Of a stretch of 64,000 nucleotides of DNA, positions 1 through 64,000 are shown one piece after another. Both the position numbers and the translations under genes were made by a program. Origin of the DNA: an uncultured Paracoccaceae bacterium (GTDB lineage Bacteria > Pseudomonadota > Alphaproteobacteria > Rhodobacterales > Rhodobacteraceae); assembly GCA_947488175.1 (NCBI GenBank), contig CANKYO010000006.1, positions 310,001-374,000 of the forward strand, in the 5' to 3' direction. Every line of letters begins with the position of its first letter. Position 1 is the stretch's first letter. Below the pieces are notes generated by a model. The model was not told the origin of the DNA. It did no database searches and worked only from the letters and a program-made list of their open reading frames with translations.

Positions 1-484
1 CGATCATGTTTTCAGGCTGCACGACGGTTTCAAAGGCCACATATTTCGCACCAGACTGCACGCCGACCTTGTTGAGGATATCGGCCAGTTCAATGCCATT
101 CCACGGGATAACCATTGACCACGCTTCAACACAGCGGAACCGGTAAATCCGATCCTCGACGGTCAACCCGTCCAGCAGATCAGCAAGGGCATAGTCACCA
201 GGGTTGTCGACCATGCCATCGACCTTGATAGACCATGGCGATGTGACCAGCTTATGCGCGTTCTGGGCCGGGTCACTCTTGCCGGTCCCGAACTCATAAT
301 AGTTGTTGTAGGTCGTGATTTCTTCCAGCGTGTTTGGCTCCAGCGCATCCTGCGCGGTGGCGGCACCCGCCAGACCAATGGCGCCAAGGCCGACTGTCCC
401 GGCCAATATCTGACGGCGGTTCAGATAGACAGATTTCGGGGTGACGTCAGCGGGGGTCAAATCATTGGTCCAGCGATATGCCAT
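1..484 (-). CDS. msrP: Protein-methionine-sulfoxide reductase catalytic subunit MsrP (5' part)
   Basis: Periplasmic molybdoenzyme that reduces methionine sulfoxide in envelope proteins, normally paired with the membrane haem subunit MsrQ. The gene starts at ATG 484, with GGAG seven bases upstream, and runs out of the window at base 1, so only about 161 N-terminal residues are seen. Residues around 23-25 form a twin-arginine signal (NRRQILAGTVGLGALALVAG), as expected for Tat export of a cofactor-loaded protein. The segment YRFRCVEAWSMVIPWNG holds the cysteine that ligates molybdopterin in this family. msrQ would be expected just beyond the left edge. The assignment is secure from the motif set. 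Confidence 0.93.
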   Translation of the reverse strand, partial: MAYRWTNDLTPADVTPKSVYLNRRQILAGTVGLGAIGLAGAATAQDALEPNTLEEITTYNNYYEFGTGKSDPAQNAHKLVTSPWSIKVDGMVDNPGDYALADLLDGLTVEDRIYRFRCVEAWSMVIPWNGIELADILNKVGVQSGAKYVAFETVVQPENMI

Positions 485-762
485 GTGGCTCTCCGTTCAA
501 GCGTGTTCGGATCAGCATATAGGTCAGAAGATCTGAAAAGTGTCTCACGATGCCGCCAGATTATTGAAATGTTCCAGAAAACGAGCGGTTTGGTCACGCC
601 GGATCACAGAACTGTGACTGGAAATCGCGAAACAGCGTGGCTTAGGCCGCCCGGTTTTTTCGTCAAGTCAGGTCGGCGGTTTCTCCCGGTGATCCGTGAC
701 CTCTCTGCTGCGTAAAAACCACGATGCCAAATGAAGGCATCCTTTAATGGGAGTCTATCAAA

Positions 763-1236
763 ATGCTACGCAGAACTTTCTTCGCGATGACCGCCGCCGC
801 AGCCGTTGCAACAAGTGCGTTCGCCATGGGCGAAAAGGATATCGTGGATACCGCCGTTGAAGCCGGCACCTTCACAACACTGGTTGCCGCAGTCGAAGCT
901 GCCGGTCTGGCCGAAACACTGAAAGGCGAAGGTCCATTCACCGTATTCGCTCCAACGGATGAAGCATTCGCTGCCCTGCCCGCAGGCACAGTCGAGGGTC
1001 TGCTTGAAGATCCAGAAGCACTGGCCGCGATCCTGACCTACCATGTTGTGCCAGGCAAAGTGATGTCGACCGACTTGACCAACGACATGTCAGCGGCAAC
1101 CGTGAACGGCGCTGACGTAACCATCATGACCGAAGGCGGCGTGATGGTGAACGATGCCAATGTGGTGACCGCAGATGTGGAAGCGTCGAACGGCGTGATC
1201 CACGTGATCGACAAAGTCATCCTGCCAGCAAGCTAA
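763..1236 (+). CDS. Secreted single-domain fasciclin (FAS1) protein
   Basis: 157-residue protein with a Sec-type signal peptide (basic MLRR, then an Ala-rich core ending near AFA at residue 21) followed by one FAS1 domain. The two FAS1 signatures are visible: [14 protein letters not shown] near residue 63 and the C-terminal [16 protein letters not shown]1 domains mediate adhesion or extracellular ligand binding; the actual ligand is unknown. The ATG is preceded by GGGAG at a good distance. It ends in a strong intrinsic terminator, so it is probably monocistronic, although the next gene encodes four more FAS1 domains and a shared role in cell-surface or biofilm adhesion is likely. Confidence 0.88.
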
Positions 1237-1248
1237 TTGACAAGTGAC

Positions 1249-1277
1249 GGGGCGGCCATTGGAGGCCGCCCCTTTTT
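1249..1277 (+). terminator. Intrinsic terminator of the FAS1 gene
   Basis: Perfect 9-bp GC-rich stem GGGGCGGCC/GGCCGCCCC with a 6-base loop, followed by TTTTT. It lies 13 bases after the stop codon at 1236. Confidence 0.9.
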
Positions 1278-1303
1278 CTATCCAATTCCAATAGGGGGCA
1301 AAA

Positions 1304-3320
1304 ATGGCAACTTTCGTTGGCATCGCCACGGGCGACTCGAACTTCAGCATTCTCGTCGCAGCACTTCAATTCATCGACGCAAACCGCGAAGGATCCAATC
1401 TGGTTGAGACACTCAACGATCCGGATCAATCACTGACAGTTTTTGCACCGACCAATGCAGCCTTTGGGCTGCTGGCCCAGGACCTCGGGTTCGAAGGGGA
1501 CAAGACCGACACCGATGCGGTGACCACGTTCCTTGTCGAAAATGTCGACGTGGAAACGCTCAACAGCGTCGTGACCTATCATGTGGCCGGCGGCGCGCTC
1601 AGCGCAGCAGACATCGCGGCCGCAGGAACGGTGGGAACGATCCAGGGTGGCAGCATCGGCGCAGGCAGCCTGCCTGCCTTGGTCGATAACGAGCCCGACC
1701 TGACAGACCCAACGCTTGTGGCAACCGACATCGCAGCCGATAACGGCATTCTGCACGTTATCGACCGCGTGCTTCTGCCCATCGACCTGCCCGGCAACAC
1801 GCCAAAACCCACAATCGTGGAAATCGCCACTGGCAATCCGGACTTCAGCATTCTGGTGGCGGCCCTGCAGTATATCGATGCTAATCTCGAAGGGTCCGAT
1901 CTGGTCGGCACCCTGTCCGATCCCGCAAATACGTTGACCGTTTTCGCACCCACCAACGCCGCCTTCGGCCAACTGGCCGCCGATCTGGGCTTTGACGGCG
2001 ACACAGCCGACACTGACGCCGTGACCACGTTCCTCGTGGAAAACGTGGATGTCGAAACGCTCAACGCCGTTGTCACATATCACGTCGCCGGTGGTGCATT
2101 GACCGCAGCCGACATTGCCGCCGCGGGTTCGGTGGAGACTGTGCAAGGCGGGTCCATCGGTGCAGGCAACCTGCCCGCGCTCGAAGATAAGGATCCCGAC
2201 CTCACGGACCCAACGCTTGTATCGACCGATACACTGGCCCTGAACGGGATTGTCCATGTGATCGACCGCGTCTTGCTGCCCGTCGATCTGCCCGGCAACG
2301 AACCGGAGCCGGAGCCGACAATCGTCGATATCGCAGTCGGCAATCCCGATTTCAGCATTCTGGTTGCAGCCCTGCAATATATCGATGCCAATCTGGACGG
2401 GTCCGAACTGGTCAGCACGCTCAATAACGCTGATGGATCGTTCACCGTTTTCGCCCCGAACAATGCAGCCTTCGGGCAATTGGCGGCCGATCTAGGATTT
2501 GACGGTGATGTCACCGATACCGATGCGGTCACCACATTCCTTGTCGAAAATGTCGATGTGGGCACGTTGAACGCGGTTGTGACCTATCACGTGTCAGGCG
2601 GGGCGCAGACGGCGGCGGATATTGCCGCGGCTGGCAGCATCCAGACCCTGCAAGGGGGCGAGATTGGGGCGGGCGGACTGCCGACCCTGACCGATCTGGA
2701 ACCGGATCTGATCAACCCATCCTTGGTGGCCACGGATATCGCGGCATCAAACGGGATCATCCATGTCATCGACCGGGTGCTCTTGCCTGTCGATCTGCCT
2801 GGCAATGATGCACCCAGCATTACCGATATCGTGGCCGCCTCTGGCGAAGGGTTTGACGACAATCCGGCGGATTTCGATATCTTGCTCGAAGCCGTCAAAA
2901 CCGCCGGTCTTGCCGAAACACTGGCCGACGCCAATGTGGACCTGACCGTGTTCGCGCCCACCGACGATGCATTCGTCAAACTGGCACAGGATGTGGGCTT
3001 CCACGGATCGGACGAGGCTGGCGCATGGTCCTATCTGGTGGATGTGCTGACAGTCGTGGGCAAGGGTGATCCGATCCCGCTGTTGACCGATGTGCTGACC
3101 TATCATGTATCGGGTCAGTCGCTGCAGGCCAGCCAAGTGCTGGGTTTGGACAACATCGAAACCCTGCAAGGCGGCACAGTCGAAGTGTCTGGCACAACGC
3201 TGATCGACAATGATCCGGATACGTTTGACGCCAACCTGATCGCCACCGACATTCAGGCCAATAACGGCATCGTGCATGTGATTGATGAGGTTCTGATCCC
3301 CACCGATCTTTTGGCCGGTG
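1304..3320 (+). repeat. Intragenic tandem FAS1 repeats, period about 505 bp
   Basis: The gene body is built from units starting near 1304, 1808, 2319 and 2815. The first three are clearly similar at DNA level: the segments encoding VTTFLVENVDV recur at about 1518, 2022 and 2532. The fourth unit is more divergent and carries an insertion after its first FAS1 motif. This points to internal duplication, a likely site of length variation between strains. Confidence 0.85.
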
Positions 3321-3874
3321 ACAATGTTGACCTGAAAATCGGAACCGACGGGCGCGATTACATCCACACCGGGCGCGGCGACGATTTTGTCAGCGGCAAA
3401 GGCGGGAACGATTATATCCTGCTGGGTTCAGGCAATGATGTCGGCCTTGGCGGTGATGGTCGTGACCTGATCAGCGGCTGGCGCGGCGATGATCATATCG
3501 ACGGCGGCGCGGGCAATGACCGGCTCTATGGCGGTAAAGGTGACGATATGGTCAAGGGCGGCACAGGCCACGACCGTATTTTCGGCGGCAAGGGCGACGA
3601 CATCATCGAAGGTGGCGAAGGTCGCGACGTGATGTATGGCGGACGTGGTGCTGACACATTCATCTTCAACGAAGGTGACGGAAACGACAAGATCCGCGAC
3701 TTCAATGTGCATGTGGATCAGATCGACCTCAGCGATTACGGGTTCGCCAGCATCGAAGATCTCGACATCTCGGGCGGCTGGTTCGGCACCCATATCGATC
3801 TGGGCGATGGCAACAGCATCGACCTGTCATGGGTCCGCTCCTGGAGCCTGACCGAGGATAACTTTATCCTCTAA
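1304..3874 (+). CDS. Four-FAS1-domain protein with C-terminal RTX calcium-binding repeats
   Basis: 856-residue, very acidic protein. Four FAS1 domains follow each other at about residues 1-163, 167-335, 338-502 and 504-672, each ending in a variant of NGIxHVIDRVLLP. Residues about 680-790 carry RTX nonapeptides (for example GGKGDDMVKGGTGHDRIFGG) that bind calcium and form a parallel beta-roll. An acidic C-terminal tail with hydrophobic residues (ending SLTEDNFIL) follows, as in type I secretion substrates. There is no N-terminal signal peptide, which also fits ABC-type (T1SS) export; no T1SS transporter is in the window. AGGGGG precedes the ATG. Likely a large extracellular adhesin; the adhesin role is inference, the domains are seen directly. 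Confidence 0.9.
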   Translation: MATFVGIATGDSNFSILVAALQFIDANREGSNLVETLNDPDQSLTVFAPTNAAFGLLAQDLGFEGDKTDTDAVTTFLVENVDVETLNSVVTYHVAGGALSAADIAAAGTVGTIQGGSIGAGSLPALVDNEPDLTDPTLVATDIAADNGILHVIDRVLLPIDLPGNTPKPTIVEIATGNPDFSILVAALQYIDANLEGSDLVGTLSDPANTLTVFAPTNAAFGQLAADLGFDGDTADTDAVTTFLVENVDVETLNAVVTYHVAGGALTAADIAAAGSVETVQGGSIGAGNLPALEDKDPDLTDPTLVSTDTLALNGIVHVIDRVLLPVDLPGNEPEPEPTIVDIAVGNPDFSILVAALQYIDANLDGSELVSTLNNADGSFTVFAPNNAAFGQLAADLGFDGDVTDTDAVTTFLVENVDVGTLNAVVTYHVSGGAQTAADIAAAGSIQTLQGGEIGAGGLPTLTDLEPDLINPSLVATDIAASNGIIHVIDRVLLPVDLPGNDAPSITDIVAASGEGFDDNPADFDILLEAVKTAGLAETLADANVDLTVFAPTDDAFVKLAQDVGFHGSDEAGAWSYLVDVLTVVGKGDPIPLLTDVLTYHVSGQSLQASQVLGLDNIETLQGGTVEVSGTTLIDNDPDTFDANLIATDIQANNGIVHVIDEVLIPTDLLAGDNVDLKIGTDGRDYIHTGRGDDFVSGKGGNDYILLGSGNDVGLGGDGRDLISGWRGDDHIDGGAGNDRLYGGKGDDMVKGGTGHDRIFGGKGDDIIEGGEGRDVMYGGRGADTFIFNEGDGNDKIRDFNVHVDQIDLSDYGFASIEDLDISGGWFGTHIDLGDGNSIDLSWVRSWSLTEDNFIL

Positions 3875-3886
3875 CCCCTCACCCGC

Positions 3887-3918
3887 GCCCGGCCACACTG
3901 TTGGCCGGGCATTTTTTT
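3887..3918 (+). terminator. Intrinsic terminator of the FAS1-RTX gene
   Basis: Perfect 9-bp stem GCCCGGCCA/TGGCCGGGC with a 6-base loop, one A, then seven T. It begins 13 bases after the stop codon. Confidence 0.92.
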
Positions 3919-4005
3919 GTCTTGGCGACGCGATTTGGCGATTTGGGACAACGCCCGTAAACTATCGGTATTCTTTTAATTGCCGATGTTAGCATAGGTG
4001 CTGTT

Positions 4006-4725
4006 TTGACCATCACGTTAGACAACTACGAATCCTTCCGCATTTCTGTCACCATGGGCCAGCACGAGGTCAATTTCTTCGCGTTTAATGGTCTGCCCCG
4101 CGAAGAGGTCGCAACCCAAATCCGCGAGATGCAGCCCTTTTTCGACCAGATGCCACCGGTCCATGCACTTGGAATTGCCCCGATTTTTCTGCTGGTTGGC
4201 CGTCCATCGGGTGGGTCCGGCGGTGGCACCTATCCTGACCTGACCCGCTTGCGCGCCAGAAACGAGGCCAACCGTGCCCGCAATGATGCCGCATGGGGCG
4301 CCCCGTATGACGTGTTGGAAGCCGCCATTGCCGCATATGGACGTCACGATAGTGGTCGGCGGTTGCATGTGATCCCGTTGGAACGATGGCAACGCCCTGC
4401 CCGGGCGACAACGGTGATCCATGAATGCGCGCACGGGGTTGATCACAAGTTTCATCTGCATCGCAGGCGTCATCCGCATGATCCGTTGCGTCCCGGACCG
4501 CTCTTCGCGGTGGGCGATTTCCCGACGCAACTGCCTGGGCAGGCCTGTGGCCATGGCAGCGCGCTGAACAGGGCGGTGGTGAATGCCTATGTGTCGATGA
4601 CTATGGGCTTTCGCGGGGTCAGCACAGCGATGCGGCGGCAGATCATCAACAACTTCCGAAACAGCGACGCGTTCATCAACGTGCAGGACAGTTGGTGGCA
4701 AGGGCGCTTTCCCGGATTGATCTGA
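4006..4725 (+). CDS. Unrecognised 239-residue protein with an HExxH zinc-protease-like motif
   Basis: I do not recognise a family. The reading frame opens at TTG 4006 (an in-frame stop lies at 3958) and the first internal ATG is at 4054, residue 17, so the start is uncertain. The middle of the protein contains VIHECAHGVDHKFHLH: an HExxH motif followed by an aspartate and further histidines, suggesting a zinc site as in gluzincin or metzincin peptidases. No signal peptide or membrane segment is visible, which is unusual for a secreted protease. A glycine-rich stretch (GRPSGGSGGG) precedes an Arg/Asn-rich helix. It lies alone between a terminator and the aminotransferase gene. Codon use resembles its neighbours. 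A toxin-like or self-processing peptidase is possible but unproven. Confidence 0.6.
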   Translation: MTITLDNYESFRISVTMGQHEVNFFAFNGLPREEVATQIREMQPFFDQMPPVHALGIAPIFLLVGRPSGGSGGGTYPDLTRLRARNEANRARNDAAWGAPYDVLEAAIAAYGRHDSGRRLHVIPLERWQRPARATTVIHECAHGVDHKFHLHRRRHPHDPLRPGPLFAVGDFPTQLPGQACGHGSALNRAVVNAYVSMTMGFRGVSTAMRRQIINNFRNSDAFINVQDSWWQGRFPGLI

Positions 4726-4783
4726 AGGCACGGTCAACTAAGGTCGGTCAGATCAGAACAGGTCCACGCGAAAGACAGGCCCC

Positions 4784-5905
4784 ATGTATATAGAACCCTT
4801 CGGCGTCGAAATCTGGATGAACGAATGGGAGTTCAAATGCGAACTCAACCTCGCTGAAACCTGCGTGGAAAGCCTGACCATCGCCGAACTGATGGATATC
4901 GCAGGCAAGAACGCCGATGATCTGTCCGACATTCTGGCAATGAAAATGACCTATGGCGAAATTCGGGGATCCGAACGGCTGCTGCGTGCCATCGCCAATC
5001 TCTACGACCGGCAGACACCGGAAAACGTGATCGTCACCCATGGCACCATCGGGGCGAACATGCTGGTCCACAAGACCATGATCAGCCGGGGAGACCGGGT
5101 TGTGGCCATCGTGCCCACCTATCAGCAGCACTATTCCATTCCCGCCAGCCTCGGGGCGGATGTGCAGCACCTGCACCTGCGCGAACAGGACGGGTTCCTG
5201 CCCGATCTCGACGCCCTGCAGGCGCTGGTCACACTCGACACCCGCATGATCGCCATCAACAATCCCAACAACCCCACCGGCGCGCTGATCGACCGGCTAA
5301 TGCTGGAAGACATCGCCGCCATCGCCCGTGCCGCCGACGCATGGATCCTCTGTGACGAGGTCTATCGCGGCATTGATCAGCAGGGCGACGGCATGACCGC
5401 GTCCATCGCCGATATCTACGAAAAGGGGATCGCCACCGCCGGAATGTCCAAGGCGTTTTCGCTGGCCGGTCTGCGGCTCGGCTGGATCGCCGCACCGGAG
5501 GAAGTGATAGAGGCTGTATCGATCCACCGCGACTACGACACGATCTCGGTCGGGAAGATCGACGATCATTTCGCCACCATCGCCCTTGAAAACCACACCC
5601 GCGTGCTGGAACGCAGCCAGGCCATCACCCGTGGCAATCTGGCGACGCTTGCAGCTTGGGTGGAACAGGAACCGCGGATCAGTTGGGTCAAACCACGCTC
5701 CGGCACGACGACATTGTTAAAATACGACCTTCCGATGGGGTCACGCGATTTATGCGTGAACCTTCTGAAAGACACCGGCGTCCTGTTCACACCCGGCGAT
5801 GCGTTCGGGATGGAGGGCTATGTGCGGATCGGCTTTGCCAATCCGCCTGAGGTGCTCAAGAAAGGGCTGGCACGGGTCTCCGACTTCCTCGCGCGTCAGA
5901 CCTAG
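4784..5905 (+). CDS. Class I/II PLP-dependent aminotransferase (AspC/capreomycidine-synthase-like)
   Basis: 373-residue fold-type I PLP enzyme. Seen in order: the substrate/cofactor segment NNPNNPTGAL near residue 166, CDEVYRGID near 193 (Asp and Tyr contacting the pyridine ring), and GMSKAFSLAGLRLGW near 225, where the lysine forms the Schiff base. The last part ends with the conserved arginine in GYVRIGFANPP, which grips the substrate carboxylate. The family transfers amino groups between amino and keto acids; some members (VioD type) instead cyclise hydroxyarginine, so the substrate cannot be assigned. The stop overlaps the 3' end of the convergent DUF2585 gene by four bases. No pathway partner is adjacent. 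Confidence 0.85.
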   Translation: MYIEPFGVEIWMNEWEFKCELNLAETCVESLTIAELMDIAGKNADDLSDILAMKMTYGEIRGSERLLRAIANLYDRQTPENVIVTHGTIGANMLVHKTMISRGDRVVAIVPTYQQHYSIPASLGADVQHLHLREQDGFLPDLDALQALVTLDTRMIAINNPNNPTGALIDRLMLEDIAAIARAADAWILCDEVYRGIDQQGDGMTASIADIYEKGIATAGMSKAFSLAGLRLGWIAAPEEVIEAVSIHRDYDTISVGKIDDHFATIALENHTRVLERSQAITRGNLATLAAWVEQEPRISWVKPRSGTTTLLKYDLPMGSRDLCVNLLKDTGVLFTPGDAFGMEGYVRIGFANPPEVLKKGLARVSDFLARQT

Positions 5906-6474
5906 GCGCGGTTGGGATTCAGCTCCTGCTGCCACGTCTCAACCGCATCCAGCGGATAGATCAGCATCAGCGTGCTTAGCGCCAGACTGTCACGGGCAAT
6001 GAACGCCGCCGACAATTCCAAGGCCGCCACCATGCCCACCACATGCAGGGTGCGCATGGCATAAGCGGCAAAGAACCCGCCCATCATCCAGACATAATCC
6101 GCCAACGCGTTCAACACACTGTCCCCATGATAACCGGCATTGATCGTGGTGGACCGGAATGCGTTCAAGACAAAATCCGTATGCTCGATAATCTCCCAGC
6201 CGATCCCGGTGATGATGGCCACGGCAAACAGCACGGCAAAGCCGACCCCGGGAAACAGCAAGCGGCCCAACAGCGCAATCAGAACACCGTGCAGAATATG
6301 GCTCAGCGTATACCAATCCGCGATATGCTGCGAATTGCCGCCGTCAAAAACAGAGCCCACCCACAGCTTGACCTCACCACAGGTGCAGATCAGCGGCTGA
6401 CCCCAGAGATAAAGCGTTCCGGCGATCAAAGGCACTCCGAGCAAGGCAAAAAGATAGAGCAATCTATGGGACAT
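5902..6474 (-). CDS. DUF2585 / UPF0314 family membrane protein
   Basis: 190 residues with several hydrophobic segments: N-terminal LLYLFALLGVPLIAGTLYLW, a middle helix near LSHILHGVLIALLGRLL, and FAVLFAVAIITGIGW. The family signature is visible: CTCGEVKLWVGSVF followed by NSQHIADWYTLSHI, and WEIIEHTDFVLNAFR with its charged residues inside a hydrophobic context. These proteins are widespread in Alphaproteobacteria and have no known function. I chose ATG 6474 over an in-frame GTG at 6486; neither has a strong Shine-Dalgarno sequence. It converges with the aminotransferase gene and overlaps its stop by four bases. Confidence 0.85.
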   Translation of the reverse strand: MSHRLLYLFALLGVPLIAGTLYLWGQPLICTCGEVKLWVGSVFDGGNSQHIADWYTLSHILHGVLIALLGRLLFPGVGFAVLFAVAIITGIGWEIIEHTDFVLNAFRSTTINAGYHGDSVLNALADYVWMMGGFFAAYAMRTLHVVGMVAALELSAAFIARDSLALSTLMLIYPLDAVETWQQELNPNRA

Positions 6475-6569
6475 CTTGAAAATCACATCTGGTTATCGGT
6501 CCGCGCCACCTAACCGATGCGATGAGATCATTTTGCGGCCTGAATGCGGTATGATATGGGCGCCGGCGC

Positions 6570-6774
6570 GCAACGTTCGGTGGTGTTGCGCCGACCCCCC
6601 GGAATTGGCGGGCGGCCCTAACCACGCGAATCATCCGTTAACACTAGCGTTTCCTGCAAAATGGTCGGGCGGCATCGCGTCGGCAAAACGTCGGACTTGC
6701 GTCGGACCCCAGAGCGGCAATTTGCGGGATTAAGGCAGCGCACGGTGGAAGTGTGAATGTGGTGTTAATGATTT
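6570..6774 (+). repeat. Intergenic repeat element, copy A (11-bp-phased GTCGG boxes)
   Basis: This is the main content of the 540-bp gap 6487-7026, which has no convincing gene. Four blocks are shared with copy B at 45567: a 16-mer (GCAACGTTCGGTGGTG, 6570-6585), a 34-bp identical block at 6670-6703, GCAGCGCACGGTG at 6735-6747, and GTTAATGATTT at 6764-6774. Spacings to copy B differ by at most 3 bp. The 34-bp block contains GTCGGCAAAAC and GTCGGACTTGC and is followed at once by GTCGGACCCC, so GTCGG recurs every 11 bp. The rest of the gap to 7026 shows only a 16-mer shared with 20780-20795 (CACAGGCTGCTTTGCG at 6820). Confidence 0.85.
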
Positions 6775-7026
6775 GTTGCAATTGCAGGCCGAGGATTTCG
6801 ACGCGACCTCTGGAAAATACACAGGCTGCTTTGCGGGACGGAGCGCTCTTTCGCTGCGGCTGCGCCAACGGCCGCTTTCAAGTATTTCTCCCAGCGAACT
6901 CGCCAAAATTGCAATTTGGCAGATGCCTATTAGTCTTTGGTATTATTCTGCGCAAGCTGGGCCAACAGGTCGAACGAAGTGTCAGAGATCAGAGTTATGG
7001 GGTGCCGTCCTTCGTTGCGTGCAGGC

Positions 7027-7629
7027 TTAAGGTGCCAATTCATGCATGCGTAAGATCGTGGCCACTGCGCGCGTCGTGCGCTTTTCGACGTCGATGTACG
7101 GCACCTTGATGACCCCCAATTGTACGCGCACCATCCCCAGACCTTCGAGCAGACCTATCAGGTCTTCGGCGATATCCATCGGATCTGTTGCGTCTGACAA
7201 AACGCCATTGGTTTGTGCCAACTGGAACATCAAGGCAAAATCCTTTTGGGTCTGACCATATGCTGCATCAAAGAATGTTTGCCCGATATGGGGATTGCCG
7301 CGTGCCTCTTCATGCATCAGGCGCGCAAATTCCATCGTGTCGCGGGCGTTCAAAAACGTCAAAAGCTTGGTACCATACCGGACCAGTGCTTCGCGAAGTT
7401 CCGGGATCGTTTCGGTTTTGGGCGGGGTCACTTCACGGAATTTTACTGCCTCGGCTTCGGTCACGCAGCGTAGGATATCGGCCATGTTTTCAAAGTGCCG
7501 GTAGATTGACGCTTTGGATACTGCCGCCTCGCGCGCGAGCAGATCCGTGGACACTTTTTCAAAGCCGTGTTCGAAAAACAGCCGACGTGCCGTGTGCAGA
7601 ATGCGGTCGTATGATGGTTGCTTACTCAT
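7027..7629 (-). CDS. TetR/AcrR-family transcriptional repressor of the adjacent RND pump
   Basis: 200 residues. The N-terminal helix-turn-helix is clear: ILHTARRLFFEHGFEKVS leading into LAREAAVSKASIYRHFENM, the TetR recognition helix with its Tyr-Arg-His-Phe signature. The C-terminal half is an all-helical ligand domain resembling the AcrR C-terminal type. I chose ATG 7629 (MSKQ) over an in-frame GTG at 7638. It is divergent from an RND efflux operon, and two matching palindromes lie in the 116-bp gap, so it very probably represses the pump and itself until an inducer binds. The inducer is unknown. Confidence 0.9.
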   Translation of the reverse strand: MSKQPSYDRILHTARRLFFEHGFEKVSTDLLAREAAVSKASIYRHFENMADILRCVTEAEAVKFREVTPPKTETIPELREALVRYGTKLLTFLNARDTMEFARLMHEEARGNPHIGQTFFDAAYGQTQKDFALMFQLAQTNGVLSDATDPMDIAEDLIGLLEGLGMVRVQLGVIKVPYIDVEKRTTRAVATILRMHELAP

Positions 7630-7663
7630 AATACACACCTATGCCGCGCGCTGCGAAAAGAAA

Positions 7664-7727
7664 AGTACTGCTCCGTACTCTTTTGACTTGCCGTCTTGGT
7701 GGCATGCTCTAGGTACGGCGCAGTACC
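7664..7727. promoter_or_regulatory. Paired TetR operators and promoter of the RND operon
   Basis: Two 16-bp palindromes of the same design: AGTACTGCTCCGTACT (7664-7679) and GGTACGGCGCAGTACC (7712-7727). Each has 5-bp arms around a 6-bp spacer, and they share the core GTAC-N6-GTAC. Between them lies TTGACT (7683-7688), a plausible -35 for the pump operon, with a weak -10 region next to the second palindrome. The operators therefore bracket the promoter. The TetR gene starts at 7629 and the pump gene at 7746. Confidence 0.8.
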
Positions 7728-7745
7728 CATGCAGAAAGTCGACAG

Positions 7746-8822
7746 ATGAGACCGACCATCCTATTCGCTGCCATCCTTTCTTTGGCCGTTCCATTGCACG
7801 CCCAAGACACCGAAGATTTGACCCCGTCGGGCGACCCCGCGCCTATACGGGCGGTTAAGCTGATCCAGGGGGGAGGCGGCGCTGCGCAGCTTGAGCGCGT
7901 GTTTTTCGGTCAGGTAGCGGCGCGCGAAACGGTTGATCTGTCGTTTGAGGTTGGTGGGCGGTTGATCATGTTTGATGCCCAAGAAGGCCAGTTTCTTGAG
8001 GAAGGGGTCCAAATTGCTGCAATGGACTTGGCCCCATTTGAGCGCGCAGTCGAACGTGCGACCCTACAGCTCGCACAAGCCAATCGTGATCTGACGCGCG
8101 CCCAAACGCTTGTCCAATCGAACGCGGCCTCAGCAACGCAGGCCGAGAATGCCGAAACGGCGCGTGATCTGGCCGCGGTCGCGCTGCGCGAGGCGACAGA
8201 TGCGCTTGAGGACGCAGCACTCCACGCCCCGTTCCGCGCGCTGGTGGCATCTCGTCTGACGCCCAATTTCGCAAATGTATCGCCGGGCCAACCCATCGTG
8301 CGCTTGCATGACATGTCCGAAGTTCGCGTTGAAATCGACGTGCCAGAGCGATTGTTTCAAAGCCTGTCCGATGTCACAGGCATCAGTTTTGTCGGTACAT
8401 CTCCCCTGTTTGATGGCGAAGTGCCGCTCACCTTGCGTGAATTCAACGCTGAGACGCAAAGCATCGGCCAAAGTTACCGTGTCACGTTGGCCTTGCCCTC
8501 CACCCAAGTGCCCACGGGTATTATTCCGGGCGCTTCAATGACCGTGACCGCGCGTTTGCGGGGCAGCGATGCAACGGCGATAACGCTGCCGCCATCAGCC
8601 GTTACGATGACCAACGATGGTGCGCAGGTCATGGTCTACACCCCCAATGCTGACGCTGAAAACGGCACAGTTGATTTAGTGCCTGTAAATGTGGCTTCGG
8701 CCAATGGTGCGCAGATCACTGTTACGGGCCTTGGATCAGACCAGTGGATTGTTGGTGCGGGCCTTCAAATGCTGCGCGATGGCGAAACCGTACGCCCCTT
8801 TACCGGCATGAGTGTGGAGTAG
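7746..8822 (+). CDS. RND efflux periplasmic adaptor (membrane fusion protein)
   Basis: 358 residues with a Sec signal peptide (MRPTILFAAILSLAVPLHAQ) and no lipobox cysteine. Order of elements: a beta/lipoyl half-motif (VDLSFEVGGRLIMFDAQEG), an alpha-hairpin (ERATLQLAQANRDLTRAQTL to ATRDLA-type repeats), the second lipoyl half (DAALHAPFRALVASR), then the beta-barrel and membrane-proximal domains. It bridges the inner-membrane pump to an outer-membrane channel. Its stop codon lies four bases before the pump gene's ATG, so the two are co-translated. No outer-membrane factor gene is nearby; the pump would have to recruit a TolC-like protein encoded elsewhere. Confidence 0.9.
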   Translation: MRPTILFAAILSLAVPLHAQDTEDLTPSGDPAPIRAVKLIQGGGGAAQLERVFFGQVAARETVDLSFEVGGRLIMFDAQEGQFLEEGVQIAAMDLAPFERAVERATLQLAQANRDLTRAQTLVQSNAASATQAENAETARDLAAVALREATDALEDAALHAPFRALVASRLTPNFANVSPGQPIVRLHDMSEVRVEIDVPERLFQSLSDVTGISFVGTSPLFDGEVPLTLREFNAETQSIGQSYRVTLALPSTQVPTGIIPGASMTVTARLRGSDATAITLPPSAVTMTNDGAQVMVYTPNADAENGTVDLVPVNVASANGAQITVTGLGSDQWIVGAGLQMLRDGETVRPFTGMSVE

Positions 8823-8826
8823 GTTG

Positions 8827-11800
8827 ATGAAAATCGCGCGTTTCTCAATTGAATATCCAATCTACACGTGGCTTTTCATGGCCTTCGCCCTGATCGGTGG
8901 CGCGGTAGGGTACTTGTCGGTAGGCAAGCTCGAAGACCCCACATTTACTCTCAAATCCGCTTTGGTGATCACCCCCTATCCAGGTGCGACGGCGGCAGAG
9001 GTGGCGACAGAAATATCAGAAGTGCTGGAAGCCGAAATCCAGCAGATGGATGAGATCAAGACAGTCACATCGCGCAACACCCAAGGCAGTTCCGTGATTG
9101 AGGTTGAGGTCAAAGACCAATTTGGCGGCGATGAACTGCCGCAAATATGGGACGATCTGCGCGACCGCGTGGAAGATGCCAGGGCTGCACTGCCAAATGG
9201 TGCCTTGCCCTCCATCGTGAACGACGACTTTGGTGACGTGTTCGGCATTCTATATGCCGTATCGGCGCCGGGATTTTCGGACGCCGAAATATGGGACATC
9301 GCAACCTTTATGCGCCGCGATCTGCTGACCGTCGAAGGGGTCGCAAACGTCGAAATTCAAGGCCTCCCGGAAGAAGCGATTTTTGTCGAACCATCCTCGC
9401 AGATCGTATCATCACTTGGCATTGATCCGGGGCTGATCATCGGAGCGATCAGCGCGTCAACTGCAATTAATCCAACAGGATTTGTCAGCAACGGAAGCGC
9501 CAATTTGCGCATTCAAGGCCCATCTGCGGAGGATAGCGTAAGCGAGATCAGCGGCCTGACGTTTGGTTTTCAGGGCGAGGTTTTGAACCTGCTTGATATC
9601 GCCGAAGTCAGCCGCGGTCGTGTTGATGATCCCGAGCACATTCTGCGCCACAACGGTCAAGAGGTGTTTACCCTTGGCGTGTCTGGCTTGCTATCTGAGA
9701 ATATTGTGACTGTTGGGCAGAGGGTAGAGGCGGAGCTCAAGGTCCTGGAAGATCTCTTGCCGGTTGGCGTCAAGGTCACGCCAATCTACGAACAACATCG
9801 CGTTGTGGACGATGCCAATGGCAGCTTCCTTGTGTCGCTAGCGATGTCTGTAGGTGTTGTGATTGGGGTTCTGGCGCTGTTTATGGGACCGCGCGCCGCT
9901 GTTGTCGTTGGCGTATCGTTGTTGCTAACTGTCACATCCACCTTCTTTTTCATGTATCTTTTTGACGTCAAAGTCGAACGTATCAGCCTTGGCGCGTTGA
10001 TTATCGCGATGGGTATGCTGGTCGACAATGGCATCGTCATCGCGGAAGGCATGCAGCAGGAAATGCGCAAAGGGCGCTCCTCGCGCGAGGCTGCGGATAC
10101 TGCGTCAAAGAAAACCCAGATTCCACTGCTGGGGGCGACGATTATTGGCATTATGGCCTTTGCTGGGATCGGTCTGTCACCTGACGCAACGGGCGAGTTC
10201 ATGTTCTCGCTTTTTGCGGTGATCGCAATCTCGCTGTTGCTGTCATGGTTCGTCGCCGTGACGGTGACGCCGCTGTTGGGTCACTATTTGTTCAAAACTG
10301 GCGGTCTGGTCGGTGATGATACCGGCTATGACGGCCCTGTCTTTCGCGCTTATGGCGGTGTCGTCCGCTGGGCGCTCAAGCTGCGATGGTTGGTCATTGC
10401 TGGGTTGATCGGCACGACTGTCGCCTGCGTGATGGCCTTTGCCCAGGTCAAGCAACAGTTCTTCCCACCCGCAACAACGCCGTTGTTTTACCTTGAATAT
10501 AAGGCCGCCCAAGGCACCGCGATTGGCGAAGTCTCAAATGATTTGAAGGTCATCGAAGACTGGCTTTTGGGCCGCGATGATGTTGCAGCTGTAACGGCAA
10601 CCGTTGGCCAAGGTCTGACGCGGTTTATCCTCACCTATAACCCAGCGCGTCGCGACAGCTCTTACGGGCAACTGGTTGTCCGCGCCACATCGCCAGAGGC
10701 AATCCCCGCGTTACGCGCCGAGCTAGACCAGTTCGGGATCGAAGCGCTGCCATGGGCGGAACTGCAAACGAAACGTATCATCTATGGCCCGCCCGTCAGT
10801 TCCGATATTGAAGCGCGCTTTTCAGGCCCCGACGCCGACGTGTTGCGCCAACTCGCTGCCCAAGCCACCGATATCCTGCGTGATGCTACGCCGCTTCTAC
10901 ATAGTGAACACAGCGACTGGCGCGAACGTGAGATCATAACTCGCCCTATCTATGCCGAAGACCGCGCACAAGCCGCCGGGATAGCACGCAGCGACGTGGC
11001 AAATGCCATTGCGCTAGCCACGAACGGGATACCCGCAGGCACTTACCGCGAACGAGACCGCTTGATCGACATTATCGTGCGCACGCCACGCGAAGAGACC
11101 GCACGTGACGGGCAACTTCTGGACCAGATTGTTTATTCAAACGCCATCGGGGGCTATCTGCCCTTAAGCCAAGTCATTGACGGGTTTGCAGTGGTGGCTG
11201 AAAACCCGGTTATTGAGCGGCGCAACCGTGTTCCGACAATCACCGTGCAAGCGAATGTCATCGACGGGCTGACACCGCCAACTGTTTTTGCCGAAATCCG
11301 CCCCCTGATTGAAGCGATTGATCTGCCCGTCGGTTACCGCCTTGAATGGGGTGGTGAGTTCGAAAGCGCAGGCGAGGCGCAAGCGTCGTTGGGCCGTCAA
11401 ATGCCGCTGGCCTTCGGAACCATGCTGCTGATCACCGTTCTGCTTTTTGGCAAGCTGCGCCAAACAGCGGTCATCTGGACAATTGTGCCGATGGCGATCA
11501 ATGGCGTCGCCCTTGGGCTGCTTTATGCAAACCTGGCGTTCAGCTTTACCGCAATGCTGGGTCTGTTATCGCTGTCTGGTATGTTGATCAAAAACGCCAT
11601 TGTGCTGGTCGAGGAGATCGATGCGCAAAAAGCCGAAGGGTTGCCACAAGATAAGGCGATCATCACCGCAAGTGTAAGTCGTTTGCGCCCCGTGGTTTTG
11701 GCGGCTGGCACGACAATACTGGGCATGTTGCCACTTTTGGCGGATGGGTTCTTTGCGGCCATGGCGGTGACGATCATGGGGGGGCTGGGCTTTGCGTCGA

Positions 11801-11898
11801 TCCTGACGCTGATCGGGGTGCCGGTGCTGTACCATACATATCTGCGTAAAGAACGACGCGCGGACAAACGTGTCGCCCGTGAGATGGTAGCTGCATAA
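8827..11898 (+). CDS. RND-family efflux transporter permease
   Basis: 1023 residues, usual length for a HAE-type RND pump. The N-terminal membrane helix (YTWLFMAFALIGGAVGYLSV) precedes a porter domain beginning KLEDPTFTLKSALVITPYPG, the typical start of this subfamily. Clusters of six helices lie around residues 340-540 and 860-1010, with charged residues inside helix four (GALIIAMGMLVDNGIVIAEG), which carry the proton relay. I place the start at ATG 8827, seven bases after GGAG, rather than the upstream GTG at 8812. The subfamily (similar to CzcA/AcrB-like drug pumps of uncertain substrate) moves small molecules by proton antiport; the substrate is not predictable. The stop overlaps the next start (TAATG). 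Confidence 0.92.
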   Translation: MKIARFSIEYPIYTWLFMAFALIGGAVGYLSVGKLEDPTFTLKSALVITPYPGATAAEVATEISEVLEAEIQQMDEIKTVTSRNTQGSSVIEVEVKDQFGGDELPQIWDDLRDRVEDARAALPNGALPSIVNDDFGDVFGILYAVSAPGFSDAEIWDIATFMRRDLLTVEGVANVEIQGLPEEAIFVEPSSQIVSSLGIDPGLIIGAISASTAINPTGFVSNGSANLRIQGPSAEDSVSEISGLTFGFQGEVLNLLDIAEVSRGRVDDPEHILRHNGQEVFTLGVSGLLSENIVTVGQRVEAELKVLEDLLPVGVKVTPIYEQHRVVDDANGSFLVSLAMSVGVVIGVLALFMGPRAAVVVGVSLLLTVTSTFFFMYLFDVKVERISLGALIIAMGMLVDNGIVIAEGMQQEMRKGRSSREAADTASKKTQIPLLGATIIGIMAFAGIGLSPDATGEFMFSLFAVIAISLLLSWFVAVTVTPLLGHYLFKTGGLVGDDTGYDGPVFRAYGGVVRWALKLRWLVIAGLIGTTVACVMAFAQVKQQFFPPATTPLFYLEYKAAQGTAIGEVSNDLKVIEDWLLGRDDVAAVTATVGQGLTRFILTYNPARRDSSYGQLVVRATSPEAIPALRAELDQFGIEALPWAELQTKRIIYGPPVSSDIEARFSGPDADVLRQLAAQATDILRDATPLLHSEHSDWREREIITRPIYAEDRAQAAGIARSDVANAIALATNGIPAGTYRERDRLIDIIVRTPREETARDGQLLDQIVYSNAIGGYLPLSQVIDGFAVVAENPVIERRNRVPTITVQANVIDGLTPPTVFAEIRPLIEAIDLPVGYRLEWGGEFESAGEAQASLGRQMPLAFGTMLLITVLLFGKLRQTAVIWTIVPMAINGVALGLLYANLAFSFTAMLGLLSLSGMLIKNAIVLVEEIDAQKAEGLPQDKAIITASVSRLRPVVLAAGTTILGMLPLLADGFFAAMAVTIMGGLGFASILTLIGVPVLYHTYLRKERRADKRVAREMVAA

Positions 11899-12482
11899 TG
11901 GCGGGTATCCCGACAGACCGTTTTGAGAAGGTGCAGGTCAGCTCCGTTGCAGAGCTGCGCGATTGGCTGTCCGCGCATCATACCCAGTCGGAAAATGTTT
12001 GGCTGGTCACATTCAAGAAAAGCGCGCCTGATAAGTATATATCCACGCAGGACATTTTGGATGAGGTTATTGCATTCGGATGGATCGATGGCATCCGCCG
12101 CAAACTGGATGATGACCGCATAATGCAAATGATCGGACCACGACAGACCCAAGCTTGGGCCAAAAGCTACAAAGACCGCGCTGCGCGGCTGATTGCGGAT
12201 GGGCGAATGACCGATGCAGGGCTAAAATCAATTGCAGCGTCCAAGGGAAACGGGCTGTGGGATTGCTGGGCCGATGTGGATGCACTGATCGTGCCCGACG
12301 ATTTGCGTGCGGCACTTGATGGCACACCGATTGCGGCACGGAACTTCGATCAAAGCGCGCCGTCTTACAGGCGTAATCTGTTACGCTGGGTCAAGCTGGC
12401 CAAAACACCACAAACACGGATCAAGCGGATTGCGCAAATTGTTGACTACACGGCGCGGGACGCGAAAATTCCACAAATGTAG
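11898..12482 (+). CDS. YdeI/OmpD-associated family protein
   Basis: 194 residues. The family pattern is clear: ELRDWLSAHHTQSENVWLV near the N-terminus, then IAFGWIDGIRRKLDDDRIMQ and PRQTQAWAKSYKDRAARLI, followed by a C-terminal YdeI-type helical segment (SYRRNLLRWVKLAKTPQTRI). The function is not established; E. coli YdeI is linked to peptide resistance and stress. The start shares one base with the stop of the RND pump gene, so it is translationally coupled and should be induced with the pump, which suggests a cytoplasmic accessory stress role. Confidence 0.85.
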   Translation: MAGIPTDRFEKVQVSSVAELRDWLSAHHTQSENVWLVTFKKSAPDKYISTQDILDEVIAFGWIDGIRRKLDDDRIMQMIGPRQTQAWAKSYKDRAARLIADGRMTDAGLKSIAASKGNGLWDCWADVDALIVPDDLRAALDGTPIAARNFDQSAPSYRRNLLRWVKLAKTPQTRIKRIAQIVDYTARDAKIPQM

Positions 12483-12674
12483 TGTCATTAACAGAAATTT
12501 AAGTTCTCTAGCGACTGATTGAGAAGATAAACGTTGCTAGTCTGCAGCGTATTTGATCTTCCATCGACGCCTTGCTTGTCGCTGCGCAAGCCGACATTCA
12601 TGCCCACTGCAGCATCGGTCACTATGGGCTCAATGACGACATTCACGAAACGACATCCCCCAAAGAACCGTGAA

Positions 12675-12700
12675 AAAAGGGCGCCCGAAGGCGCCCTTTT
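12675..12700 (-). terminator. Intrinsic terminator of clpB
   Basis: Stem AAAAGGGCGCC/GGCGCCCTTTT around a CGAA tetraloop, with the A-run at 12673-12678 giving a U-tract on the minus strand. It starts two bases after the clpB stop and could act in both directions. The 190-bp gap upstream (12483-12672) holds nothing else I can identify. Confidence 0.9.
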
Positions 12701-12702
12701 GC

Positions 12703-15315
12703 TTAGTGTACAACCGCGTCGTCGGGCCGGGGTCTGTTCGAGGCGGAGAGCCTGTCGCCGACGATCAATCCATCCGCACCCGCGCTGACACTGATCGTGT
12801 CGCCGTCCATGACATCACCGGCCAGGATCATCTCAGCCAGTTGGTCTTGCAACGCGCGCTGGATCACGCGCTTCAGAGGACGGGCACCGAAGACCGGATC
12901 GTAGCCTTCGTCGGCCAACCATTTCAGCGCGGCCTCGTCGAGGTTGATCGTGATGTTCCGCCCGGCGAGCCGTTTCTCCAACCGCTTGAGCTGGATCGTG
13001 ACGATCCCGGCCATGTCTTCGCGGGCGAGCCTGTCGAAGATCACCGTTTCGTCCAGACGGTTCAGGAATTCGGGCCGGAAATGCGCCCGGACCGCATCCA
13101 TCACATCGCGCTTGGCCTCTGACGCATCCGCCCCATCGGGGAGTTGGCTGAGCGCCTGCGCCCCAAGGTTCGATGTCAGGATGATCAGCGTTTGCTTGAA
13201 ATCCACGGTGCGGCCCTGACCATCGGTCAGCACGCCGTCATCAAGGACCTGCAGCAGGACGTTGAACACATCAGGGTGCGCCTTTTCGACCTCGTCAAAC
13301 AGGACGACCTGATAGGGACGACGCCGCACAGCCTCGGTCAGCACGCCGCCTTCGTCATAGCCGACATAGCCCGGAGGCGCGCCGATCAGACGGGCGACCG
13401 CGTGTTTTTCCATGAATTCCGACATGTCGATGCGGACCATCGCGCTGTCATCATCAAAGAGGTATTCGGCGACCGCCTTGGTCAGCTCGGTCTTACCGAC
13501 GCCGGTTGGCCCGAGGAACAGGAACGACCCCAGCGGCCGGTTTTCGTCGTTCAGACCGGCACGGGCGCGGCGTACCGCGTTGGCGACCGAGGTGACGGCG
13601 GTTCTCTGGCCGATGACCCGCTTGCCAAGCTCTTCTTCCATGCGCAGCAGCTTTTCACGCTCGCCTTCCAGCATCTTCGACGTTGGAATACCGGTCCAGC
13701 GTTCGACAACTTCGGCGATCTGTTCGGGGCGCACGGCCTCTTCGACCATCAGGTCGTCGTTTTCTTCCGCCTCGGCCAATTGCCGTTCCAGTTGCGGAAT
13801 GACGCCATAGGACAGCTCCCCGGCTTTCGCCAGATTGCCCTCGCGCTTGGCGATATCCAGATCGGCGCGGGCGCGATCCAGCTTTTCCTTGACCGCGCGG
13901 GTGCCTTCCAGCTTGTCGCGTTCGGCCTGCCATTTCGCGGTCATTTCCGATCCGCGGTCCTGCAGGTCGGCCAGTTCCCGTTCCAGCTTTTCAAGCCGGT
14001 CGATGGAGGCCTTGTCGTCCTCTTTCTTCAGCGCCTCGGCTTCGATCTGCAATTGCAGGATCTGGCGGTCGAGCGCGTCGAGTTCCTCTGGCTTGCTGTC
14101 CACTTCCATGCGCAAACGGCTGGCTGCCTCGTCCATCAGGTCGATGGCCTTGTCGGGTAGGAACCGGTCGGTGATGTAGCGGTGCGAGAGGGTCGCGGCG
14201 GCCACCAAGGCCGCATCGGCGATCCGCACACCATGGTGCAGTTCGTATTTTTCCTTGATCCCGCGCAGGATGCTGACCGTGTCCGTGACGGTTGGTTCCT
14301 CGACCATTAGCGGCTGGAACCGGCGGGCGAGGGCCGCGTCTTTTTCCACGTATTTGCGGTATTCGTTCAGGGTCGTCGCCCCGACGCAGTGTAGTTCACC
14401 CCGCGCAAGCGCGGGTTTGATCAGGTTGGCGGCGTCCATCGCGCCTTCGGACGCGCCGGCACCGACAAGCGTGTGCATTTCGTCGATGAATAGGATGATT
14501 TCACCGGCGGCGGTTTCGATCTCCTTTAGGACGGCCTTCAGCCGTTCTTCGAACTCGCCCCGGTATTTGGCACCGGCGATCAGGGCACCCATGTCGAGCG
14601 CCATCAGTTTCTTGTTGCGCAGGGATTCCGGCACATCGCCGTCGATGATGCGCAGCGCGAGGCCTTCGGCAATCGCCGTTTTACCCACACCGGGTTCACC
14701 GATCAGGACCGGGTTGTTTTTGGTCCGGCGCGACAGGACCTGCATGGCGCGCCTGATTTCCTCGTCCCGGCCGATGATCGGGTCGATTTTGCCTTGCTCG
14801 GCAGCTTCGGTCAGGTCGCGGGCGTATTTTGCCAGTGCTTCGAAACTATCCTCTGCCGTCGCACTGTCTGCGGTCCGGCCTTTGCGGATGTCGTTGATCG
14901 CGGCGTTCAGCGCCTTGGCGGTCACACCGCCCGCATCCAGCGCATCCTTGGCCTTCGATTTCACAACGGCAAGCGCTGTCAGCATCCGTTCGACAGGGAC
15001 AAAGCTGTCGCCTGCCTTTTTGGCGATCTGTTCAGCCTCGTCGATGACCTTGGCGGTGGTGTTGTCCAGATAAACCTGAGCGGCGTCGCCGGTGACCTTG
15101 GGCTGTTTGGCCAATGCGGCCTCAACTGCACCCATCACGGCGGGCGCATTGCCGCCTGCACGGGTGATCAGGTTCGATGCAAGCCCTTCTTCATCGTCCA
15201 TCAAGGCTTTGAGCAGGTGTTCGGGGGCGAATCTCTGATGATTCTCACGCATTGCGATCGTCTGGGCGGCTTGTACGAATCCGCGCGACCGCTCGGTGAA
15301 CTTGTCCAAGTTCAT
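12703..15315 (-). CDS. clpB: ATP-dependent disaggregase ClpB
   Basis: 870-residue Hsp100 chaperone that pulls proteins out of aggregates with DnaK. Seen in order: N-terminal ClpN repeats ([17 protein letters not shown]), first AAA+ module with Walker [14 protein letters not shown] near residue 205 and Walker [11 protein letters not shown]-type segment, the long coiled-coil middle domain (about 410-525) that is diagnostic of ClpB versus ClpA/C, and the second AAA+ module with [13 protein letters not shown] near 605 and [12 protein letters not shown]. Length matches the family. A sigma-32 type promoter lies about 80 bases upstream and a terminator directly follows, so it is a single-gene heat-shock unit. 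Certain. Confidence 0.98.
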
Positions 15316-15393
15316 GGGTCTCTCCTTTGTTAAGCGCCCGATTTGGTGGGTGCCCGGCTAGGCGGCACACCCTGTTGTTGGGCCTCAAATCCT

Positions 15394-15422
15394 AGATGGG
15401 GTCGGTAACGTTGCGTCGCAAG
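15394..15422 (-). promoter_or_regulatory. Sigma-32 (RpoH) promoter of clpB
   Basis: On the minus strand: CTTGCGA, 14 bases, CCCCATCT. This matches the established heat-shock consensus CTTGAAA-N13-14-CCCCATNT very closely. Transcription would begin near 15387, giving a leader of about 70 bases before the clpB ATG at 15315, which is preceded by AAGGAGAG. Confidence 0.87.
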
Positions 15423-15429
15423 TCCAAAG

Positions 15430-15445
15430 GTATGGAATTCCATAC
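15430..15445. promoter_or_regulatory. Perfect 16-bp palindrome, possible operator
   Basis: GTATGGAATTCCATAC reads identically on both strands. It lies just upstream of the clpB -35 box and 77 bases before the small gene starting at 15522. Position and symmetry suggest a protein-binding site; the binding protein is unknown. Confidence 0.45.
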
Positions 15446-15521
15446 GGGGGAGGTTTTCGGGCGTTTTCCCCGCGATTTCCAAAGCGCTTTGGGCCATATA
15501 ACAGCCATGGAGGAAACGAAG

Positions 15522-15662
15522 ATGACCCAGGTGATCATGACCACGGAGGGGGCGACGCTGACAATGCAGCTTTTCCCGCTCAGCCCCGATGCTGTGCGCC
15601 GTCTGCGCGGCCCGGAGGTCGCCACGGACACCAAGGTAAAAGAGCCTTCAAAGAATAACTAG
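15522..15662 (+). CDS. Small hypothetical protein (46 residues) divergent from clpB
   Basis: The frame is open from further upstream, but ATG 15522 sits eight bases after GGAGG and is the best start. The peptide has an N-terminal half rich in Thr/Met (MTQVIMTTEGATLTMQLFPL) and a charged tail rich in lysine and glutamate. No membrane segment or known motif. It is followed by a strong terminator at 15720. Being divergent from the heat-shock gene clpB with a palindrome between them, it may be stress-related, which is inference only. Confidence 0.55.
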   Translation: MTQVIMTTEGATLTMQLFPLSPDAVRRLRGPEVATDTKVKEPSKNN

Positions 15663-15719
15663 ACCGCCACTCACCGTTGATCCTGCTTTTCATGCCCACC
15701 CCCATGCGAGCAGGATGAC

Positions 15720-15749
15720 AAAGGCGCAGCCCGGGACGGCTGCGCCTTT
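15720..15749. terminator. Bidirectional intrinsic terminator
   Basis: Perfect 12-bp stem AAAGGCGCAGCC/GGCTGCGCCTTT with a CGGGAC loop, flanked by A and T runs. It lies between the convergent genes ending at 15662 and 15776 and can serve both. Confidence 0.88.
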
Positions 15750-15775
15750 TCATTTTGCAGTGCTGCTCAATCGGA

Positions 15776-16231
15776 TCAGTTAGTAGTGAACGGGTCACCG
15801 TCACGTCCCTCGGGCCCGGACGGGGTGGGATAAAACGGCGCCGCCCCGCCATCAGGATCAGGTCCGCCCTTGGCGCCACGGTCTGGATCGACGACCAGAT
15901 CGGTCTGCAATCCGCTCGACGTCTGTATATCGGTCTGGGTTTCGCCAGATTCTGTACCACTGACCGGGGTTGTCAGCGGATCAACATCTTCGGGGCTGAC
16001 AAAGCTGCCGCTTGTTTCAACGACGGGGGCTTGCAAGGTATCTGTTGACCGTTCCTCGATCGTGCTCATCTCGGTATTTTCGGGCGCAGCGGGAGCACCA
16101 ACCGTCGTACCTGTTGGTTCCTGGCTTGCCCACAAAAGGGCTGCGAGAATGGCAATGGTCGCCACGCTCAGCACGCCGAAAATGAACATCGGGTGCTGGG
16201 TTGGGCCTTGATTTTCGGTCACACTGGACAT
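15776..16231 (-). CDS. Hypothetical single-pass membrane protein with acidic, Pro/Thr-rich exterior
   Basis: 151 residues. A short polar N-terminus is followed by one hydrophobic helix (MFIFGVLSVATIAILAALLW, about 15-34). The remainder is low-complexity and rich in Thr, Ser, Glu, Asp, Pro and Gly, predicted to be unstructured and probably periplasmic. No domain is recognised. It lies alone between a bidirectional terminator and the HEAT-like gene; the start at 16231 is preceded by AGGAGATTGCC on the minus strand. Rhodobacteraceae-restricted by appearance. Confidence 0.65.
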   Translation of the reverse strand: MSSVTENQGPTQHPMFIFGVLSVATIAILAALLWASQEPTGTTVGAPAAPENTEMSTIEERSTDTLQAPVVETSGSFVSPEDVDPLTTPVSGTESGETQTDIQTSSGLQTDLVVDPDRGAKGGPDPDGGAAPFYPTPSGPEGRDGDPFTTN

Positions 16232-16318
16232 GGCAATCTCCTGTATCTGAGTTCACCGAAACAACCGTTGGCATCTGCGGTGGTTCCCTGACCAAATTGC
16301 CGCACCCAGCCTTTCGCC

Positions 16319-16765
16319 TTAATTCACCAAGCGCCGCGCACGAGCGCGTACCGAAGCGGCCTTATCATCCGCGGCGCGTGCCAGCACCGCCTCAGCATCC
16401 GGTGCCCCCAGCCGCACATAGGCGTCCAACGCCCAGGCCCGCACCATTGGTTTGTCATGGGTCAGATAGGGCGCCACCACCTCTGGCGGCAAACCAACCG
16501 GGACATGCTGAACCGATTGCAGAAGATGCAGGGCGACTTCCCAATGCAGGTCGCGCGCCAGCAAATCGCTTGGGTAAGCGATGTCGTGACCCGCCTCATA
16601 GGCCGCTTTCAGCACCCAGGATGCAGCCCGCGCCGTTGTTTCATCAAGGTCCCGGCAGGCGGTCAGTAACGCATCATAGTCGGCAGGCGCGAGTTGATCT
16701 GCTACTGCCTTGAGCGTCGCGGTCGTCTTTCCGTCCCATGTCTGGAAAACCGTCATCATGTCCAT
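16319..16765 (-). CDS. Hypothetical helical (HEAT-repeat-like) protein
   Basis: 148 residues from ATG 16765 (MDMMTVFQTW); the frame stays open upstream but that stretch is Arg-rich and overlaps the pyrF start, so it is excluded. The sequence is a series of amphipathic helices such as DETTARAASWVLKAAYEAGH, then HDKPMVRAWALDAYVRLGAP and AEAVLARAADDKAASVRARA, with the Pro/Val-Arg spacing of HEAT-like repeats. Such solenoids bind proteins or nucleic acids; no catalytic residues are visible. It is divergent from pyrF with about 75 bases between the starts. Confidence 0.65.
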   Translation of the reverse strand: MDMMTVFQTWDGKTTATLKAVADQLAPADYDALLTACRDLDETTARAASWVLKAAYEAGHDIAYPSDLLARDLHWEVALHLLQSVQHVPVGLPPEVVAPYLTHDKPMVRAWALDAYVRLGAPDAEAVLARAADDKAASVRARARRLVN

Positions 16766-16839
16766 GGCCGCAGCATAGCGCGATTGCACCTGCCCCGCCC
16801 AGCCGTTAGACCGCGCCAAACCGTTTGAAGGAGCCCCAG

Positions 16840-17556
16840 ATGTCCGATGACCGCCTGATTGTTGCGATGGATGTTCCAAATGTGCTCGCCGGGCTCGATC
16901 TGGCCGAAGCACTGGGTGACACGGTCAGCTTTTACAAGATCGGGCTGGGAATGCTGACGGGCGGTGGCCTTGCGCTGGCCAATGAGCTGAAACAGGACCA
17001 CGGCAAGCGCATATTTCTCGACATGAAATTCTTTGACATCGGCGCCACGGTTGAAGCTGCAGTGCGTGGTGTTGCCCAGTTTGATCTGGATTTCCTGACC
17101 GTTCACGGTGATCCGCATGTGGTGCGAGCGGCCCGCGAGGGTGCGGGTGGGTCTGACATGAAGATTCTTGCCGTCACGATCCTGACCTCGCTTGACCGGG
17201 CCGATCTGGATGCCTCCTGCATCAAGGCCGGGAATGTGGCTGATCTGGTGCAGGAACGGGCCGGGATTGCCCTGTCCAACGGGGCGGATGGTGTCATCTG
17301 TTCGCCGCAAGAGGCTGCACTGGTCCGCGCCCTGCCCGAGGCTGACGGCAAACTGATCGTAACGCCGGGCGTGCGCCCGGCCGGGGCCGATCTGGGCGAT
17401 CAGAAACGGGTGATGACCCCGGCACGGGCGATTGCCGCCGGGGCCGATCACGTCGTGGTAGGGCGCCCGGTCTGGCAGGCAGCCGATCCACGGGCGGCGG
17501 CCAACGACATTCTGGCCGAATTGCAATCACCGCAAGCGACATTTCCTAATCATTAA
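16840..17556 (+). CDS. pyrF: Orotidine 5'-phosphate decarboxylase
   Basis: 238-residue TIM-barrel enzyme that makes UMP from OMP in the last step of pyrimidine synthesis. The catalytic Asp/Lys network is visible in FLDMKFFDIGATVEAAV (the DxKxxD motif). The substrate phosphate-binding parts follow: VTPGVRPAG near residue 175 and GADHVVVGRPVWQAADP near 205. I chose ATG 16840, which follows GAAGGAG, over the upstream in-frame ATG 16825. It stands alone, not in a pyr operon, with a small conserved-looking gene 60 bases downstream. Confidence 0.97.
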   Translation: MSDDRLIVAMDVPNVLAGLDLAEALGDTVSFYKIGLGMLTGGGLALANELKQDHGKRIFLDMKFFDIGATVEAAVRGVAQFDLDFLTVHGDPHVVRAAREGAGGSDMKILAVTILTSLDRADLDASCIKAGNVADLVQERAGIALSNGADGVICSPQEAALVRALPEADGKLIVTPGVRPAGADLGDQKRVMTPARAIAAGADHVVVGRPVWQAADPRAAANDILAELQSPQATFPNH

Positions 17557-17616
17557 TCGGGAACCAATCCGACGCTGGCGCATTTACGATGTGATACAAG
17601 CGACGGAGGGTGTCCC

Positions 17617-17802
17617 ATGCATATTAAGAACTTACGCTACAATGCTGCCAATGGCGTGTTCCAGGCTTCGGTCGATATTGAACGATTTGGTCGCACTTTT
17701 CGTTATCCCTGCGAGATTGCCGGACCACAGAATATGGAGAGGGCAGCCGTCATCGACAGATTGCGTCACAAAGCGCTGCAAATGTCTGACACGCCACTTT
17801 GA
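17617..17802 (+). CDS. Small hypothetical protein downstream of pyrF
   Basis: 61 residues starting MHIKNLRYNAANGVFQASVD, with a strong GGAGGG ribosome-binding site eight bases before the ATG. The first half looks like a short beta-meander (NGVFQASVDIERFGRTFRYP), the second half a helix (MERAAVIDRLRHKALQMS). No known domain. It sits between pyrF and an intrinsic terminator and is probably transcribed with pyrF. Good codon use and the ribosome-binding site support it being real. Confidence 0.65.
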   Translation: MHIKNLRYNAANGVFQASVDIERFGRTFRYPCEIAGPQNMERAAVIDRLRHKALQMSDTPL

Positions 17803-17871
17803 CGAACCCCGATCAAGTCCGCAACGCGCTACCCTGTCCCGGTCGGTTGCGAAACCTGCTTGATCAAGACT

Positions 17872-17902
17872 GGCCCGACGCCTTGTGCGCCGGGCCTTTT
17901 TT
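17872..17902 (+). terminator. Intrinsic terminator after the pyrF unit
   Basis: Stem GGCCCG/CGGGCC extended by CGC/GCG across one A-C mismatch, with a short CTTGT-type loop, followed by six T. Confidence 0.82.
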
Positions 17903-17946
17903 GTCGTTAGGGACCCCACATTGGGTAAGGTAGGGTTTCATCCCAC

Positions 17947-18219
17947 CTAGTCGTTAATATCGGTATCCCAGATCTTCACCTGGCCTTTTTCCAGCCCGAA
18001 CACCTTGCGCATGACGATATAGGCGGCCAGCGAAAGGGCGGCGAAGATCACCAGCGTCAGGGCCAATCCAGAGGCTGATATGCCCAGCAGGATAAGGAGC
18101 CCCATGACCCCGGCCCCGATGGCGAAGCCCAGAAAGATGTAACCGGGGATCAGGACTTCGAGTGTTGCCAGCACCAGCGCGCCGGACATCCAGACCCACC
18201 ATTCCGTCCAAAGTGGCAT
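17947..18219 (-). CDS. NfeD-like membrane protein (short form)
   Basis: 90 residues with three or four hydrophobic helices (MSGALVLATLEVLIPGYIFL, GAGVMGLLILLGISASGLAL, LTLVIFAALSLAAYIVM). It corresponds to the membrane part of the NfeD family and stops after a short tail, lacking the C-terminal OB-fold domain of the longer members. NfeD proteins work with SPFH-domain partners in membrane microdomains, and here the start codon overlaps the stop of the SPFH gene by one base. That coupling supports the call. Confidence 0.85.
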   Translation of the reverse strand: MPLWTEWWVWMSGALVLATLEVLIPGYIFLGFAIGAGVMGLLILLGISASGLALTLVIFAALSLAAYIVMRKVFGLEKGQVKIWDTDIND

Positions 18220-19112
18220 CAGTTCCTCCCTTTCAGCATCTTGAAGGCATCGGCAAAAGCGTCGACCGCGTTGGCCGGCAACACAACCGTCTGGCTGCCA
18301 TCGCTGGCACCAAGCTTGCTGAGCGCCTCAACCTGTTTCAGCGCGACCTGATACTGGGCGGCCTCCAGACCGTTTTCCGCTATGGCCACGGCAACCACCT
18401 GAGTAGCATATGCTTCGGCATCCGCCAAAACGCGCCGCGCCTCGGCGTCCTGCTTGGCGGCATAAAGCTCCGCATCGGCCTGCAGCTCGACCGCCCGCTT
18501 TTGACCTTCTGCCTCGGTCACCTGCGCACGGCGGGCGCGTTCGGCGTTCAGCTGCTGCAGCATCGCCTGACGGGTCGCCTGATCAAGGTTCACGTCAAGG
18601 ATTTCGGCGCGCGTCACCTCGATCCCCCAGTCATCGACCTGCTGAGCGACCTGATCGCGCACCGCGTCAATCAGGCTGGCCCGGTTGGCCTGTACCTGAT
18701 CCAGTTCCATCCGACCGATCTCGGACCGGACAATACCTGCGACAGTTGTCGAAATCGCGCCATCGACATCACGGATCCGGTATACCGTCTTTTCCGGCTC
18801 GATGATCCGGTAGAATACGCTTGTTTCCACCTGCACCAGCACGTTGTCGGACGTGATCGCATCCTGCGTCATGTTGGGCAGCTGTCGTTCCAGCACCGAA
18901 ACCTTGTGACGTACCCGGTCCAGAAACGGAACGATAAGGTTGATCCCCGGCCCCAACACGGCGCGCAGACGGCCAAACCGTTCGACCACGTATTTCTCGG
19001 ACTGCGGCACGATGCGCACCGCAGCCATTGCGCAGATGATAAGAAACACTGCGAGTATGAGATAGAGCAGGTTTTGCCCCAGGAATTCAGCGATCAGTTC
19101 TTCAATCGGCAT
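18219..19112 (-). CDS. SPFH/Band 7 domain membrane protein (QmcA-like)
   Basis: 297 residues. One N-terminal membrane helix (LLYLILAVFLIICAMAAVRI) is followed by the SPFH domain (residues about 30-190), with the family features VPQSEKYVVERFGRLRAVLGPGINLIVPFLD and the DQVAQQVDDWGIEVTRAEIL segment, then an Ala/Glu-rich coiled coil (about 195-270). Members form large oligomeric rings that scaffold membrane microdomains and modulate FtsH-type proteases. It forms a two-gene operon with the NfeD-like gene directly downstream. Confidence 0.93.
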   Translation of the reverse strand: MPIEELIAEFLGQNLLYLILAVFLIICAMAAVRIVPQSEKYVVERFGRLRAVLGPGINLIVPFLDRVRHKVSVLERQLPNMTQDAITSDNVLVQVETSVFYRIIEPEKTVYRIRDVDGAISTTVAGIVRSEIGRMELDQVQANRASLIDAVRDQVAQQVDDWGIEVTRAEILDVNLDQATRQAMLQQLNAERARRAQVTEAEGQKRAVELQADAELYAAKQDAEARRVLADAEAYATQVVAVAIAENGLEAAQYQVALKQVEALSKLGASDGSQTVVLPANAVDAFADAFKMLKGRN

Positions 19113-19154
19113 GTATCTGTCCCTCTATTGTTATGAAGGACAGATAGTTACACA

Positions 19155-20396
19155 TCACGCCGCTTTCAATGTATGCGAATGTATACCGTTAATTTTAAAG
19201 CGTTCTGCGACAGTTGTGCCGATCGCATCCGCCGTTGCCGGGCTGAGGGTCCAACCAAGGTGCCCATGCCCTGTATTGTAGAACACACGGTCGCTTTTCC
19301 CGGGCCCCACACGTGGCATCATATTCGGCATCATCGGGCGCAATCCGGCCCATGGCACGCAGTTTTCGGTGGATACATCGGGGAAATGTTCCTCGCACCA
19401 TTTCACCAACGGCCGCACCCGCCGTTCAAGAATATCGCGGTTTTCGCCGTTGAATTCCGCTGTACCTGCTATCCGGAGGCGGTTCTTGCCCAGACGGGAC
19501 GAAACGATCTTGGCCTTGTCATCCAAAAGCGATGTCGTCGGCGCCGCCGCCTGACTGGCCGCGTCATCCAAATTGACGGTGATCGAATACCCTTTCACGG
19601 GATAGATATTCACCCGGTCGCCCAGCATCTGCGCAAACTTGCGGCTGGCCACACCGGCCGAGACGACAATGCTGTCATACCGTTCTTCATGCCCGCATTC
19701 CACATAGACACCATCGTCACGCACATGCAGGTCGGTGACTGGCGCACCCAGTTTGAACTGCACACCCTGCTTTTTCAGCCAGTCGGCCAGACCCATGGTG
19801 AATTTGTGGATGTCGCCGGTGCTGTCGCTTTCGGTCCAGAACCCACCGATGATATCGCCGCGAAGAGTGGGTTCGCGGGCCATGACCTCATCCACGGTCA
19901 ATTCGCGCCGCTCAAGCCCGCCTTCCGCCAGCAATCCGTTGACCATGCGGGCATGCTTGAGGTCTTTTTCGGTCTTGTAGAAATGCAGGATACCCGCCGG
20001 GCTGAAATCGAAATCAACGCCGGATTTTTCCGCCATTTCGGCCAGACCAGCACGGGCGGCCACGGCCATGGCTGCGGTTTTGGTCGTGTTGGTTTTGTAG
20101 CGGGGGATATTCGCCAGAAATTCGGTCATCCAGCTGACCTTGTGCCAGCCGGGGCGCGGGTTGACGAACAGCGGGGCATCGCCCTGCAGCATCCACTTGA
20201 TGCCCTTCAGAACGGTGGACCACTGGTTCCAGACCTCGGCATTGGACGCGCTGAGCTGGCCGCCATTGGCGAAACTGGTTTCCATCCCGGCGTAACGCTG
20301 ACGGTCGTAAACCGTCACGTCAAACCCGCGAACATGCAGTGAATAGGCTGTGGTGACACCGGTGATACCGGCACCCAGAACGGCGATATGAGGCAT
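19155..20396 (-). CDS. dadA: DadA-like D-amino-acid dehydrogenase (glycine-riboswitch controlled)
   Basis: 413-residue FAD-dependent DAO-fold enzyme. The dinucleotide motif HIAVLGAGITGVTTAYSL opens the protein, followed by the DadA signature SFANGGQLSASNAEVWN near residue 45 and the C-terminal TGHGHLGWTLSPATADAI flavin-contact motif. DadA oxidatively deaminates D-amino acids and passes electrons to the respiratory chain. I place the start at ATG 20396, six bases after AGGAG; an earlier ATG at 20402 abuts that sequence directly. The upstream tandem glycine riboswitch suggests that glycine, or a compound yielding it, is the physiological cue, so oxidation of glycine or sarcosine is possible. 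That substrate idea is inference. Confidence 0.88.
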   Translation of the reverse strand: MPHIAVLGAGITGVTTAYSLHVRGFDVTVYDRQRYAGMETSFANGGQLSASNAEVWNQWSTVLKGIKWMLQGDAPLFVNPRPGWHKVSWMTEFLANIPRYKTNTTKTAAMAVAARAGLAEMAEKSGVDFDFSPAGILHFYKTEKDLKHARMVNGLLAEGGLERRELTVDEVMAREPTLRGDIIGGFWTESDSTGDIHKFTMGLADWLKKQGVQFKLGAPVTDLHVRDDGVYVECGHEERYDSIVVSAGVASRKFAQMLGDRVNIYPVKGYSITVNLDDAASQAAAPTTSLLDDKAKIVSSRLGKNRLRIAGTAEFNGENRDILERRVRPLVKWCEEHFPDVSTENCVPWAGLRPMMPNMMPRVGPGKSDRVFYNTGHGHLGWTLSPATADAIGTTVAERFKINGIHSHTLKAA

Positions 20397-20439
20397 GGTC
20401 ATCTCCTAACCATTCGCGCTTGCGCGCTGCCCCCACCGT

Positions 20440-20606
20440 GTTTGGGCCTGAGAGATTCACCACCTTGGTGGCTTGCTCCTCCGGCGGGCCAAATGGCCAC
20501 TCTGCGGCGTGTTGCACCCCAACCGGTCCATTTGCCTGAGAGTGACCGGGGCGGTTGCTCCTTCGGCGACGGACACTTGCGAATCGGGCCGTTCTCTCCC
20601 GGTCGG
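20440..20606 (-). ncRNA. Tandem glycine riboswitch
   Basis: Read on the minus strand there are two glycine aptamers in a row. The first spans about 20606-20530 and holds GGGAGAGA, GGAGCAA and the hallmark CACTCTCAGGCA. The second spans about 20512-20440 and holds GGAGGAGCAA and TGAATCTCTCAGGC. The short linker between them matches the classic cooperative gcvT-type arrangement. Between the second aptamer and the dadA start lie a small GCGC hairpin and the AGGAG ribosome-binding site, without a U-tract, so control of translation initiation is more likely than termination. Confidence 0.93.
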
Positions 20607-20822
20607 CGTGTTTCCTATGGGAAACCTCATAGACGGATTGCGGCATAACGCAACAAAAATTAATCGGTCCGATATTGATGTTTATTCATCTGCAACTCCG
20701 CCACATCGCGCCGAGGGCAGCTTCCCAAAAGGCCATGAAGTGAGACCCGGTTCGCTTCCAACGGACTGTCCAAAACTAACACAGGCTGCTTTGCGCGACA
20801 AAAGCCGCCTTATGCAGTTGCG

Positions 20823-20846
20823 GCAATTTCTGATGCAAGAAATTGC
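20823..20846. repeat. Perfect 9-bp inverted repeat near the IS remnant
   Basis: GCAATTTCT and AGAAATTGC around a GATGCA loop, close to the 3' end of the decayed transposase. It may be a leftover IS end or a transcription hairpin. The remainder of 20643-20870 has no gene I can support. Confidence 0.4.
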
Positions 20847-20875
20847 TTGTGCCTGCAGCTTGGGATCAGGACACA

Positions 20876-21226
20876 TAACCAGTAGATGACGGTTGTGGCG
20901 AGAGCGATTGCGGAGAGGAAGACCTTTGGGCAGCGGTCATGGCGGGTAGCAACGCGTCGTCAGTCCTCGAGCCCGCCGGGACAAAGAAGCTGATTGGTCG
21001 CACGAATACAAAGTTGCATGCCGTGTGTGACAGCAAGGCCCGTCGTAATCTGGGCAAAGATACCTCTCTCGGCCCAACGCTTCCAGCGATTGTACAGCGT
21101 CGTGTGCGGGCCATACTATTTTGGCGAATCGCGCCATCGTAAGCCATTACGATTGGTGAAGACAAAGCCTCTCAAGACACGCCTGTCGTCCTCGCGTGGC
21201 CAGCGATAGCCAATCGGGTAGTTCAT
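20876..21226 (-). pseudogene. Decayed IS5-family transposase
   Basis: On the minus strand the frame from ATG 21226 reads DDRRVLRGFVFTNRNGLRWR, then an in-frame TAG, then HTTLYNRWKRWAERGIFA, all typical of IS5/IS1031-type transposases. After a second in-frame stop (near 20960) the same frame continues with RVATRHDRCPKVFLSAIALA and TTVIYWL, the family's C-terminus. The catalytic middle is missing. A piece at about 20985-21040 reads on the plus strand as LIGRTNTKLHAVCD, another conserved IS5 segment, so part of the gene seems inverted. Clear inverted terminal repeats were not found. The gap on to 21412 contains nothing else recognisable. Confidence 0.82.
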
Positions 21227-21412
21227 ATCCAAGTCACCAGCTTCATGACTGCCCGGTTTCCCCAACAAGATCGAAACTTCCGCGCCCCACTTTGCTATGT
21301 CATAGTTAATTGACAGGGATGCGGGTATCGACGACCCAAGGCTGCTGGAATTGTAGGTGGAGCAAACGCTTTACCTTAAGAACGATAATAACCGGGTGAG
21401 GGGCGGCCATTT

Positions 21413-21982
21413 ATGTGTGCAGATTTTCGACAGGTTTTGAAGAACGAGACACAGGCAGACCATGAGCGTGTCGATGGGCTGATCTCGTTGATCGATCTTG
21501 CGACATTCGATGGCTTTATACGGTTTCTCGCGATCCATCAGAGTTGTTTCCGCGTTATGCGTGACCTTGTGACGACTGAAAGTGACGCATGGAGCAGCCT
21601 TGATGAGATGGTGCGCCGGATCGACGCCGACCTGGCGACGATGGGCACATCAGCAACCGTGGGTGTCGTGTCGGATATCCATAAGCCAGATAGGCTTGCC
21701 ATCGACTATGTCATTGAGGGCTCTCGTCTTGGCAGCAAGATGCTCAGGCGCAGATGGTTGACAGCGAGCGACCCTATCGTCCGACAGGCAAATGCGTATT
21801 TTTCGCTTGCACCGGTGCCTGGTCGCTGGCGAGATGTTTGTGATCAGCTTTCCAACATCCCCGTGCACAGCGAGCGTGCGGGAACAATCATCGAGGATAC
21901 CAAGATGCTGTTTGCATTATTTCACGCTGCAGCTAGCGAGCCGGTCGCAGTACAACGTCGAGACGTGGAACTTGCATCATGA
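21413..21982 (+). CDS. bphO: Biliverdin-producing heme oxygenase
   Basis: 189 residues. The N-terminal helix carries the proximal haem ligand in ETQADHERVDGL (His17). Later segments keep the family order, with a distal-helix region reading VIEGSRLGSKMLRRRWL in place of the common GSxLGA motif. The enzyme opens haem to biliverdin, the chromophore of the downstream bacteriophytochrome. The stop overlaps the bphP start by four bases (ATGA), so chromophore and apoprotein are made together. GAGGGG precedes the ATG at 21413. Secure from sequence plus context. Confidence 0.9.
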   Translation: MCADFRQVLKNETQADHERVDGLISLIDLATFDGFIRFLAIHQSCFRVMRDLVTTESDAWSSLDEMVRRIDADLATMGTSATVGVVSDIHKPDRLAIDYVIEGSRLGSKMLRRRWLTASDPIVRQANAYFSLAPVPGRWRDVCDQLSNIPVHSERAGTIIEDTKMLFALFHAAASEPVAVQRRDVELAS

Positions 21983-24558
21983 AAAAGCACGACCTCAATG
22001 AAGCAACTACGCCGTCCGTGGATCTTACGAATTGTGACCAAGAGCCCATCCATCTGCTTGGAAACGTACAGGCCTACGGATGTCTCATCTCGACTTCAGC
22101 GGATCTGATGGTCAACCATCTATCAGCCAACTGTGCGGATCTTCTGGGCGTTGAACCGGAAGAGGCGGTCGGACGACGGCTGATTGATCTGCTGCCGCCG
22201 CAGACCGTTCACGACTTTCGAACGAAGTTGCAGATCAGCAGCAGCGGTGGTGCCGCGATCAGCCGTCTTTTTGGATATGATGTTCAGGGAGACGGAAAGT
22301 TATTTGATATTTCCATCCACGTGTCCGGCCAATCGTACGTCTTCGAGTTCGAGGAAAAGATTGTTGGTGAGGATCGCGATGATCTGGCGCTGGTGCAGCC
22401 CCTCATCGCGCGTGTGAACAAGAAGGACAATGTCCTTTCCGCCGCGCAAGAAGCGGCGATGGCACTGCAGATCATGTCGGGTTTCGACCGCGTGATGGTT
22501 TACCGCTTTGCACCGGACGGGTCGGGCGAGGTGATCGCAGAGCGTCATGCCGCTGGAATGGAGCCGTTTCTGGGGCTCCGCTATCCTGCAAGTGACATAC
22601 CCAAGCAGGCACGAGAGTTATACAAACGCAGCACGCTTCGCCTGATTGCTGATGTGAACGGGGAAGTATCGCCCATCGTCCCGGAGAAGAACCCCAATGG
22701 CGAGCCATTGGATCTTTCCCTGTCGGTCACGCGGGCGGTGTCGCCCATCCACCTTGAATATCTGCGCAATATGGCTGTCGCAGCGTCGATGTCGGTATCC
22801 ATCTTGAAAGATGGAGAGCTCTGGGGGCTTTTTGCATGCCACCACCGCTCGGCCCGGTACGTGGATTATGAACGCAGAACGGCGATCGAGTTGTTCGCGC
22901 AGATGTTTTCCTATGAGCTTGAGCGCAAGGTAGAAACCGAAATACGCGAGGAAGAGCGCGACTCGCGCGCTTTGCATGACCGCCTTATGGTGCGTCTGTC
23001 CGCAGGCAGCGACCTTATCGACAGCTTTGAAGTCATCGCCGACGAATTGTCCCAGATCGTCGCAAGCGATGGTGTCGCCGTCTTTTCCGAAGGGCGCTAC
23101 ACCGCTCGCGGCTCGGCGCCCACCGCCGAGGAATTCAAGCGCCTCGCGCGTTTTTTGAACACCGCGCCGACAGGGACGATCTTTGCCACGAATAGCCTGA
23201 TCGAAAACTACCCCGATGCAGAGGCCTTAGGGGATCGTGTCGCTGGCCTGATTGCCGTGCCGATTTCCCGGACACCGCGGGACTATATCGTATTCTTCCG
23301 CCACGAGATCGCGCGTTCGGTCCGATGGGCCGGGAACCCTGAAAAGCCTGTTGAAGTGGGTCCGAACGGTATGCGTTTGACACCTCGTAAAAGCTTTGAG
23401 GCGTGGACGGAAATGGTGCGCGATACCTCCGCGCCGTGGTCTGAAAGCGAACTCCGCGCTGCGGAAGCGCTACGGATATCCCTGATCGAGATCGTTCTGA
23501 AACTGACGGATGAGGCCAACGCCGATCGCAAGGCCGCCGCGGAAAAACAGGAACTGCTGATTGCCGAACTCAATCACCGGGTTCGGAATATCCTGAACCT
23601 GATCCAGGGCCTCGTTTCGCAAAGCAAAGCCGGAACCACGAGTATTGAGACCTATACGAAGGTTCTCGATGGCAGGATCCAGTCACTGGCCCGTGCGCAT
23701 GATCAGCTGACGCGACAGGCATGGGCACCGTCCGCTTTGCGGGAGTTGATCGGGGTCGAAGTCAACGCCTTCCTGAATGGCCAGAAGGACCGTTTGGTAA
23801 TCTCTGGCGACGCACCGATGTTGGCACCGGAAGCCTTTTCAACCATGGCGCTGGTGGTCCATGAGTTGGTGACGAACTCCGCCAAATACGGGGCGCTCAC
23901 CGACCGCTCTGGCCGTGTCAGCATTGATCTGGAGATCGCCGGCGACGGAGCTCTCCTCATCAAATGGCGTGAGCAAGGCGGGCCACCGGTGCAGGCGCCG
24001 ACCCGTCGGGGTTTCGGTTCAACAATCATTGACCGCACAGTTCCGTTTGAACTGAACGGCAAGGTCGAGACGCGTTTCAAGCTGGCAGGATTTGAAGCCG
24101 ATATCATGATCCCGTCCAAGTTCGTCTCGGAAGGGACACATGCGGAGGTCGAAAGTCCCGACACAGAGGTGGCAGTAGACACAAAAGGTCGCGGGGCGCT
24201 TTCCGGAACCGTCCTTGTTCTTGAAGACAACATGGTGGTCGCGCTTGACGCTTCGGACATTATCACCGCGCAAGGAGCTTCTGCAGTCAAACTTGCCAGT
24301 TCGGTTGCTGATGCGCTTGAGATCATCGCAAACGAAGAAATCGCCCTGGCCGTGTTGGATATTAACCTGGGAGACCAAACATCTCTCCCCGTGGCTCAGA
24401 AATTGGACGCCATGAAAATCCCGTTTGTCCTGGCCACCGGGTACGGTGATGTCGAAAGCATCCTCACCGAATACCCAAAAGCGCCGGTTGTGCAGAAGCC
24501 ATTCAACTCTGAAAGCTTGCCAAGGGAGATATACAAGGCACTGGCGATGGTTGAGTGA
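21979..24558 (+). CDS. bphP: Bacteriophytochrome, HWE histidine kinase with C-terminal receiver domain
   Basis: 859 residues. Order: PAS domain with the bilin-binding cysteine Cys19 (VDLTNCDQEPIHLLG), GAF domain with the PASDIP motif (RYPASDIPKQARELY near residue 200), PHY domain (about 325-505), an HWE-type kinase with its H-box LIAELNHRVRNILNLIQGL near 525 and an ATP lid region (ELVTNSAKYGAL, then RRGFGSTIIDRTVPFEL), and a receiver domain (about 735-855) with the phospho-acceptor in LAVLDINLGDQ and the conserved lysine in VVQKPFN. A red/far-red light sensor whose own receiver may take or store the phosphate. No separate output regulator is adjacent. The 231-bp gap after it has no clear terminator or gene. 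Confidence 0.93.
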   Translation: MKKHDLNEATTPSVDLTNCDQEPIHLLGNVQAYGCLISTSADLMVNHLSANCADLLGVEPEEAVGRRLIDLLPPQTVHDFRTKLQISSSGGAAISRLFGYDVQGDGKLFDISIHVSGQSYVFEFEEKIVGEDRDDLALVQPLIARVNKKDNVLSAAQEAAMALQIMSGFDRVMVYRFAPDGSGEVIAERHAAGMEPFLGLRYPASDIPKQARELYKRSTLRLIADVNGEVSPIVPEKNPNGEPLDLSLSVTRAVSPIHLEYLRNMAVAASMSVSILKDGELWGLFACHHRSARYVDYERRTAIELFAQMFSYELERKVETEIREEERDSRALHDRLMVRLSAGSDLIDSFEVIADELSQIVASDGVAVFSEGRYTARGSAPTAEEFKRLARFLNTAPTGTIFATNSLIENYPDAEALGDRVAGLIAVPISRTPRDYIVFFRHEIARSVRWAGNPEKPVEVGPNGMRLTPRKSFEAWTEMVRDTSAPWSESELRAAEALRISLIEIVLKLTDEANADRKAAAEKQELLIAELNHRVRNILNLIQGLVSQSKAGTTSIETYTKVLDGRIQSLARAHDQLTRQAWAPSALRELIGVEVNAFLNGQKDRLVISGDAPMLAPEAFSTMALVVHELVTNSAKYGALTDRSGRVSIDLEIAGDGALLIKWREQGGPPVQAPTRRGFGSTIIDRTVPFELNGKVETRFKLAGFEADIMIPSKFVSEGTHAEVESPDTEVAVDTKGRGALSGTVLVLEDNMVVALDASDIITAQGASAVKLASSVADALEIIANEEIALAVLDINLGDQTSLPVAQKLDAMKIPFVLATGYGDVESILTEYPKAPVVQKPFNSESLPREIYKALAMVE

Positions 24559-24789
24559 ATACAGGGTATATCTTCAGACGCATCGACGACTGTCTGAAAG
24601 TCTTCGTTTCATAGTCCATTCTTGGTTTGGACGGATTACTAAACTTCACTGGATTGATTTCAGGAGCCGGGCCAAGCGCAGCAGCTGCTCAATCTTGGTT
24701 TTGGTCGAAGACATTTGGTGCATCCGCTTTTTTGTCGCTTCTCAGACGGCCACTATAGATGCGGTTGGCTTCACGGGTTTGGCCGTTTC

Positions 24790-26439
24790 CTAAAAAGTTT
24801 GCTCAATTTTGCCCAAGCGCTCGGTCAGTGCCATATTTTCGCGGTAGTCGATGGGTATGACAACCATGGCCGGCCCCTTATGATCCAACGCTGAATTCAG
24901 GGCTGACTTCAAGTCATCTGCGTTGTCGCACCTCATACCTTTCCACCCCATCGACTGGCAAAGAGCCATCCAGTCGGGATTGGCAAACGACAAATCCGTG
25001 TGAGAGCCGAACTCCTGTTCCTGTTTCCACGCGATCAGGCCGTATTCAAAATCTTCCCAGACCAATATGGTAATGTCCGAGCCGAGCCGACTTGCGGTTT
25101 CCATCTCTTGAACATTCATCATGATGTCGGCGTCTCCGACGACAGCCAGAACGCGTGTATCAGGGCGCGCGTGTTTCGCCGCGATCGCACCGGGCAGCGG
25201 CATCCCCATGGAACAAAAGCCGTTTGAAATCAGACAGGTACCTGGCTGATGACATTGATAGTGACGCGCCACCCACATTTTATGCGCCCCGACGCCGGAT
25301 AAGAGGATGTCGTCCGGCCCCAGAACAGCGCGCACATCAGCCAATGCTTTTTGCGGCCGAATACTTCCTTGTGTGTGATCATCAGCATGCTTTGCGAATT
25401 CTGATAACATCTTCTCGCGCAGCTTGGCTTGAGCTGCCACATCATAGGTCGGTGACCCATCCCGCGCGACACGTTCGTTCAATTGCGCCAGACCATGCGC
25501 GAGATCGCCCACAACTTCGATATGGGGCTGATAATGCGCATCACTTTCCGCAGGCAGAAAATCCATATGAATGATATCAAGATCGCAAGCGGCGTTCCAT
25601 TTTTCGGGACCGTATTCGACAGGATCATACCCTATGGTAATGACCAGATCAGCGGCATCGATGGCCAGTTGCGGATAGTCACGCTGACCCATACCGACCG
25701 TGAAGAGACACCGAGGATCATCAAGATCCAGCGCGCCCTTGGCCATGAACGTCATCAAGGCACCTATGCCTGTGGTTTCGCAAAAGCGCCGAAGCTCTGC
25801 GCTGGCACGGGTGCGGATGGCGCCATTGCCCGCAATGATCAGCGGGCTTTTGGCAGACTTCAATCGATCCCAAGCTTCATCAATTACCTTGTCATCAGGC
25901 ACAGCACGACGAGCGCGAGCCGCGCGCAAGGGCTTTGCGTCCGTCTCAACAGCGGCAATGTCTTCTGGTAACTCGATGTGACATGCGCCCGGCTTTTCCG
26001 TTACAGCCAGTTTGATCGCCTTGTGGACGATCTCGGGGATGTTGTCGGCGTGGTTGACGGCGCATGACCACTTCGTGACGGGCCTGTACATCTCAACCAC
26101 GTTCATGACCTGATGGCTTTCCTTGTGCTGGCGCGTCAGGGCGCCTTGACCGGTGATCACTAGCATTGGGGCGCGATCCATGTTGCCATCGGCCACACCT
26201 GTGATCAGATTGGTGGCGCCGGGCCCGAGTGTGCCCAGACAGACGCCGACAGTGCCGGTTAGTCGACCATAAACTTCCGCCATGAAAGCGGCACCCTGTT
26301 CATGGCGCGTCAAGATGAACTCAATGGACGAGCTCTCAAGCGACATCATAAAGTCGGCATTTTCCTCGCCCGGCACACCGTAAATGCGGGTGACGCCCTC
26401 CTCTTCGAGACAGCGCACGAACAGATCTGATGCTTTCAT
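24790..26439 (-). CDS. Acetolactate synthase-like thiamine-diphosphate enzyme
   Basis: 549 residues. The N-terminal PYR domain has the catalytic glutamate in TRHEQGAAFMAEVYGRLTG, the middle domain reads like the FAD-binding part of acetolactate synthases, and the C-terminal PP domain has the Mg-TPP motif VVGDADIMMNVQEMETASRL (GDA followed by N). Length and motifs fit catabolic AlsS/IlvB-type enzymes joining two pyruvates, but no regulatory subunit (IlvH) or acetolactate decarboxylase is near, so a relative acting on another 2-keto acid is possible. It follows gdhA on the same strand after 43 bases and is probably in the same operon. Confidence 0.8.
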   Translation of the reverse strand: MKASDLFVRCLEEEGVTRIYGVPGEENADFMMSLESSSIEFILTRHEQGAAFMAEVYGRLTGTVGVCLGTLGPGATNLITGVADGNMDRAPMLVITGQGALTRQHKESHQVMNVVEMYRPVTKWSCAVNHADNIPEIVHKAIKLAVTEKPGACHIELPEDIAAVETDAKPLRAARARRAVPDDKVIDEAWDRLKSAKSPLIIAGNGAIRTRASAELRRFCETTGIGALMTFMAKGALDLDDPRCLFTVGMGQRDYPQLAIDAADLVITIGYDPVEYGPEKWNAACDLDIIHMDFLPAESDAHYQPHIEVVGDLAHGLAQLNERVARDGSPTYDVAAQAKLREKMLSEFAKHADDHTQGSIRPQKALADVRAVLGPDDILLSGVGAHKMWVARHYQCHQPGTCLISNGFCSMGMPLPGAIAAKHARPDTRVLAVVGDADIMMNVQEMETASRLGSDITILVWEDFEYGLIAWKQEQEFGSHTDLSFANPDWMALCQSMGWKGMRCDNADDLKSALNSALDHKGPAMVVIPIDYRENMALTERLGKIEQTF

Positions 26440-26482
26440 GAAAGAGGCCTTTCTAGTGGTGGACGAGGTTCTTGAGCGAGCG

Positions 26483-27832
26483 TCATCCGACGCCTTGTGA
26501 CAGCATAGCGTCTGCTACTTTTCTGAAGCCAGCAATATTGGCACCCTTGCTGTAGTCAACGCGACCGTCGCGGGTTCCTTCCTCAACGCAGGCGGCGTGG
26601 ATGTCGGTCATAATTCCCTGCAGCGTCTCATCAATCTGGTCTGCATCGCTTAACCGGCGCATCCGATCTTGACTGATTTCCAGCCCGGATACGGCAACGC
26701 CGCCAGCATTTGCAGCCTTTCCCGGGGCGAAAAGGATGTCGGCCGATCTGAAGACCTCCTTTGCAGCCGCCGTTGATGGCATGTTGGCCCCTTCAACGAC
26801 AGCCAGAACACCGTTGTCGATCAGCCTCTTCGCGCTGTCCTTGTCCAACTCGTTCTGGGTCGCGCAGGGCGCAGCGATATCCGCTTTTACCCCCCAGGGG
26901 CCTTTGCCCGCTGTCCAATCGCCACCAAACTTGGACACGTATGCCTCAAGCGTGGTGCCCTTTTTCGCTTTGTGGGCTCTGACCCAATCGATTTTTTCTT
27001 GGGTCAAACCGTCAGGATCGTGAATAAAACCCGCGCTGTCGGATAGTGTGATGACCTTTGCGCCCAGACTTACAGCTTTTTCAGCGGCGTGAGTGGCAAC
27101 ATTACCTGCGCCCGATATGATGACCGACTTGCCCTCCAAATCGTCACTATCGTGCTTCAGCATCTCGGCAAGAAAATAGATGAGACCGTACCCGGTCGCC
27201 TCGGTGCGCATCTCGCTTCCGCCAAAGGACTGTCCCTTGCCGGTTAACACACCCTGAAAGCGATTTGTGATCCGACGGTAGGCTCCAAAGAGATATCCGA
27301 TCTCTCGTGCTCCGACATTGATGTCGCCTGCAGGCACGTCGATGTCGGGGCCAATGTAGCGATAAAGCTGCTGCATGAACGCGTTACAAAACCGCATGAT
27401 TTCCTGATCTGACCGCCCGGATGGATCAAAATCAGAGCCACCTTTACCACCTCCCATGGGCAGGCCCGTCAGTGCATTCTTGAACGTCTGTTCAAAGCCT
27501 AGAAATTTCAGCACGGAGGTATTGACCGATGGATGAAACCGCAATCCGCCTTTAAATGGACCAATCGCTCCATTGAATTGGACGCGGTAGCCACGATTGA
27601 CCTCGATTTCATTGGCGTCGTTCTGCCAGGCAACGCGGAAAGAGATAACCTGCTCCGGTTCAACAAGGCGCTCGAATATATTTGCTGATTTGAATTCCGG
27701 GTGCGCATCAACGATCGGTTTGATGTCGTCAGTCACCTCTGTGACGGCTTGGTGGAATTCTGGCTGGTTGGGAGCTCGGGCATCTAGAAAATCTTCGAGG
27801 CTGTCATAGCCGTCTGCAAGTGAGAATGTCAT
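26483..27832 (-). CDS. gdhA: NADP-type glutamate dehydrogenase
   Basis: 449 residues, the length of hexameric GdhA. The active-site segment GLPMGGGKGGSDFDPSGRSD contains the catalytic lysine, preceded by GPFKGGLRFHPSVN, and the nucleotide-binding motif VIISGAGNVATHAAEKA follows near residue 240. It makes glutamate from 2-oxoglutarate and ammonium. I chose ATG 27832 (MTFSLADGY) instead of an open frame to 27868, because bacterial homologues begin near here; the ribosome-binding site is weak. It lies upstream of the acetolactate-synthase-like gene in an apparent two-gene operon. Confidence 0.93.
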   Translation of the reverse strand: MTFSLADGYDSLEDFLDARAPNQPEFHQAVTEVTDDIKPIVDAHPEFKSANIFERLVEPEQVISFRVAWQNDANEIEVNRGYRVQFNGAIGPFKGGLRFHPSVNTSVLKFLGFEQTFKNALTGLPMGGGKGGSDFDPSGRSDQEIMRFCNAFMQQLYRYIGPDIDVPAGDINVGAREIGYLFGAYRRITNRFQGVLTGKGQSFGGSEMRTEATGYGLIYFLAEMLKHDSDDLEGKSVIISGAGNVATHAAEKAVSLGAKVITLSDSAGFIHDPDGLTQEKIDWVRAHKAKKGTTLEAYVSKFGGDWTAGKGPWGVKADIAAPCATQNELDKDSAKRLIDNGVLAVVEGANMPSTAAAKEVFRSADILFAPGKAANAGGVAVSGLEISQDRMRRLSDADQIDETLQGIMTDIHAACVEEGTRDGRVDYSKGANIAGFRKVADAMLSQGVG

Positions 27833-28661
27833 AATTACGGTCCAATCAGGGAAACATCGGGCGGTCATCGACCAGCCAGGGTGTGGGGCGTCATTCCGCC
27901 AGATAAGCTATAGCTGCAGTTTCTCGTTCTCGCCCAAGTCAGGACCATGATCGGCAAAGCAGGCTTTCATCAATTCAGACGCCATTTTTCAGATCACCCT
28001 TATCGTTCACCAGGAAACGCCATCGGACGCGGACGCATGGATGTCCCAGCGGTCGTAGTGACCATGCAAGCCGGAATGCTGGCCATGATATTCCAAAATC
28101 TGTCCAGTTCTTGTGTCATGCACTGTCTATGGCTTGTCTATCCAAAGCGACGAGACTACCAATCGGTTCCCAAAAAATCCCATTATTTTTTGCTTAAACA
28201 GGAATGCGCTGGATAGGCTTGACCAACCCACGCCTCGGCCAGCGAAAGGCTATAGAGTTGAAATTCCGACATCTGCATGAGATTTGTGGCTTACTTCCAG
28301 TAACATGAACCGACACAGTTTGAGTGCAACCGAACAGCATATCGTGCGGACGGGAGTCGACGGCCATCAAAGGTACCTCATCGCGTTCTCCATTTCGAAC
28401 GCGCATCATGTTCCTTACCATTTATCACCTACGAAATGGGACGAAGGACACAGCGGCCAATTGCTGCATACGAAGCTGTCATCAGCGAGTGAAACTGAAA
28501 TAATGACGACGGTCCCAAAAACCGATCGACGCAGCAAGCTGAACTTGTTGCTCCAAGTCACCCGGGGCGTCGGATCACACGACGTGGCCGCACCACTTCG
28601 TTCGTAATCCAGCCTCAAAACTGATTGGTCGAGTAAATAGTCGCGATGTATCGCATTATTC
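27833..28661. other. 829-bp gap without a supported gene
   Basis: The base composition is lower in GC than in the flanking genes and only short frames are present (for example 28284-28607 on the plus strand), without a convincing ribosome-binding site or recognisable protein. It should hold the gdhA promoter near 27850-27950. Frame remnants around 28205-28260 look protein-like but match nothing I know. Probably a decayed region. Confidence 0.5.
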
Positions 28662-29621
28662 CTACGTAAGGAATCCGAGCAGATGCTGTTCTGTGACTCT
28701 CAGTCCAGACAGTGTTTTGGGTTGAACGTGTGGCGGCTGTCGCCCTGCCAGTGCGATCACGTCGGGATGGATATAGCTGTTGCGCGCAATCGACTGTGTA
28801 TTGTGCAACAAGCTTGCAGCGGCGCTTGCCATGTCCTTGATTGTAGCGTGCCCTTTCAGGGCAACCTCAAACGCAGCACATGTCCCCGCCCAGGTTCGGA
28901 ACGTCTTTGCCGTGACACCTTCGGTACCCGCTGCGTCTGAGATATAATTGTTCAGCACGTCGGAGGTCAGCGTTTGCGGCGCGCCGTCATCGTCAACCCA
29001 TGTCAATAAGGTGGCGCCCGGCAAGTCATCAATCTTACCAAGAATACGCGCGAGTTTCGCGTCCGTAGTCTTGGTCTTCACTTTCTGACCGCCCTTGGCA
29101 CGATACTTCAGTATTATTTCGTTGCCCGAAACAGCGATGTGCCGATTGCGCAAGGTCAGCGCACCATAGCTGCCATTTTCTTCAAGGTATTGCGGGTTTC
29201 CAATACGCAACGCCGTCCGATCTATCAGGGTCACAGCAGCTGCAAGAGCAAACTTCTTTTCGCCAACATCTTCTTGCAGATCAGCTTGCAATTGGCGCCG
29301 AATGCGGGGGAGGGCGCGGCCGAATGAAGATAGATCGTGGAACTTGGCTTCCGCCTGCAACGTGGTCCAATCGGGGTGATACACATATTGCTTGCGCCGC
29401 TTGGCGTCGCGCCCGGTTGCCAATAGATGGCCGTTGGGCAATGGACACATCCAGACATCTTCATAGGCGGGCGGCACTGCGAGTGTCGCAAGCCGCTGCC
29501 GTTCGTTGGGGTCTGTGATCAAACTTCCCTTGGGATCAAAATAGGAGAAGCCCCGGCCACGCCGCCTTCGGCTAATCCCCGCTTCACTATCCGGGTAGTA
29601 GACCAAACCAGCCGGCGTCAC
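28662..29621 (-). CDS. DNA topoisomerase IB (poxvirus-like)
   Basis: 319 residues, the compact bacterial type IB form. The N-terminal domain reads ISRRRRGRGFSYFDPKGSLI, and the catalytic domain contains the expected residues: VTLIDRTALRIGNPQYLEEN, the lysine loop KYRAKGGQKVKTK, the arginine in TAKTFRTWAGT, and the active-site tyrosine in ARNSYIHPDVI. It nicks and reseals one DNA strand through a 3'-phosphotyrosine, relaxing supercoils without ATP. The start overlaps the stop of the DUF2945 gene by four bases, so the two are co-translated. Confidence 0.93.
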   Translation of the reverse strand: MTPAGLVYYPDSEAGISRRRRGRGFSYFDPKGSLITDPNERQRLATLAVPPAYEDVWMCPLPNGHLLATGRDAKRRKQYVYHPDWTTLQAEAKFHDLSSFGRALPRIRRQLQADLQEDVGEKKFALAAAVTLIDRTALRIGNPQYLEENGSYGALTLRNRHIAVSGNEIILKYRAKGGQKVKTKTTDAKLARILGKIDDLPGATLLTWVDDDGAPQTLTSDVLNNYISDAAGTEGVTAKTFRTWAGTCAAFEVALKGHATIKDMASAAASLLHNTQSIARNSYIHPDVIALAGRQPPHVQPKTLSGLRVTEQHLLGFLT

Positions 29622-29830
29622 TCTTTGCGTACCTCGGAAGACAACTTCAGCACTTTTGTGCCATCGTCCTGCTTGATTTCAAGCGCCGGATCATCATCTG
29701 ACCCGTTGCGTGTAACGTCAGATCCTTTGATAGAGCGCGTTATGGATTTGGTATGAACTGCCTCGACAGTACCTTCTGCAGTCCCTTGTCCCCAGTCCCA
29801 TTTGACTTTGTCACCTGATTGATAGCTCAT
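29618..29830 (-). CDS. DUF2945 (Tudor-like) small protein
   Basis: 70 residues. The family pattern is visible: SYQSGDKVKWDWGQGTAEG at the N-terminus and VLKLSSEVRKE at the C-terminus, forming a small Tudor/SH3-like barrel. Such proteins have no defined role, though they often sit near DNA-topology and end-joining genes. GGAGGCGAC precedes the ATG on the minus strand. It is coupled by a four-base overlap to topoisomerase IB, which suggests a DNA- or protein-binding accessory function. Confidence 0.87.
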   Translation of the reverse strand: MSYQSGDKVKWDWGQGTAEGTVEAVHTKSITRSIKGSDVTRNGSDDDPALEIKQDDGTKVLKLSSEVRKE

Positions 29831-30307
29831 GTCGCCTCCTGCTTAAGCTACAGATGATAACGCCGCTTCCCGCCAAACGTTCCCATCTTGGCGGCCGGGC
29901 GCATGGGAAATTTGGCTTATTCTGTCTGACTTCAGCGCCATGGATCCAAGAGAGGCCTGAACTTGAGAGCGCCTGGCTCATCGTGTCGCTTTGATCATGC
30001 AGCGTTCGTGCGGTGCGGTAAGGCCGCCTTTCTAGGGAATATGCGGATGTGCCTTGGGACAGGCTCGTTGCATGATGGACGTTTTGGCGAGGTGCACGGG
30101 TCAGAAAGCTAAGGACGGTCAACACAGTATCTCATCAGACGCGCTGCCGCGCGCGATTCCATCGATTAGCGCGCATATCCGCCGCTCGCGCAGGTGGTCT
30201 TCATGGAAAACAGCGGTTCAGCCAACCGCGAAACCGCTGTTGGTTCAAGGCAATCCCCCCTGTTCAGATGTCATGTATGTTTACCCATGATCTCGCCCTC
30301 CTTGGGG
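29831..30307. other. 477-bp gap between the topoisomerase unit and the nar operon end
   Basis: No gene with a ribosome-binding site is visible; the open frames at 30054-30290 and 29811-30125 show no recognisable protein features. The left part should carry the promoter of the DUF2945-topIB pair. A short inverted repeat AACAGCGGTT/AACCGC-type sequence lies near 30212-30240. No strong terminator for the nar operon is evident. Confidence 0.45.
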
Positions 30308-31105
30308 CTAGACGGATCGGAGGTCCGCGCCGGTGATTTCGGCAGACGCGACCAGTTTTTGCACGAATTTCTGGGCTTGCCGTGCCCATGATGCCTTTTC
30401 CATGGCCTCGGCGATTTTTGGTTTCACTGCCGCAAAAGGAAGCACGGCCCCAAGGGCCACGGCATCCATACGCACGATATGCCAGCCATGGCGGGTCAGG
30501 ATCGGTTGGGGTGTGACTTCGCCCTCGTCCAGACGGCGCAGGATGGCTTCGAACTCGGGCACGGTGTCGCCCGGCCCAAGCTGGCCAAGGGTGCCGCCGG
30601 ATGATTTGGACCCGCAATCGCTTTCACGCGACGCAATCACGGCAAAGCTTTTGGCGTCTTTGCCGACGAGCGGTATCAGAGCTTCGGCCCGGTGCATCGC
30701 ATCGTGCTTGGCCTTTTCATCGCGAGGATCGCAAGCGCATAGGATATGGGAAACCTCCCACAAGGGCGGCGCGCGAAAACGGCTGGGGTCTTTCTCCCAC
30801 TCGGCATAGATCGCGTCGTCTTCCGGTACTTCCGGATCAACGACCATTTCAAGAAGGCCCCTGATTTGGGCCTCCTCATCTGTTTCGAACTTGTCCGGGG
30901 CCACTTCTTTGCGCTCAGGCTTCAGTCCGCGCGCACGCGCCTCTTGCAACAGCAGGGTGCGGATCGCCACGGCATTCGCGGCCTTGCGCCAGGCAATGCC
31001 CGGCTTTCCAGCCGGGGCATCATGGTTTTGGGTTTCCGATGCCACCAAGGTATGCGGCACGGTTTCACCGTTGACGATCAGATCGGGGAAGAGTGCTGCG
31101 TTCAT
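30308..31105 (-). CDS. Parvulin-type peptidylprolyl isomerase of the nar operon
   Basis: 265 residues. The parvulin domain occupies about residues 118-220: SHILCACDPRDEKAKHDAM, SDCGSKSSGGTLGQLGPGD and ILTRHGWHIVRMD are its three conserved blocks. The N-terminal helices resemble NifM/SurA-type chaperone parts. No signal peptide, so it acts in the cytoplasm, probably on folding or maturation of nitrate reductase subunits. I chose ATG 31105, which follows GGAG by eight bases; a GTG at 31114 overlaps the narI stop. A PpiC-type gene directly after narGHJI is also known in Pseudomonas aeruginosa. Confidence 0.88.
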   Translation of the reverse strand: MNAALFPDLIVNGETVPHTLVASETQNHDAPAGKPGIAWRKAANAVAIRTLLLQEARARGLKPERKEVAPDKFETDEEAQIRGLLEMVVDPEVPEDDAIYAEWEKDPSRFRAPPLWEVSHILCACDPRDEKAKHDAMHRAEALIPLVGKDAKSFAVIASRESDCGSKSSGGTLGQLGPGDTVPEFEAILRRLDEGEVTPQPILTRHGWHIVRMDAVALGAVLPFAAVKPKIAEAMEKASWARQAQKFVQKLVASAEITGADLRSV

Positions 31106-31110
31106 CTGCT

Positions 31111-31860
31111 TCACTCCGCCGGTGTTATCTTGGGGGCGCTGCGCTTGGGCAGTGCCTTGCCGCGACGCGACCGCACGATCTGATAGCCGGGACGCGACAG
31201 GTACTTCACGGGTGCCGCGAAACCCGAGATCATGTGGACCAACCGCGAGAACGGGAAGAGTGCGGTGATAATCAGACCCAGGAAGATATGCAGCTTATAG
31301 AGCCAGTGCACGTCAACCACAGTCACCCAGGCGTTGATGTTCCATGTCACGATGCTTTGCGACCAGCTCATGAAGCGGACCATTTCGGAACCGTCCATAT
31401 GTTGCAGGGTCTGCGTGATTGTCAGCAGGCCGATGGCTAGTTGCAGCCAGATCAGCACCATGATGGTGATGTCCATCCAGCTGGATGTGGCGCGGATACG
31501 TGGCTCAGTCAGGCGGCGGTGCAACAGCAACGTGCCTCCGATCAGCGCAGCGATCCCTGCAGGCCCCCCTATGATCACGGCCATCCACTGCTTGAGCGCA
31601 TAAGGCACGCCAAACGCGTCTAGCACCCAAACCGGGGTAAACAACCCTACCAAATGCCCAAAGAAGATCGTGATGATCCCCACATGGAACAGGATGGACC
31701 CCCACATCAGCTGCTTGCGGCGCAACAACTGGCTGGAAGAGCTTTTCCACGTATATTGATCACGGTCGTAGCGGGCGATGCAGCCGATAACCAGAATGGT
31801 CAGCGCGGCATAAGGCATGATGCCGAAGATGATGAAGTCGATATCGAAATTCTCAAGCAT
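31111..31860 (-). CDS. narI: Respiratory nitrate reductase gamma subunit (cytochrome b)
   Basis: 249 residues, five membrane helices. Histidine pairs that ligate the two haems b lie in SILFHVGIITIFFGHLVG (near residues 58 and 66) and VDVHWLYKLHIFLGLII (near 188 and 194). NarI oxidises quinol at the periplasmic side and passes electrons to NarH. The length is slightly above the usual 225-230 because of a basic tail (RSRRGKALPKRSAPK). It follows narJ after 12 bases. Confidence 0.96.
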   Translation of the reverse strand: MLENFDIDFIIFGIMPYAALTILVIGCIARYDRDQYTWKSSSSQLLRRKQLMWGSILFHVGIITIFFGHLVGLFTPVWVLDAFGVPYALKQWMAVIIGGPAGIAALIGGTLLLHRRLTEPRIRATSSWMDITIMVLIWLQLAIGLLTITQTLQHMDGSEMVRFMSWSQSIVTWNINAWVTVVDVHWLYKLHIFLGLIITALFPFSRLVHMISGFAAPVKYLSRPGYQIVRSRRGKALPKRSAPKITPAE

Positions 31861-31872
31861 TTCGGTGTCTCC

Positions 31873-32592
31873 TTATTCTGCCGCGTGTTGCGGTGGAGGG
31901 TTGATGGGCAGGTCCATTTGGGCGAGCATCTCGCGCGCCTGCGGACAACCTGCATTGGGGTCAGGACCGAACAGCACCTCGCTTTCTTCCCAGACCTCAT
32001 CAAGGGCTTCTAGGTCCGTTGGATCATCGTCAGGCTGGGCCAGCATTTCTGCGACCGCTTCCTTGTCGGCCTTCACACCTGCCAGCTGAAGAAGGCTGGC
32101 GAATACGGCATCGTAGTGGCTCTCCCGCCGGATCAGCCGGGCATTCAAGGCCTCAAAGATATGCGCCGCGTCGGCCAGAGTGTCCTGCGCGACCATAGGG
32201 GAGCGGGTGGACAGGAATTCCAGCAAAACAGGCAAGTGATCCGGCAATTCAGATGTCACAGGATCAAAACCACCTTCGCGATAGGTTTCGACCAGTGACA
32301 CCATTGCCCCGCCCCTATCGCGGCTTTCGCCGTGAACATGTTCAAACAGGTTCAACGACAGGGTGCGCGATCGGTCGAAGAGCAGCACATACTGCTCTTC
32401 AAGGTCATAGATGTCGCGCCCGCTTAGCGCCTCCACCAGCGGGCGCAACGCCCGACGGGCTGTTGCTGTCAATCGCGTGTCCGAGGCCAGAATGGCGCTA
32501 ATCTCGGGCATGGCATGCTGCAACGCGCAGGTCGGGTAACTGAGAAGAAGTGAGAATGCTTTGAGAGTACGATCTACTACTGGCTGGCCCAT
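31873..32592 (-). CDS. narJ: Nitrate reductase molybdenum cofactor assembly chaperone
   Basis: 239-residue all-helical TorD/NarJ-family chaperone that holds apo-NarGH in the cytoplasm until the molybdenum cofactor is inserted. Visible family features are LLLSYPTCALQHAMPEI at the N-terminus, then LEEQYVLLFDRSRTLSLNLFEHVHGESRDRG, the strongest NarJ signature, and YREGGF just after. It starts one base after the narH stop codon. Confidence 0.95.
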   Translation of the reverse strand: MGQPVVDRTLKAFSLLLSYPTCALQHAMPEISAILASDTRLTATARRALRPLVEALSGRDIYDLEEQYVLLFDRSRTLSLNLFEHVHGESRDRGGAMVSLVETYREGGFDPVTSELPDHLPVLLEFLSTRSPMVAQDTLADAAHIFEALNARLIRRESHYDAVFASLLQLAGVKADKEAVAEMLAQPDDDPTDLEALDEVWEESEVLFGPDPNAGCPQAREMLAQMDLPINPPPQHAAE

Positions 32593-32593
32593 A

Positions 32594-34117
32594 TCACATT
32601 GCCTCCGTTGGCATTTTCAGGGGTTTTTTGGAGCCGCCAAAGAGCGATCCCTTCGATGAACCGCCGCCGCACCCGTTGGTATCGGTAAAGCCGCAGCCGC
32701 CGCGCAGATCGTAAGCTTCCTCGACCTGTTCGCGGTGCGTTGTCGGAATGACAAAGCGGTCCTCATAATCGGCAAGGGCCATGATCTTGTACATGTCCTC
32801 GATCACCCGGCCCGACAGGCCGACGCGCGCGGCGATCCCTTCGTCGATAACGCCCTCGATCGTTTTGGAGCGCATGTAAGACCGCATCGCCAGCATCCGT
32901 TCCAATGCTGTGACGACCGGGGCTTCATCGCCAGCTGTCAACATATTGGCGAGGTATCTGACCGGAATGCGCAGGTCCTTGACGTCCGGCATGCCTTCGC
33001 TAGTGCCAATCGCGCCCGCCTCAGCGGCATTCTGGATTGGCGACAACGGCGGGATATACCAAACCATCGGCAGCGTCCGGTATTCCGGGTGCAGAGGGAA
33101 AGCGACTTTCCACTCCATCGCCATCTTCCAGATCGGGCTTTCCTGAGCGGCTTTGATCCAATCCTCTGGGATACCGTCCGCGCGCGCAGTCTCGATCACG
33201 ACGGGATCATTGGGATCAAGGAACACACCCAGTTGCGCATCATAGAGGTCCTGTTCATCCTCCATGTTTGCCGCATCTTCGATCTTGTCGGCATCATAGA
33301 GCATGACGCCCAGATAACGGATGCGCCCCACACAGGTTTCCGAACAGACCGTTGGGTTGCCGCTTTCAATCCGGGGATAACACAATGTGCATTTCTCGGA
33401 TTTGCCGCTTTCCCAGTTGTAGTAGATTTTCTTGTAGGGGCAGCCCGAGACACACATGCGCCAGCCGCGGCACTTTTCCTGATCAATCAAAACGATGCCA
33501 TCTTCTTCGCGCTTATAGATCGCGCCTGATGGGCAGGACGATGCGCAAGCGGGGTTCAGGCAGTGCTCGCACAGTCGGGGGAGGTACATCATGAATGTAT
33601 TCTCGTATTCCCCATAGATTTCTTTCTGGATGCCTTCGAAGTTGTAATCGCCAGAGCGTTTGGAAAATTCGCCGCCAAGGATTTCTTCCCAGTTCGGGCC
33701 CTTTTCGATCTTCTCAATCCGCTCGCCGGTGATCTTGGAACGCGGGCGTGCCGTTGGGAACGCCTCCATCTCGGGCGCGGACTTCAGGTGGTCGTAATCG
33801 AAATCGAACGGTTCATAATAGTCGTCGATTTCCGGCATGGAGGGGTTGGCAAAGATGTTGGACAGGATGCGCCATTTGCTGCCCTGTTTGGGCTGCAATT
33901 TCCCGGATTTCGTCCGTTCCCAGCCGCCTTTCCAACGATCCTGGTTTTCCCAATCTGTCGGATAGCCAAGGCCGGGTTTGGTTTCCACGTTGTTGAACCA
34001 GGCGTATTCAACGCCGTCGCGACTCGTCCAGACATTCTTGCAAGTGACAGAGCATGTATGGCACCCAATGCATTTATCGAGGTTCAGCACCATGCCGATT
34101 TGTGCGCGGATTCTCAT
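32594..34117 (-). CDS. narH: Respiratory nitrate reductase beta subunit
   Basis: 507-residue electron-transfer subunit with four Fe-S clusters. Cysteine groups are seen in CIGCHTCSVTC near residue 16, CEHCLNPACASSCPSGA near 184, CRGWRMCVSGCPYKK near 216 and CTLCYPRIESG followed by CSETCVGRIRYLG. The tryptophan in CRGWRMC replaces a cysteine and gives the [3Fe-4S] cluster typical of NarH. The start overlaps the narG stop by four bases (ATGA). Confidence 0.97.
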   Translation of the reverse strand: MRIRAQIGMVLNLDKCIGCHTCSVTCKNVWTSRDGVEYAWFNNVETKPGLGYPTDWENQDRWKGGWERTKSGKLQPKQGSKWRILSNIFANPSMPEIDDYYEPFDFDYDHLKSAPEMEAFPTARPRSKITGERIEKIEKGPNWEEILGGEFSKRSGDYNFEGIQKEIYGEYENTFMMYLPRLCEHCLNPACASSCPSGAIYKREEDGIVLIDQEKCRGWRMCVSGCPYKKIYYNWESGKSEKCTLCYPRIESGNPTVCSETCVGRIRYLGVMLYDADKIEDAANMEDEQDLYDAQLGVFLDPNDPVVIETARADGIPEDWIKAAQESPIWKMAMEWKVAFPLHPEYRTLPMVWYIPPLSPIQNAAEAGAIGTSEGMPDVKDLRIPVRYLANMLTAGDEAPVVTALERMLAMRSYMRSKTIEGVIDEGIAARVGLSGRVIEDMYKIMALADYEDRFVIPTTHREQVEEAYDLRGGCGFTDTNGCGGGSSKGSLFGGSKKPLKMPTEAM

Positions 34118-37100
34118 GTCTCTGCCTCCTGTGCAGGTGCTTTCCAGCTTTCTTCTTTGTCGAGCCAGTCCACTTTCTTCATCTTGCGGACCACAACGAA
34201 CTCATCCCGGTTCGATCCAACGGTGCCATAGTAGTTGAAGCCGTAGGATTGCTGGGCGTAGCCGCCGATCATGTGGGTTGGTTTCAGTACCGCGCGGGTG
34301 ACCGAATTGTGGATGCCGCCCCGGTGTCCGGTCTTTTCCGACCCGGGTGTATTCACGATCTTTTCCTGCGCGTGATACATGAAGGTCGTGCCTTCCTTGA
34401 TCCGCTGGGACACCACCGCGCGCGCGGTCAGCGCACCGTTGGTGTTGTAAAGCTCAACCCAGTCGTTATCGACGATGCCCGCGCTTTTGGCGTCCACCTC
34501 CGATATCCAGATCACCGGCCCGCCCCGGTTGAGCGTCAGCATCAACAGGTTGTCGGAATAGGTGGAGTGGATGCCCCATTTCTGGTGTGGCGTAATGAAG
34601 TTGAGCACAAGGTTGTCGCCATCATCCTGCACGTCCTTGGTGATGGTTTTCAGATCAATCGGCGGACGGTAGGACATGAAGCCTTCGCCAAACGCCAGCA
34701 TCCACAAATGGTCCTGATAAAGCTGTTGTCGCCCGGTCAGGGTGCGCCACGGGATCAGCTCATGCACATTGGTGTAGCCTGCGTTATAGCTGACCTTGTC
34801 GCTTTCAATACCGGACCATGTGGGGCTGGAGATGATCTTGCGCGGCTGTGCTGCGATGTCGTGGAAACGGATCTTCTGGTGGTGTTCGCCTTCGGCGAGA
34901 TGCGCGTGTTCACGCCCTGTGGCTTTTTCCAGCGCCTCCCATGCTTTTACGGCGACGTTGCCGTTTGTCTCGGGCGCGAGCATCAGGATGACTTCGCAGG
35001 CGTCGATGGCGGTTTCTATCTTGGGCCGCCCGACCGCGGCCCCATCCAGTTGCACGCCGTTCAGAGCTGAGAGGTTGTCGATCTCCTCCTGCGTGTTCCA
35101 TGTGATGCCTTTACCGCCATTGCCCAGCTTATCCATGAGCGGACCAAGAGCGGTAAAACGATCATAGATCGCGGTGTAGTCCCGCTCGACCGCCACATAG
35201 GCCGGGGCCGTCTTGCCGGGGATCAGGTCGCATTCGCCTTTTTTCCAGTCCTTGACCTGATCCTGAGCAATCTCTGCCGGGGTATCGTGCAGGATCGGCA
35301 ATGCGACGATATCAGTTTCCTTCTCCAGATAACCTGGTGTGATCTCCTGGAATTTCTTCGCGATGGATTTGAAGATTTCCCAGTCGGATTTGCTTTCGTA
35401 CGCCGGATCAACCGCCGCCTGCAGCGGGTGGATGAACGGGTGCATGTCCGACGTGTTCATGTCGTCCTTTTCGTACCAAGACGCTGTTGGCAGAACGATG
35501 TCGGAGTAGACCGCTGTGGTCGACATGCGGAAGTCGATGGTCACCAGCAGGTCCAGCTTGCCGCGTGGGGCGTCGGGGTGCCACTTGGCCTCTTTCGGCA
35601 GTTGCCCGCCGTCTTCACCGAGATCCTTGCCCAGCACGCCATGATCGGTGCCAAGCAGGTGCTTGAGGAAGTATTCGTGACCCTTGCCGGATGATCCCAA
35701 CAGGTTAGACCGCCAGACAAACAGGTTGCGCGGCCAGTTGGCGGGGTTGTCGGGGTCCTCGCAGGACATTTCCAAGTCGCCGGACTTGAGGTTCTCGGCC
35801 ACATAGGCCGGGATTTCCATGCCTGCTTCTTTCGCAGCCTTCGCTACCTCCAGCGGGTTAGTCTTGAGCTGCGGCGCAGATGGCAACCAGCCCATACGCT
35901 CGGCCCGGATGTTGTAATCAATCAGGCTGATATCCCAGTCACCCTCGGGTGCTGTAGGTGACAAAATCTCCTCGGCTTTCAGTGTCTCATAGCGCCACTG
36001 ATCGGTATGTGCGTACCAAGCGGAGGTGGAGTTCATATGCCGCGGCGGGCGGTTCCAATCCAGCGCAAAGGCCAGCGGCTGCCAGCCGGTTTGTGGGCGC
36101 AGCTTTTCCTGCCCCACATAGTGCGCCCAGCCACCGCCCGATTTGCCCACGCAGCCGCACATGACCAGCATGTTGATGACACCGCGATAGTTCATGTCCA
36201 TGTGGAACCAGTGGTTCATCGCGGCGCCGATGATGATCATCGATTTGCCTTGGGTCTTTTCGGCATTGTCCGCGAACTCACGGGCCACATGGGCGATCTT
36301 GTCAGCGGGCACGCCGGTGATCTTCTCGGCCCAAGCCGGTGTACCGGGCATATCGTCGGCGTAGTCGGCTGTGACCCAATCACCACCCAAGCCACGGTCA
36401 AGACCGTAGTTGGCGCAGAACAGGTCAAAGACGGTCGCAACCTTGATTTCGCCCTCGGCAGTCTTGATCTTTTTGACAGGAATGTTGCGGGTCAGCACGT
36501 CGGGATGGTCGGCATCGGTCGCGAACTGACCGTAGGCCTGACCGCCAAAATAGGGGAAATCGACGCCGACGATATCATCCTGGTCTTCTTCCAGAACGAA
36601 CGACATCTTCAGCTTGGTGTCAGCCTCTTTCGCCTTTTCCTCAAGGTTCCATTCGCCGTCTTCACCCCAGCGATATCCGACCGAACCGTTGGGCGCGACC
36701 AGCCCGTTTGAAATCTCATCAAAGGCGACTGTCTTCCATTCGGGATTGTTGTCTTCGCCCAGCTTGCCGTCCAGATCATCGGCACGCAGGAAACGGCCGG
36801 GGACCAGCTTACCGTCCCTTTTTTCCAACTTCACCAGCATGGGGAAATCGGAATACTTGCGCGTGTAGTCCTCAAAATACTCGGCCTGACGATCAAGGTG
36901 GAACTCGCGCAGGATCACATGGCCAAAAGCCATGGCGAGCGCGGCGTCCGTCCCTTGTTTGGCATTCAGCCAGACATCGCCGAATTTTGCGGCCTCGGAG
37001 TAATCGGGGCAGATGACGGCGGATTTGGTGCCTTTGTAGCGGGCCTCTGTATAGAAGTGGGCGTCAGGTGTCCGTGTCTGCGGGACGTTGGAGCCCCAAA

Positions 37101-37854
37101 GCAGCAGGTAACCGGAATTATACCAGTCTGCGCTTTCCGGCACGTCTGTCTGTTCGCCCCATGTCATCGGCGAGGCTGGCGGCAGGTCGCAATACCAGTC
37201 ATAGAATGACATGCAGACCCCACCCATCAGCGACAGGTAACGCGAGCCTGCGGCGTAAGATACCATCGACATGGCAGGAATGGGTGAAAAGCCAAAGACG
37301 CGATCGGGGCCATAGGTCTTGGCGGTGTAAGCATTGGCTGCCGCCGTGATCTCGGTCGCCTCATCCCATGTGGCGCGGACAAACCCGCCCTTGCCGCGCG
37401 TCTCCACGTATGACGCACGCAGGATCGGATCGGCTTGCAATTTTGTCCAAGCCTCAATTGGCTCCATGGTCTCGCGCATCTTGCGCCAGACCTTCATCAA
37501 ACGGCCCCGAACCAGCGGGTTCTTCACACGGTTGGCGCTATACAAATACCAGCTATAGCTTGCACCTCTGGCACAGCCGCGCGGTTCGTGATTTGGCAGA
37601 TCAGCGCGGGTGCGTGGGTAGTCAGTTTGCTGGGTTTCCCACGTTACGATCCCGGACTTGACGTAGATTTTCCAGCTGCATGAACCTGTGCAATTCACCC
37701 CGTGAGTGGAGCGCACAACCTTGTCGTGCCGCCAGCGATTGCGATAGGTGTCTTCCCAGTCGCGGCTTTCGTTGGTGGTCTTGCCGAAGCCATCAGAGAA
37801 CTCTTCAAGGTTCTTTGATTCCAGAAAGTTCAGTTTATCGAGCAGGTGGCTCAT
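34114..37854 (-). CDS. narG: Respiratory nitrate reductase alpha subunit
   Basis: 1246-residue catalytic subunit carrying the bis-MGD molybdenum cofactor and the FS0 cluster; it reduces nitrate to nitrite on the cytoplasmic face. The FS0 ligands are seen in STHGVNCTGSCSWKIYVKSG and PRGCARGASYSWYLY, the first ligand being the histidine characteristic of NarG. The start MSHLLDKLNFLESKNLEEFS matches family N-termini and there is no Tat signal, as expected for the cytoplasm-facing type. It lies 63 bases after narK2. Confidence 0.98.
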   Translation of the reverse strand: MSHLLDKLNFLESKNLEEFSDGFGKTTNESRDWEDTYRNRWRHDKVVRSTHGVNCTGSCSWKIYVKSGIVTWETQQTDYPRTRADLPNHEPRGCARGASYSWYLYSANRVKNPLVRGRLMKVWRKMRETMEPIEAWTKLQADPILRASYVETRGKGGFVRATWDEATEITAAANAYTAKTYGPDRVFGFSPIPAMSMVSYAAGSRYLSLMGGVCMSFYDWYCDLPPASPMTWGEQTDVPESADWYNSGYLLLWGSNVPQTRTPDAHFYTEARYKGTKSAVICPDYSEAAKFGDVWLNAKQGTDAALAMAFGHVILREFHLDRQAEYFEDYTRKYSDFPMLVKLEKRDGKLVPGRFLRADDLDGKLGEDNNPEWKTVAFDEISNGLVAPNGSVGYRWGEDGEWNLEEKAKEADTKLKMSFVLEEDQDDIVGVDFPYFGGQAYGQFATDADHPDVLTRNIPVKKIKTAEGEIKVATVFDLFCANYGLDRGLGGDWVTADYADDMPGTPAWAEKITGVPADKIAHVAREFADNAEKTQGKSMIIIGAAMNHWFHMDMNYRGVINMLVMCGCVGKSGGGWAHYVGQEKLRPQTGWQPLAFALDWNRPPRHMNSTSAWYAHTDQWRYETLKAEEILSPTAPEGDWDISLIDYNIRAERMGWLPSAPQLKTNPLEVAKAAKEAGMEIPAYVAENLKSGDLEMSCEDPDNPANWPRNLFVWRSNLLGSSGKGHEYFLKHLLGTDHGVLGKDLGEDGGQLPKEAKWHPDAPRGKLDLLVTIDFRMSTTAVYSDIVLPTASWYEKDDMNTSDMHPFIHPLQAAVDPAYESKSDWEIFKSIAKKFQEITPGYLEKETDIVALPILHDTPAEIAQDQVKDWKKGECDLIPGKTAPAYVAVERDYTAIYDRFTALGPLMDKLGNGGKGITWNTQEEIDNLSALNGVQLDGAAVGRPKIETAIDACEVILMLAPETNGNVAVKAWEALEKATGREHAHLAEGEHHQKIRFHDIAAQPRKIISSPTWSGIESDKVSYNAGYTNVHELIPWRTLTGRQQLYQDHLWMLAFGEGFMSYRPPIDLKTITKDVQDDGDNLVLNFITPHQKWGIHSTYSDNLLMLTLNRGGPVIWISEVDAKSAGIVDNDWVELYNTNGALTARAVVSQRIKEGTTFMYHAQEKIVNTPGSEKTGHRGGIHNSVTRAVLKPTHMIGGYAQQSYGFNYYGTVGSNRDEFVVVRKMKKVDWLDKEESWKAPAQEAET

Positions 37855-37917
37855 GTCTTTTCTCCTGTCAGGGTGATCCTGCCCCGGCGCGAATGCCGGG
37901 ACAGGCAGGCGTCAGGT

Positions 37918-39534
37918 TTATGGGTTCTGGACGTAGGCGTTTGGCCGCAGATAAAACCACCAGTTGATTGCGATACAGACGGTGTAGAAGACCGCAAAAC
38001 CATACAGCGCGTATTCCGGGTGCCCTGCGCCCAGCTGTTCGCCGAACACTTTGGGAATGATGAATGCGCCGTAGGCAGCCACCGCGGCGGTCCAACCCAA
38101 GGCGGGGCCAGCCTGCTCTCTGTTGAAGACCACGGCGATGGTGCGGAATGTCGATCCGTTGCCGATGCCGGTTGCTGCGAACAGGATCAGGAACAGGCCC
38201 AGGAATGGGTAGAAATACTGTTCCGGTGTTGCAGAGGAATAGGCCGCCTGAATGAAGTAGGCGACACCCAGTGCAGAAGCGACCATGATGATCGAAATCC
38301 ACTGCGTCACACGTGCACCGCCCAGCTTGTCGGCCATCATGCCGCCAATAGGCCGGATCAGGGCGCCAATGAATGGGCCCATCCAGGCGAACATCAAGGC
38401 CGATGGGCCATTGGGGTTCACGGTGTCATGGGTCATCAGACCATCCACTTCGAGGTGACTGAAGCCGAAGACGACCTTGATGGTGAGTGCCAGAGCAGCC
38501 GAATAGCCGATGAACGAACCAAAGGTCATGGTGTAGATCACAGTCATGGCCCAAGTGTGTTTGTTGCCAAAGATCTGGTACTGGCGGCTCAGGTTCTGGC
38601 CCACGGCACCGGGGATCATCTTCAGACCCAAGACGGTCAGCGCGATGACGATGGGCAGCACGATCCATTTCGACAGGCCAATGCCGGATGTTGGCAAACC
38701 GGCCTCGGTCCCTGGCAGCAGCAACCACAAACCGAAGGCAGCGGTTGCAAAGCCGATCAATAGCATCCCGGTGATGGTCGCAAAGGCACCCAACGGGTTC
38801 GGGATGTTTGGCGAGACATGCTCGTCACGGATATTGTTCATGCCGAACCAACCGATGATGACCAGCGGGATCAAGAACACCAGCCAGATCAGGCCCGCGT
38901 TTTGAATGTAAGTCTCGGTCCCCGCGGGGATCTTGCCAATCAGGGTGCCGGATGTGTTGACCAAAGTGCGGCTCTCGCCGCCAAAGATGCCCATTGTCAT
39001 CGCCAATGGGATCAGGATTTGCATGGTGGTCACCCCAAAGTTGCCCAGACCGGCATTCATGCCCAAGGCAAAACCTTGGATCTTCTTTGGGTAAAAGAAG
39101 CTGATGTTGGACATCGAGGACGAGAAGTTACCGCCGCCGATGCCCGACAGGAATGCCAGGATCTGGAAGTACCACAGTGGTGTGTTGGGATCTTGCAGAG
39201 CCAGCCCAGTGCCCAGAGCGGGGATGATCAGCAAGGCGGTTGTAAAGACGATTGTATTACGCCCGCCCGCGATGCGAATAAAGAACGTGGATGGAATACG
39301 CAGCGTTGCTCCGGTCAGACCGGCGATGGCACCCAGGGTGAAGAGGTCGGATTTTGCGAATTCAAACCCAAGGTTGAGCATCTGAACAGTGATGATGCCC
39401 CAATACAACCAAACCGCAAAACCGCACAGCAACGATGGGATCGATATCCACAGGTTGCGCGTGGCAATCGATTTGCCGGTAGAGGACCAGTAACCGTCGT
39501 CCTCAATGTTCCAATTTGTCAGATCTTGTCCCAC
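37918..39534 (-). CDS. narK2: NarK2-type nitrate/nitrite antiporter
   Basis: 538-residue major facilitator with 12-14 helices. Family motifs are seen: LRIPSTFFIRIAGGRNTIVF in the first half and the nitrate-signature region GFALGMNAGLGNFGVTTMQI, with a matching GNGSTFRTIAVVFNREQAGP in the second half containing the conserved substrate arginine. E. coli NarK-like members exchange nitrate for nitrite. It follows narK1 after 58 bases and precedes narG, so uptake, exchange and reduction are expressed together. Confidence 0.93.
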   Translation of the reverse strand: MGQDLTNWNIEDDGYWSSTGKSIATRNLWISIPSLLCGFAVWLYWGIITVQMLNLGFEFAKSDLFTLGAIAGLTGATLRIPSTFFIRIAGGRNTIVFTTALLIIPALGTGLALQDPNTPLWYFQILAFLSGIGGGNFSSSMSNISFFYPKKIQGFALGMNAGLGNFGVTTMQILIPLAMTMGIFGGESRTLVNTSGTLIGKIPAGTETYIQNAGLIWLVFLIPLVIIGWFGMNNIRDEHVSPNIPNPLGAFATITGMLLIGFATAAFGLWLLLPGTEAGLPTSGIGLSKWIVLPIVIALTVLGLKMIPGAVGQNLSRQYQIFGNKHTWAMTVIYTMTFGSFIGYSAALALTIKVVFGFSHLEVDGLMTHDTVNPNGPSALMFAWMGPFIGALIRPIGGMMADKLGGARVTQWISIIMVASALGVAYFIQAAYSSATPEQYFYPFLGLFLILFAATGIGNGSTFRTIAVVFNREQAGPALGWTAAVAAYGAFIIPKVFGEQLGAGHPEYALYGFAVFYTVCIAINWWFYLRPNAYVQNP

Positions 39535-39592
39535 TTGATTTCTCCAAGTTCAGGGGTGGGACGGGCCATGCTCTGGCCCGCCTTGTTCAGCA

Positions 39593-41002
39593 CTATTCGG
39601 CTGCCTGTGCGCCATTTTTCTTGGCGACCGCTATCAGGCCCTCTTCAAGTGCCGCATTCGCCTTGAGCGCGCGCAAGCGCAGGGTCTCGATATTGGCGGC
39701 GGCAAAGTTCGCGCGCTCTTCGTCCTCCTGCCGGGTCGAGAACCGGACAAAGAAGGCCAGGAATGATGCGCAAGTCACCACGATGCCAAGGATGAAAAAG
39801 GCCTGCGACCAGTCGATGACGTTCTTGAACAGAAATCCGGCCAGAACCGCACCGGCGTTACCGCCGGCACCGACCACACCGGCAACCGCGCCAAGGGCCT
39901 TCTTGTTGATGAACGGCACGACAGAGTAGGTGGCGCCCTCGGCCATCTGGGTGAACAGCGAGAAGACGATCAACGAGGGTAATGCCAGGAACAGCACGCT
40001 CATCTGGCTAAAGACCATCAAGGCGCAGCCTTCAAAGAACAGGCAGATAAACAGCCAGAAGGCACGGCCTTTCAGACCCCAGAGAGAACCGAAGTTGTCA
40101 CCGAAGAGACCACCCAAAGTACGCGCAAAGAGGTTCATCAGACCAAAGGACGCGGCCACAAAACCGGCTGTCACGAGGTTCAGGTCAAAGTAATCCATGA
40201 AGTAAAGCGCGGCGACGTTATTCACCGTCAACTCAATGCCAAAGCAGGCGCCGTAAATCACGAACAGCACCCAGACGCGCGGGTCCTTCAGGGCTTGCAT
40301 GTAGTTCCCGGTGACCTTTGCCTTTTCTTCCATCTTGCCCGCTGCACGCAGGTCATCGAAATTGCCGTCAGGCGCATCCTGAGTCAGGAAGTAGTAAGCG
40401 ATACCGGTCAGGAAGATGATGATACCCACCACCACCATCGACAAACGCCAGCCAACTGCTTCGGAAAAGCCAAACCCGATCACCATGACCGAGAAGAGCA
40501 GCGGCATGACAAATTGTGTGACACCACCACCAAGGTTCCCCCAGCCGGCAGATGTCGCATTTGCCTGACCAACTACGTTGGGCGCGAACATGACTGAGGT
40601 GTGGTATTGGGTGATAACAAAGGCCGCACCAATACCGCCGATCAGGACGCGGAACAGCAGGAATGTCTCAAAGCTTTGCGCAAGGCCGATGCCCATCACA
40701 GGCAATGAGCCGATCAGCAAAAGCCAAGTATAGGCTTTCCGTGGCCCGATCCGGTCACATAACCAACCGATGAACAGGCGCGCAAAGATTGTCATCGAGA
40801 CTGAGCCGATGATTGCCCAGCCGATTTGGTTTGGCGTCAGCCCCAACTCATCCCGGACCACGCTCATCAGCGGTGCGATCCCAAACCAAGCAAAGAAACA
40901 CGAAAAGAACGCAAACCACGTCATGTGGAAGGTCCTGATCTGCACCATCTTTACATTGAAAAAGTTTGACCACAGGGCGGTGGCCTTGTTTTGTAGTTCC
41001 AT
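39593..41002 (-). CDS. narK1: NarK1-type nitrate transporter
   Basis: 469-residue major facilitator. The loop 2-3 motif (ARLFIGWLCDRIGPRKAY) and the nitrate signature (QANATSAGWGNLGGGVTQ near residue 155) are clear, with a second signature GAVAGVVGAGGNAGAVLAG near 375. NarK1-type members take up nitrate with protons. I chose ATG 41002, eight bases after GGGGA; the frame stays open to 41098 but crosses an Fnr box. First gene of the nar operon. In Paracoccus the two NarK types are fused, here they are separate as in Pseudomonas. Confidence 0.92.
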   Translation of the reverse strand: MELQNKATALWSNFFNVKMVQIRTFHMTWFAFFSCFFAWFGIAPLMSVVRDELGLTPNQIGWAIIGSVSMTIFARLFIGWLCDRIGPRKAYTWLLLIGSLPVMGIGLAQSFETFLLFRVLIGGIGAAFVITQYHTSVMFAPNVVGQANATSAGWGNLGGGVTQFVMPLLFSVMVIGFGFSEAVGWRLSMVVVGIIIFLTGIAYYFLTQDAPDGNFDDLRAAGKMEEKAKVTGNYMQALKDPRVWVLFVIYGACFGIELTVNNVAALYFMDYFDLNLVTAGFVAASFGLMNLFARTLGGLFGDNFGSLWGLKGRAFWLFICLFFEGCALMVFSQMSVLFLALPSLIVFSLFTQMAEGATYSVVPFINKKALGAVAGVVGAGGNAGAVLAGFLFKNVIDWSQAFFILGIVVTCASFLAFFVRFSTRQEDEERANFAAANIETLRLRALKANAALEEGLIAVAKKNGAQAAE

Positions 41003-41084
41003 CAACTGTCCCCTTCGGCTTTTGCGCTCGGACAGAGTTGCGAGCGCCTTGCGAAAAGGGTGACAGCCGCGCGGCACAGTCCTC

Positions 41085-41098
41085 TTGATGCAGATCAA
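41085..41098 (-). promoter_or_regulatory. Fnr-type box upstream of narK1
   Basis: TTGATGCAGATCAA, a perfect match to the Fnr/Nnr consensus TTGAT-N4-ATCAA, extended by flanking C and G into a 16-bp palindrome. It lies 83-96 bases upstream of the narK1 ATG, a usual activating distance when a leader of about 40 bases is allowed. Confidence 0.9.
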
Positions 41099-41199
41099 GA
41101 AACCGTAATTTACATAATGAAATAAATTACTTAGCGATTTTTATCAAATGGTACAAATCGCGGAATCAAGACCCGGTTATGCAAGTGTCAAATGGGCAG

Positions 41200-41213
41200 T
41201 TGACAAAAATCAA
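41200..41213 (+). promoter_or_regulatory. Fnr-type box upstream of the Crp/Fnr regulator gene
   Basis: TTGACAAAAATCAA, one mismatch from TTGAT-N4-ATCAA. It ends 33 bases before the regulator's ATG at 41247, close enough to overlap the promoter and suggest autoregulation. Confidence 0.75.
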
Positions 41214-41246
41214 ACGACGAGACGATAACTGGCTGAGGAGTCCAGA

Positions 41247-41957
41247 ATGTCGCACATTATGCCCGAGTCAGATTATCCTGATGTGCGCAGCCTTCATCTG
41301 TTTTCGGAAATGGCGGATTTGAACTTCAGCGCACTGATGCGTGGATCGTATGTTCAGAACTTCCCTCCTCAAATTGATTTGATCATCGAAGGTGATCCCA
41401 GCGATTTCCTGCACGTGATCTTGTCAGGCTCGGTAGAGCTGTCATCCGGTTGGAATGGACGCGAGACGGTGATGGCGACAGTACGTCCTGTGTCTACCTT
41501 TATCCTTGCCGCCACGATCAAGGACGCGCCCTATCTGATGTCCGCAAAGACACTCGAGAAAAGCCGCATCGCACTGATCCCTAGCCAACATGTACGTGAC
41601 ATCTTTGCAACCGACCATGATTTCGCCCGGGCCATCGTGACTGAGTTGGCGCAGTGCTACCGTTCGGTCATTAAATCGCAGAAGGATCTCAAACTTCGCA
41701 CGTCGCTGGAAAGGCTCGCCAATTATCTGCTACGCCAGCACAAGGGCCTTGATGGGACCGGTGAATTCGAACTGACGCTTGAAAAGCGTAAGTTGGCGTC
41801 ATCTCTTGGGATGACCCCCGAAAATCTGAGCCGCGCCTTCAAAGGCCTCCTACCCTATGGTGTCGAAGTGGATGGCAACCGAATTAGGATCACTGACAAA
41901 GACGACCTAACGAAATTTGCCAAACCCTCACCTCTCATAGACGACTACTCAATCTAG
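41247..41957 (+). CDS. Crp/Fnr-family regulator, NarR-like
   Basis: 236 residues. An N-terminal cyclic-nucleotide-binding-like beta roll (about 20-120) contains no cysteine cluster; the only cysteine is in AQCYRSVIKS, so it cannot bind an Fnr-type [4Fe-4S] cluster. The C-terminal winged helix has ASSLGMTPENLSRAFKGL, with the E-x-x-S-R recognition residues that read TTGAT. Divergent from narK1. A cysteine-lacking Fnr homologue next to narK, NarR, activates the nar operon in Paracoccus in response to nitrate/nitrite, so this gene likely does the same here. AGGAG precedes the ATG. Confidence 0.88.
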   Translation: MSHIMPESDYPDVRSLHLFSEMADLNFSALMRGSYVQNFPPQIDLIIEGDPSDFLHVILSGSVELSSGWNGRETVMATVRPVSTFILAATIKDAPYLMSAKTLEKSRIALIPSQHVRDIFATDHDFARAIVTELAQCYRSVIKSQKDLKLRTSLERLANYLLRQHKGLDGTGEFELTLEKRKLASSLGMTPENLSRAFKGLLPYGVEVDGNRIRITDKDDLTKFAKPSPLIDDYSI

Positions 41958-41968
41958 ATATTGTTCAT

Positions 41969-42091
41969 ATGACCAAAACAACGCCCGGTGCCGCCGGTGA
42001 ACCGGCCGAACCGCACCTGGATCTTTGGCGTGCTTATGCCGAAGAGGGGAAAGCCGGCGCTGACGGCATGTCAGCGATTAAGATGTCGTAA
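41969..42091 (+). CDS. Possible small protein (40 residues) after the Fnr-type gene
   Basis: Open frame MTKTTPGAAGEPAEPHLDLW continuing RAYAEEGKAGADGMSAIKMS, 11 bases after the regulator's stop. It has codon use like its neighbours but only a weak ribosome-binding site and no recognisable motif. It could be a gene remnant. Confidence 0.3.
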   Translation: MTKTTPGAAGEPAEPHLDLWRAYAEEGKAGADGMSAIKMS

Positions 42092-42117
42092 GCCCTTAAC
42101 GATTATGTCGCTGCCAG

Positions 42118-42555
42118 TCAGGAAGCCAACCCACCCGTCTCTGCCACCCATTTTGCCAGCCGTCCGCCATAGGACGGCACGCGGTTTTCCAGTGTGACAA
42201 AATCCTCCATCCCATACAGCGCCCAGCGCTGCCCTTCGCCCCCAAAGACGATGCTATCCACCGCCTCCGCCCGCATCTGTGCGACGAAGAAAGCGTTCCA
42301 TTTGGTCGCGTCGGTGCTGGACGGAAAGGCGCTTTCCCACAGCACAGCTGCGCGCGGCAGGATCAGCCCCAACTCCTCCTCCAACTCGCGGGCGACGGTC
42401 TGGAACGTCGTCTCATCCCCCTCGCGCCCGCCACCCGGCAGGTCCCACAGGTTCGGATAATGGATATGAGGAAAATCATCGCGCAGGATGCTGACCAGCC
42501 GGTCACCCAGAAACAGCGCGACCTTTGATCCGTGATGCGGCCCCGTTGTTTCCAC
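42118..42555 (-). CDS. Nudix hydrolase
   Basis: 145 residues. The Nudix box is intact: GGGREGDETTFQTVARELEE, followed by ELGL, giving the metal-binding Gx5Ex7REUxEExGU pattern. Flanking sequence (HIHYPNLWDLPGGG) resembles MutT-like members that cleave nucleoside diphosphate derivatives. The substrate is unknown. It is divergent from dinB, 25 bases away, which would fit a shared role in protecting replication from damaged nucleotides, but this is inference. Confidence 0.9.
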   Translation of the reverse strand: METTGPHHGSKVALFLGDRLVSILRDDFPHIHYPNLWDLPGGGREGDETTFQTVARELEEELGLILPRAAVLWESAFPSSTDATKWNAFFVAQMRAEAVDSIVFGGEGQRWALYGMEDFVTLENRVPSYGGRLAKWVAETGGLAS

Positions 42556-42565
42556 CTTGTGCCCT

Positions 42566-42578
42566 CCCTATCATAGGG
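42566..42578. promoter_or_regulatory. Palindrome between Nudix and dinB genes
   Basis: CCCTATCATAGGG, a perfect inverted repeat around a single central base, two bases before the dinB ATG and 11 bases before the Nudix start. A possible shared operator. It does not match the alphaproteobacterial LexA box (GAAC-N7-GTTC). Confidence 0.4.
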
Positions 42579-42580
42579 TC

Positions 42581-43834
42581 ATGCCAGCCCTGTGCCGCGA
42601 TTGCCTGACCACATTTGACAGCGAAACCCGCTGTCCGCAATGCCGCAGCCCACGGGTCACGCGGCATCCGGAACTGTTCGATCTGTCCATTGCCCATATG
42701 GATTGCGATGCGTTCTATGCTTCCGTCGAAAAGCGGGACAACCCGGACCTGACCGACAAGCCGGTGATCATCGGCGGCGGCAAGCGCGGGGTCGTCTCAA
42801 CCGCCTGCTATGTCGCCCGGATCAAGGGCGTCAAATCCGCGATGCCCATGTTCAAGGCGCTGAAACTCTGCCCCGAGGCTGTGGTAGTCCGCCCCCGGTT
42901 CGAGGCCTATGTCGAAGCCTCTCGCGCGATCCGGGCGATGATGGATGAGCTGACCCCGGTGGTCGAACCGCTGTCACTGGATGAGGCGTTCATGGACCTC
43001 ACCGGCACCGCCCGGCTGCATCATGCGCCGCCCGCGGTCATGCTGGCGCGGCTGGTGAAACGGATGAAGGACGAATTGGGGCTGACCGGGTCTATCGGGT
43101 TGAGCCACAACAAATTCTTGGCCAAGGTCGCGTCTGACCTCGACAAACCGCGCGGCTTTTCGATCATCGGCAAGGCGGAAACCACCGCGTTCCTGCGCCC
43201 CAAATCGGTCCGCCTGATCTGGGGCATCGGCCCGGCGGCGCAGGCCAGTCTGGAGGCGGCGGGCATCCGCACCTTTGATGATCTTCTGCGCTGGGACCGG
43301 CGCGATCTGCATGACCGGTTCGGGGGCACGGGTGAGCGGCTTTATTCGCTGGCGCGGGGCGAAGACGGGCGCCGCATCTCGGCCCATACGCCGGTCAAGA
43401 CGCTGTCGAACGAAACCACGTTCAACGAGGATACCAGCAATGTGGATATCCTTGACGGGCATATCTGGCGGATGTCCGAAAAGGTCAGCGCGCGGGCCAA
43501 GGCCAAGGACAAGGCAGGGCGGGTCGTGACGCTGAAACTGAAGACCCATGATTTCAAGGGGATCACCAAACGGTTGAGCCTGCGGCACCCCACCCAGATC
43601 GCCGACACGATCTACCGGACCGCCCGCGCGCTGTTCGATCAGGTCGGCGACAAGGGGCCTTACCGGTTGCTGGGCGTGGGCCTGTCCGAGATCACATCAG
43701 CCGACGGCGCCGACCGCGAAGGCGACCTGCTCGACCCCGGCGCGATCAAACGGGCCGAGGCCGAAAAGGCCGCTGACCTGATCCGGCAGAAGTTCGGGGC
43801 GGACGCGATCATCAAAGGGCGGGCACTGCGGTAA
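42581..43834 (+). CDS. dinB: DNA polymerase IV with N-terminal zinc ribbon
   Basis: 417-residue Y-family translesion polymerase. The N-terminus carries two CxxC pairs (CRDC and CPQC) forming a small zinc ribbon before the polymerase proper. Catalytic residues follow: IAHMDCDAFYASVEKRDNPD and PLSLDEAFMDLTGTARLHH (two Asp and one Glu binding Mg). The thumb and little-finger domains are complete, but no beta-clamp motif of the usual QLxLF type is obvious at the C-terminus (ends IIKGRALR). I chose ATG 42581 over an open frame from 42557. Confidence 0.95.
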   Translation: MPALCRDCLTTFDSETRCPQCRSPRVTRHPELFDLSIAHMDCDAFYASVEKRDNPDLTDKPVIIGGGKRGVVSTACYVARIKGVKSAMPMFKALKLCPEAVVVRPRFEAYVEASRAIRAMMDELTPVVEPLSLDEAFMDLTGTARLHHAPPAVMLARLVKRMKDELGLTGSIGLSHNKFLAKVASDLDKPRGFSIIGKAETTAFLRPKSVRLIWGIGPAAQASLEAAGIRTFDDLLRWDRRDLHDRFGGTGERLYSLARGEDGRRISAHTPVKTLSNETTFNEDTSNVDILDGHIWRMSEKVSARAKAKDKAGRVVTLKLKTHDFKGITKRLSLRHPTQIADTIYRTARALFDQVGDKGPYRLLGVGLSEITSADGADREGDLLDPGAIKRAEAEKAADLIRQKFGADAIIKGRALR

Positions 43835-44050
43835 CGTAAGTTGGGTCTTGACCCATCCTCCGTTCAAACCCTACGCTTCGTCCTATCGGTCAAACACCAG
43901 CAACAGGAGGGCACAAGCTGAACATGCGTATCATCCGCCGACTTCAGCATGGTCCCCGCTTTGCCCTGTAAATCCGTTTGCAGGGCATGATCCGAAACGG
44001 TCTGCCCATCATGCCGCCCCTGTGCGGCCATTTCCTGATCAGAGACCGAC

Positions 44051-45565
44051 ATGACTATTCTCAACATCAATGCCTTGGGCGTGACCCTGGGCGAACCGCT
44101 TTTCACTGACCTCAACCTGACAATTTCCAAAGGCGACCGTATCGGGCTTGTCGCCGCCAATGGGCGGGGTAAGTCGACCCTGATGGGGTGTATTGCGGGC
44201 ACGTTCGACCCGACCACTGGTGGCATCGCCCGTGCGCGCGGCCTGCGCGTGGGGCATGTGGAGCAGAACGTGTCGGATGATGCGCTGGAGAAAACCCTTT
44301 ACGATCATGTGCTTGCCGCCCTGCCCGCCGAACAGGCCGATTACGAAAGCTGGCGGGTCGATGTGGTGCTGGACGATCTGAAGGTGCCTTATGACCTGCA
44401 GCACAAACCGCTGAAGGATCTCAGCGGCGGCTGGCAGCGCACCGCCCTACTGGCCGCCGCCTGGATCACCGAACCGGACCTTTTGCTGCTCGACGAACCG
44501 ACCAACCATCTGGACCTGCACCGCATCGGATTGCTGCAGGACTGGCTGGGCGGCCTGCCCCGCGATGTGCCCGCCGTGATCATTAGCCATGACCGGGCGT
44601 TCCTGGATGCGGTGACCAATCGGACCTTGTTTTTAAGGGCAGAGCGGTCGCGTGACTTTGCCTTGCCATTTACCCGCGCGCGGGCAGCGCTGGATGAGGC
44701 GGACGCGGCTGATGAACGCCGCTTTGCCAATGATCTCAACAAGGCCAGCCAATTGCGCAAACAGGCGGCCAAGCTGAAGAATATCGGGATCAATTCCGGT
44801 TCTGACCTGTTGATCACCAAGACCAAGCAACTGACCGAACGGGCCGCCAAGATTGAGGCGGCGGCCAAGCCGGCCCATCACGAACGCGGCGCGGGCGATA
44901 TCCGGTTGGCCAATAGCGGGACCCATGCCAAGGCGCTGATTGCGCTGGATGATGTGGCGGTGGAAACGCCGGATGGGCGGCAGCTTTACACAACCGGGAA
45001 GAAATGGATCAGCCCGGGCGATCGGATTGTTCTGCTGGGCACGAATGGCACCGGCAAGACGCGGCTGATCAACATGATCCATCGCGCTATTGCGAGCGAT
45101 GTGGCTGGCATCAAATGCGCGCCGACCCTTGTGGAAGGCTATTCGGATCAACATCTTAACCAGCTTTCGGATGGCGACACCCCGATGACCGCAGTCGCCG
45201 GACAGTTCGATGTGGGCGACCAGCGGGCGCGCGGTCTGCTGGCGGGGGCCGGGGTGACTATCCAGATGCAGGACACGAAAATCGGCGCGTTGTCCGGCGG
45301 GCAGAAGGCCCGGCTCGCGATGCTGATCCTGCGCCTGCAACAGCCGAATTTCTACCTGCTGGATGAGCCGACAAACCATCTGGATATCGAAGGACAGGAG
45401 GCGCTGGAGGAGGAATTGATCGCCCATGGGGCCGCCTGCCTGCTGGTCAGCCATGACCGGAGTTTTCTGCGAAACGTGGGCAACCGGTTCTGGGAAATCC
45501 GGGGAAAGCGGTTGGTCGAGGTCGATGATCCGGAGGCATTTCTGGCGTCCGAAATGGCGGGGTGA
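44051..45565 (+). CDS. ABC-F family ATPase (Uup/EttA-like)
   Basis: 504 residues with two ABC modules on one chain and no membrane helices. Module 1: Walker A GLVAANGRGKSTLMG near 38, signature LSGGWQRTALLAA, Walker B LLLLDEPTNHLD. Linker of about 80 residues, helical and charged (FANDLNKASQLRKQAAKLKN), the arm that reaches into the ribosome in this family. Module 2: LLGTNGTGKTRLI, LSGGQKARLAML and FYLLDEPTNHLD. ABC-F proteins act on translating ribosomes or give antibiotic protection. The exact subfamily cannot be set. It is directly followed by repeat element copy B. Confidence 0.92.
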   Translation: MTILNINALGVTLGEPLFTDLNLTISKGDRIGLVAANGRGKSTLMGCIAGTFDPTTGGIARARGLRVGHVEQNVSDDALEKTLYDHVLAALPAEQADYESWRVDVVLDDLKVPYDLQHKPLKDLSGGWQRTALLAAAWITEPDLLLLDEPTNHLDLHRIGLLQDWLGGLPRDVPAVIISHDRAFLDAVTNRTLFLRAERSRDFALPFTRARAALDEADAADERRFANDLNKASQLRKQAAKLKNIGINSGSDLLITKTKQLTERAAKIEAAAKPAHHERGAGDIRLANSGTHAKALIALDDVAVETPDGRQLYTTGKKWISPGDRIVLLGTNGTGKTRLINMIHRAIASDVAGIKCAPTLVEGYSDQHLNQLSDGDTPMTAVAGQFDVGDQRARGLLAGAGVTIQMQDTKIGALSGGQKARLAMLILRLQQPNFYLLDEPTNHLDIEGQEALEEELIAHGAACLLVSHDRSFLRNVGNRFWEIRGKRLVEVDDPEAFLASEMAG

Positions 45566-45566
45566 G

Positions 45567-45768
45567 GCAACGTTCGGTGGTGCGGCACGGGTTCTGCAAC
45601 ACCCGGATTGGGCGAATCGACGCGAGGCCAGTTAGTATTGGGGTTTGGGGCAAAACGACCGGTCGGCATCGCGTCGGCAAAACGTCGGACTTGCGTCAGA
45701 CCCATTTGCCGGAATTTGACGGTTTAACGCAGCGCACGGTGCAAATGTGAAGGCCGCGTTAAGAATTT
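45567..45768 (+). repeat. Intergenic repeat element, copy B (11-bp-phased GTCGG boxes)
   Basis: Starts two bases after the ABC-F stop. Blocks: GCAACGTTCGGTGGTG at 45567-45582, a 34-bp block identical to copy A at 45664-45697, GCAGCGCACGGTG at 45729-45741 and GTTAAGAATTT at 45758-45768. Inter-block spacing is 97, 65 and 29 bp versus 100, 65 and 29 in copy A. The rest of the gap to 45903 holds a 44-codon frame from ATG 45798 (MGLVLRIHWTMTLFLIGGG) with no clear ribosome-binding site, which I do not call. Confidence 0.85.
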
Positions 45769-45903
45769 AGGGCAGCGGCGGCCAGTATTCATCCCTCATG
45801 GGTCTTGTTCTGCGCATCCATTGGACAATGACTCTTTTCCTCATTGGAGGAGGCAGTGTCTGGTTTGAGCCCAAAGCTGACTTTGTCTATCTGCATCTGA
45901 CCA

Positions 45904-46494
45904 CTACACGGGTATTTCAAACTCACGTTTGAGAGATTCGCCAGTCTGCGAAATTGAAATCGCTTCAAGATCCCAAAAGATCCGCCCCAATAACTCAGTG
46001 AAATCTTCTTCCTCTAGGACAACTGGGTCTCCGACGTTCACGAAATTGAGCGTTTGGTTAGTCCTTTGCAACAGGCCCTTGTAATGCACAATCGCGTTTC
46101 GATAATGTCGCAAATCCCCCATCACATCCGAATTTATTTCCGACTGATCTACACCAAGAGAACTGGCATAATTGGGTCTGACCTCGGTATCCCAAACTGT
46201 ATAAATGTTCACTAAGCAGGCATCTGTTAGCAAACGGTAATTGAGTCCACCCACCTTATTTCGGTCAATCAAATTCCCGATAGTTGCTACATGCTGTGCC
46301 TTAGCATTTGATACCGTCGGGGGCCCTTTGCCAAACGCCAGTTTGTCGCCAGAAGCCATTTTTAGCTTTTTCTTCAAGGCTTCATAGCGACTGGAAAGGT
46401 GACCCAATGCACCAAAGCTATCCGTGTAGAAGCCAAATATTTCGTCTAATTTTGTTAGATAGTTTGTTAATATTTGATGCGGTGACTGCGCCAT
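45904..46494 (-). CDS. AT-rich hypothetical protein, possible HEPN domain
   Basis: 196 residues from ATG 46494 (MAQSPHQILTNYL); a TTG at 46506 is an alternative. The protein is almost all helical. Near residue 150 it reads GDLRHYRNAIVHYKGLLQ, where RNAIVH is an R-x4-H motif of the kind that forms the RNase site in HEPN domains, together with an N-terminal helix bundle of the right size. HEPN proteins are often toxins or phage-defence effectors, but the motif alone is not proof; no partner nucleotidyltransferase is adjacent. Base composition is clearly lower in GC than the neighbours, suggesting transfer. The 163-bp gap upstream has no promoter I could name. Confidence 0.6.
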   Translation of the reverse strand: MAQSPHQILTNYLTKLDEIFGFYTDSFGALGHLSSRYEALKKKLKMASGDKLAFGKGPPTVSNAKAQHVATIGNLIDRNKVGGLNYRLLTDACLVNIYTVWDTEVRPNYASSLGVDQSEINSDVMGDLRHYRNAIVHYKGLLQRTNQTLNFVNVGDPVVLEEEDFTELLGRIFWDLEAISISQTGESLKREFEIPV

Positions 46495-46657
46495 ATCTGA
46501 GCCCAACTTGCTTTTTCTGCTTCAAGAAAGCGATGTAAGACATTTGTTCTTCCAATGGCAGCTCTGTCCGCCAAGGAGACTTTGGCACCGAGAATTTCGG
46601 TGTAGCTCTACAGCTGGCGTATGGTGGTTTCACTATTGATCCGGGAACATCCGCGTT

Positions 46658-46972
46658 TCACCGCTGTTGCGGGCTTGTGTCTTTCAGCCGGTCGATGAGT
46701 TCTGCGACCTGTGTTGCTGTCCAGCGCGAGTGGACCCGTTCTTTGCTGGCCGGGTGGTGCCCAAGCCCGAGGGTCAGGCCGGCGCGATGCGCCCCTTTGG
46801 GCCGGATCGGGCGCGGGACAAAGCCGCCGCCGCAGGTGGGGCAGACATTGTGCAGGACCGTTTCGACGCAATGGGCGCAATAGGTGCATTCATAGCTGCA
46901 GATGCGTGCCTCTGTCGCGTCGGGCGGCAGGTCTTTGTCGCACCATTCGCAATTGGGGCGTAGTTCGAGCAT
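46658..46972 (-). CDS. DUF1272 zinc-ribbon protein
   Basis: 104 residues. The first 50 carry a dense set of zinc-binding cysteines: CEWCDKDLPPDA, ICSYECTYCAHCVETV and VCPTCGGGFVPRP, diagnostic of DUF1272. The tail is basic and helical. Function unknown. The start overlaps the stop of the formylglutamate amidohydrolase gene (TAATG), so it is expressed with it. Confidence 0.88.
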   Translation of the reverse strand: MLELRPNCEWCDKDLPPDATEARICSYECTYCAHCVETVLHNVCPTCGGGFVPRPIRPKGAHRAGLTLGLGHHPASKERVHSRWTATQVAELIDRLKDTSPQQR

Positions 46973-47835
46973 TACTCGGCTGCGACCCTTTGTGTGTCGT
47001 CGCGCCCGATCTCGGTCAGTTCGGCGATGACGCCGCTCAGCACCGCGCGGAATGGTTCGAAATCCGCATTTGGTTCAAGCGTGCGTTCGTTCATGTAAAG
47101 CGCGCGGTCAATCTCGACCTGGATGGCGTGTTGCTGGCGCGAGGGGCGGCCATAATGCTGGGCGATGAAGGCCCCGGCAAAGGGCATGTTGCGCGCAACC
47201 CGCAGGCCCGCGCTGGCGAATGCGGCCTCGATCCGTTCCACGACTGACGCGGCCGCCGTCGCCCCGAACCGGTCGCCCAGCACGATATCAGGACGGGCAG
47301 CACCGGGCGGGCCGACATTTTCCAGCGCCTCATGCGGCATGGAATGGCAGTCGATCAGGATCGCCTCGCCAAACTGATTGGCGCTTTCGTCCAGCAGGGT
47401 TTGCAGTTGGTCATGATAGGGCCGCCAGCATTTCGCGATGCGCTGATGTGCCTCCGCCAGGGTCAGCTTGCCCCGATAGATCTGGCGCCCATTGGCGACG
47501 ACCCGTGGGATCACCCCCAGACCGCTGGCGATGCGCGGATTATGAGCCGACCGGCGCACCCCTTCGATCAGGGCCGCGTCCAGCTCATCAGGCCCCCGGT
47601 TCAGATCCAGATAGGCGCGCGGCGCGCAGGCGGTCAGCAGGGGGGCGCCGTATTCCGGGGCGCTTTCGAACAACTGATCGACAAACGCATCCTCTGACGA
47701 CCGGATCTCGCTTGCGTCCAGAACGATCTGGCGCAGAAATGACGCAGGGTAGTCGCGCCCGCTATGCGGTGAGGCGAAAACGACGCTGGTGGTGCGTGAC
47801 GTTGGACGGGCAAGATGATAGGCTTGTTCCAGCAA
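46972..47835 (-). CDS. N-formylglutamate amidohydrolase
   Basis: 287-residue zinc hydrolase family member. Motifs: VVFASPHSGRDYPASFL near the N-terminus, DLNRGPDELDAALIEG, YHDQLQTLLDE and LIDCHSMPHEALE with metal-binding histidines and aspartates. It releases glutamate from N-formylglutamate, usually at the end of histidine breakdown; no hut genes are here. I place the start at TTG 47835, six bases after AAGGAG; GTG 47853 is an alternative. The frame stays open to 47985, but that stretch would run to the tRNA gene and looks non-coding. Confidence 0.87.
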   Translation of the reverse strand: MLEQAYHLARPTSRTTSVVFASPHSGRDYPASFLRQIVLDASEIRSSEDAFVDQLFESAPEYGAPLLTACAPRAYLDLNRGPDELDAALIEGVRRSAHNPRIASGLGVIPRVVANGRQIYRGKLTLAEAHQRIAKCWRPYHDQLQTLLDESANQFGEAILIDCHSMPHEALENVGPPGAARPDIVLGDRFGATAAASVVERIEAAFASAGLRVARNMPFAGAFIAQHYGRPSRQQHAIQVEIDRALYMNERTLEPNADFEPFRAVLSGVIAELTEIGRDDTQRVAAE

Positions 47836-47985
47836 AGACTGCTCCTTCTGCACCCTAGATAGCCTGTTTTCGGAAATTTCCAAAAGGCCTTGATCCCCCT
47901 GACGACTCCTTTTATAGACCGGGCGACTGACGTGGGGTGCCCCGCGTCCTATTTCGTTATAGGGCGGGGCTGACACATTGGACAT

Positions 47986-48060
47986 GGATGATTAGCTCAG
48001 CGGTAGAGCACTTCGTTGACATCGAAGGGGTCACTGGTTCGATCCCAGTATCGTCCACCA
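47986..48060 (+). tRNA. tRNA-Val (GAC)
   Basis: 75 bases including an encoded CCA. The acceptor stem GGATGAT pairs with ATCGTCC, the D arm is GCTCAGCGGTAGAGC, the anticodon stem CTTCG/CGAAG encloses TTGACAT with anticodon GAC, and the T arm contains GGTTCGATCC. All four arms fold cleanly. Confidence 0.97.
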
Positions 48061-48136
48061 TGATATTCGCTGGCCCTTTCGGGCCGAACTGTAACCCAAG
48101 GCGCAATCCGCGCGCCGCGACATGAAGGAACGGACC

Positions 48137-48262
48137 ATGAAGGTACGCAACTCCCTCCGCTCGCTCAAGCAGCGCCATCGCGATTGCCGCGTCGTGCGCC
48201 GCAAGGGCCGCGTCTATGTGATCAACAAGACGCAAGGCCGGTTCAAAGCCCGTCAGGGCTGA
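48137..48262 (+). CDS. rpmJ: 50S ribosomal protein L36
   Basis: 41 residues beginning [20 protein letters not shown] and ending in the family tail [18 protein letters not shown]. Only one cysteine is present, so this is the zinc-free form. AAGGAACGG precedes ATG 48137. It lies 76 bases after tRNA-Val and is closed by a terminator. Missed by length-limited gene lists, but secure. Confidence 0.97.
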
Positions 48263-48288
48263 ACCTGCCAGCAGCAGAAAAATGAAAA

Positions 48289-48316
48289 GGGTCGTGCCGG
48301 TGGCGCGGCCCTTTTT
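48289..48316 (+). terminator. Intrinsic terminator of rpmJ
   Basis: Ten-pair stem GGGTCGTGCC/GGCGCGGCCC (two G-U pairs) with a three-base loop, followed by five T. Confidence 0.88.
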
Positions 48317-48380
48317 CTTTGGGTGAGAATGGCATGAACTGACGATACCGCCATGGCCCACGCCAGTTCTGATATTCGCC

Positions 48381-49100
48381 TTAAGGCATCGGGCGACAGA
48401 CCAAATCCACCTCAGCGTCTGAGAAGCCAAATTCTGCAACCATCTGCCGGTGTGTATCTGCTCCGAGGAAATCACCAAGAACGGCGTTTATGTCCCGCAA
48501 CAGTGCGGTGTCGCCCAATGAAAACGCGAAAGAGCCGAATGCAGGTGGCCTTTCGTCAGGGTCAACCAACACCATCTCGACAGCCCAATCAGGGTTTTGA
48601 TTGATGAAGCCGCCATGCGCCCTGCCGACACTTGCGTAGGCGTCCGTACTACCGTCATGCACCGCGCGCGCGGCTTGCGTGTAGGTATCGAAGACAACAA
48701 TGCGGCTTTCCGGAACGCCACAAGCGACGGCGGAACGGTGCTGAATTTGATCGCGGATGACAGCCACTCGGGCTATCAGGTGCGCAGCGATTGAACGGTA
48801 GCCGCTAAGTTTCAGCGGGTTGCCTTCCTGCACAAGCAGCCCGTCCGGCAGCGCCCAGATCGGACGGCTGAATTGCGCGGTTTGTTGGCGTTCCTTTGTG
48901 CTGAACAGGCCCGTAGTCATACGCCAAAGACCCCTGTTGAGACCGGGCAGCAGCTCAGCAAACTCGGTCTCGACCGGTTCGAACGCCGAAACCCCGAGTT
49001 CGCGGCAAACATGACGCGCCAATTCAACGTCGGATCCTGTGACGTGACCATTTGCATCCACATAGTTGAAGGGCGGTTCGATCAGATACCCGAATTTCAC
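48381..49100 (-). CDS. Substrate-binding-fold protein without a signal peptide
   Basis: 239 residues from GTG 49100 (KFGYLIEPPFNYVDANGHVT). It has the order of polar-amino-acid SBP_bac_3 domains: GSDVELARHVCRELG, then LPGLNRGLWRMTTGLFSTKE, TAQFSRPIWALPDGLLVQEG and a C-terminal GDTALLRDINAVLGDFLG. The start overlaps the MerR stop by four bases (GTGA). There is no export signal, and extending the frame upstream only gives Arg-rich sequence inside the MerR gene, so it should stay in the cytoplasm. No permease or ATPase is near. It may be a ligand sensor, or a decayed binding protein that lost its signal. Confidence 0.75.
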   Translation of the reverse strand: MKFGYLIEPPFNYVDANGHVTGSDVELARHVCRELGVSAFEPVETEFAELLPGLNRGLWRMTTGLFSTKERQQTAQFSRPIWALPDGLLVQEGNPLKLSGYRSIAAHLIARVAVIRDQIQHRSAVACGVPESRIVVFDTYTQAARAVHDGSTDAYASVGRAHGGFINQNPDWAVEMVLVDPDERPPAFGSFAFSLGDTALLRDINAVLGDFLGADTHRQMVAEFGFSDAEVDLVCRPMP

Positions 49101-49462
49101 CTCCCCTCCCCGTCTTCGCCAGGACCATAGCTGGCGATTTTGATGACGAGGATGCTTTCGCAGTTCTCCAGGACCGCACGTTTGGCTTTCAATGCATTGG
49201 CGTGGTCTGAAAGGATTTCCCGGCGTTCGGCGATCCCGGCGTCGCCCGACTTTGCAAGTGTTGTAAAACGCCGCATCTGCCTTAGGGGCATTCCGGTCTC
49301 GCGCAGCCAATAAAGGAGTGTCAGCCACTCGATATCACGCGGCCCGAAGCGACGGTGCCCGTCTTGCCCACGTTCGATGTCTGGCAACATGCCTGATTTC
49401 TCGTAGAACCGGATTGTATGGGCCGACAGCCCGCAAGCGTCGGCAGCCTCTGCAATTCTCAT
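49097..49462 (-). CDS. MerR-family transcriptional regulator
   Basis: 121 residues. The winged helix-turn-helix is clear: MRIAEAADACGLSAHTIRFY and EKSGMLPDIERGQDGHRRFG, followed by the DIEWLTLLYWLRETGMPLRQM helix and a coiled-coil dimer helix (ERREILSDHANALKAKRAVL). The C-terminal stretch is short and has one cysteine (ENCESILV), so a metal or thiol sensor of the NmlR/AdhR type is possible. I chose ATG 49462, preceded by AAGGAG; the open frame to 49591 is not used. Its promoter has the long spacer typical of MerR control and the overlapping gene downstream is its likely target. Confidence 0.9.
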   Translation of the reverse strand: MRIAEAADACGLSAHTIRFYEKSGMLPDIERGQDGHRRFGPRDIEWLTLLYWLRETGMPLRQMRRFTTLAKSGDAGIAERREILSDHANALKAKRAVLENCESILVIKIASYGPGEDGEGR

Positions 49463-49485
49463 ACTGGCTTTGCTCCTTTGGTCCC

Positions 49486-49516
49486 TCGATAGCGGATTAG
49501 AGTAACTCCAAGTCAA
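49486..49516 (-). promoter_or_regulatory. MerR-type promoter with 19-bp spacer and internal dyad
   Basis: On the minus strand: TTGACT (-35), 19 bases, TATCGA (-10). The -35/spacer junction contains TTGGAGT-T-ACTCTAA, a near-perfect dyad with one mismatch. MerR regulators activate promoters with 19-20 bp spacers by twisting such a dyad, so this is very likely the self-controlled promoter of the MerR and substrate-binding pair. Confidence 0.8.
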
Positions 49517-49697
49517 TGCAGATTTGAAATAGGCGCGCATTGATGGGGTTAGGGACACTATCCCAAGTCGCTCAAACGCATCGGTCGTCACAAAGCCAGA
49601 GAATTCTGATGCCTGGTCCGGTTAAGTCTGGCCAAGGTGCCGCCTGATTGCATAGCATGTCCGCAATCAGAACAAGACTGACAAAGGACACATTTTA

Positions 49698-50900
49698 ATG
49701 CCATTCCCAAAAACAAGATCAGCCGCTCTCGCCGTGGCCATGCTTGGCCTTGCCGCACCCGCCCTTGCCCAGGATGACCTGTGCGGCGGCTCTGGTGCCG
49801 GTGGCCAATGGATCGGCGGTGATGAGGCCGCCTCGGACATCGCCACTGCGGGCAGTTATCAGGAGCAGATGGCGCTGGTGCTGGGGGGCAATGAATATGT
49901 CTCTCTCTTCTCGCTCAGCGAAGGGGCCGATGTGCGGGTCGAGGCCGCAGGGCGCGGTGCCGGCGACCCGATCATTGACCTGTTGGACAGCACCGGCGGT
50001 GTGATCCTGTCGGATGACGATTCCGGTGGCAACGCGGCATCGCGTGCGGAAACCTATCTGGATGCAGGCACCTATTGCATGTCGGTGCGCAGCTATGATG
50101 GCGGCCCCATGACCGCCTTTGTCCGCATCGGCCGGATGGATCAGGAGCCGCTGACCGACGGCATCATCGAAACCACGGGCGGTGGCGCAAGCGGTAGCTG
50201 TGACGAGGCCGTGCCGATGGGTGGGATCGGGTCCGTGGTCACCGCGTCCTCCAGCGAAACGCCTTACTGGAGCTTCACGCTGGACGCCCCGACCGCTGTC
50301 AGCATCACAGCCGAAAACGAAGACGCCGATCCGGTGCTGACCCTTTTTGGCCCGGGTGAGGAATATCTGGATGAGAATGACGATTATGATGGGCTGAATT
50401 CGCGGCTGGATATGTCGGATCCGCTGTCGCCCGGCACCTATTGTATTGCTCTGGAATCCCTGTCGGATGATAGCGCCCCAATCACCGTCAGCCTGACGGC
50501 GTTTGACCCCGAAGCCGCCGCACTGGCGCTTTATAACCGGGGCGAGGCCGCACCCCCACTGGATGGCAGCATCCCTGTCACCGATCTGGGCCTTCTGGAA
50601 ACCCGGGCGCGGCAGGACGTGCAGGCCAGCACCGACGTGACCTGGTTCTCGTTCAATGTGGAAGAACCCGGTCTGGTTCTGGTCGAGGCCATCGCGGCAG
50701 GCGACAGCGACCCGTGGCTTGTGGTCTATGACGATCTGGGCCGCGAGGTTGGCCAGAACGATGACTACGGCAACGGGCTGGACAGTCTGGTGACGGCAAA
50801 GGTGGAACGCGGCAACACCTATATCATTGGTGTGCGCCAGTATGACGGCGGCCAAGGCCTCGTCCGGCTGGTCATGGAACGCTACGTGCGGGCGCAATAG
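49698..50900 (+). CDS. Secreted protein with PPC (pre-peptidase C-terminal) domains
   Basis: 400 residues with a Sec signal peptide (KTRSAALAVAMLGLAAPALA, cleavage after AQ near 25). Three beta-sandwich PPC-like modules follow (about 50-145, 165-275 and 285-400), each with the pattern of D-P-x-L or D-P-W-L, then D-D-x-G/D and a terminal G-T-Y or G-N-T-Y strand (for example DPVLTLFGPGEEYLDENDDY). No protease domain is present. Likely a periplasmic or secreted binding protein. Two pairs of cysteines could form disulphides. Divergent from the MerR gene. Confidence 0.82.
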   Translation: MPFPKTRSAALAVAMLGLAAPALAQDDLCGGSGAGGQWIGGDEAASDIATAGSYQEQMALVLGGNEYVSLFSLSEGADVRVEAAGRGAGDPIIDLLDSTGGVILSDDDSGGNAASRAETYLDAGTYCMSVRSYDGGPMTAFVRIGRMDQEPLTDGIIETTGGGASGSCDEAVPMGGIGSVVTASSSETPYWSFTLDAPTAVSITAENEDADPVLTLFGPGEEYLDENDDYDGLNSRLDMSDPLSPGTYCIALESLSDDSAPITVSLTAFDPEAAALALYNRGEAAPPLDGSIPVTDLGLLETRARQDVQASTDVTWFSFNVEEPGLVLVEAIAAGDSDPWLVVYDDLGREVGQNDDYGNGLDSLVTAKVERGNTYIIGVRQYDGGQGLVRLVMERYVRAQ

Positions 50901-50915
50901 GCGCGTCCGCGTGTC

Positions 50916-50946
50916 AAAAACCTGCACCCCGGTCAGGGGTGCAGGT
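50916..50946 (-). terminator. Intrinsic terminator of the lipoprotein gene
   Basis: Perfect 11-bp stem ACCTGCACCCC/GGGGTGCAGGT with a GGTCA loop. The A-run at 50916-50920 becomes a U-tract on the minus strand. Confidence 0.85.
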
Positions 50947-50964
50947 CACGGGTTCCGCAGCCGG

Positions 50965-51675
50965 TCACTGAGGCTCGACATCTAGCCCGGAAAAATTCCC
51001 GATCACCAGTGCGTCGTCGGTGCTGCCGGCAAAAGCACCAACGATACCGGAGTTGAAACTGCTCCTGCTGTTGCCAAAGACCTGCCCCTGCAGTTCGGCA
51101 TCAATCCCGGCAAAGGTCGCACTGCCTGACATGGCACCATCGGATGACAACACCCCCTGCATGGCAAAGATGGGCGCACCGCTGTCGCCATCGGTCCCGG
51201 TGCCGACAAAATCCAGATTGTCAAAATCGACATCCACCGACAGTGACCCGCTGACCTCTTCGACCTGGCCCGCCGAAAAGACGCCATTATCGTCAATACC
51301 GATCCCGGTCACATGATCAAGAAAGACCCCGCCCCGATAATTCACAGTTCCAGAGGTCGGAATGTCACCGACAATCGACTCGGTCGATGGTCCGAATACC
51401 GCAAGGCCGACCACCTCTTGCGTGCCGGGTAATTGCCCGAAATTGCGCGCGGCGGTCCCGGCTGAAAACGCATGGACCGTGCGGTTGGTTGTTCCCTCGA
51501 CCACACCCAGCGCGCTCGTCTGCGCCCGGGCATCGGTGAGGCCGGTGGTTGTGCCGATGGTCGCTGCGATGACCTGATCTGTGCTGACATCCGGCTGCGG
51601 TCCGCCGGTCCCACCGCAGGCGGCAAGCGACGCCAGACCGGCAAGGGCGGTCAATCTCATCATTGAAAAATGCAT
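50965..51675 (-). CDS. Putative outer-membrane lipoprotein with TbpB-like barrel
   Basis: 236 residues. A lipoprotein signal ends in the lipobox LASLAAC at about residues 14-20, followed by a low-complexity linker. The C-terminal half has repeated glycine-rich beta strands and ends QVFGNSRSSFNSGIVGAFAG then DALVIGNFSGLD, the pattern of transferrin-binding-protein-B-like eight-strand barrels, which in other bacteria can be exported by Slam proteins. No Slam or TonB receptor gene is near. The function is unknown; anchoring in the outer membrane is inferred. Confidence 0.72.
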   Translation of the reverse strand: MHFSMMRLTALAGLASLAACGGTGGPQPDVSTDQVIAATIGTTTGLTDARAQTSALGVVEGTTNRTVHAFSAGTAARNFGQLPGTQEVVGLAVFGPSTESIVGDIPTSGTVNYRGGVFLDHVTGIGIDDNGVFSAGQVEEVSGSLSVDVDFDNLDFVGTGTDGDSGAPIFAMQGVLSSDGAMSGSATFAGIDAELQGQVFGNSRSSFNSGIVGAFAGSTDDALVIGNFSGLDVEPQ

Positions 51676-51890
51676 TCCTGTATCCTCTCGTTCGATGATG
51701 GACAGGCGTCAAAGACCCGCCACGCGCGTGTCCCTCTGATGCAGGGATCGACAGGTTTACGCGGCAGGCCGCCATCTTATTCTTGCCGGTGCGCATTTTT
51801 TGAAGTTGCGGGGGGCGCCGTCATCATGGGTTACCCTTGCCAGCCGCCCCATCCCTTGCTCTAACCGCTGAAAGCCCGGGGGAACTGATC

Positions 51891-53183
51891 ATGGTCGATA
51901 TCGCCACACGTGTCTGGAACCACAAATGGAAGATCGACCCGATCGTCCGGTCCCTCATCGACACCGATTTCTACAAACTGCTGATGTGCCAGTCGGTGTT
52001 CCGCAACCACCCGGACACGCAAGTGACCTTTTCCCTCATCAACCGGACCAAATCCATCCGGCTCGCCGATGTGGTGGACGAAGGGGAGTTGCGCGAACAG
52101 CTTGACCATATCCGCTCGCTCCGGCTGACGCGCGGGGAATCCACCTGGCTGCGGGGCAACACCTTCTACGGCAAACGGCAGATGTTCACCCCCGCCTTCA
52201 TGGAATGGTTCGAAAACCTGGCCCTGCCCCCTTACCATCTTGAGAAAAAGGACGGGCAATTTGAGCTCACCTTCGAAGGGACCTGGCCCGAGGTCATGCT
52301 CTGGGAAATCCCCGCCCTCGCCGTGATCATGGAACTGCGCAGCCGAGCGGTGCTCAAGGACATGGGGAAATTCGAACTGCAGGTGCTCTATGCACGCGCC
52401 ATGACGAAACTCTGGGAAAAGGTCGAACATCTGCAGCCCATCAGCGACCTGCGCGTCGCCGATTTCGGGACACGGCGGCGGCATTCCTACCTCTGGCAGG
52501 ACTGGTGCGTGCAGGCGATGATGGAAGGGCTGGGGCGGAACTTCACCGGCACCTCCAACTGCCGGATCGCCATGATGCGCGAGATCGAGGCGATCGGAAC
52601 CAACGCCCACGAACTGCCCATGGTCTATGCAGCACTTGCGGACACGGACGAAGCTCTGCGGCAGGCGCCCTATGACGTGCTCGCCGACTGGCACGAGGAA
52701 CATGACGGCAACCTGCGGATCATCCTGCCCGACACCTACGGGACCAAGGGGTTTCTGGACGGGGCGCCGGAATGGCTGGCGGGCTGGACCGGGATCAGGG
52801 TCGATAGCGGGGACCCGGCAGAGGGGGCGGAACGGGCCATCGCCTGGTGGAAAGCGCAGGGCGAGGATCCGCGCGAAAAACTGGTCATCTTCTCTGACGG
52901 GCTGGACGTGGACAAGATCATCGAACTGCACACGCAATTCGCCGGGCGCGTGCGGGTGTCGTTCGGCTGGGGGACCATGCTGACCAACGACTTCAAAGGG
53001 CTGGTGGAAGGCGACGCGCTCGCCCCCTTCTCACTGGTCTGCAAAGCCGTCGCGGCCAACGGACGGCCCACCGTCAAACTGAGCGACAACCCCAACAAAG
53101 CCATGGGGCCTGACGGGGAGATTGCACGGTACAAACGGGTGTTTGGAGTTGGGGAGCAGGTGGGGATGGAGGTTGTGGTTTAG
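51891..53183 (+). CDS. pncB: Nicotinate phosphoribosyltransferase
   Basis: 430 residues, the family's usual length. Motifs: [19 protein letters not shown] at the N-terminus, [19 protein letters not shown] near 205, the catalytic-histidine region therein, and [20 protein letters not shown] near 300 for phosphate binding. It converts nicotinate and PRPP to nicotinate mononucleotide in NAD salvage, driven by ATP. I chose ATG 51891, preceded by GGGGGA; the open frame from 51837 lacks support. No other NAD genes are adjacent. Confidence 0.95.
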
Positions 53184-53255
53184 GAACGCCTCAGGGTTGT
53201 ATTGAATCTTCCATATGATAACGCCAGTATATAGTCTTGAGTGGAGTATTAGAGT

Positions 53256-54695
53256 ATGACTGATTTACTACAGGAGGTTTCCAAGTGGAAGCTTGAAGCA
53301 GCCGATGAAGACTCAAGGAGGTATTTTTACCATACTAGCGAAGTTGAAAGCCTGGAAAATGGGCAAGACTCCATGGTTATTGGTAGAAAGGGAACTGGTA
53401 AAACTGCGATATGTAGATACTTTGAAACAGAGAATGATTATGATCAATTTAGTTTGAAGTTATCTTTCAAAGAATTCCCTTTTAATCTACTTTATTCCCT
53501 TGAAGACAAAAATTTTACTACTCCCAGCCAATACATTTCTTTATGGAAATATTTCATATATAACTCTGTTTTAAAGCTAATGGTGTCAAATTCCGCTATT
53601 GATCCAGAATTTCACCGTCGCTTAAAAGCACATTATACCGACGACGAATTTGATCAGTTCGGATCACTGATGGAGTCGTGGACAAAGAAGGCTTTTGGAG
53701 CTGGCATTTTGAGCCTATCTGGTAACCATGAAGTGGAGCGTGTTGAAGCAAGAATTGAAGATATTTGGCAAGAATTGATACCTTCGATGGAGAGGTTGAT
53801 AGTTCGGAACATCGACTCGTCGAAGTACTTCATTGTATTTGATGAGCTAGATGAGGATTATCGAAATTATTGGGATAAAGAAAGCCGCACAAGATACCTA
53901 TCGTTGATCACAAGCCTTCTAAAAGCTATATCGAACGTTCGACGGGTCTTCTCTGATTACGACTGCAACATTATGCCGATTGTATTTTTGAGGGATGATA
54001 TCTACGAACTTCTCTCTGATCCAGATAAGAATAAATGGGAAGATCATTTGATTAACCTTTCTTGGAAAAGAGCAGCAATAAAGAATATGTTAGCCTTTAG
54101 AATTGCAAGATCCAACAACCCGGCAGCATCTGAATTTGATTTTGACACCGAATGGGCCAAACTTTTCCAACATAACTATATGCGAGTTGGAAATGGTAAG
54201 CAGGTTGCTACATTCGATTATATTTCATCACTTACGCACTCTAGGCCGAGAGACTTCGTCCGCATCCTCAAAGATGCTGCCAAGTCGAGTATCAGTCAGG
54301 GCCATAAGAAAATCACAACAGATACTATCAAGGGTGTTGATATTAACTATTCTGGTAAGTTCCGCGAGGAACTTGTAACAGAAATCGATGGTGTTATTCC
54401 GGATATCAGCAGTCTTTTGGCTCATTTTGGAGCAACGCATAAGCAGAGATATCGGTACGAGGTATTTGTGAATCATATTGAGAAGTATCAAAAAACCGAC
54501 GATTGTCATGAGCAAACTAAGCTGCTTTCGGCTTCTGCGATAACGAAAATTCTCTTTCATTTCAGTATAGTAGGAAACGCTGACAGGCGCAGTAATCGGC
54601 CTGTATACAAATATCAACGGACGCACTTGTCTGTGAACACGAATGAACCACTTGTATTTCACCGGGGACTGCTGAAAACAATGGGGCTGCATTGA
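53256..54695 (+). CDS. AT-rich P-loop ATPase (Sll1717-like), orphan
   Basis: 479 residues. Walker A is GRKGTGKTAICRYF at about 43-50 and Walker B YFIVFDELDED near 190, with hydrophobic strands and an arginine-containing block (LRDDIYELLSDPDKNKWEDH) after it, the order of STAND/KAP-like and Sll1717-family ATPases. The C-terminal 150 residues are helical and unassigned, ending HLSVNTNEPLVFHRGLLKT. The codon use is strongly AT-biased against GC-rich neighbours, which indicates horizontal transfer. Genes of this kind often sit in defence islands, and a parDE module lies just downstream, but no effector nuclease is attached. GTATTAGAGT-type weak signals precede ATG 53256. Confidence 0.72.
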   Translation: MTDLLQEVSKWKLEAADEDSRRYFYHTSEVESLENGQDSMVIGRKGTGKTAICRYFETENDYDQFSLKLSFKEFPFNLLYSLEDKNFTTPSQYISLWKYFIYNSVLKLMVSNSAIDPEFHRRLKAHYTDDEFDQFGSLMESWTKKAFGAGILSLSGNHEVERVEARIEDIWQELIPSMERLIVRNIDSSKYFIVFDELDEDYRNYWDKESRTRYLSLITSLLKAISNVRRVFSDYDCNIMPIVFLRDDIYELLSDPDKNKWEDHLINLSWKRAAIKNMLAFRIARSNNPAASEFDFDTEWAKLFQHNYMRVGNGKQVATFDYISSLTHSRPRDFVRILKDAAKSSISQGHKKITTDTIKGVDINYSGKFREELVTEIDGVIPDISSLLAHFGATHKQRYRYEVFVNHIEKYQKTDDCHEQTKLLSASAITKILFHFSIVGNADRRSNRPVYKYQRTHLSVNTNEPLVFHRGLLKTMGLH

Positions 54696-54700
54696 CATTC

Positions 54701-54765
54701 GTAAGGTGTGCATTCGCCGCGCAGCGTCCCTCACCACAATGGTGGGCGGAAGCTGCACACCCTAC
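54701..54765. repeat. REP-like imperfect palindrome
   Basis: Outer arms GTAAGGTGTGCA (54701-54712) and TGCACACCCTAC (54754-54765) pair with one mismatch. Inside lies a smaller CACCA/TGGTG stem. It resembles dispersed extragenic palindromes of the GTAGGGTGTGCA kind seen in many bacterial genomes. It lies directly after the AT-rich ATPase gene. Confidence 0.7.
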
Positions 54766-54810
54766 GCTCTCACAAAACACCTATAGAGCAGGGTTTCCCC
54801 CGCCGCAGTG

Positions 54811-55098
54811 CTACAGTCGCTGCACATCCATGCTCTGGTGAAGCACCCTGACCACCGTCACCGTCTCGTCATTCTCACGGAAGAACACCACATGGCGTCC
54901 GGTCAATGCGCGCCGCAGACCCCAGCCGACCTCTTCGGCTGAACGCGAAGCAACATCACCGGCTGCGATGCCCAGTATCCGCTCTTCCAGCATGGCGTCA
55001 TACGTGACGGCCTGCGCATAACCCCAATTTTCTTCCGTGTAGTCCCAGATATCGGCAATGTCGTTGATTGCGGCGCGGGCATACGCAAGCCGCTTCAC
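54811..55098 (-). CDS. parE: ParE/RelE-type toxin
   Basis: 95 residues of the ParE/RelE fold. Features: AYARAAINDIADIWDYTEEN at the N-terminus, the middle helix region QAVTYDAMLEERI, a beta-sheet with RRALTGRHVVFFREND, and VVRVLHQSMDVQRL at the end with the conserved R-V-L-H-x-S/R motif. ParE toxins poison gyrase, RelE relatives cut mRNA on ribosomes; the type cannot be set by eye. The start overlaps the antitoxin stop by four bases. Confidence 0.9.
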   Translation of the reverse strand: MKRLAYARAAINDIADIWDYTEENWGYAQAVTYDAMLEERILGIAAGDVASRSAEEVGWGLRRALTGRHVVFFRENDETVTVVRVLHQSMDVQRL

Positions 55099-55358
55099 TC
55101 AGCCACTTTCTGTTTGGCCTCATACGCCGCACGCTTCTGCGCACGAAAATCGTCCCAATCAAAGTCATCGGCAATGCCGCTTGCATCCCCTTCGTCAATC
55201 AAGGCCCGCAACCGCTCCAGCTTCGCCTCGCGCTCTTCCAGCAGCCGCAGCCCCGCGCGCACCACATCGCTGGCAGAGCTATAGCGCCCTTCCTTCACCT
55301 TCGTGTCGATGAACCCGGCAAAATGGTCCCCGAGTGAGACGGATGTGTTACGCGGCAT
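55095..55358 (-). CDS. parD: ParD-type antitoxin
   Basis: 87 residues from ATG 55358. The ribbon-helix-helix half is typical: MPRNTSVSLGDHFAGFIDTK and GRYSSASDVVRAGLRLLEER. The C-terminal tail (ALIDEGDASGIADDFDWDDF and following) is acidic and would wrap the toxin. AGAGGTC precedes the ATG on the minus strand. It binds its own promoter region, probably the gap 55359-55460, together with ParE. Confidence 0.92.
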   Translation of the reverse strand: MPRNTSVSLGDHFAGFIDTKVKEGRYSSASDVVRAGLRLLEEREAKLERLRALIDEGDASGIADDFDWDDFRAQKRAAYEAKQKVAE

Positions 55359-55469
55359 GGCCTGACCTCTTTTACCAAAGATAGGTACAATGTGGGGTAG
55401 GTGACCAACCCGGTCAACCCTGGATTCCCCACCCCAAATCCACGCCCACCACACCCTTCTCCCCCACTC

Positions 55470-55546
55470 AAATCATTAACGCTTTCCTACCCGCCGAGTC
55501 TTTGGGGTCCGACGCTTTGCCGACGCAAGTCCGACGCAAATCCGAC
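55470..55546 (-). repeat. Intergenic repeat element, copy C (11-bp-phased GTCGG boxes)
   Basis: On the minus strand four GTCGG boxes follow at 11-bp steps: GTCGGATTTGC, GTCGGACTTGC, GTCGGCAAAGC and GTCGGACCCC, then GTTAATGATTT after 23 bases. Copies A and B have two and three boxes of the same kind and the same end motif, but copy C lacks their GCAGCGCACGGTG block and the first 16-mer. It ends just before the dehydrogenase stop at 55554. Confidence 0.8.
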
Positions 55547-55553
55547 AGCGGTT

Positions 55554-56390
55554 TTACGTCTTTTTCCGGTCATCCACGACGTTCATCCCCGCCAGCCCGC
55601 TTTGCCCCAGATCGACCGATGCAAACGGCCCCCCGTGGCACATATGGCCGGGGTCCTGGGGGTCCAGCGCGCCTGTCTCCGCCAGCACCTTTTCCGCGTA
55701 CACCTCCGCGTTGTCCTGCGGTCGGTAGCCCAGGAAACTGGCCTTGCTGTTATCCACCGGACACCGGTCATTATTGGACACCCCGTAGATCACCGAAAAC
55801 CCGGTCACAGGCGTGTCTACCGCCCGCTGCACCAGCTGCACTAAGTCATTGTATGACAAGTAAGAACCAAGCGCGCGGGCGTTGTTGACCTGGGCGCAGG
55901 ACAGGATGCGCAGATGCACCGATTCCAGCCCCCGTTTCTCCCAATACATGCGTCCCAGATCCTCCGTAAAACACTTCGCCAGCCCATAGAATGTGTCGGG
56001 CCTGTGGGGCACTTCGGTGTCGATGCATTCATTCTTGGGATACATGCCCACGGTGTGAATCGAACTGGCATAAACCACCCGCCGCGCCCCTGTTTTATAG
56101 GCCGCCTCCCACACATTATAAGACCCGATGAAATTCGGCCCCAGCAATTGTTCAAACGGCCCCTCATCCACAAAAGCCCCGAAATGTATAACCATTTCAG
56201 CACCTTGGATGATCGCCGCCATGTCATCCATGCTGGCCAGATCACCCTGCGCATAGGTCTCACCCGGATAAAGCGTGCCGATATCATCCACGATATCGGT
56301 CGACACCAGTTCATCGCACATCGCCGTCAACGGCTCGCGCAGATATGACCCCAGCCGCCCGGCGGCCCCTGTCAGGACGATTTTCTTCAT
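55554..56390 (-). CDS. NAD-dependent epimerase/dehydratase (uronate-dehydrogenase-like)
   Basis: 278-residue extended SDR. The cofactor motif VLTGAAGRLGSYLREPL opens it, ASSIHTVGMYP holds the catalytic serine, and FYGLAKCFTEDLGRMY the Tyr-x3-Lys pair near residue 140. The segment ILSCAQVNNARALGSYLSYN resembles uronate dehydrogenases, which oxidise hexuronates to lactones. Its start overlaps the upstream aldolase stop by four bases. Within this run it probably handles the last carbon product. The substrate is inferred only from similarity. Confidence 0.8.
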   Translation of the reverse strand: MKKIVLTGAAGRLGSYLREPLTAMCDELVSTDIVDDIGTLYPGETYAQGDLASMDDMAAIIQGAEMVIHFGAFVDEGPFEQLLGPNFIGSYNVWEAAYKTGARRVVYASSIHTVGMYPKNECIDTEVPHRPDTFYGLAKCFTEDLGRMYWEKRGLESVHLRILSCAQVNNARALGSYLSYNDLVQLVQRAVDTPVTGFSVIYGVSNNDRCPVDNSKASFLGYRPQDNAEVYAEKVLAETGALDPQDPGHMCHGGPFASVDLGQSGLAGMNVVDDRKKT

Positions 56391-57151
56391 GTCATGTCTC
56401 CCTTGATCTTGGCCAGCAGCGTATCCGCCGCGCGGGCCAGTAAAACAGTGTCGATCCCGCAGGCCACAAAGCTGAAACCGTCATTCAGCAGGTCGGTCGC
56501 GAAATCCGGGTCAGTGACCAATGTGCCCACCGGAATACCCTTTGCGATCAATCGCTTGGCCGCAGGTTTGATCAGCGCCCAGACATCCGGGTGCAACGGC
56601 TGCCCCAACAGCCCGATATCGGCGGCAATGTCGGCGGGCCCGAAGAATATGCCGCTGACCCCATCAACCGCCGCAATGTCCTCAGCCTGCGCAATCGCCG
56701 CCGCACTTTCGAGTTGCAGCAGCACGGTCGTCTCCGCCTCCACCCGGTCCAGATAATCCGGCACCCGCCCGAACCTGTTCGCCCGCGTCGCCCCGGAAAC
56801 CCCCCGTATCCCCTTCGGCGGATAGCGTGTGGCGGCGACGGCCTGTTCCGCCTCTGCCACCGATCCGATCATCGGGAACAGCAGCCCCTGCACCCCAAGG
56901 TCCATCAGCCGTTTAACCACAACCGGATTGTTCCATTCGGGCCGCACGATGGTGGTGGTCTTGGTCGATGAGAACGCCTGCAACTGACCCAGTACGGTCA
57001 TGTAGTCGTTGGGTGTGTGTTCCATGTCGATCAACGCCCAGTTGAACCCGGCTGGCGCAACGGTTTCGGCAGCAAAGGGGCTGCACAGGCTGATCCAGAG
57101 GCCAAGCTGCCGCTCACCGGCCTTCAGCCCCTGTTCGAAGCGATTGTCCAT
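56387..57151 (-). CDS. HpcH/HpaI family aldolase
   Basis: 254-residue TIM-barrel class II aldolase. Seen: WISLCSPFAAETVAPAGFNW and ALIDMEHTPNDYMTVLGQLQ (the family D-x-E-H motif), the pyruvate-binding arginine in IVRPEWNNPV, and GISGIFFGPADIAADIGLLG with the metal-binding aspartate. It splits or forms 2-keto-3-deoxy-type acids to give pyruvate and an aldehyde. One-base overlap with the upstream oxidoreductase (TGATG) and a four-base overlap downstream. Confidence 0.92.
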   Translation of the reverse strand: MDNRFEQGLKAGERQLGLWISLCSPFAAETVAPAGFNWALIDMEHTPNDYMTVLGQLQAFSSTKTTTIVRPEWNNPVVVKRLMDLGVQGLLFPMIGSVAEAEQAVAATRYPPKGIRGVSGATRANRFGRVPDYLDRVEAETTVLLQLESAAAIAQAEDIAAVDGVSGIFFGPADIAADIGLLGQPLHPDVWALIKPAAKRLIAKGIPVGTLVTDPDFATDLLNDGFSFVACGIDTVLLARAADTLLAKIKGDMT

Positions 57152-58356
57152 CAGATCACGGCCCTTTCAAGAATGGGCGAGTTGGTCATGATCCGTTCGA
57201 AATGGAAAGGCCGCAGATCAAGGCTGCGATACGCGCCATAGGTCAGCATCTCGGCCGTGCCGCGCCCCATGGCGGGGGATTGTTGCAGCCCGTGGCCGGA
57301 GAACCCGTTGAGGAAGAAGAAATTGGTGACCTCCGGATGCGGTCCGGCAATCGCGTTGTGGTCGAACACATTGTAGGCGTAGTGGCCCGCCCATTCGGAT
57401 TGCACCTTGATCGCCTCGAACTGCGGAATACGCGCCGCCAGTACCGGCCAGACATGATTTTCCCACAGGCTGTGATCCATGGCAAAATCGTCATAGGCCA
57501 CAGCCGGATCAATGTCGGAATGCCCACCCGCCTGATAGGTGCCGCCGCCGTTTTCGCGCACATGCACGCCAGACGGGTCAATCGTTAGCGGCAGGTCCTG
57601 ATCAAGCGGTTTTTCCGCAGAGAACACCCAGGAGTAGCGCTTGCGCGGCTCCACCGGAATCTCGACCCCGATCATCCGGCTGGTCTCAACCGCGCGCGGC
57701 CCGGAGGCGTTGACGATCTGACCGCAAGCAATAACCTCACCCGATTTCAGGATCACGCTTTCCACGCGGGTGCCAGCAGCGTTCCGGTTCATCGCGATGA
57801 CTTCGTTAGGGATGTATTCCACGCCTCGTTCGCGGGACTGGCGGCGCCACCAGTCAAAAACGGCGCCGCCGTCCCAATACCCTTCGTCGACCCGATTGAT
57901 CGAGCCGAGCACGATGTCGTCGACGTTATAGAACGGATAGGTGGCCTTGATCTTGTCTGCTGTCATCAGTTCGGTGGCAGCCCCGGCGGCGTGCTGCACC
58001 TTTATGTTGTCACGCAGAACCTTGGCGAAATCTTCGGTATCAGCCAGATACATGTAGCCGAAGGACCGGATGGACAATTCGGGCACCCTTTCATCGCCGC
58101 CCATATAGCTGCGCAGGTTTTTCACAAAATCCGCGGCGAACTGGGATATCCGCACGTTCAACTCTTCCGAGAATTGCTGGCGCATGCAGCTGTTTGTGTG
58201 GGTGGTCGACGCGAACTGATAGGTCGGGTCCCGTTCCACCACCAGAACCCGCCCGTCGAAATCGGGGTTGTCCGTCAGAAACCACGCGGTGGATGCGCCC
58301 ATGATCCCGCCACCCACGATGATCACATCATAGCTGTCGTGTTTCGGCGCTGGCAT
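57151..58356 (-). CDS. FAD-dependent DAO-family oxidoreductase
   Basis: 401 residues. FAD motif VIIVGGGIMGASTAWFL near residue 12 and a terminal flavin contact in FFFLNGFSGHGLQQSPAMGR. The middle part reads like sarcosine/dimethylglycine or FOXRED1-type oxidases (THTNSCMRQQFSEELNVR). It likely oxidises an amine or N-methyl amino acid. Its start overlaps the hyuB stop (TGATG). Placed directly after a hydantoinase pair, it may act on the ring-opened product. Confidence 0.88.
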   Translation of the reverse strand: MPAPKHDSYDVIIVGGGIMGASTAWFLTDNPDFDGRVLVVERDPTYQFASTTHTNSCMRQQFSEELNVRISQFAADFVKNLRSYMGGDERVPELSIRSFGYMYLADTEDFAKVLRDNIKVQHAAGAATELMTADKIKATYPFYNVDDIVLGSINRVDEGYWDGGAVFDWWRRQSRERGVEYIPNEVIAMNRNAAGTRVESVILKSGEVIACGQIVNASGPRAVETSRMIGVEIPVEPRKRYSWVFSAEKPLDQDLPLTIDPSGVHVRENGGGTYQAGGHSDIDPAVAYDDFAMDHSLWENHVWPVLAARIPQFEAIKVQSEWAGHYAYNVFDHNAIAGPHPEVTNFFFLNGFSGHGLQQSPAMGRGTAEMLTYGAYRSLDLRPFHFERIMTNSPILERAVI

Positions 58357-60059
58357 CAGATGGCCTCCCCCTTGGCGACGGCAGCCTGCACGGCTGCAAT
58401 TTCATCCGCGCTGAGCCCGTAATCATCGGCGGCAGTCTGGGCCGAGATATAGCCACGCGCAAGGTCGCGCCTGATCAGGTCTTTGGGCCGTTCGGACGGG
58501 TTGCCGTAGCCTGCCCCGCCGGGCAGCCCCAGCAGCACGCGCCGACCGTGGGGGACGAACTGTTTGCCCTTGCCTTGCATCGCAGTGCCGTCATCCTGCG
58601 CGATGGTTGTCGGCGCGCCGGGTTGCCCGCCACGCCGCCCCCGCGCCGGATGATGCACCCGGTCGAACATCGCCTGCATGTCGAACTCATGGCCCTCCCG
58701 CGCGCCCACTTCCATGTACTGCCCCAGCCCACCGCGCCGTTTGCCAGCGCCACCGCTGTCAGGCCGCAATTCCTTGCGCCAAATGATGACAGGGCCTGCA
58801 TGTTCGGTCGCTTCAACCGGCATGGTCATGACGCCAGAGGGGAAGGCCGTGGCGTTCAACCCATCATGATTTGGCCTTGCGCCGGAGCCGCCGGAATTGA
58901 AGGTCAGCACCTCGGCCCGCCGCGCACCTGCGGGGGCGGGTTCGTCGGTGCGGGGCCGCAGGCTGACCTGGAAATTGCACAGGCACCCCGCCCCTTCAGC
59001 AGGCACGACACCCGGCAGGATCTTGTCGAGCGCGTCAAAGACCGTATCCGGTACGAAATGCCCGACGATGTGCCGCAGGGCGACCGGGGCAGGATGCAGG
59101 GCATGCACGATGGTGTTTTCGGGTGCAACAACTTCAAACGGCGCAAGGCTGGCGGCGTTATTGGGGATTTCCGGCGCGATAGCCACTTTCAGGGCATAGC
59201 AAGCATAGGCCTTTGTATAGACCAGCGGGCAGTTGATCCCCTTCTTGTCCATCCCGGAAGTACCTGCGAAATCAGTGATGATCCTGTCGGCCTCGATGGT
59301 CAGTTTGACCTTCAGCGTGATCGGCGCGCTGAACCCGTCCACCGTCATTTCGCCTGTCGCCCTCTCGCGCGGCAAGGCGGCGATCATTTCAAGCGTGGCG
59401 CGGCGGGAATTGTCGAGAATGAAACCGGCGATCCCGTCCAGATCGTCCAGCCCGAACTCCTCCATCATGTCGATCAGCCGCCGATGGCCGATATCGTTGC
59501 AAGTGGCCAAGGCATAGATGTCACCGATCAGCTGATCCGGTTCACGCACATTGCCCCGGATAATCCTGACCAGCGTTTCATCAACCGTGCCAGCGGCGGC
59601 GAATTTCATGATGGGGATATAGAGCCCCTCTTCATACACACTCGCCGCATCCGCCCCAAAACCGCGCCCGCCGATGTCGACCACATGGGCGGTGCAGGCA
59701 AAGAAGCCAACCAGCAGCCCGTTGTGAAAGGACGGGGTAACCATGGTGATGTCATGCAGGTGGCCCGTGCCTTCCCAAGGGTCGTTGGTGATGTAGACAT
59801 CGCCCGCCATGATATTCTGTCGCCCGATCCGCCGGATGAAATGGGCAACGGCATCGGCCATCGCGTTCACATGGCCGGGGGTGCCAGTGACGGCTTGGGC
59901 CAGCATGCGGCCGCGGGTGTCGTAGACCCCGGTGGACAAATCCCCCGCCTCGCGGACGGAGGTGGAAAAAGCGGTACGCACCAGCGCCTGCGCTTGTTCC
60001 TCGACCACCGAGATGAGGCGGTTCCACATGACCTGATAGGCGACATCGGAATGGGTCAT
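58356..60059 (-). CDS. hyuB: Hydantoinase B / oxoprolinase-family subunit
   Basis: 567 residues. N-terminal MTHSDVAYQVMWNRLISVVE leads to the family core with DAVAHFIRRIGRQNIMAGDV, YITNDPWEGTGHLHDITMVT (HxHD-like metal contact) and SGTSGMDKKGINCPLVYTKA, then the C-terminal LLGLPGGAGYGNPSERPK hallmark. With HyuA it forms ATP-using cyclases/amidohydrolases such as N-methylhydantoinase or 5-oxoprolinase. Four bases separate it from hyuA. Confidence 0.93.
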   Translation of the reverse strand: MTHSDVAYQVMWNRLISVVEEQAQALVRTAFSTSVREAGDLSTGVYDTRGRMLAQAVTGTPGHVNAMADAVAHFIRRIGRQNIMAGDVYITNDPWEGTGHLHDITMVTPSFHNGLLVGFFACTAHVVDIGGRGFGADAASVYEEGLYIPIMKFAAAGTVDETLVRIIRGNVREPDQLIGDIYALATCNDIGHRRLIDMMEEFGLDDLDGIAGFILDNSRRATLEMIAALPRERATGEMTVDGFSAPITLKVKLTIEADRIITDFAGTSGMDKKGINCPLVYTKAYACYALKVAIAPEIPNNAASLAPFEVVAPENTIVHALHPAPVALRHIVGHFVPDTVFDALDKILPGVVPAEGAGCLCNFQVSLRPRTDEPAPAGARRAEVLTFNSGGSGARPNHDGLNATAFPSGVMTMPVEATEHAGPVIIWRKELRPDSGGAGKRRGGLGQYMEVGAREGHEFDMQAMFDRVHHPARGRRGGQPGAPTTIAQDDGTAMQGKGKQFVPHGRRVLLGLPGGAGYGNPSERPKDLIRRDLARGYISAQTAADDYGLSADEIAAVQAAVAKGEAI

Positions 60060-60063
60060 CGGT

Positions 60064-62142
60064 TCAGCCTTTCACAGTGATGTCGATGCAACCATCCGGC
60101 TGGCGGATGGCGCGACGCGAGGTGGGGACGATGACGGTCGTCTCATCCTCGGTAATGGCGGCGGGGCCTTCGGCGGTGGCACCGGTGTCCATCGCATCGC
60201 GCTGGATGATCGCGGCGCTCTGGTAGTTGCCCAGCGCAGGGTCAAAGATTTGCCGCTGGCCGGTGACCGGTGCGCTGCCGGTGGCCCGGCTTGCCGCAAT
60301 GGGCGCGATAGCTTCTGGTGGTGTCGTCGCGTTGACCGCCCAGACGGTGATTTCAATGTCGAGACCGGCGACAGTGCGGCTGAACAGCTTGGCATATTCA
60401 TCCTCGAACAGTCGCTGGAACGTGGCCGCGTCGGGGTTCATCGCCTGTGCTTCGGTCAGAATGATGGGGATTTCCCAGCCCTGGCCGGTGTAGCGCATGT
60501 AGACTTTGAATTCGCTCAGGATATCGGCCTTTGCATCGCAATTGCGTACGAACCCCGTTGCTTCGGATTGCAGATCGGTCAGAAGGGTCTTGATCTGCTC
60601 ACCATCAAAATCCGACAGGCGCATATAGACGGACCTGTTCGCCTCAAAACTGAAGGGCGCGCGCAGGAAACCAATGGCAGAGCCGACCCCGGCACCGGGT
60701 GGCACCAGCAGACGATCCACACCGAGTTTTTCGCATAACCGCCCGGCATGCAGCGGCGCTGCGCCGCCAAAGGCGATCATGGTGTAATCCGACAGATCTT
60801 CCCCATTTTCGACCGCGTGGACACGGGCGGCATTGGCCATGTTTTCATCCACGACCTCGGCCAGCCCAAAGGCGGATGTCGCGGCGTCCATGTTCAGAAT
60901 GTCACCCAGATGCGTGGTCAGGGCGGCCGCGGATTTCCCCTCTGATAGGGTAATACTGCCGCCCGCAAAATTATCCGGGTCCAGCTTGCCCAGCACCAGA
61001 TCGGCGTCTGTCACTGCAGGCCTGTCGCCGCCGCGCCCATAGCAGGCCGGCCCCGGTTCGGAGCCCGCACTTTCCGGCCCCACCCGGATCTGGCGCATCG
61101 CGTCCACATGGGCGAGCGAGCCACCACCGGCCCCGATTTCAACCATGTCGATCACCGGAATCGAAATCGGCATGCCCGACCCTTTCTTGAAGCGATAGGT
61201 GCGGGCGACCTCGAACACGCGGGATGTCTTGGGGGTCTGGTTCTTGATCAGGCAGATCTTGGCGGTGGTGCCGCCCATGTCGAAAGACAAAACCTTGTCC
61301 AGCCCGTAGCGGGCGGCGATATGGGCTGCGAAAACGGCACCCCCTGCAGGGCCGGATTCAACGAGGCGGACGGGAAATTCGGCGGCGCTTTCGATGGAGA
61401 TAATGCCCCCACCCGAATGCATCAGGAAGATGTTGCAAGCAGCCTCTTCATCGCGCAACCGCCCCGTGAGCCGCCCCAGATAGGACTTCATCAGGGGCTT
61501 GATATAGGCGTTGGCGACGGTGGTATTGAATCGCTCGTATTCGCGCATCTGTGGGGACACTTCGCAGGAGATCGACACCATCGCATCCGGCATCCTGTCG
61601 GCCAGCACATCGCGCACCAGCTGTTCGTGGACATCATTCAGGTAAGAATGGATCAGGCCAACCGCGACGCTTTCATACCCCGCCACCGCGATCCGATCGA
61701 CCACCGCCTCGACATCAGCGCGGGACAGCGGCGCCAGTTCTGCACCTGTCGCATCAATGCGGCCCGGCACAGTATAACGCATCTGGCGCGGCAGCAGCGG
61801 TTCGGGCAATTCGAGGTTCAGGTCGTATTGCTCAAATCGGCTTTCGGTGCGCATTTCGATCACATCACGAAAGCCTTCGGTCGTGATCAGGGCGGTCTTT
61901 GCCCCGCGCCGTTCAATAAGGGCGTTGGTGGCCAGCGTTGTGCCGTGAATGATCTGGCTGATCTGATCGGGCCCGATCCCCGCCTTGCCACAAACCTGAT
62001 GCATCCCGTCGATGATGGCGTTTTCGGGGGCTGAATAGGTCGTCAGCACCTTGGTCGAAAACGACGCCGCACTGGTTTCCAGCACGACATCGGTAAAGGT
62101 CCCGCCGATATCCACGCCAAGCCGCACCGCATTCGCTGTCAT
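60064..62142 (-). CDS. hyuA: Hydantoinase A / oxoprolinase-family subunit
   Basis: 692-residue ASKHA-fold subunit. LGVDIGGTFTDVVLETSAAS near the N-terminus is the phosphate loop, HGTTLATNALIERRGAKTAL the second block, then VESGPAGGAVFAAHIAARYG, DMGGTTAKICLIKNQ and FGGAAPLHAGRLCEKLGVDR. The ATP site looks intact. It activates a cyclic amide for opening together with HyuB. It is the first of the five-gene catabolic run; GGGGATGATC precedes ATG 62142 and the 90-bp gap to LysR carries an AT-rich patch with possible T-N11-A sites. Confidence 0.94.
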   Translation of the reverse strand: MTANAVRLGVDIGGTFTDVVLETSAASFSTKVLTTYSAPENAIIDGMHQVCGKAGIGPDQISQIIHGTTLATNALIERRGAKTALITTEGFRDVIEMRTESRFEQYDLNLELPEPLLPRQMRYTVPGRIDATGAELAPLSRADVEAVVDRIAVAGYESVAVGLIHSYLNDVHEQLVRDVLADRMPDAMVSISCEVSPQMREYERFNTTVANAYIKPLMKSYLGRLTGRLRDEEAACNIFLMHSGGGIISIESAAEFPVRLVESGPAGGAVFAAHIAARYGLDKVLSFDMGGTTAKICLIKNQTPKTSRVFEVARTYRFKKGSGMPISIPVIDMVEIGAGGGSLAHVDAMRQIRVGPESAGSEPGPACYGRGGDRPAVTDADLVLGKLDPDNFAGGSITLSEGKSAAALTTHLGDILNMDAATSAFGLAEVVDENMANAARVHAVENGEDLSDYTMIAFGGAAPLHAGRLCEKLGVDRLLVPPGAGVGSAIGFLRAPFSFEANRSVYMRLSDFDGEQIKTLLTDLQSEATGFVRNCDAKADILSEFKVYMRYTGQGWEIPIILTEAQAMNPDAATFQRLFEDEYAKLFSRTVAGLDIEITVWAVNATTPPEAIAPIAASRATGSAPVTGQRQIFDPALGNYQSAAIIQRDAMDTGATAEGPAAITEDETTVIVPTSRRAIRQPDGCIDITVKG

Positions 62143-62232
62143 GACCGATCATCCCCTTGCACTCGGTCCAGTTTTGACCGGTCCGACGGATAGCTGCAAA
62201 TTATTATTATTGATCAGAGTGATCGCTTATCT

Positions 62233-63147
62233 TTATCCTCTGGCCTTCTGATAATCCGCCAGCGCATCAATCGCCAGGGCCGCGCAACGCGCCACATATG
62301 GCGCGACCCGCTCCGCCTGATAGCCCGCGGCGAACCGCAGCGGCGACGGATGCCAATCGACATCCGCCACCTGCAACGATCCTTCTGCGATCTCCTTTTC
62401 CACCAATGCCAGCGGCAACAGGGCCACGCCCATATCGTCCTGCGCCATCTGCACACAGGACGCCATACTGTTAGACGGCGCGATGCGCGCCATCGACAGA
62501 CCGTTGGCGGCTGCATGGTCCGTCAGTTCCTGATAGGCCTGCGTGTGCCGGGCATGGGTCAGGATGCTGTGCGGCAGCAAATCCGCGACCACAGGGTGAT
62601 CGGGCAATCCCGACAGGATCGTCTTTGTGCCGACCCAGACATAGGGAAAATCACCGAGTTCGACGACCCCGGCGGCAGGCGACACAAAGGGCGCCGTCTG
62701 CACGGTCAGGTCCAGCGCGCGACTGCTCAGTTCCTTATCCAGATTGCGCGACAGATCGACCGTCAGTTCGACGGTGACACCCGGATAGGCCGATTTCAGG
62801 GCGCGCAGAAAGGCGTGCAGCCATGTGCAGGCAACCAGTTCGGTGACGCCCAGCCGCAACCGGTCGGCGATCAGGTCAGGGCGGGCGGCAACCGTGACCA
62901 GCTGTTCGGCTTGACGCAGTGTTTCGCGCGCGGCCGCCAGTATCTCGCGCCCTTTGTCGGTCAGGCGCACAGCCCCCGCATCGCGCTGCATCAGGACAAC
63001 ACCCAGTGTCGCCTCCAGCCCTGCGATCCGGGCTGAGATATTCGGCTGGGTCGTGTTCAGATGCGCCGCCGCCTTGCGAAAACTGCCGAGGTCGGCGACC
63101 CAGACCAGCGCCTCCAACTGTTTGAGGGTGAAGGCGTGGCCGATCAT
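62233..63147 (-). CDS. LysR-family transcriptional regulator
   Basis: 304 residues. N-terminal helix-turn-helix: LKQLEALVWVADLGSFRKAA and AHLNTTQPNISARIAGLEAT, followed by the two-lobed effector domain with LRLGVTELVACTWLHAFLRA. It lies upstream of hyuA on the same strand rather than divergently, so the usual intergenic autoregulation geometry is absent. Its promoter must lie in or before the GNAT gene, whose stop it overlaps by four bases. It probably controls the hyu run. Confidence 0.92.
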   Translation of the reverse strand: MIGHAFTLKQLEALVWVADLGSFRKAAAHLNTTQPNISARIAGLEATLGVVLMQRDAGAVRLTDKGREILAAARETLRQAEQLVTVAARPDLIADRLRLGVTELVACTWLHAFLRALKSAYPGVTVELTVDLSRNLDKELSSRALDLTVQTAPFVSPAAGVVELGDFPYVWVGTKTILSGLPDHPVVADLLPHSILTHARHTQAYQELTDHAAANGLSMARIAPSNSMASCVQMAQDDMGVALLPLALVEKEIAEGSLQVADVDWHPSPLRFAAGYQAERVAPYVARCAALAIDALADYQKARG

Positions 63148-63635
63148 AGATCGTAGCGCTTGCGCACCCGGTCAACCACAGTCCCGTCCCGCAAAGGAAT
63201 GCCAATCAAACGATCATAGTCAGTGAACCCCAGCCCGCTATAATAACGCAGACCGGGCACATTGTCGGCGCGGATCGTGGCGTCGATGGTTTTGGCACCT
63301 GCCTCGGTCGCCTTGGTCTTTGTGGCCGCAAACAACTGCTGCCCCACACCTTTGCCGGCCGCCGACGCGGCGACAAAGCTGGCGATGATGGCCCAGCCAT
63401 CTGGCATCGGATCGTCTGGATCGTCGGCCCAGGCCAGGTACTGAAAGCCAAGCACGGCCCCATCCAGTTCGGCAACCTGAGACGAAACAAGGCCGGACCG
63501 AGCGATACAGTGGTGCAGCATACGGTCGGTATCAAAGGGGGTTTGATACGCCGTTGTGCCACCCATAGCGATGATCTCATTCAGGAGATCGGTCATTTGG
63601 GCGGCATCGGCTGCTGTTGCATCGCGAATGATCAT
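63144..63635 (-). CDS. GNAT-family N-acetyltransferase
   Basis: 163 residues. GNAT features: MIIRDATAADAAQMTDLLNE, the acetyl-CoA loop VAASAAGKGVGQQLFAATKT (Q/R-x-x-G-x-A/G pattern) and YYSGLGFTDYDRLIGIPLRD. Similar to phosphinothricin/amino-acid acetyltransferases. Four-base overlaps link it with the HD gene upstream and LysR downstream. Confidence 0.9.
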   Translation of the reverse strand: MIIRDATAADAAQMTDLLNEIIAMGGTTAYQTPFDTDRMLHHCIARSGLVSSQVAELDGAVLGFQYLAWADDPDDPMPDGWAIIASFVAASAAGKGVGQQLFAATKTKATEAGAKTIDATIRADNVPGLRYYSGLGFTDYDRLIGIPLRDGTVVDRVRKRYDL

Positions 63636-64000
63636 AAGGCCTCCATCAGGGTCTGGTGCAGTTTCGTGAAATCGTCGCGCACCTCGGTCGGGGGGCGCAG
63701 GCGAATGGTCAGGCTTTCAGTCAGGGCGGGGTCCTGTTTGCCAAAGAATTTATCCGCCTCGGCGCGGGTGAACCCGGCGATCTGCACGGCCTCCAACCAT
63801 GCCGACAATTTGTCGGCCCGCTTGATCTGGCGTTTCACCGTTGCGGGGATCTGGGCGGGCAAGCCAAAGCGCAGATGGATCGCCGCCGTCAGCCGATCAT
63901 CCAGCGCGCCGTAACCAGGGCCCACTGCGGCCTTGACCGGGCTGATCATGTCACCGATCACATATTCAGGGGCATCATGCAGCAACGCGGCCAACTGCCA
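63632..64000 (-). CDS. HD-domain phosphohydrolase (YfbR-like), 3' part
   Basis: The frame continues past the right edge; about 122 C-terminal residues are visible. ALLHDAPEYVIGDMISPVKA contains the HD metal pair, followed by KRADKLSAWLEAVQIAGFTR with a further aspartate, typical of small HD 5'-nucleotidase/phosphatase domains (YfbR or YGK1 type). The stop overlaps the GNAT start (ATGA). The N-terminus and earlier metal-binding histidine lie outside the window. Confidence 0.85.
   Translation of the reverse strand, partial: WQLAALLHDAPEYVIGDMISPVKAAVGPGYGALDDRLTAAIHLRFGLPAQIPATVKRQIKRADKLSAWLEAVQIAGFTRAEADKFFGKQDPALTESLTIRLRPPTEVRDDFTKLHQTLMEAL

Follow-up and report, generated by a model that had tools for sequence, protein, structure and literature searches.

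Arrays of short boxes in 11-bp phase are dispersed over the genome studied here and over those of some relatives. Their boxes are constrained, their orientation is biased, sites are orthologous between genomes, and at one orthologous site different lineages carry different boxes. Candidate binding sites on one face of the helix, GTTAA flanks, lasting positions, the strand bias and the lineage-specific spelling lead us to read the arrays as chromosomal landmarks, bound head to tail by a putative protein that has come to recognise different words in different lineages. We put the probability of this reading at about 0.5.

The stretch analysed (64 kb, hereafter the window) lies on contig C6 of a 4.74-Mb draft genome, called G000, and holds copies A, B and C of the element (Table 1). 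When rechecked in the sequence, the block positions and spacings given in the initial annotation were as described. A and B have in common GCAACGTTCGGTGGT (at 6570 and 45567), 34 identical bases (6670 and 45664), GCAGCGCACGGTG (6735 and 45729) and GTTAA(T/G) (6764 and 45758), spaced 100/65/29 in A and 97/65/29 in B. The GTCGG-N6 units in 11-bp phase were found as well, although two boxes deviate, the first of A (GGCGG) and the last of B (GTCAG). With up to two mismatches, GTCGG(N6 GTCGG)2 matched six times in the window against 0.28 expected, and none of 100 shuffles reached six. Copy C is upstream of a ParD-type antitoxin gene (PF03693); the ORF after this gene, of 95 aa, may encode its toxin (together 54811-55358, minus strand).

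Table 1. Copies A, B and C of the element and their parts in the window.
Feature	Position	Strand	Remark
Copy A, long form	6570..6775	+	sequence reading
Copy A, block 1, GCAACGTTCGGTGG / GTGTTGCGCC	6570..6592	+	recurs among long-form copies
Copy A, block 2, CGAATCATCCGTTAAC	6627..6642	+	GTTAA starts 31 bp ahead of first box; sequence reading
Copy A, four boxes in 11-bp phase	6668..6705	+	GGCGG, GTCGG, GTCGG, GTCGG
Copy A, ATTAA, then GCAGCGCACGGTG	6729..6747	+	ATTAA 23 bp past array; compare GTTAA at +23/+24 in public genomes
Copy A, block 5, TGTGAATG..GTTAATGATTTG	6752..6775	+	sequence reading
Copy B, long form	45567..45768	+	starts immediately 3' of an ABC ATPase gene (44051-45565, stop codon included)
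Copy B, GTTAG	45631..45635	+	31 bp ahead of first box
Copy B, four boxes	45662..45699	+	GTCGG three times, then GTCAG
Copy B, TTTAA, then GCAGCGCACGGTG	45723..45741	+	TTTAA 23 bp past array
Copy C, short form	55470..55546	-	between stop of epimerase-like gene (55554-56390, -) and start of ParD-type antitoxin gene (55095-55358, -)
Copy C, four GTCGG boxes in 11-bp phase, then ACCCC	55509..55546	-
Copy C, GTTAA	55476..55480	-	28 bp past array

The three copies first noticed are real, but they are only three of 90 arrays read in this genome. A scan of G000 with at most one mismatch gave 197 matches, which overlap within single copies, versus one for a reversed-pattern control, and GTCGGN6GTCGGACC occurs exactly at 83 places, on contigs C1-C9 and C11-C15. 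The stretches fetched contained 92 arrays, 80 of them with exactly four boxes; two were dropped (imperfect boxes; two boxes only) and 90 kept. On the GTCGG strand the core reads (GTCGG N6)3 GTCGG, followed by ACC in 83 of the 90 copies, and successive GTCGG boxes up to 25 bp apart are exactly 11 bp apart in 256 of 263 cases. Two orders of units are common, with spacers CATCGC-CAAAAC-ACTTGC, or CATCGC followed by ATTTGC or ACTTGC and then CAAAAC. By a simple motif rule, 59 copies are of a long form and 31 of a short one. The long form covers about 200-240 bp, with GCAACGTTCGGTGG (or a variant) and CGAATCATnnGTTAA upstream of the boxes, and TTAA..GCGCGCGGTG, then TGTGAATGCGGTGTTAAGGTTT, downstream. 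The two copies at locus L043 (contig C2, near 7.8 and 9.3 kb) lie 1.5 kb from each other in one orientation and have a common sequence after the boxes; one of them is without the upstream half, a possible local duplication or insertion.

The initial annotation had allowed that, were there three copies only and no conservation elsewhere, they would be chance or recent duplicates. Other genomes do contain the array: an exact match was found in 43 of 295 genomes of the family, and at least five matches in 21. One of these (G132) looks like an unrelated tandem repeat and was left out, leaving 20 array-rich genomes, with about 20 to 90 arrays each among those listed. A scan of genome contigs gave at least 112 stretches with the array pattern. 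Among the 80 matches listed, four are labelled only Alphaproteobacteria and one Spirochaetales; as far as the titles of the others can be placed, we take these contigs to belong to roseobacter genera and Rhodobacteraceae (Roseovarius, Shimia, Salinihabitans, Pseudooceanicola, Boseongicola, Silicimonas and others). In the complete genome of Pseudohalocynthiibacter aestuariivivens (NZ_CP049037.1, reached via locus L306) all 35 matches, at 22 places, are on contig C1, with none for the control. That every relative has arrays was rejected: no exact three-box array was present in 400 kb of G003, whereas random samples of G269 and G035 do have arrays. The GTCGG array in the metagenome-assembled genome labelled Spirochaetales (L322, JAFGXN010000069.1) may be due to chance, transfer or mis-binning. 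A search of open-access journals, which included the box spelling, gave no description of the element among the matches listed.

The GTTAA motif seen beside the boxes of A and C recurs in these relatives. Around 112 arrays from public genomes, in which the commonest unit is GTCGGTATcAC, GTTAA occurs 0.40 times per array upstream and 0.49 times downstream, versus a background of 0.025 per 80 bp. It peaks at -31/-32 (24 of 45 upstream cases), so that the offset found in copy A is also the commonest in other genera, and at +23/+24 (22 of 55 downstream cases). Of the causes considered in the initial annotation, protein binding fits best: the 11-bp phasing is strict, boxes are kept while spacers drift, and paired bases show no covariation beyond one unit swap. 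Four candidate binding sites, one per 11-bp unit and arranged head to tail, would lie on one face of the helix, often with GTTAA motifs on either side, and a sequence-specific protein would bind the array, perhaps cooperatively.

Selection on structure, suggested at the outset as another cause, was not borne out for RNA. No covarying helix was detected among the four-box copies, 53 of them long and 29 short, and folding of 30 long copies was weak (mean z of -0.46 and -0.95). A hairpin just upstream of the boxes, hinted at by eye in a few copies, had no covariation; an apparent helix between spacers 2 and 3 proved to be an association due to the two unit orders (types I and II), equally strong in adjacent columns. 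Neither a terminator-like site (GC-rich hairpin and T run) nor a promoter-like one was found around copy A. At gathering thresholds, Rfam had no match at A, B or C, and in the window it gave only a tRNA and a glycine riboswitch. The former is tRNA-Val (anticodon gac, 47986-48060), the latter an aptamer at 20514-20611 on the minus strand (RF00504, 63.5 bits). An RNA element or terminator in 3' untranslated regions would agree with the preceding gene, which is co-oriented in 54 of the 90 G000 copies and often ends about 95-105 bp before the boxes, where the long form starts. However, the preceding gene has the opposite orientation in the other 36, and with no helix covariation, weak folding, no Rfam match for the three window copies and no terminator around copy A, we regard such an element as very improbable.

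By a simple gene caller of our own, 88 of the 90 G000 copies are intergenic. The 87 gaps that bear an element comprise 48 codirectional, 25 convergent and 14 divergent ones, versus 127, 36 and 84 among the 247 gaps of at least 60 bp that bear none; divergent gaps, where promoters lie, are depleted of elements (P=0.0015) and convergent gaps enriched (P=0.006). An array can also sit inside coding sequence, since in G269 (L167) and G217 (L185), which belong to two genera, one lies in frame and antisense within the variable linker of a purL-like gene, presumably purL itself to judge by its sequence. The protein there reads ..PTQYRRDTDVI..; in alignment, the G000 linker is three residues shorter and without the array.

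These positions bear on whether the arrays are sites of an ordinary transcription regulator of the OmpR/PhoB type, with a large regulon. Such a regulator would account for 11-bp head-to-tail repeats and for some sites being kept beside the same gene. It would not lead one to expect the depletion of divergent promoter gaps, the enrichment of convergent ones or the array inside the purL-like gene. Nor is a common theme evident among the neighbours looked at: two were identified as chorismate mutase and a nitrogenase-like oxidoreductase, and from sequence we take others to be hisH, the small subunit of glutamate synthase and a transporter of branched-chain amino acids. We therefore consider a regulon improbable.

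The copies are old, and their sites are inherited. Pairwise identity among long four-box copies of G000 averages 0.63 and reaches at most 0.81, which leaves no recent copy among them. Of 30 arrays read in the congener G294, 25 have a neighbour that also adjoins a G000 array, with side and strand in agreement (9 of them at both flanks, 16 at one); inconsistent neighbour matches were also seen in 4 of the 30. One pair (L243), with short matches inside the element, was dropped. Among the remaining 24, two (L238 and L258) may be different positions, being about 450 bp further from the common gene in one genome, and some arrays have three boxes only; all were compared over the same 38 bp. Mismatch was 0.048 in the boxes and 0.458 in the spacers, versus 0.464 for non-orthologous spacers. 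Within each genome spacer mismatch was lower (0.338 and 0.385), and 40 of 48 arrays had their nearest neighbours solely in their own genome. Flanks of paired copies were only slightly closer than those of unrelated copies, taken from one set of mismatched pairs (0.68 versus 0.63 upstream, 0.67 versus 0.64 downstream). These comparisons of boxes, spacers and flanks thus point to inherited sites with a genome-specific spelling.

Beyond the genus, 47 arrays of G142, G035, G269, G242, G210 and G217 included three that matched a G000 array on both sides and five on one, some of the latter perhaps through paralogues, with inconsistent matches in 7 of the 47. A mixed set of 12 arrays (G064, G282, G294) gave five matches, one or more of them at a site already counted for G294, and none of 25 arrays from few-copy genomes matched a G000 site (inconsistent matches in 7 of the 25). 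When flanking proteins were clustered over 326 arrays, sites common to three or four genomes appeared; side and strand agreed at many of these sites and differed at some.

The strongest rival to the landmark reading is a non-autonomous mobile element, REP- or MITE-like, inserted preferentially into the lagging-strand template, which would by itself give an orientation bias, and later homogenised. The copies are numerous and scattered between genes, they come in long and short forms, and they have a strand bias, a genome-specific consensus and a high turnover between genera, all as expected of such an element. Y1_Tnp (the RAYT or REP transposase family) had no match in G000, however, and was matched in only three of the 20 array-rich genomes (G055, G064 and G151); given its absence from the other 17, an association with RAYT was rejected. 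Terminal inverted repeats were found in none of A, B and C. Among 72,556 plasmid records blastn found no match to copy B, a query with the G000 spelling only. Just two viral contigs (L407 and L408, IMG/VR) had the array pattern, and a phage or plasmid origin was discarded on these results. Further, the boxes stay while the flanks are nearly saturated, and arrays that occupy one orthologous site are spelled differently (see below). The recent mobile element offered in the initial annotation is not supported: there is no near-identical long-form pair, 24 of the 30 congener arrays are paired here, and several sites are common to genera. With copies old, positions lasting, boxes constrained and spelling changed in place, we hold a mobile origin to be less likely than landmarks, and unlikely in itself.

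Orientation was measured against third-codon-position GC skew, corrected for the coding strand, in the stretch fetched around each array. The GTCGG strand is the local leading (skew-positive) strand for 74 of the 90 G000 arrays, or 71 of 90 under another ORF rule. In G269, a single 3.6-Mb contig, this holds for 34 of 36 arrays, every second one of 71 loci (those among the matches listed, part of 111 matches), and for 37 of 40 once four loci chosen as departing from the arm pattern are added. After three public loci had been dropped beforehand (two viral, one on the Spirochaetales contig), 96 of 113 public-genome arrays were leading, and 57 of 59 where local skew exceeded 0.1. Seven other sets pooled gave 66 of 76, and 38 of 38 above the same skew; few-copy genomes gave 17 of 26.

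The agreement is with local skew, for it falls to 59 of 90 when the G000 skew is smoothed over 120 kb, and to 44 of 71 when fixed replichore arms are used in G269 (terminus at 0.985 Mb, origin at 2.5 Mb). A strict two-arm polarity was dropped for local skew in view of local sign changes; orientation in G035 is also without a simple two-arm pattern. On contig C1 of G269, for example near 0.62, 1.15, 1.33 and 1.70 Mb, the sign of the local skew is reversed inside a replichore, and the arrays flip too; these places are possible inversion scars. Inversions would have carried skew and element together.

Base composition can produce such a bias: by itself it would make a motif with an excess of eight G over C leading in 70-83% of cases. 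A stricter composition estimate was exceeded in G269 (P=0.03) and by the strongly skewed loci of G000 (40 of 43, P=0.008), but not by the G000 copies as a whole (P=0.17), the public-genome loci (P=0.30) or the strongly skewed ones among these (P=0.11). A milder estimate was exceeded by each of these sets (P=0.002-0.05). The orientation bias is real, yet it may be largely compositional, and a functional need for direction is not secure. Since polarity beyond composition is not secured, our confidence is lowered both in the landmark reading and in the directional system considered below.

The spelling of the boxes differs between lineages. In G211, the reversed control itself had 74 matches, which turned out to be GGCTG arrays at 11 bp. 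Fifteen of them were read, 13 with four boxes and two with five, and the GGCTG strand was leading in 12 (P=0.035). One array (L468) lies on the antisense strand, 29 bp before the start of the chorismate mutase gene (family PF01817, as shown on a relative in contig L404). In the same orientation, GTCGG arrays lie 25-39 bp upstream of this start in G035, G217, G287, G158 and L404, and, by their coordinates, GTCGG arrays of G269, G176, G180, G080 and G266 occupy this place as well and are oriented alike. The other 14 G211 arrays had no convincing site in common with the loci compared.

A chorismate mutase gene is present in 289 of the 295 genomes, and 30 of its loci were scanned without a preset word. 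Period-11 chains were found at five: GTATGG in G049 (four units) and G145 (three units), ATGCACA in G032 (four units), CGTGCAC in G200 (three units) and GTCGG in G266. Background windows had such chains in 12 of 2580 cases, or 0.14 expected in 30 loci (P=3e-7). Period 12 was found at three loci, period 9 at two and the other periods tried at none; the scan gave no period-11 chain at the other 25 loci, that of G000 included. Outside G211, GTATGG, ATGCACA and CGTGCAC have the support of one site each. Hybrid arrays, with GTATGG as the in-phase box after the last GTCGG, occurred in 3 of 90 arrays of G000, 3 of 7 of G035 and 2 of 21 of G210 and G217, and in none of 112 public-genome arrays, 18 of G269, 7 of G242 and 4 of G142.

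Changes of spelling in place would also be expected if the box were a DNA-uptake or recombination signal, spread and homogenised by biased uptake or recombination, whose dialect genomes switch; the lineage-specific spelling at an orthologous site and the concerted spacers are what such a drive should leave. Uptake signals do not need four-unit arrays, however, and here there are only tens of copies per genome, in long arrays of four units. We find this explanation distinctly improbable.

Most arrays are intergenic, their positions persist within a genus and in part from genus to genus, and their GTCGG strand is usually the leading one. Under the landmark reading, the protein might use them for chromosome organisation or segregation, or for the traffic of replication forks and transcription. 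The recognition word would change between lineages and the sites of the genome follow, dozens of them being rewritten either by selection site by site or by conversion. More tentatively, the Rhodobacteraceae may possess a directional address system in which tetrads stay while the code word (GTCGG, GGCTG, GTATGG, ATGCACA or CGTGCAC) changes, a putative dedicated reader and dozens of sites being rewritten together, and which would be read along the direction of replication; we think this possible rather than probable. Bacterial chromosomes are marked for segregation by short conserved words. Arrays that keep their positions while their words change would, if the reading is true, be landmarks of a new kind. 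They would imply a DNA-reading protein whose specificity shifts and is followed by dozens of sites, a natural experiment on protein-DNA co-evolution, and would offer a handle on the chromosome organisation of these mostly marine alphaproteobacteria.

Several known systems resemble the element in part. REP sequences and BIMEs, which go with RAYT, are dispersed, intergenic, mosaic and fewer in promoter gaps, as the present element is; their units are palindromic, whereas here the units are direct 11-bp repeats, the copies are old and the positions last. The parS, matS, SlmA and Noc sites are dispersed protein sites that organise the chromosome. Those sites are short palindromes, while the present element, dispersed too and with a presumed function, is a head-to-tail tetrad of lineage-specific spelling. 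Direct repeats of 11 bp are typical of response regulators of the OmpR/PhoB type; the arrays share this head-to-tail arrangement but have four units, tens of copies and no preference for promoters. In the Neisseriaceae, dialects of the DNA uptake sequence change spelling genome-wide, without arrays and with far more copies per genome; the change of spelling by lineage is alike, the arrays and the far fewer copies are not.

The likeness to FtsK-orienting polar sequences (KOPS, GGGNAGGG) and architecture-imparting sequences (AIMS) lies in being G-rich, mostly on the leading strand, directed towards the terminus and chromosome-wide. According to the excerpt available of a 2026 paper (PMC13342612), the polarity of GGGNAGGG has been mapped on replicons of strains including Cereibacter and Paracoccus. 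Identity with KOPS was rejected, because the boxes are GTCGG and others, and canonical KOPS words are found separately in the same stretches. KOPS is a single 8-bp word, present 136-201 times per Mb in the stretches read, with leading to lagging ratios of 49:27 and 84:28, whereas the arrays treated here span about 40 to 240 bp, occur about 20 times per Mb and change their spelling.
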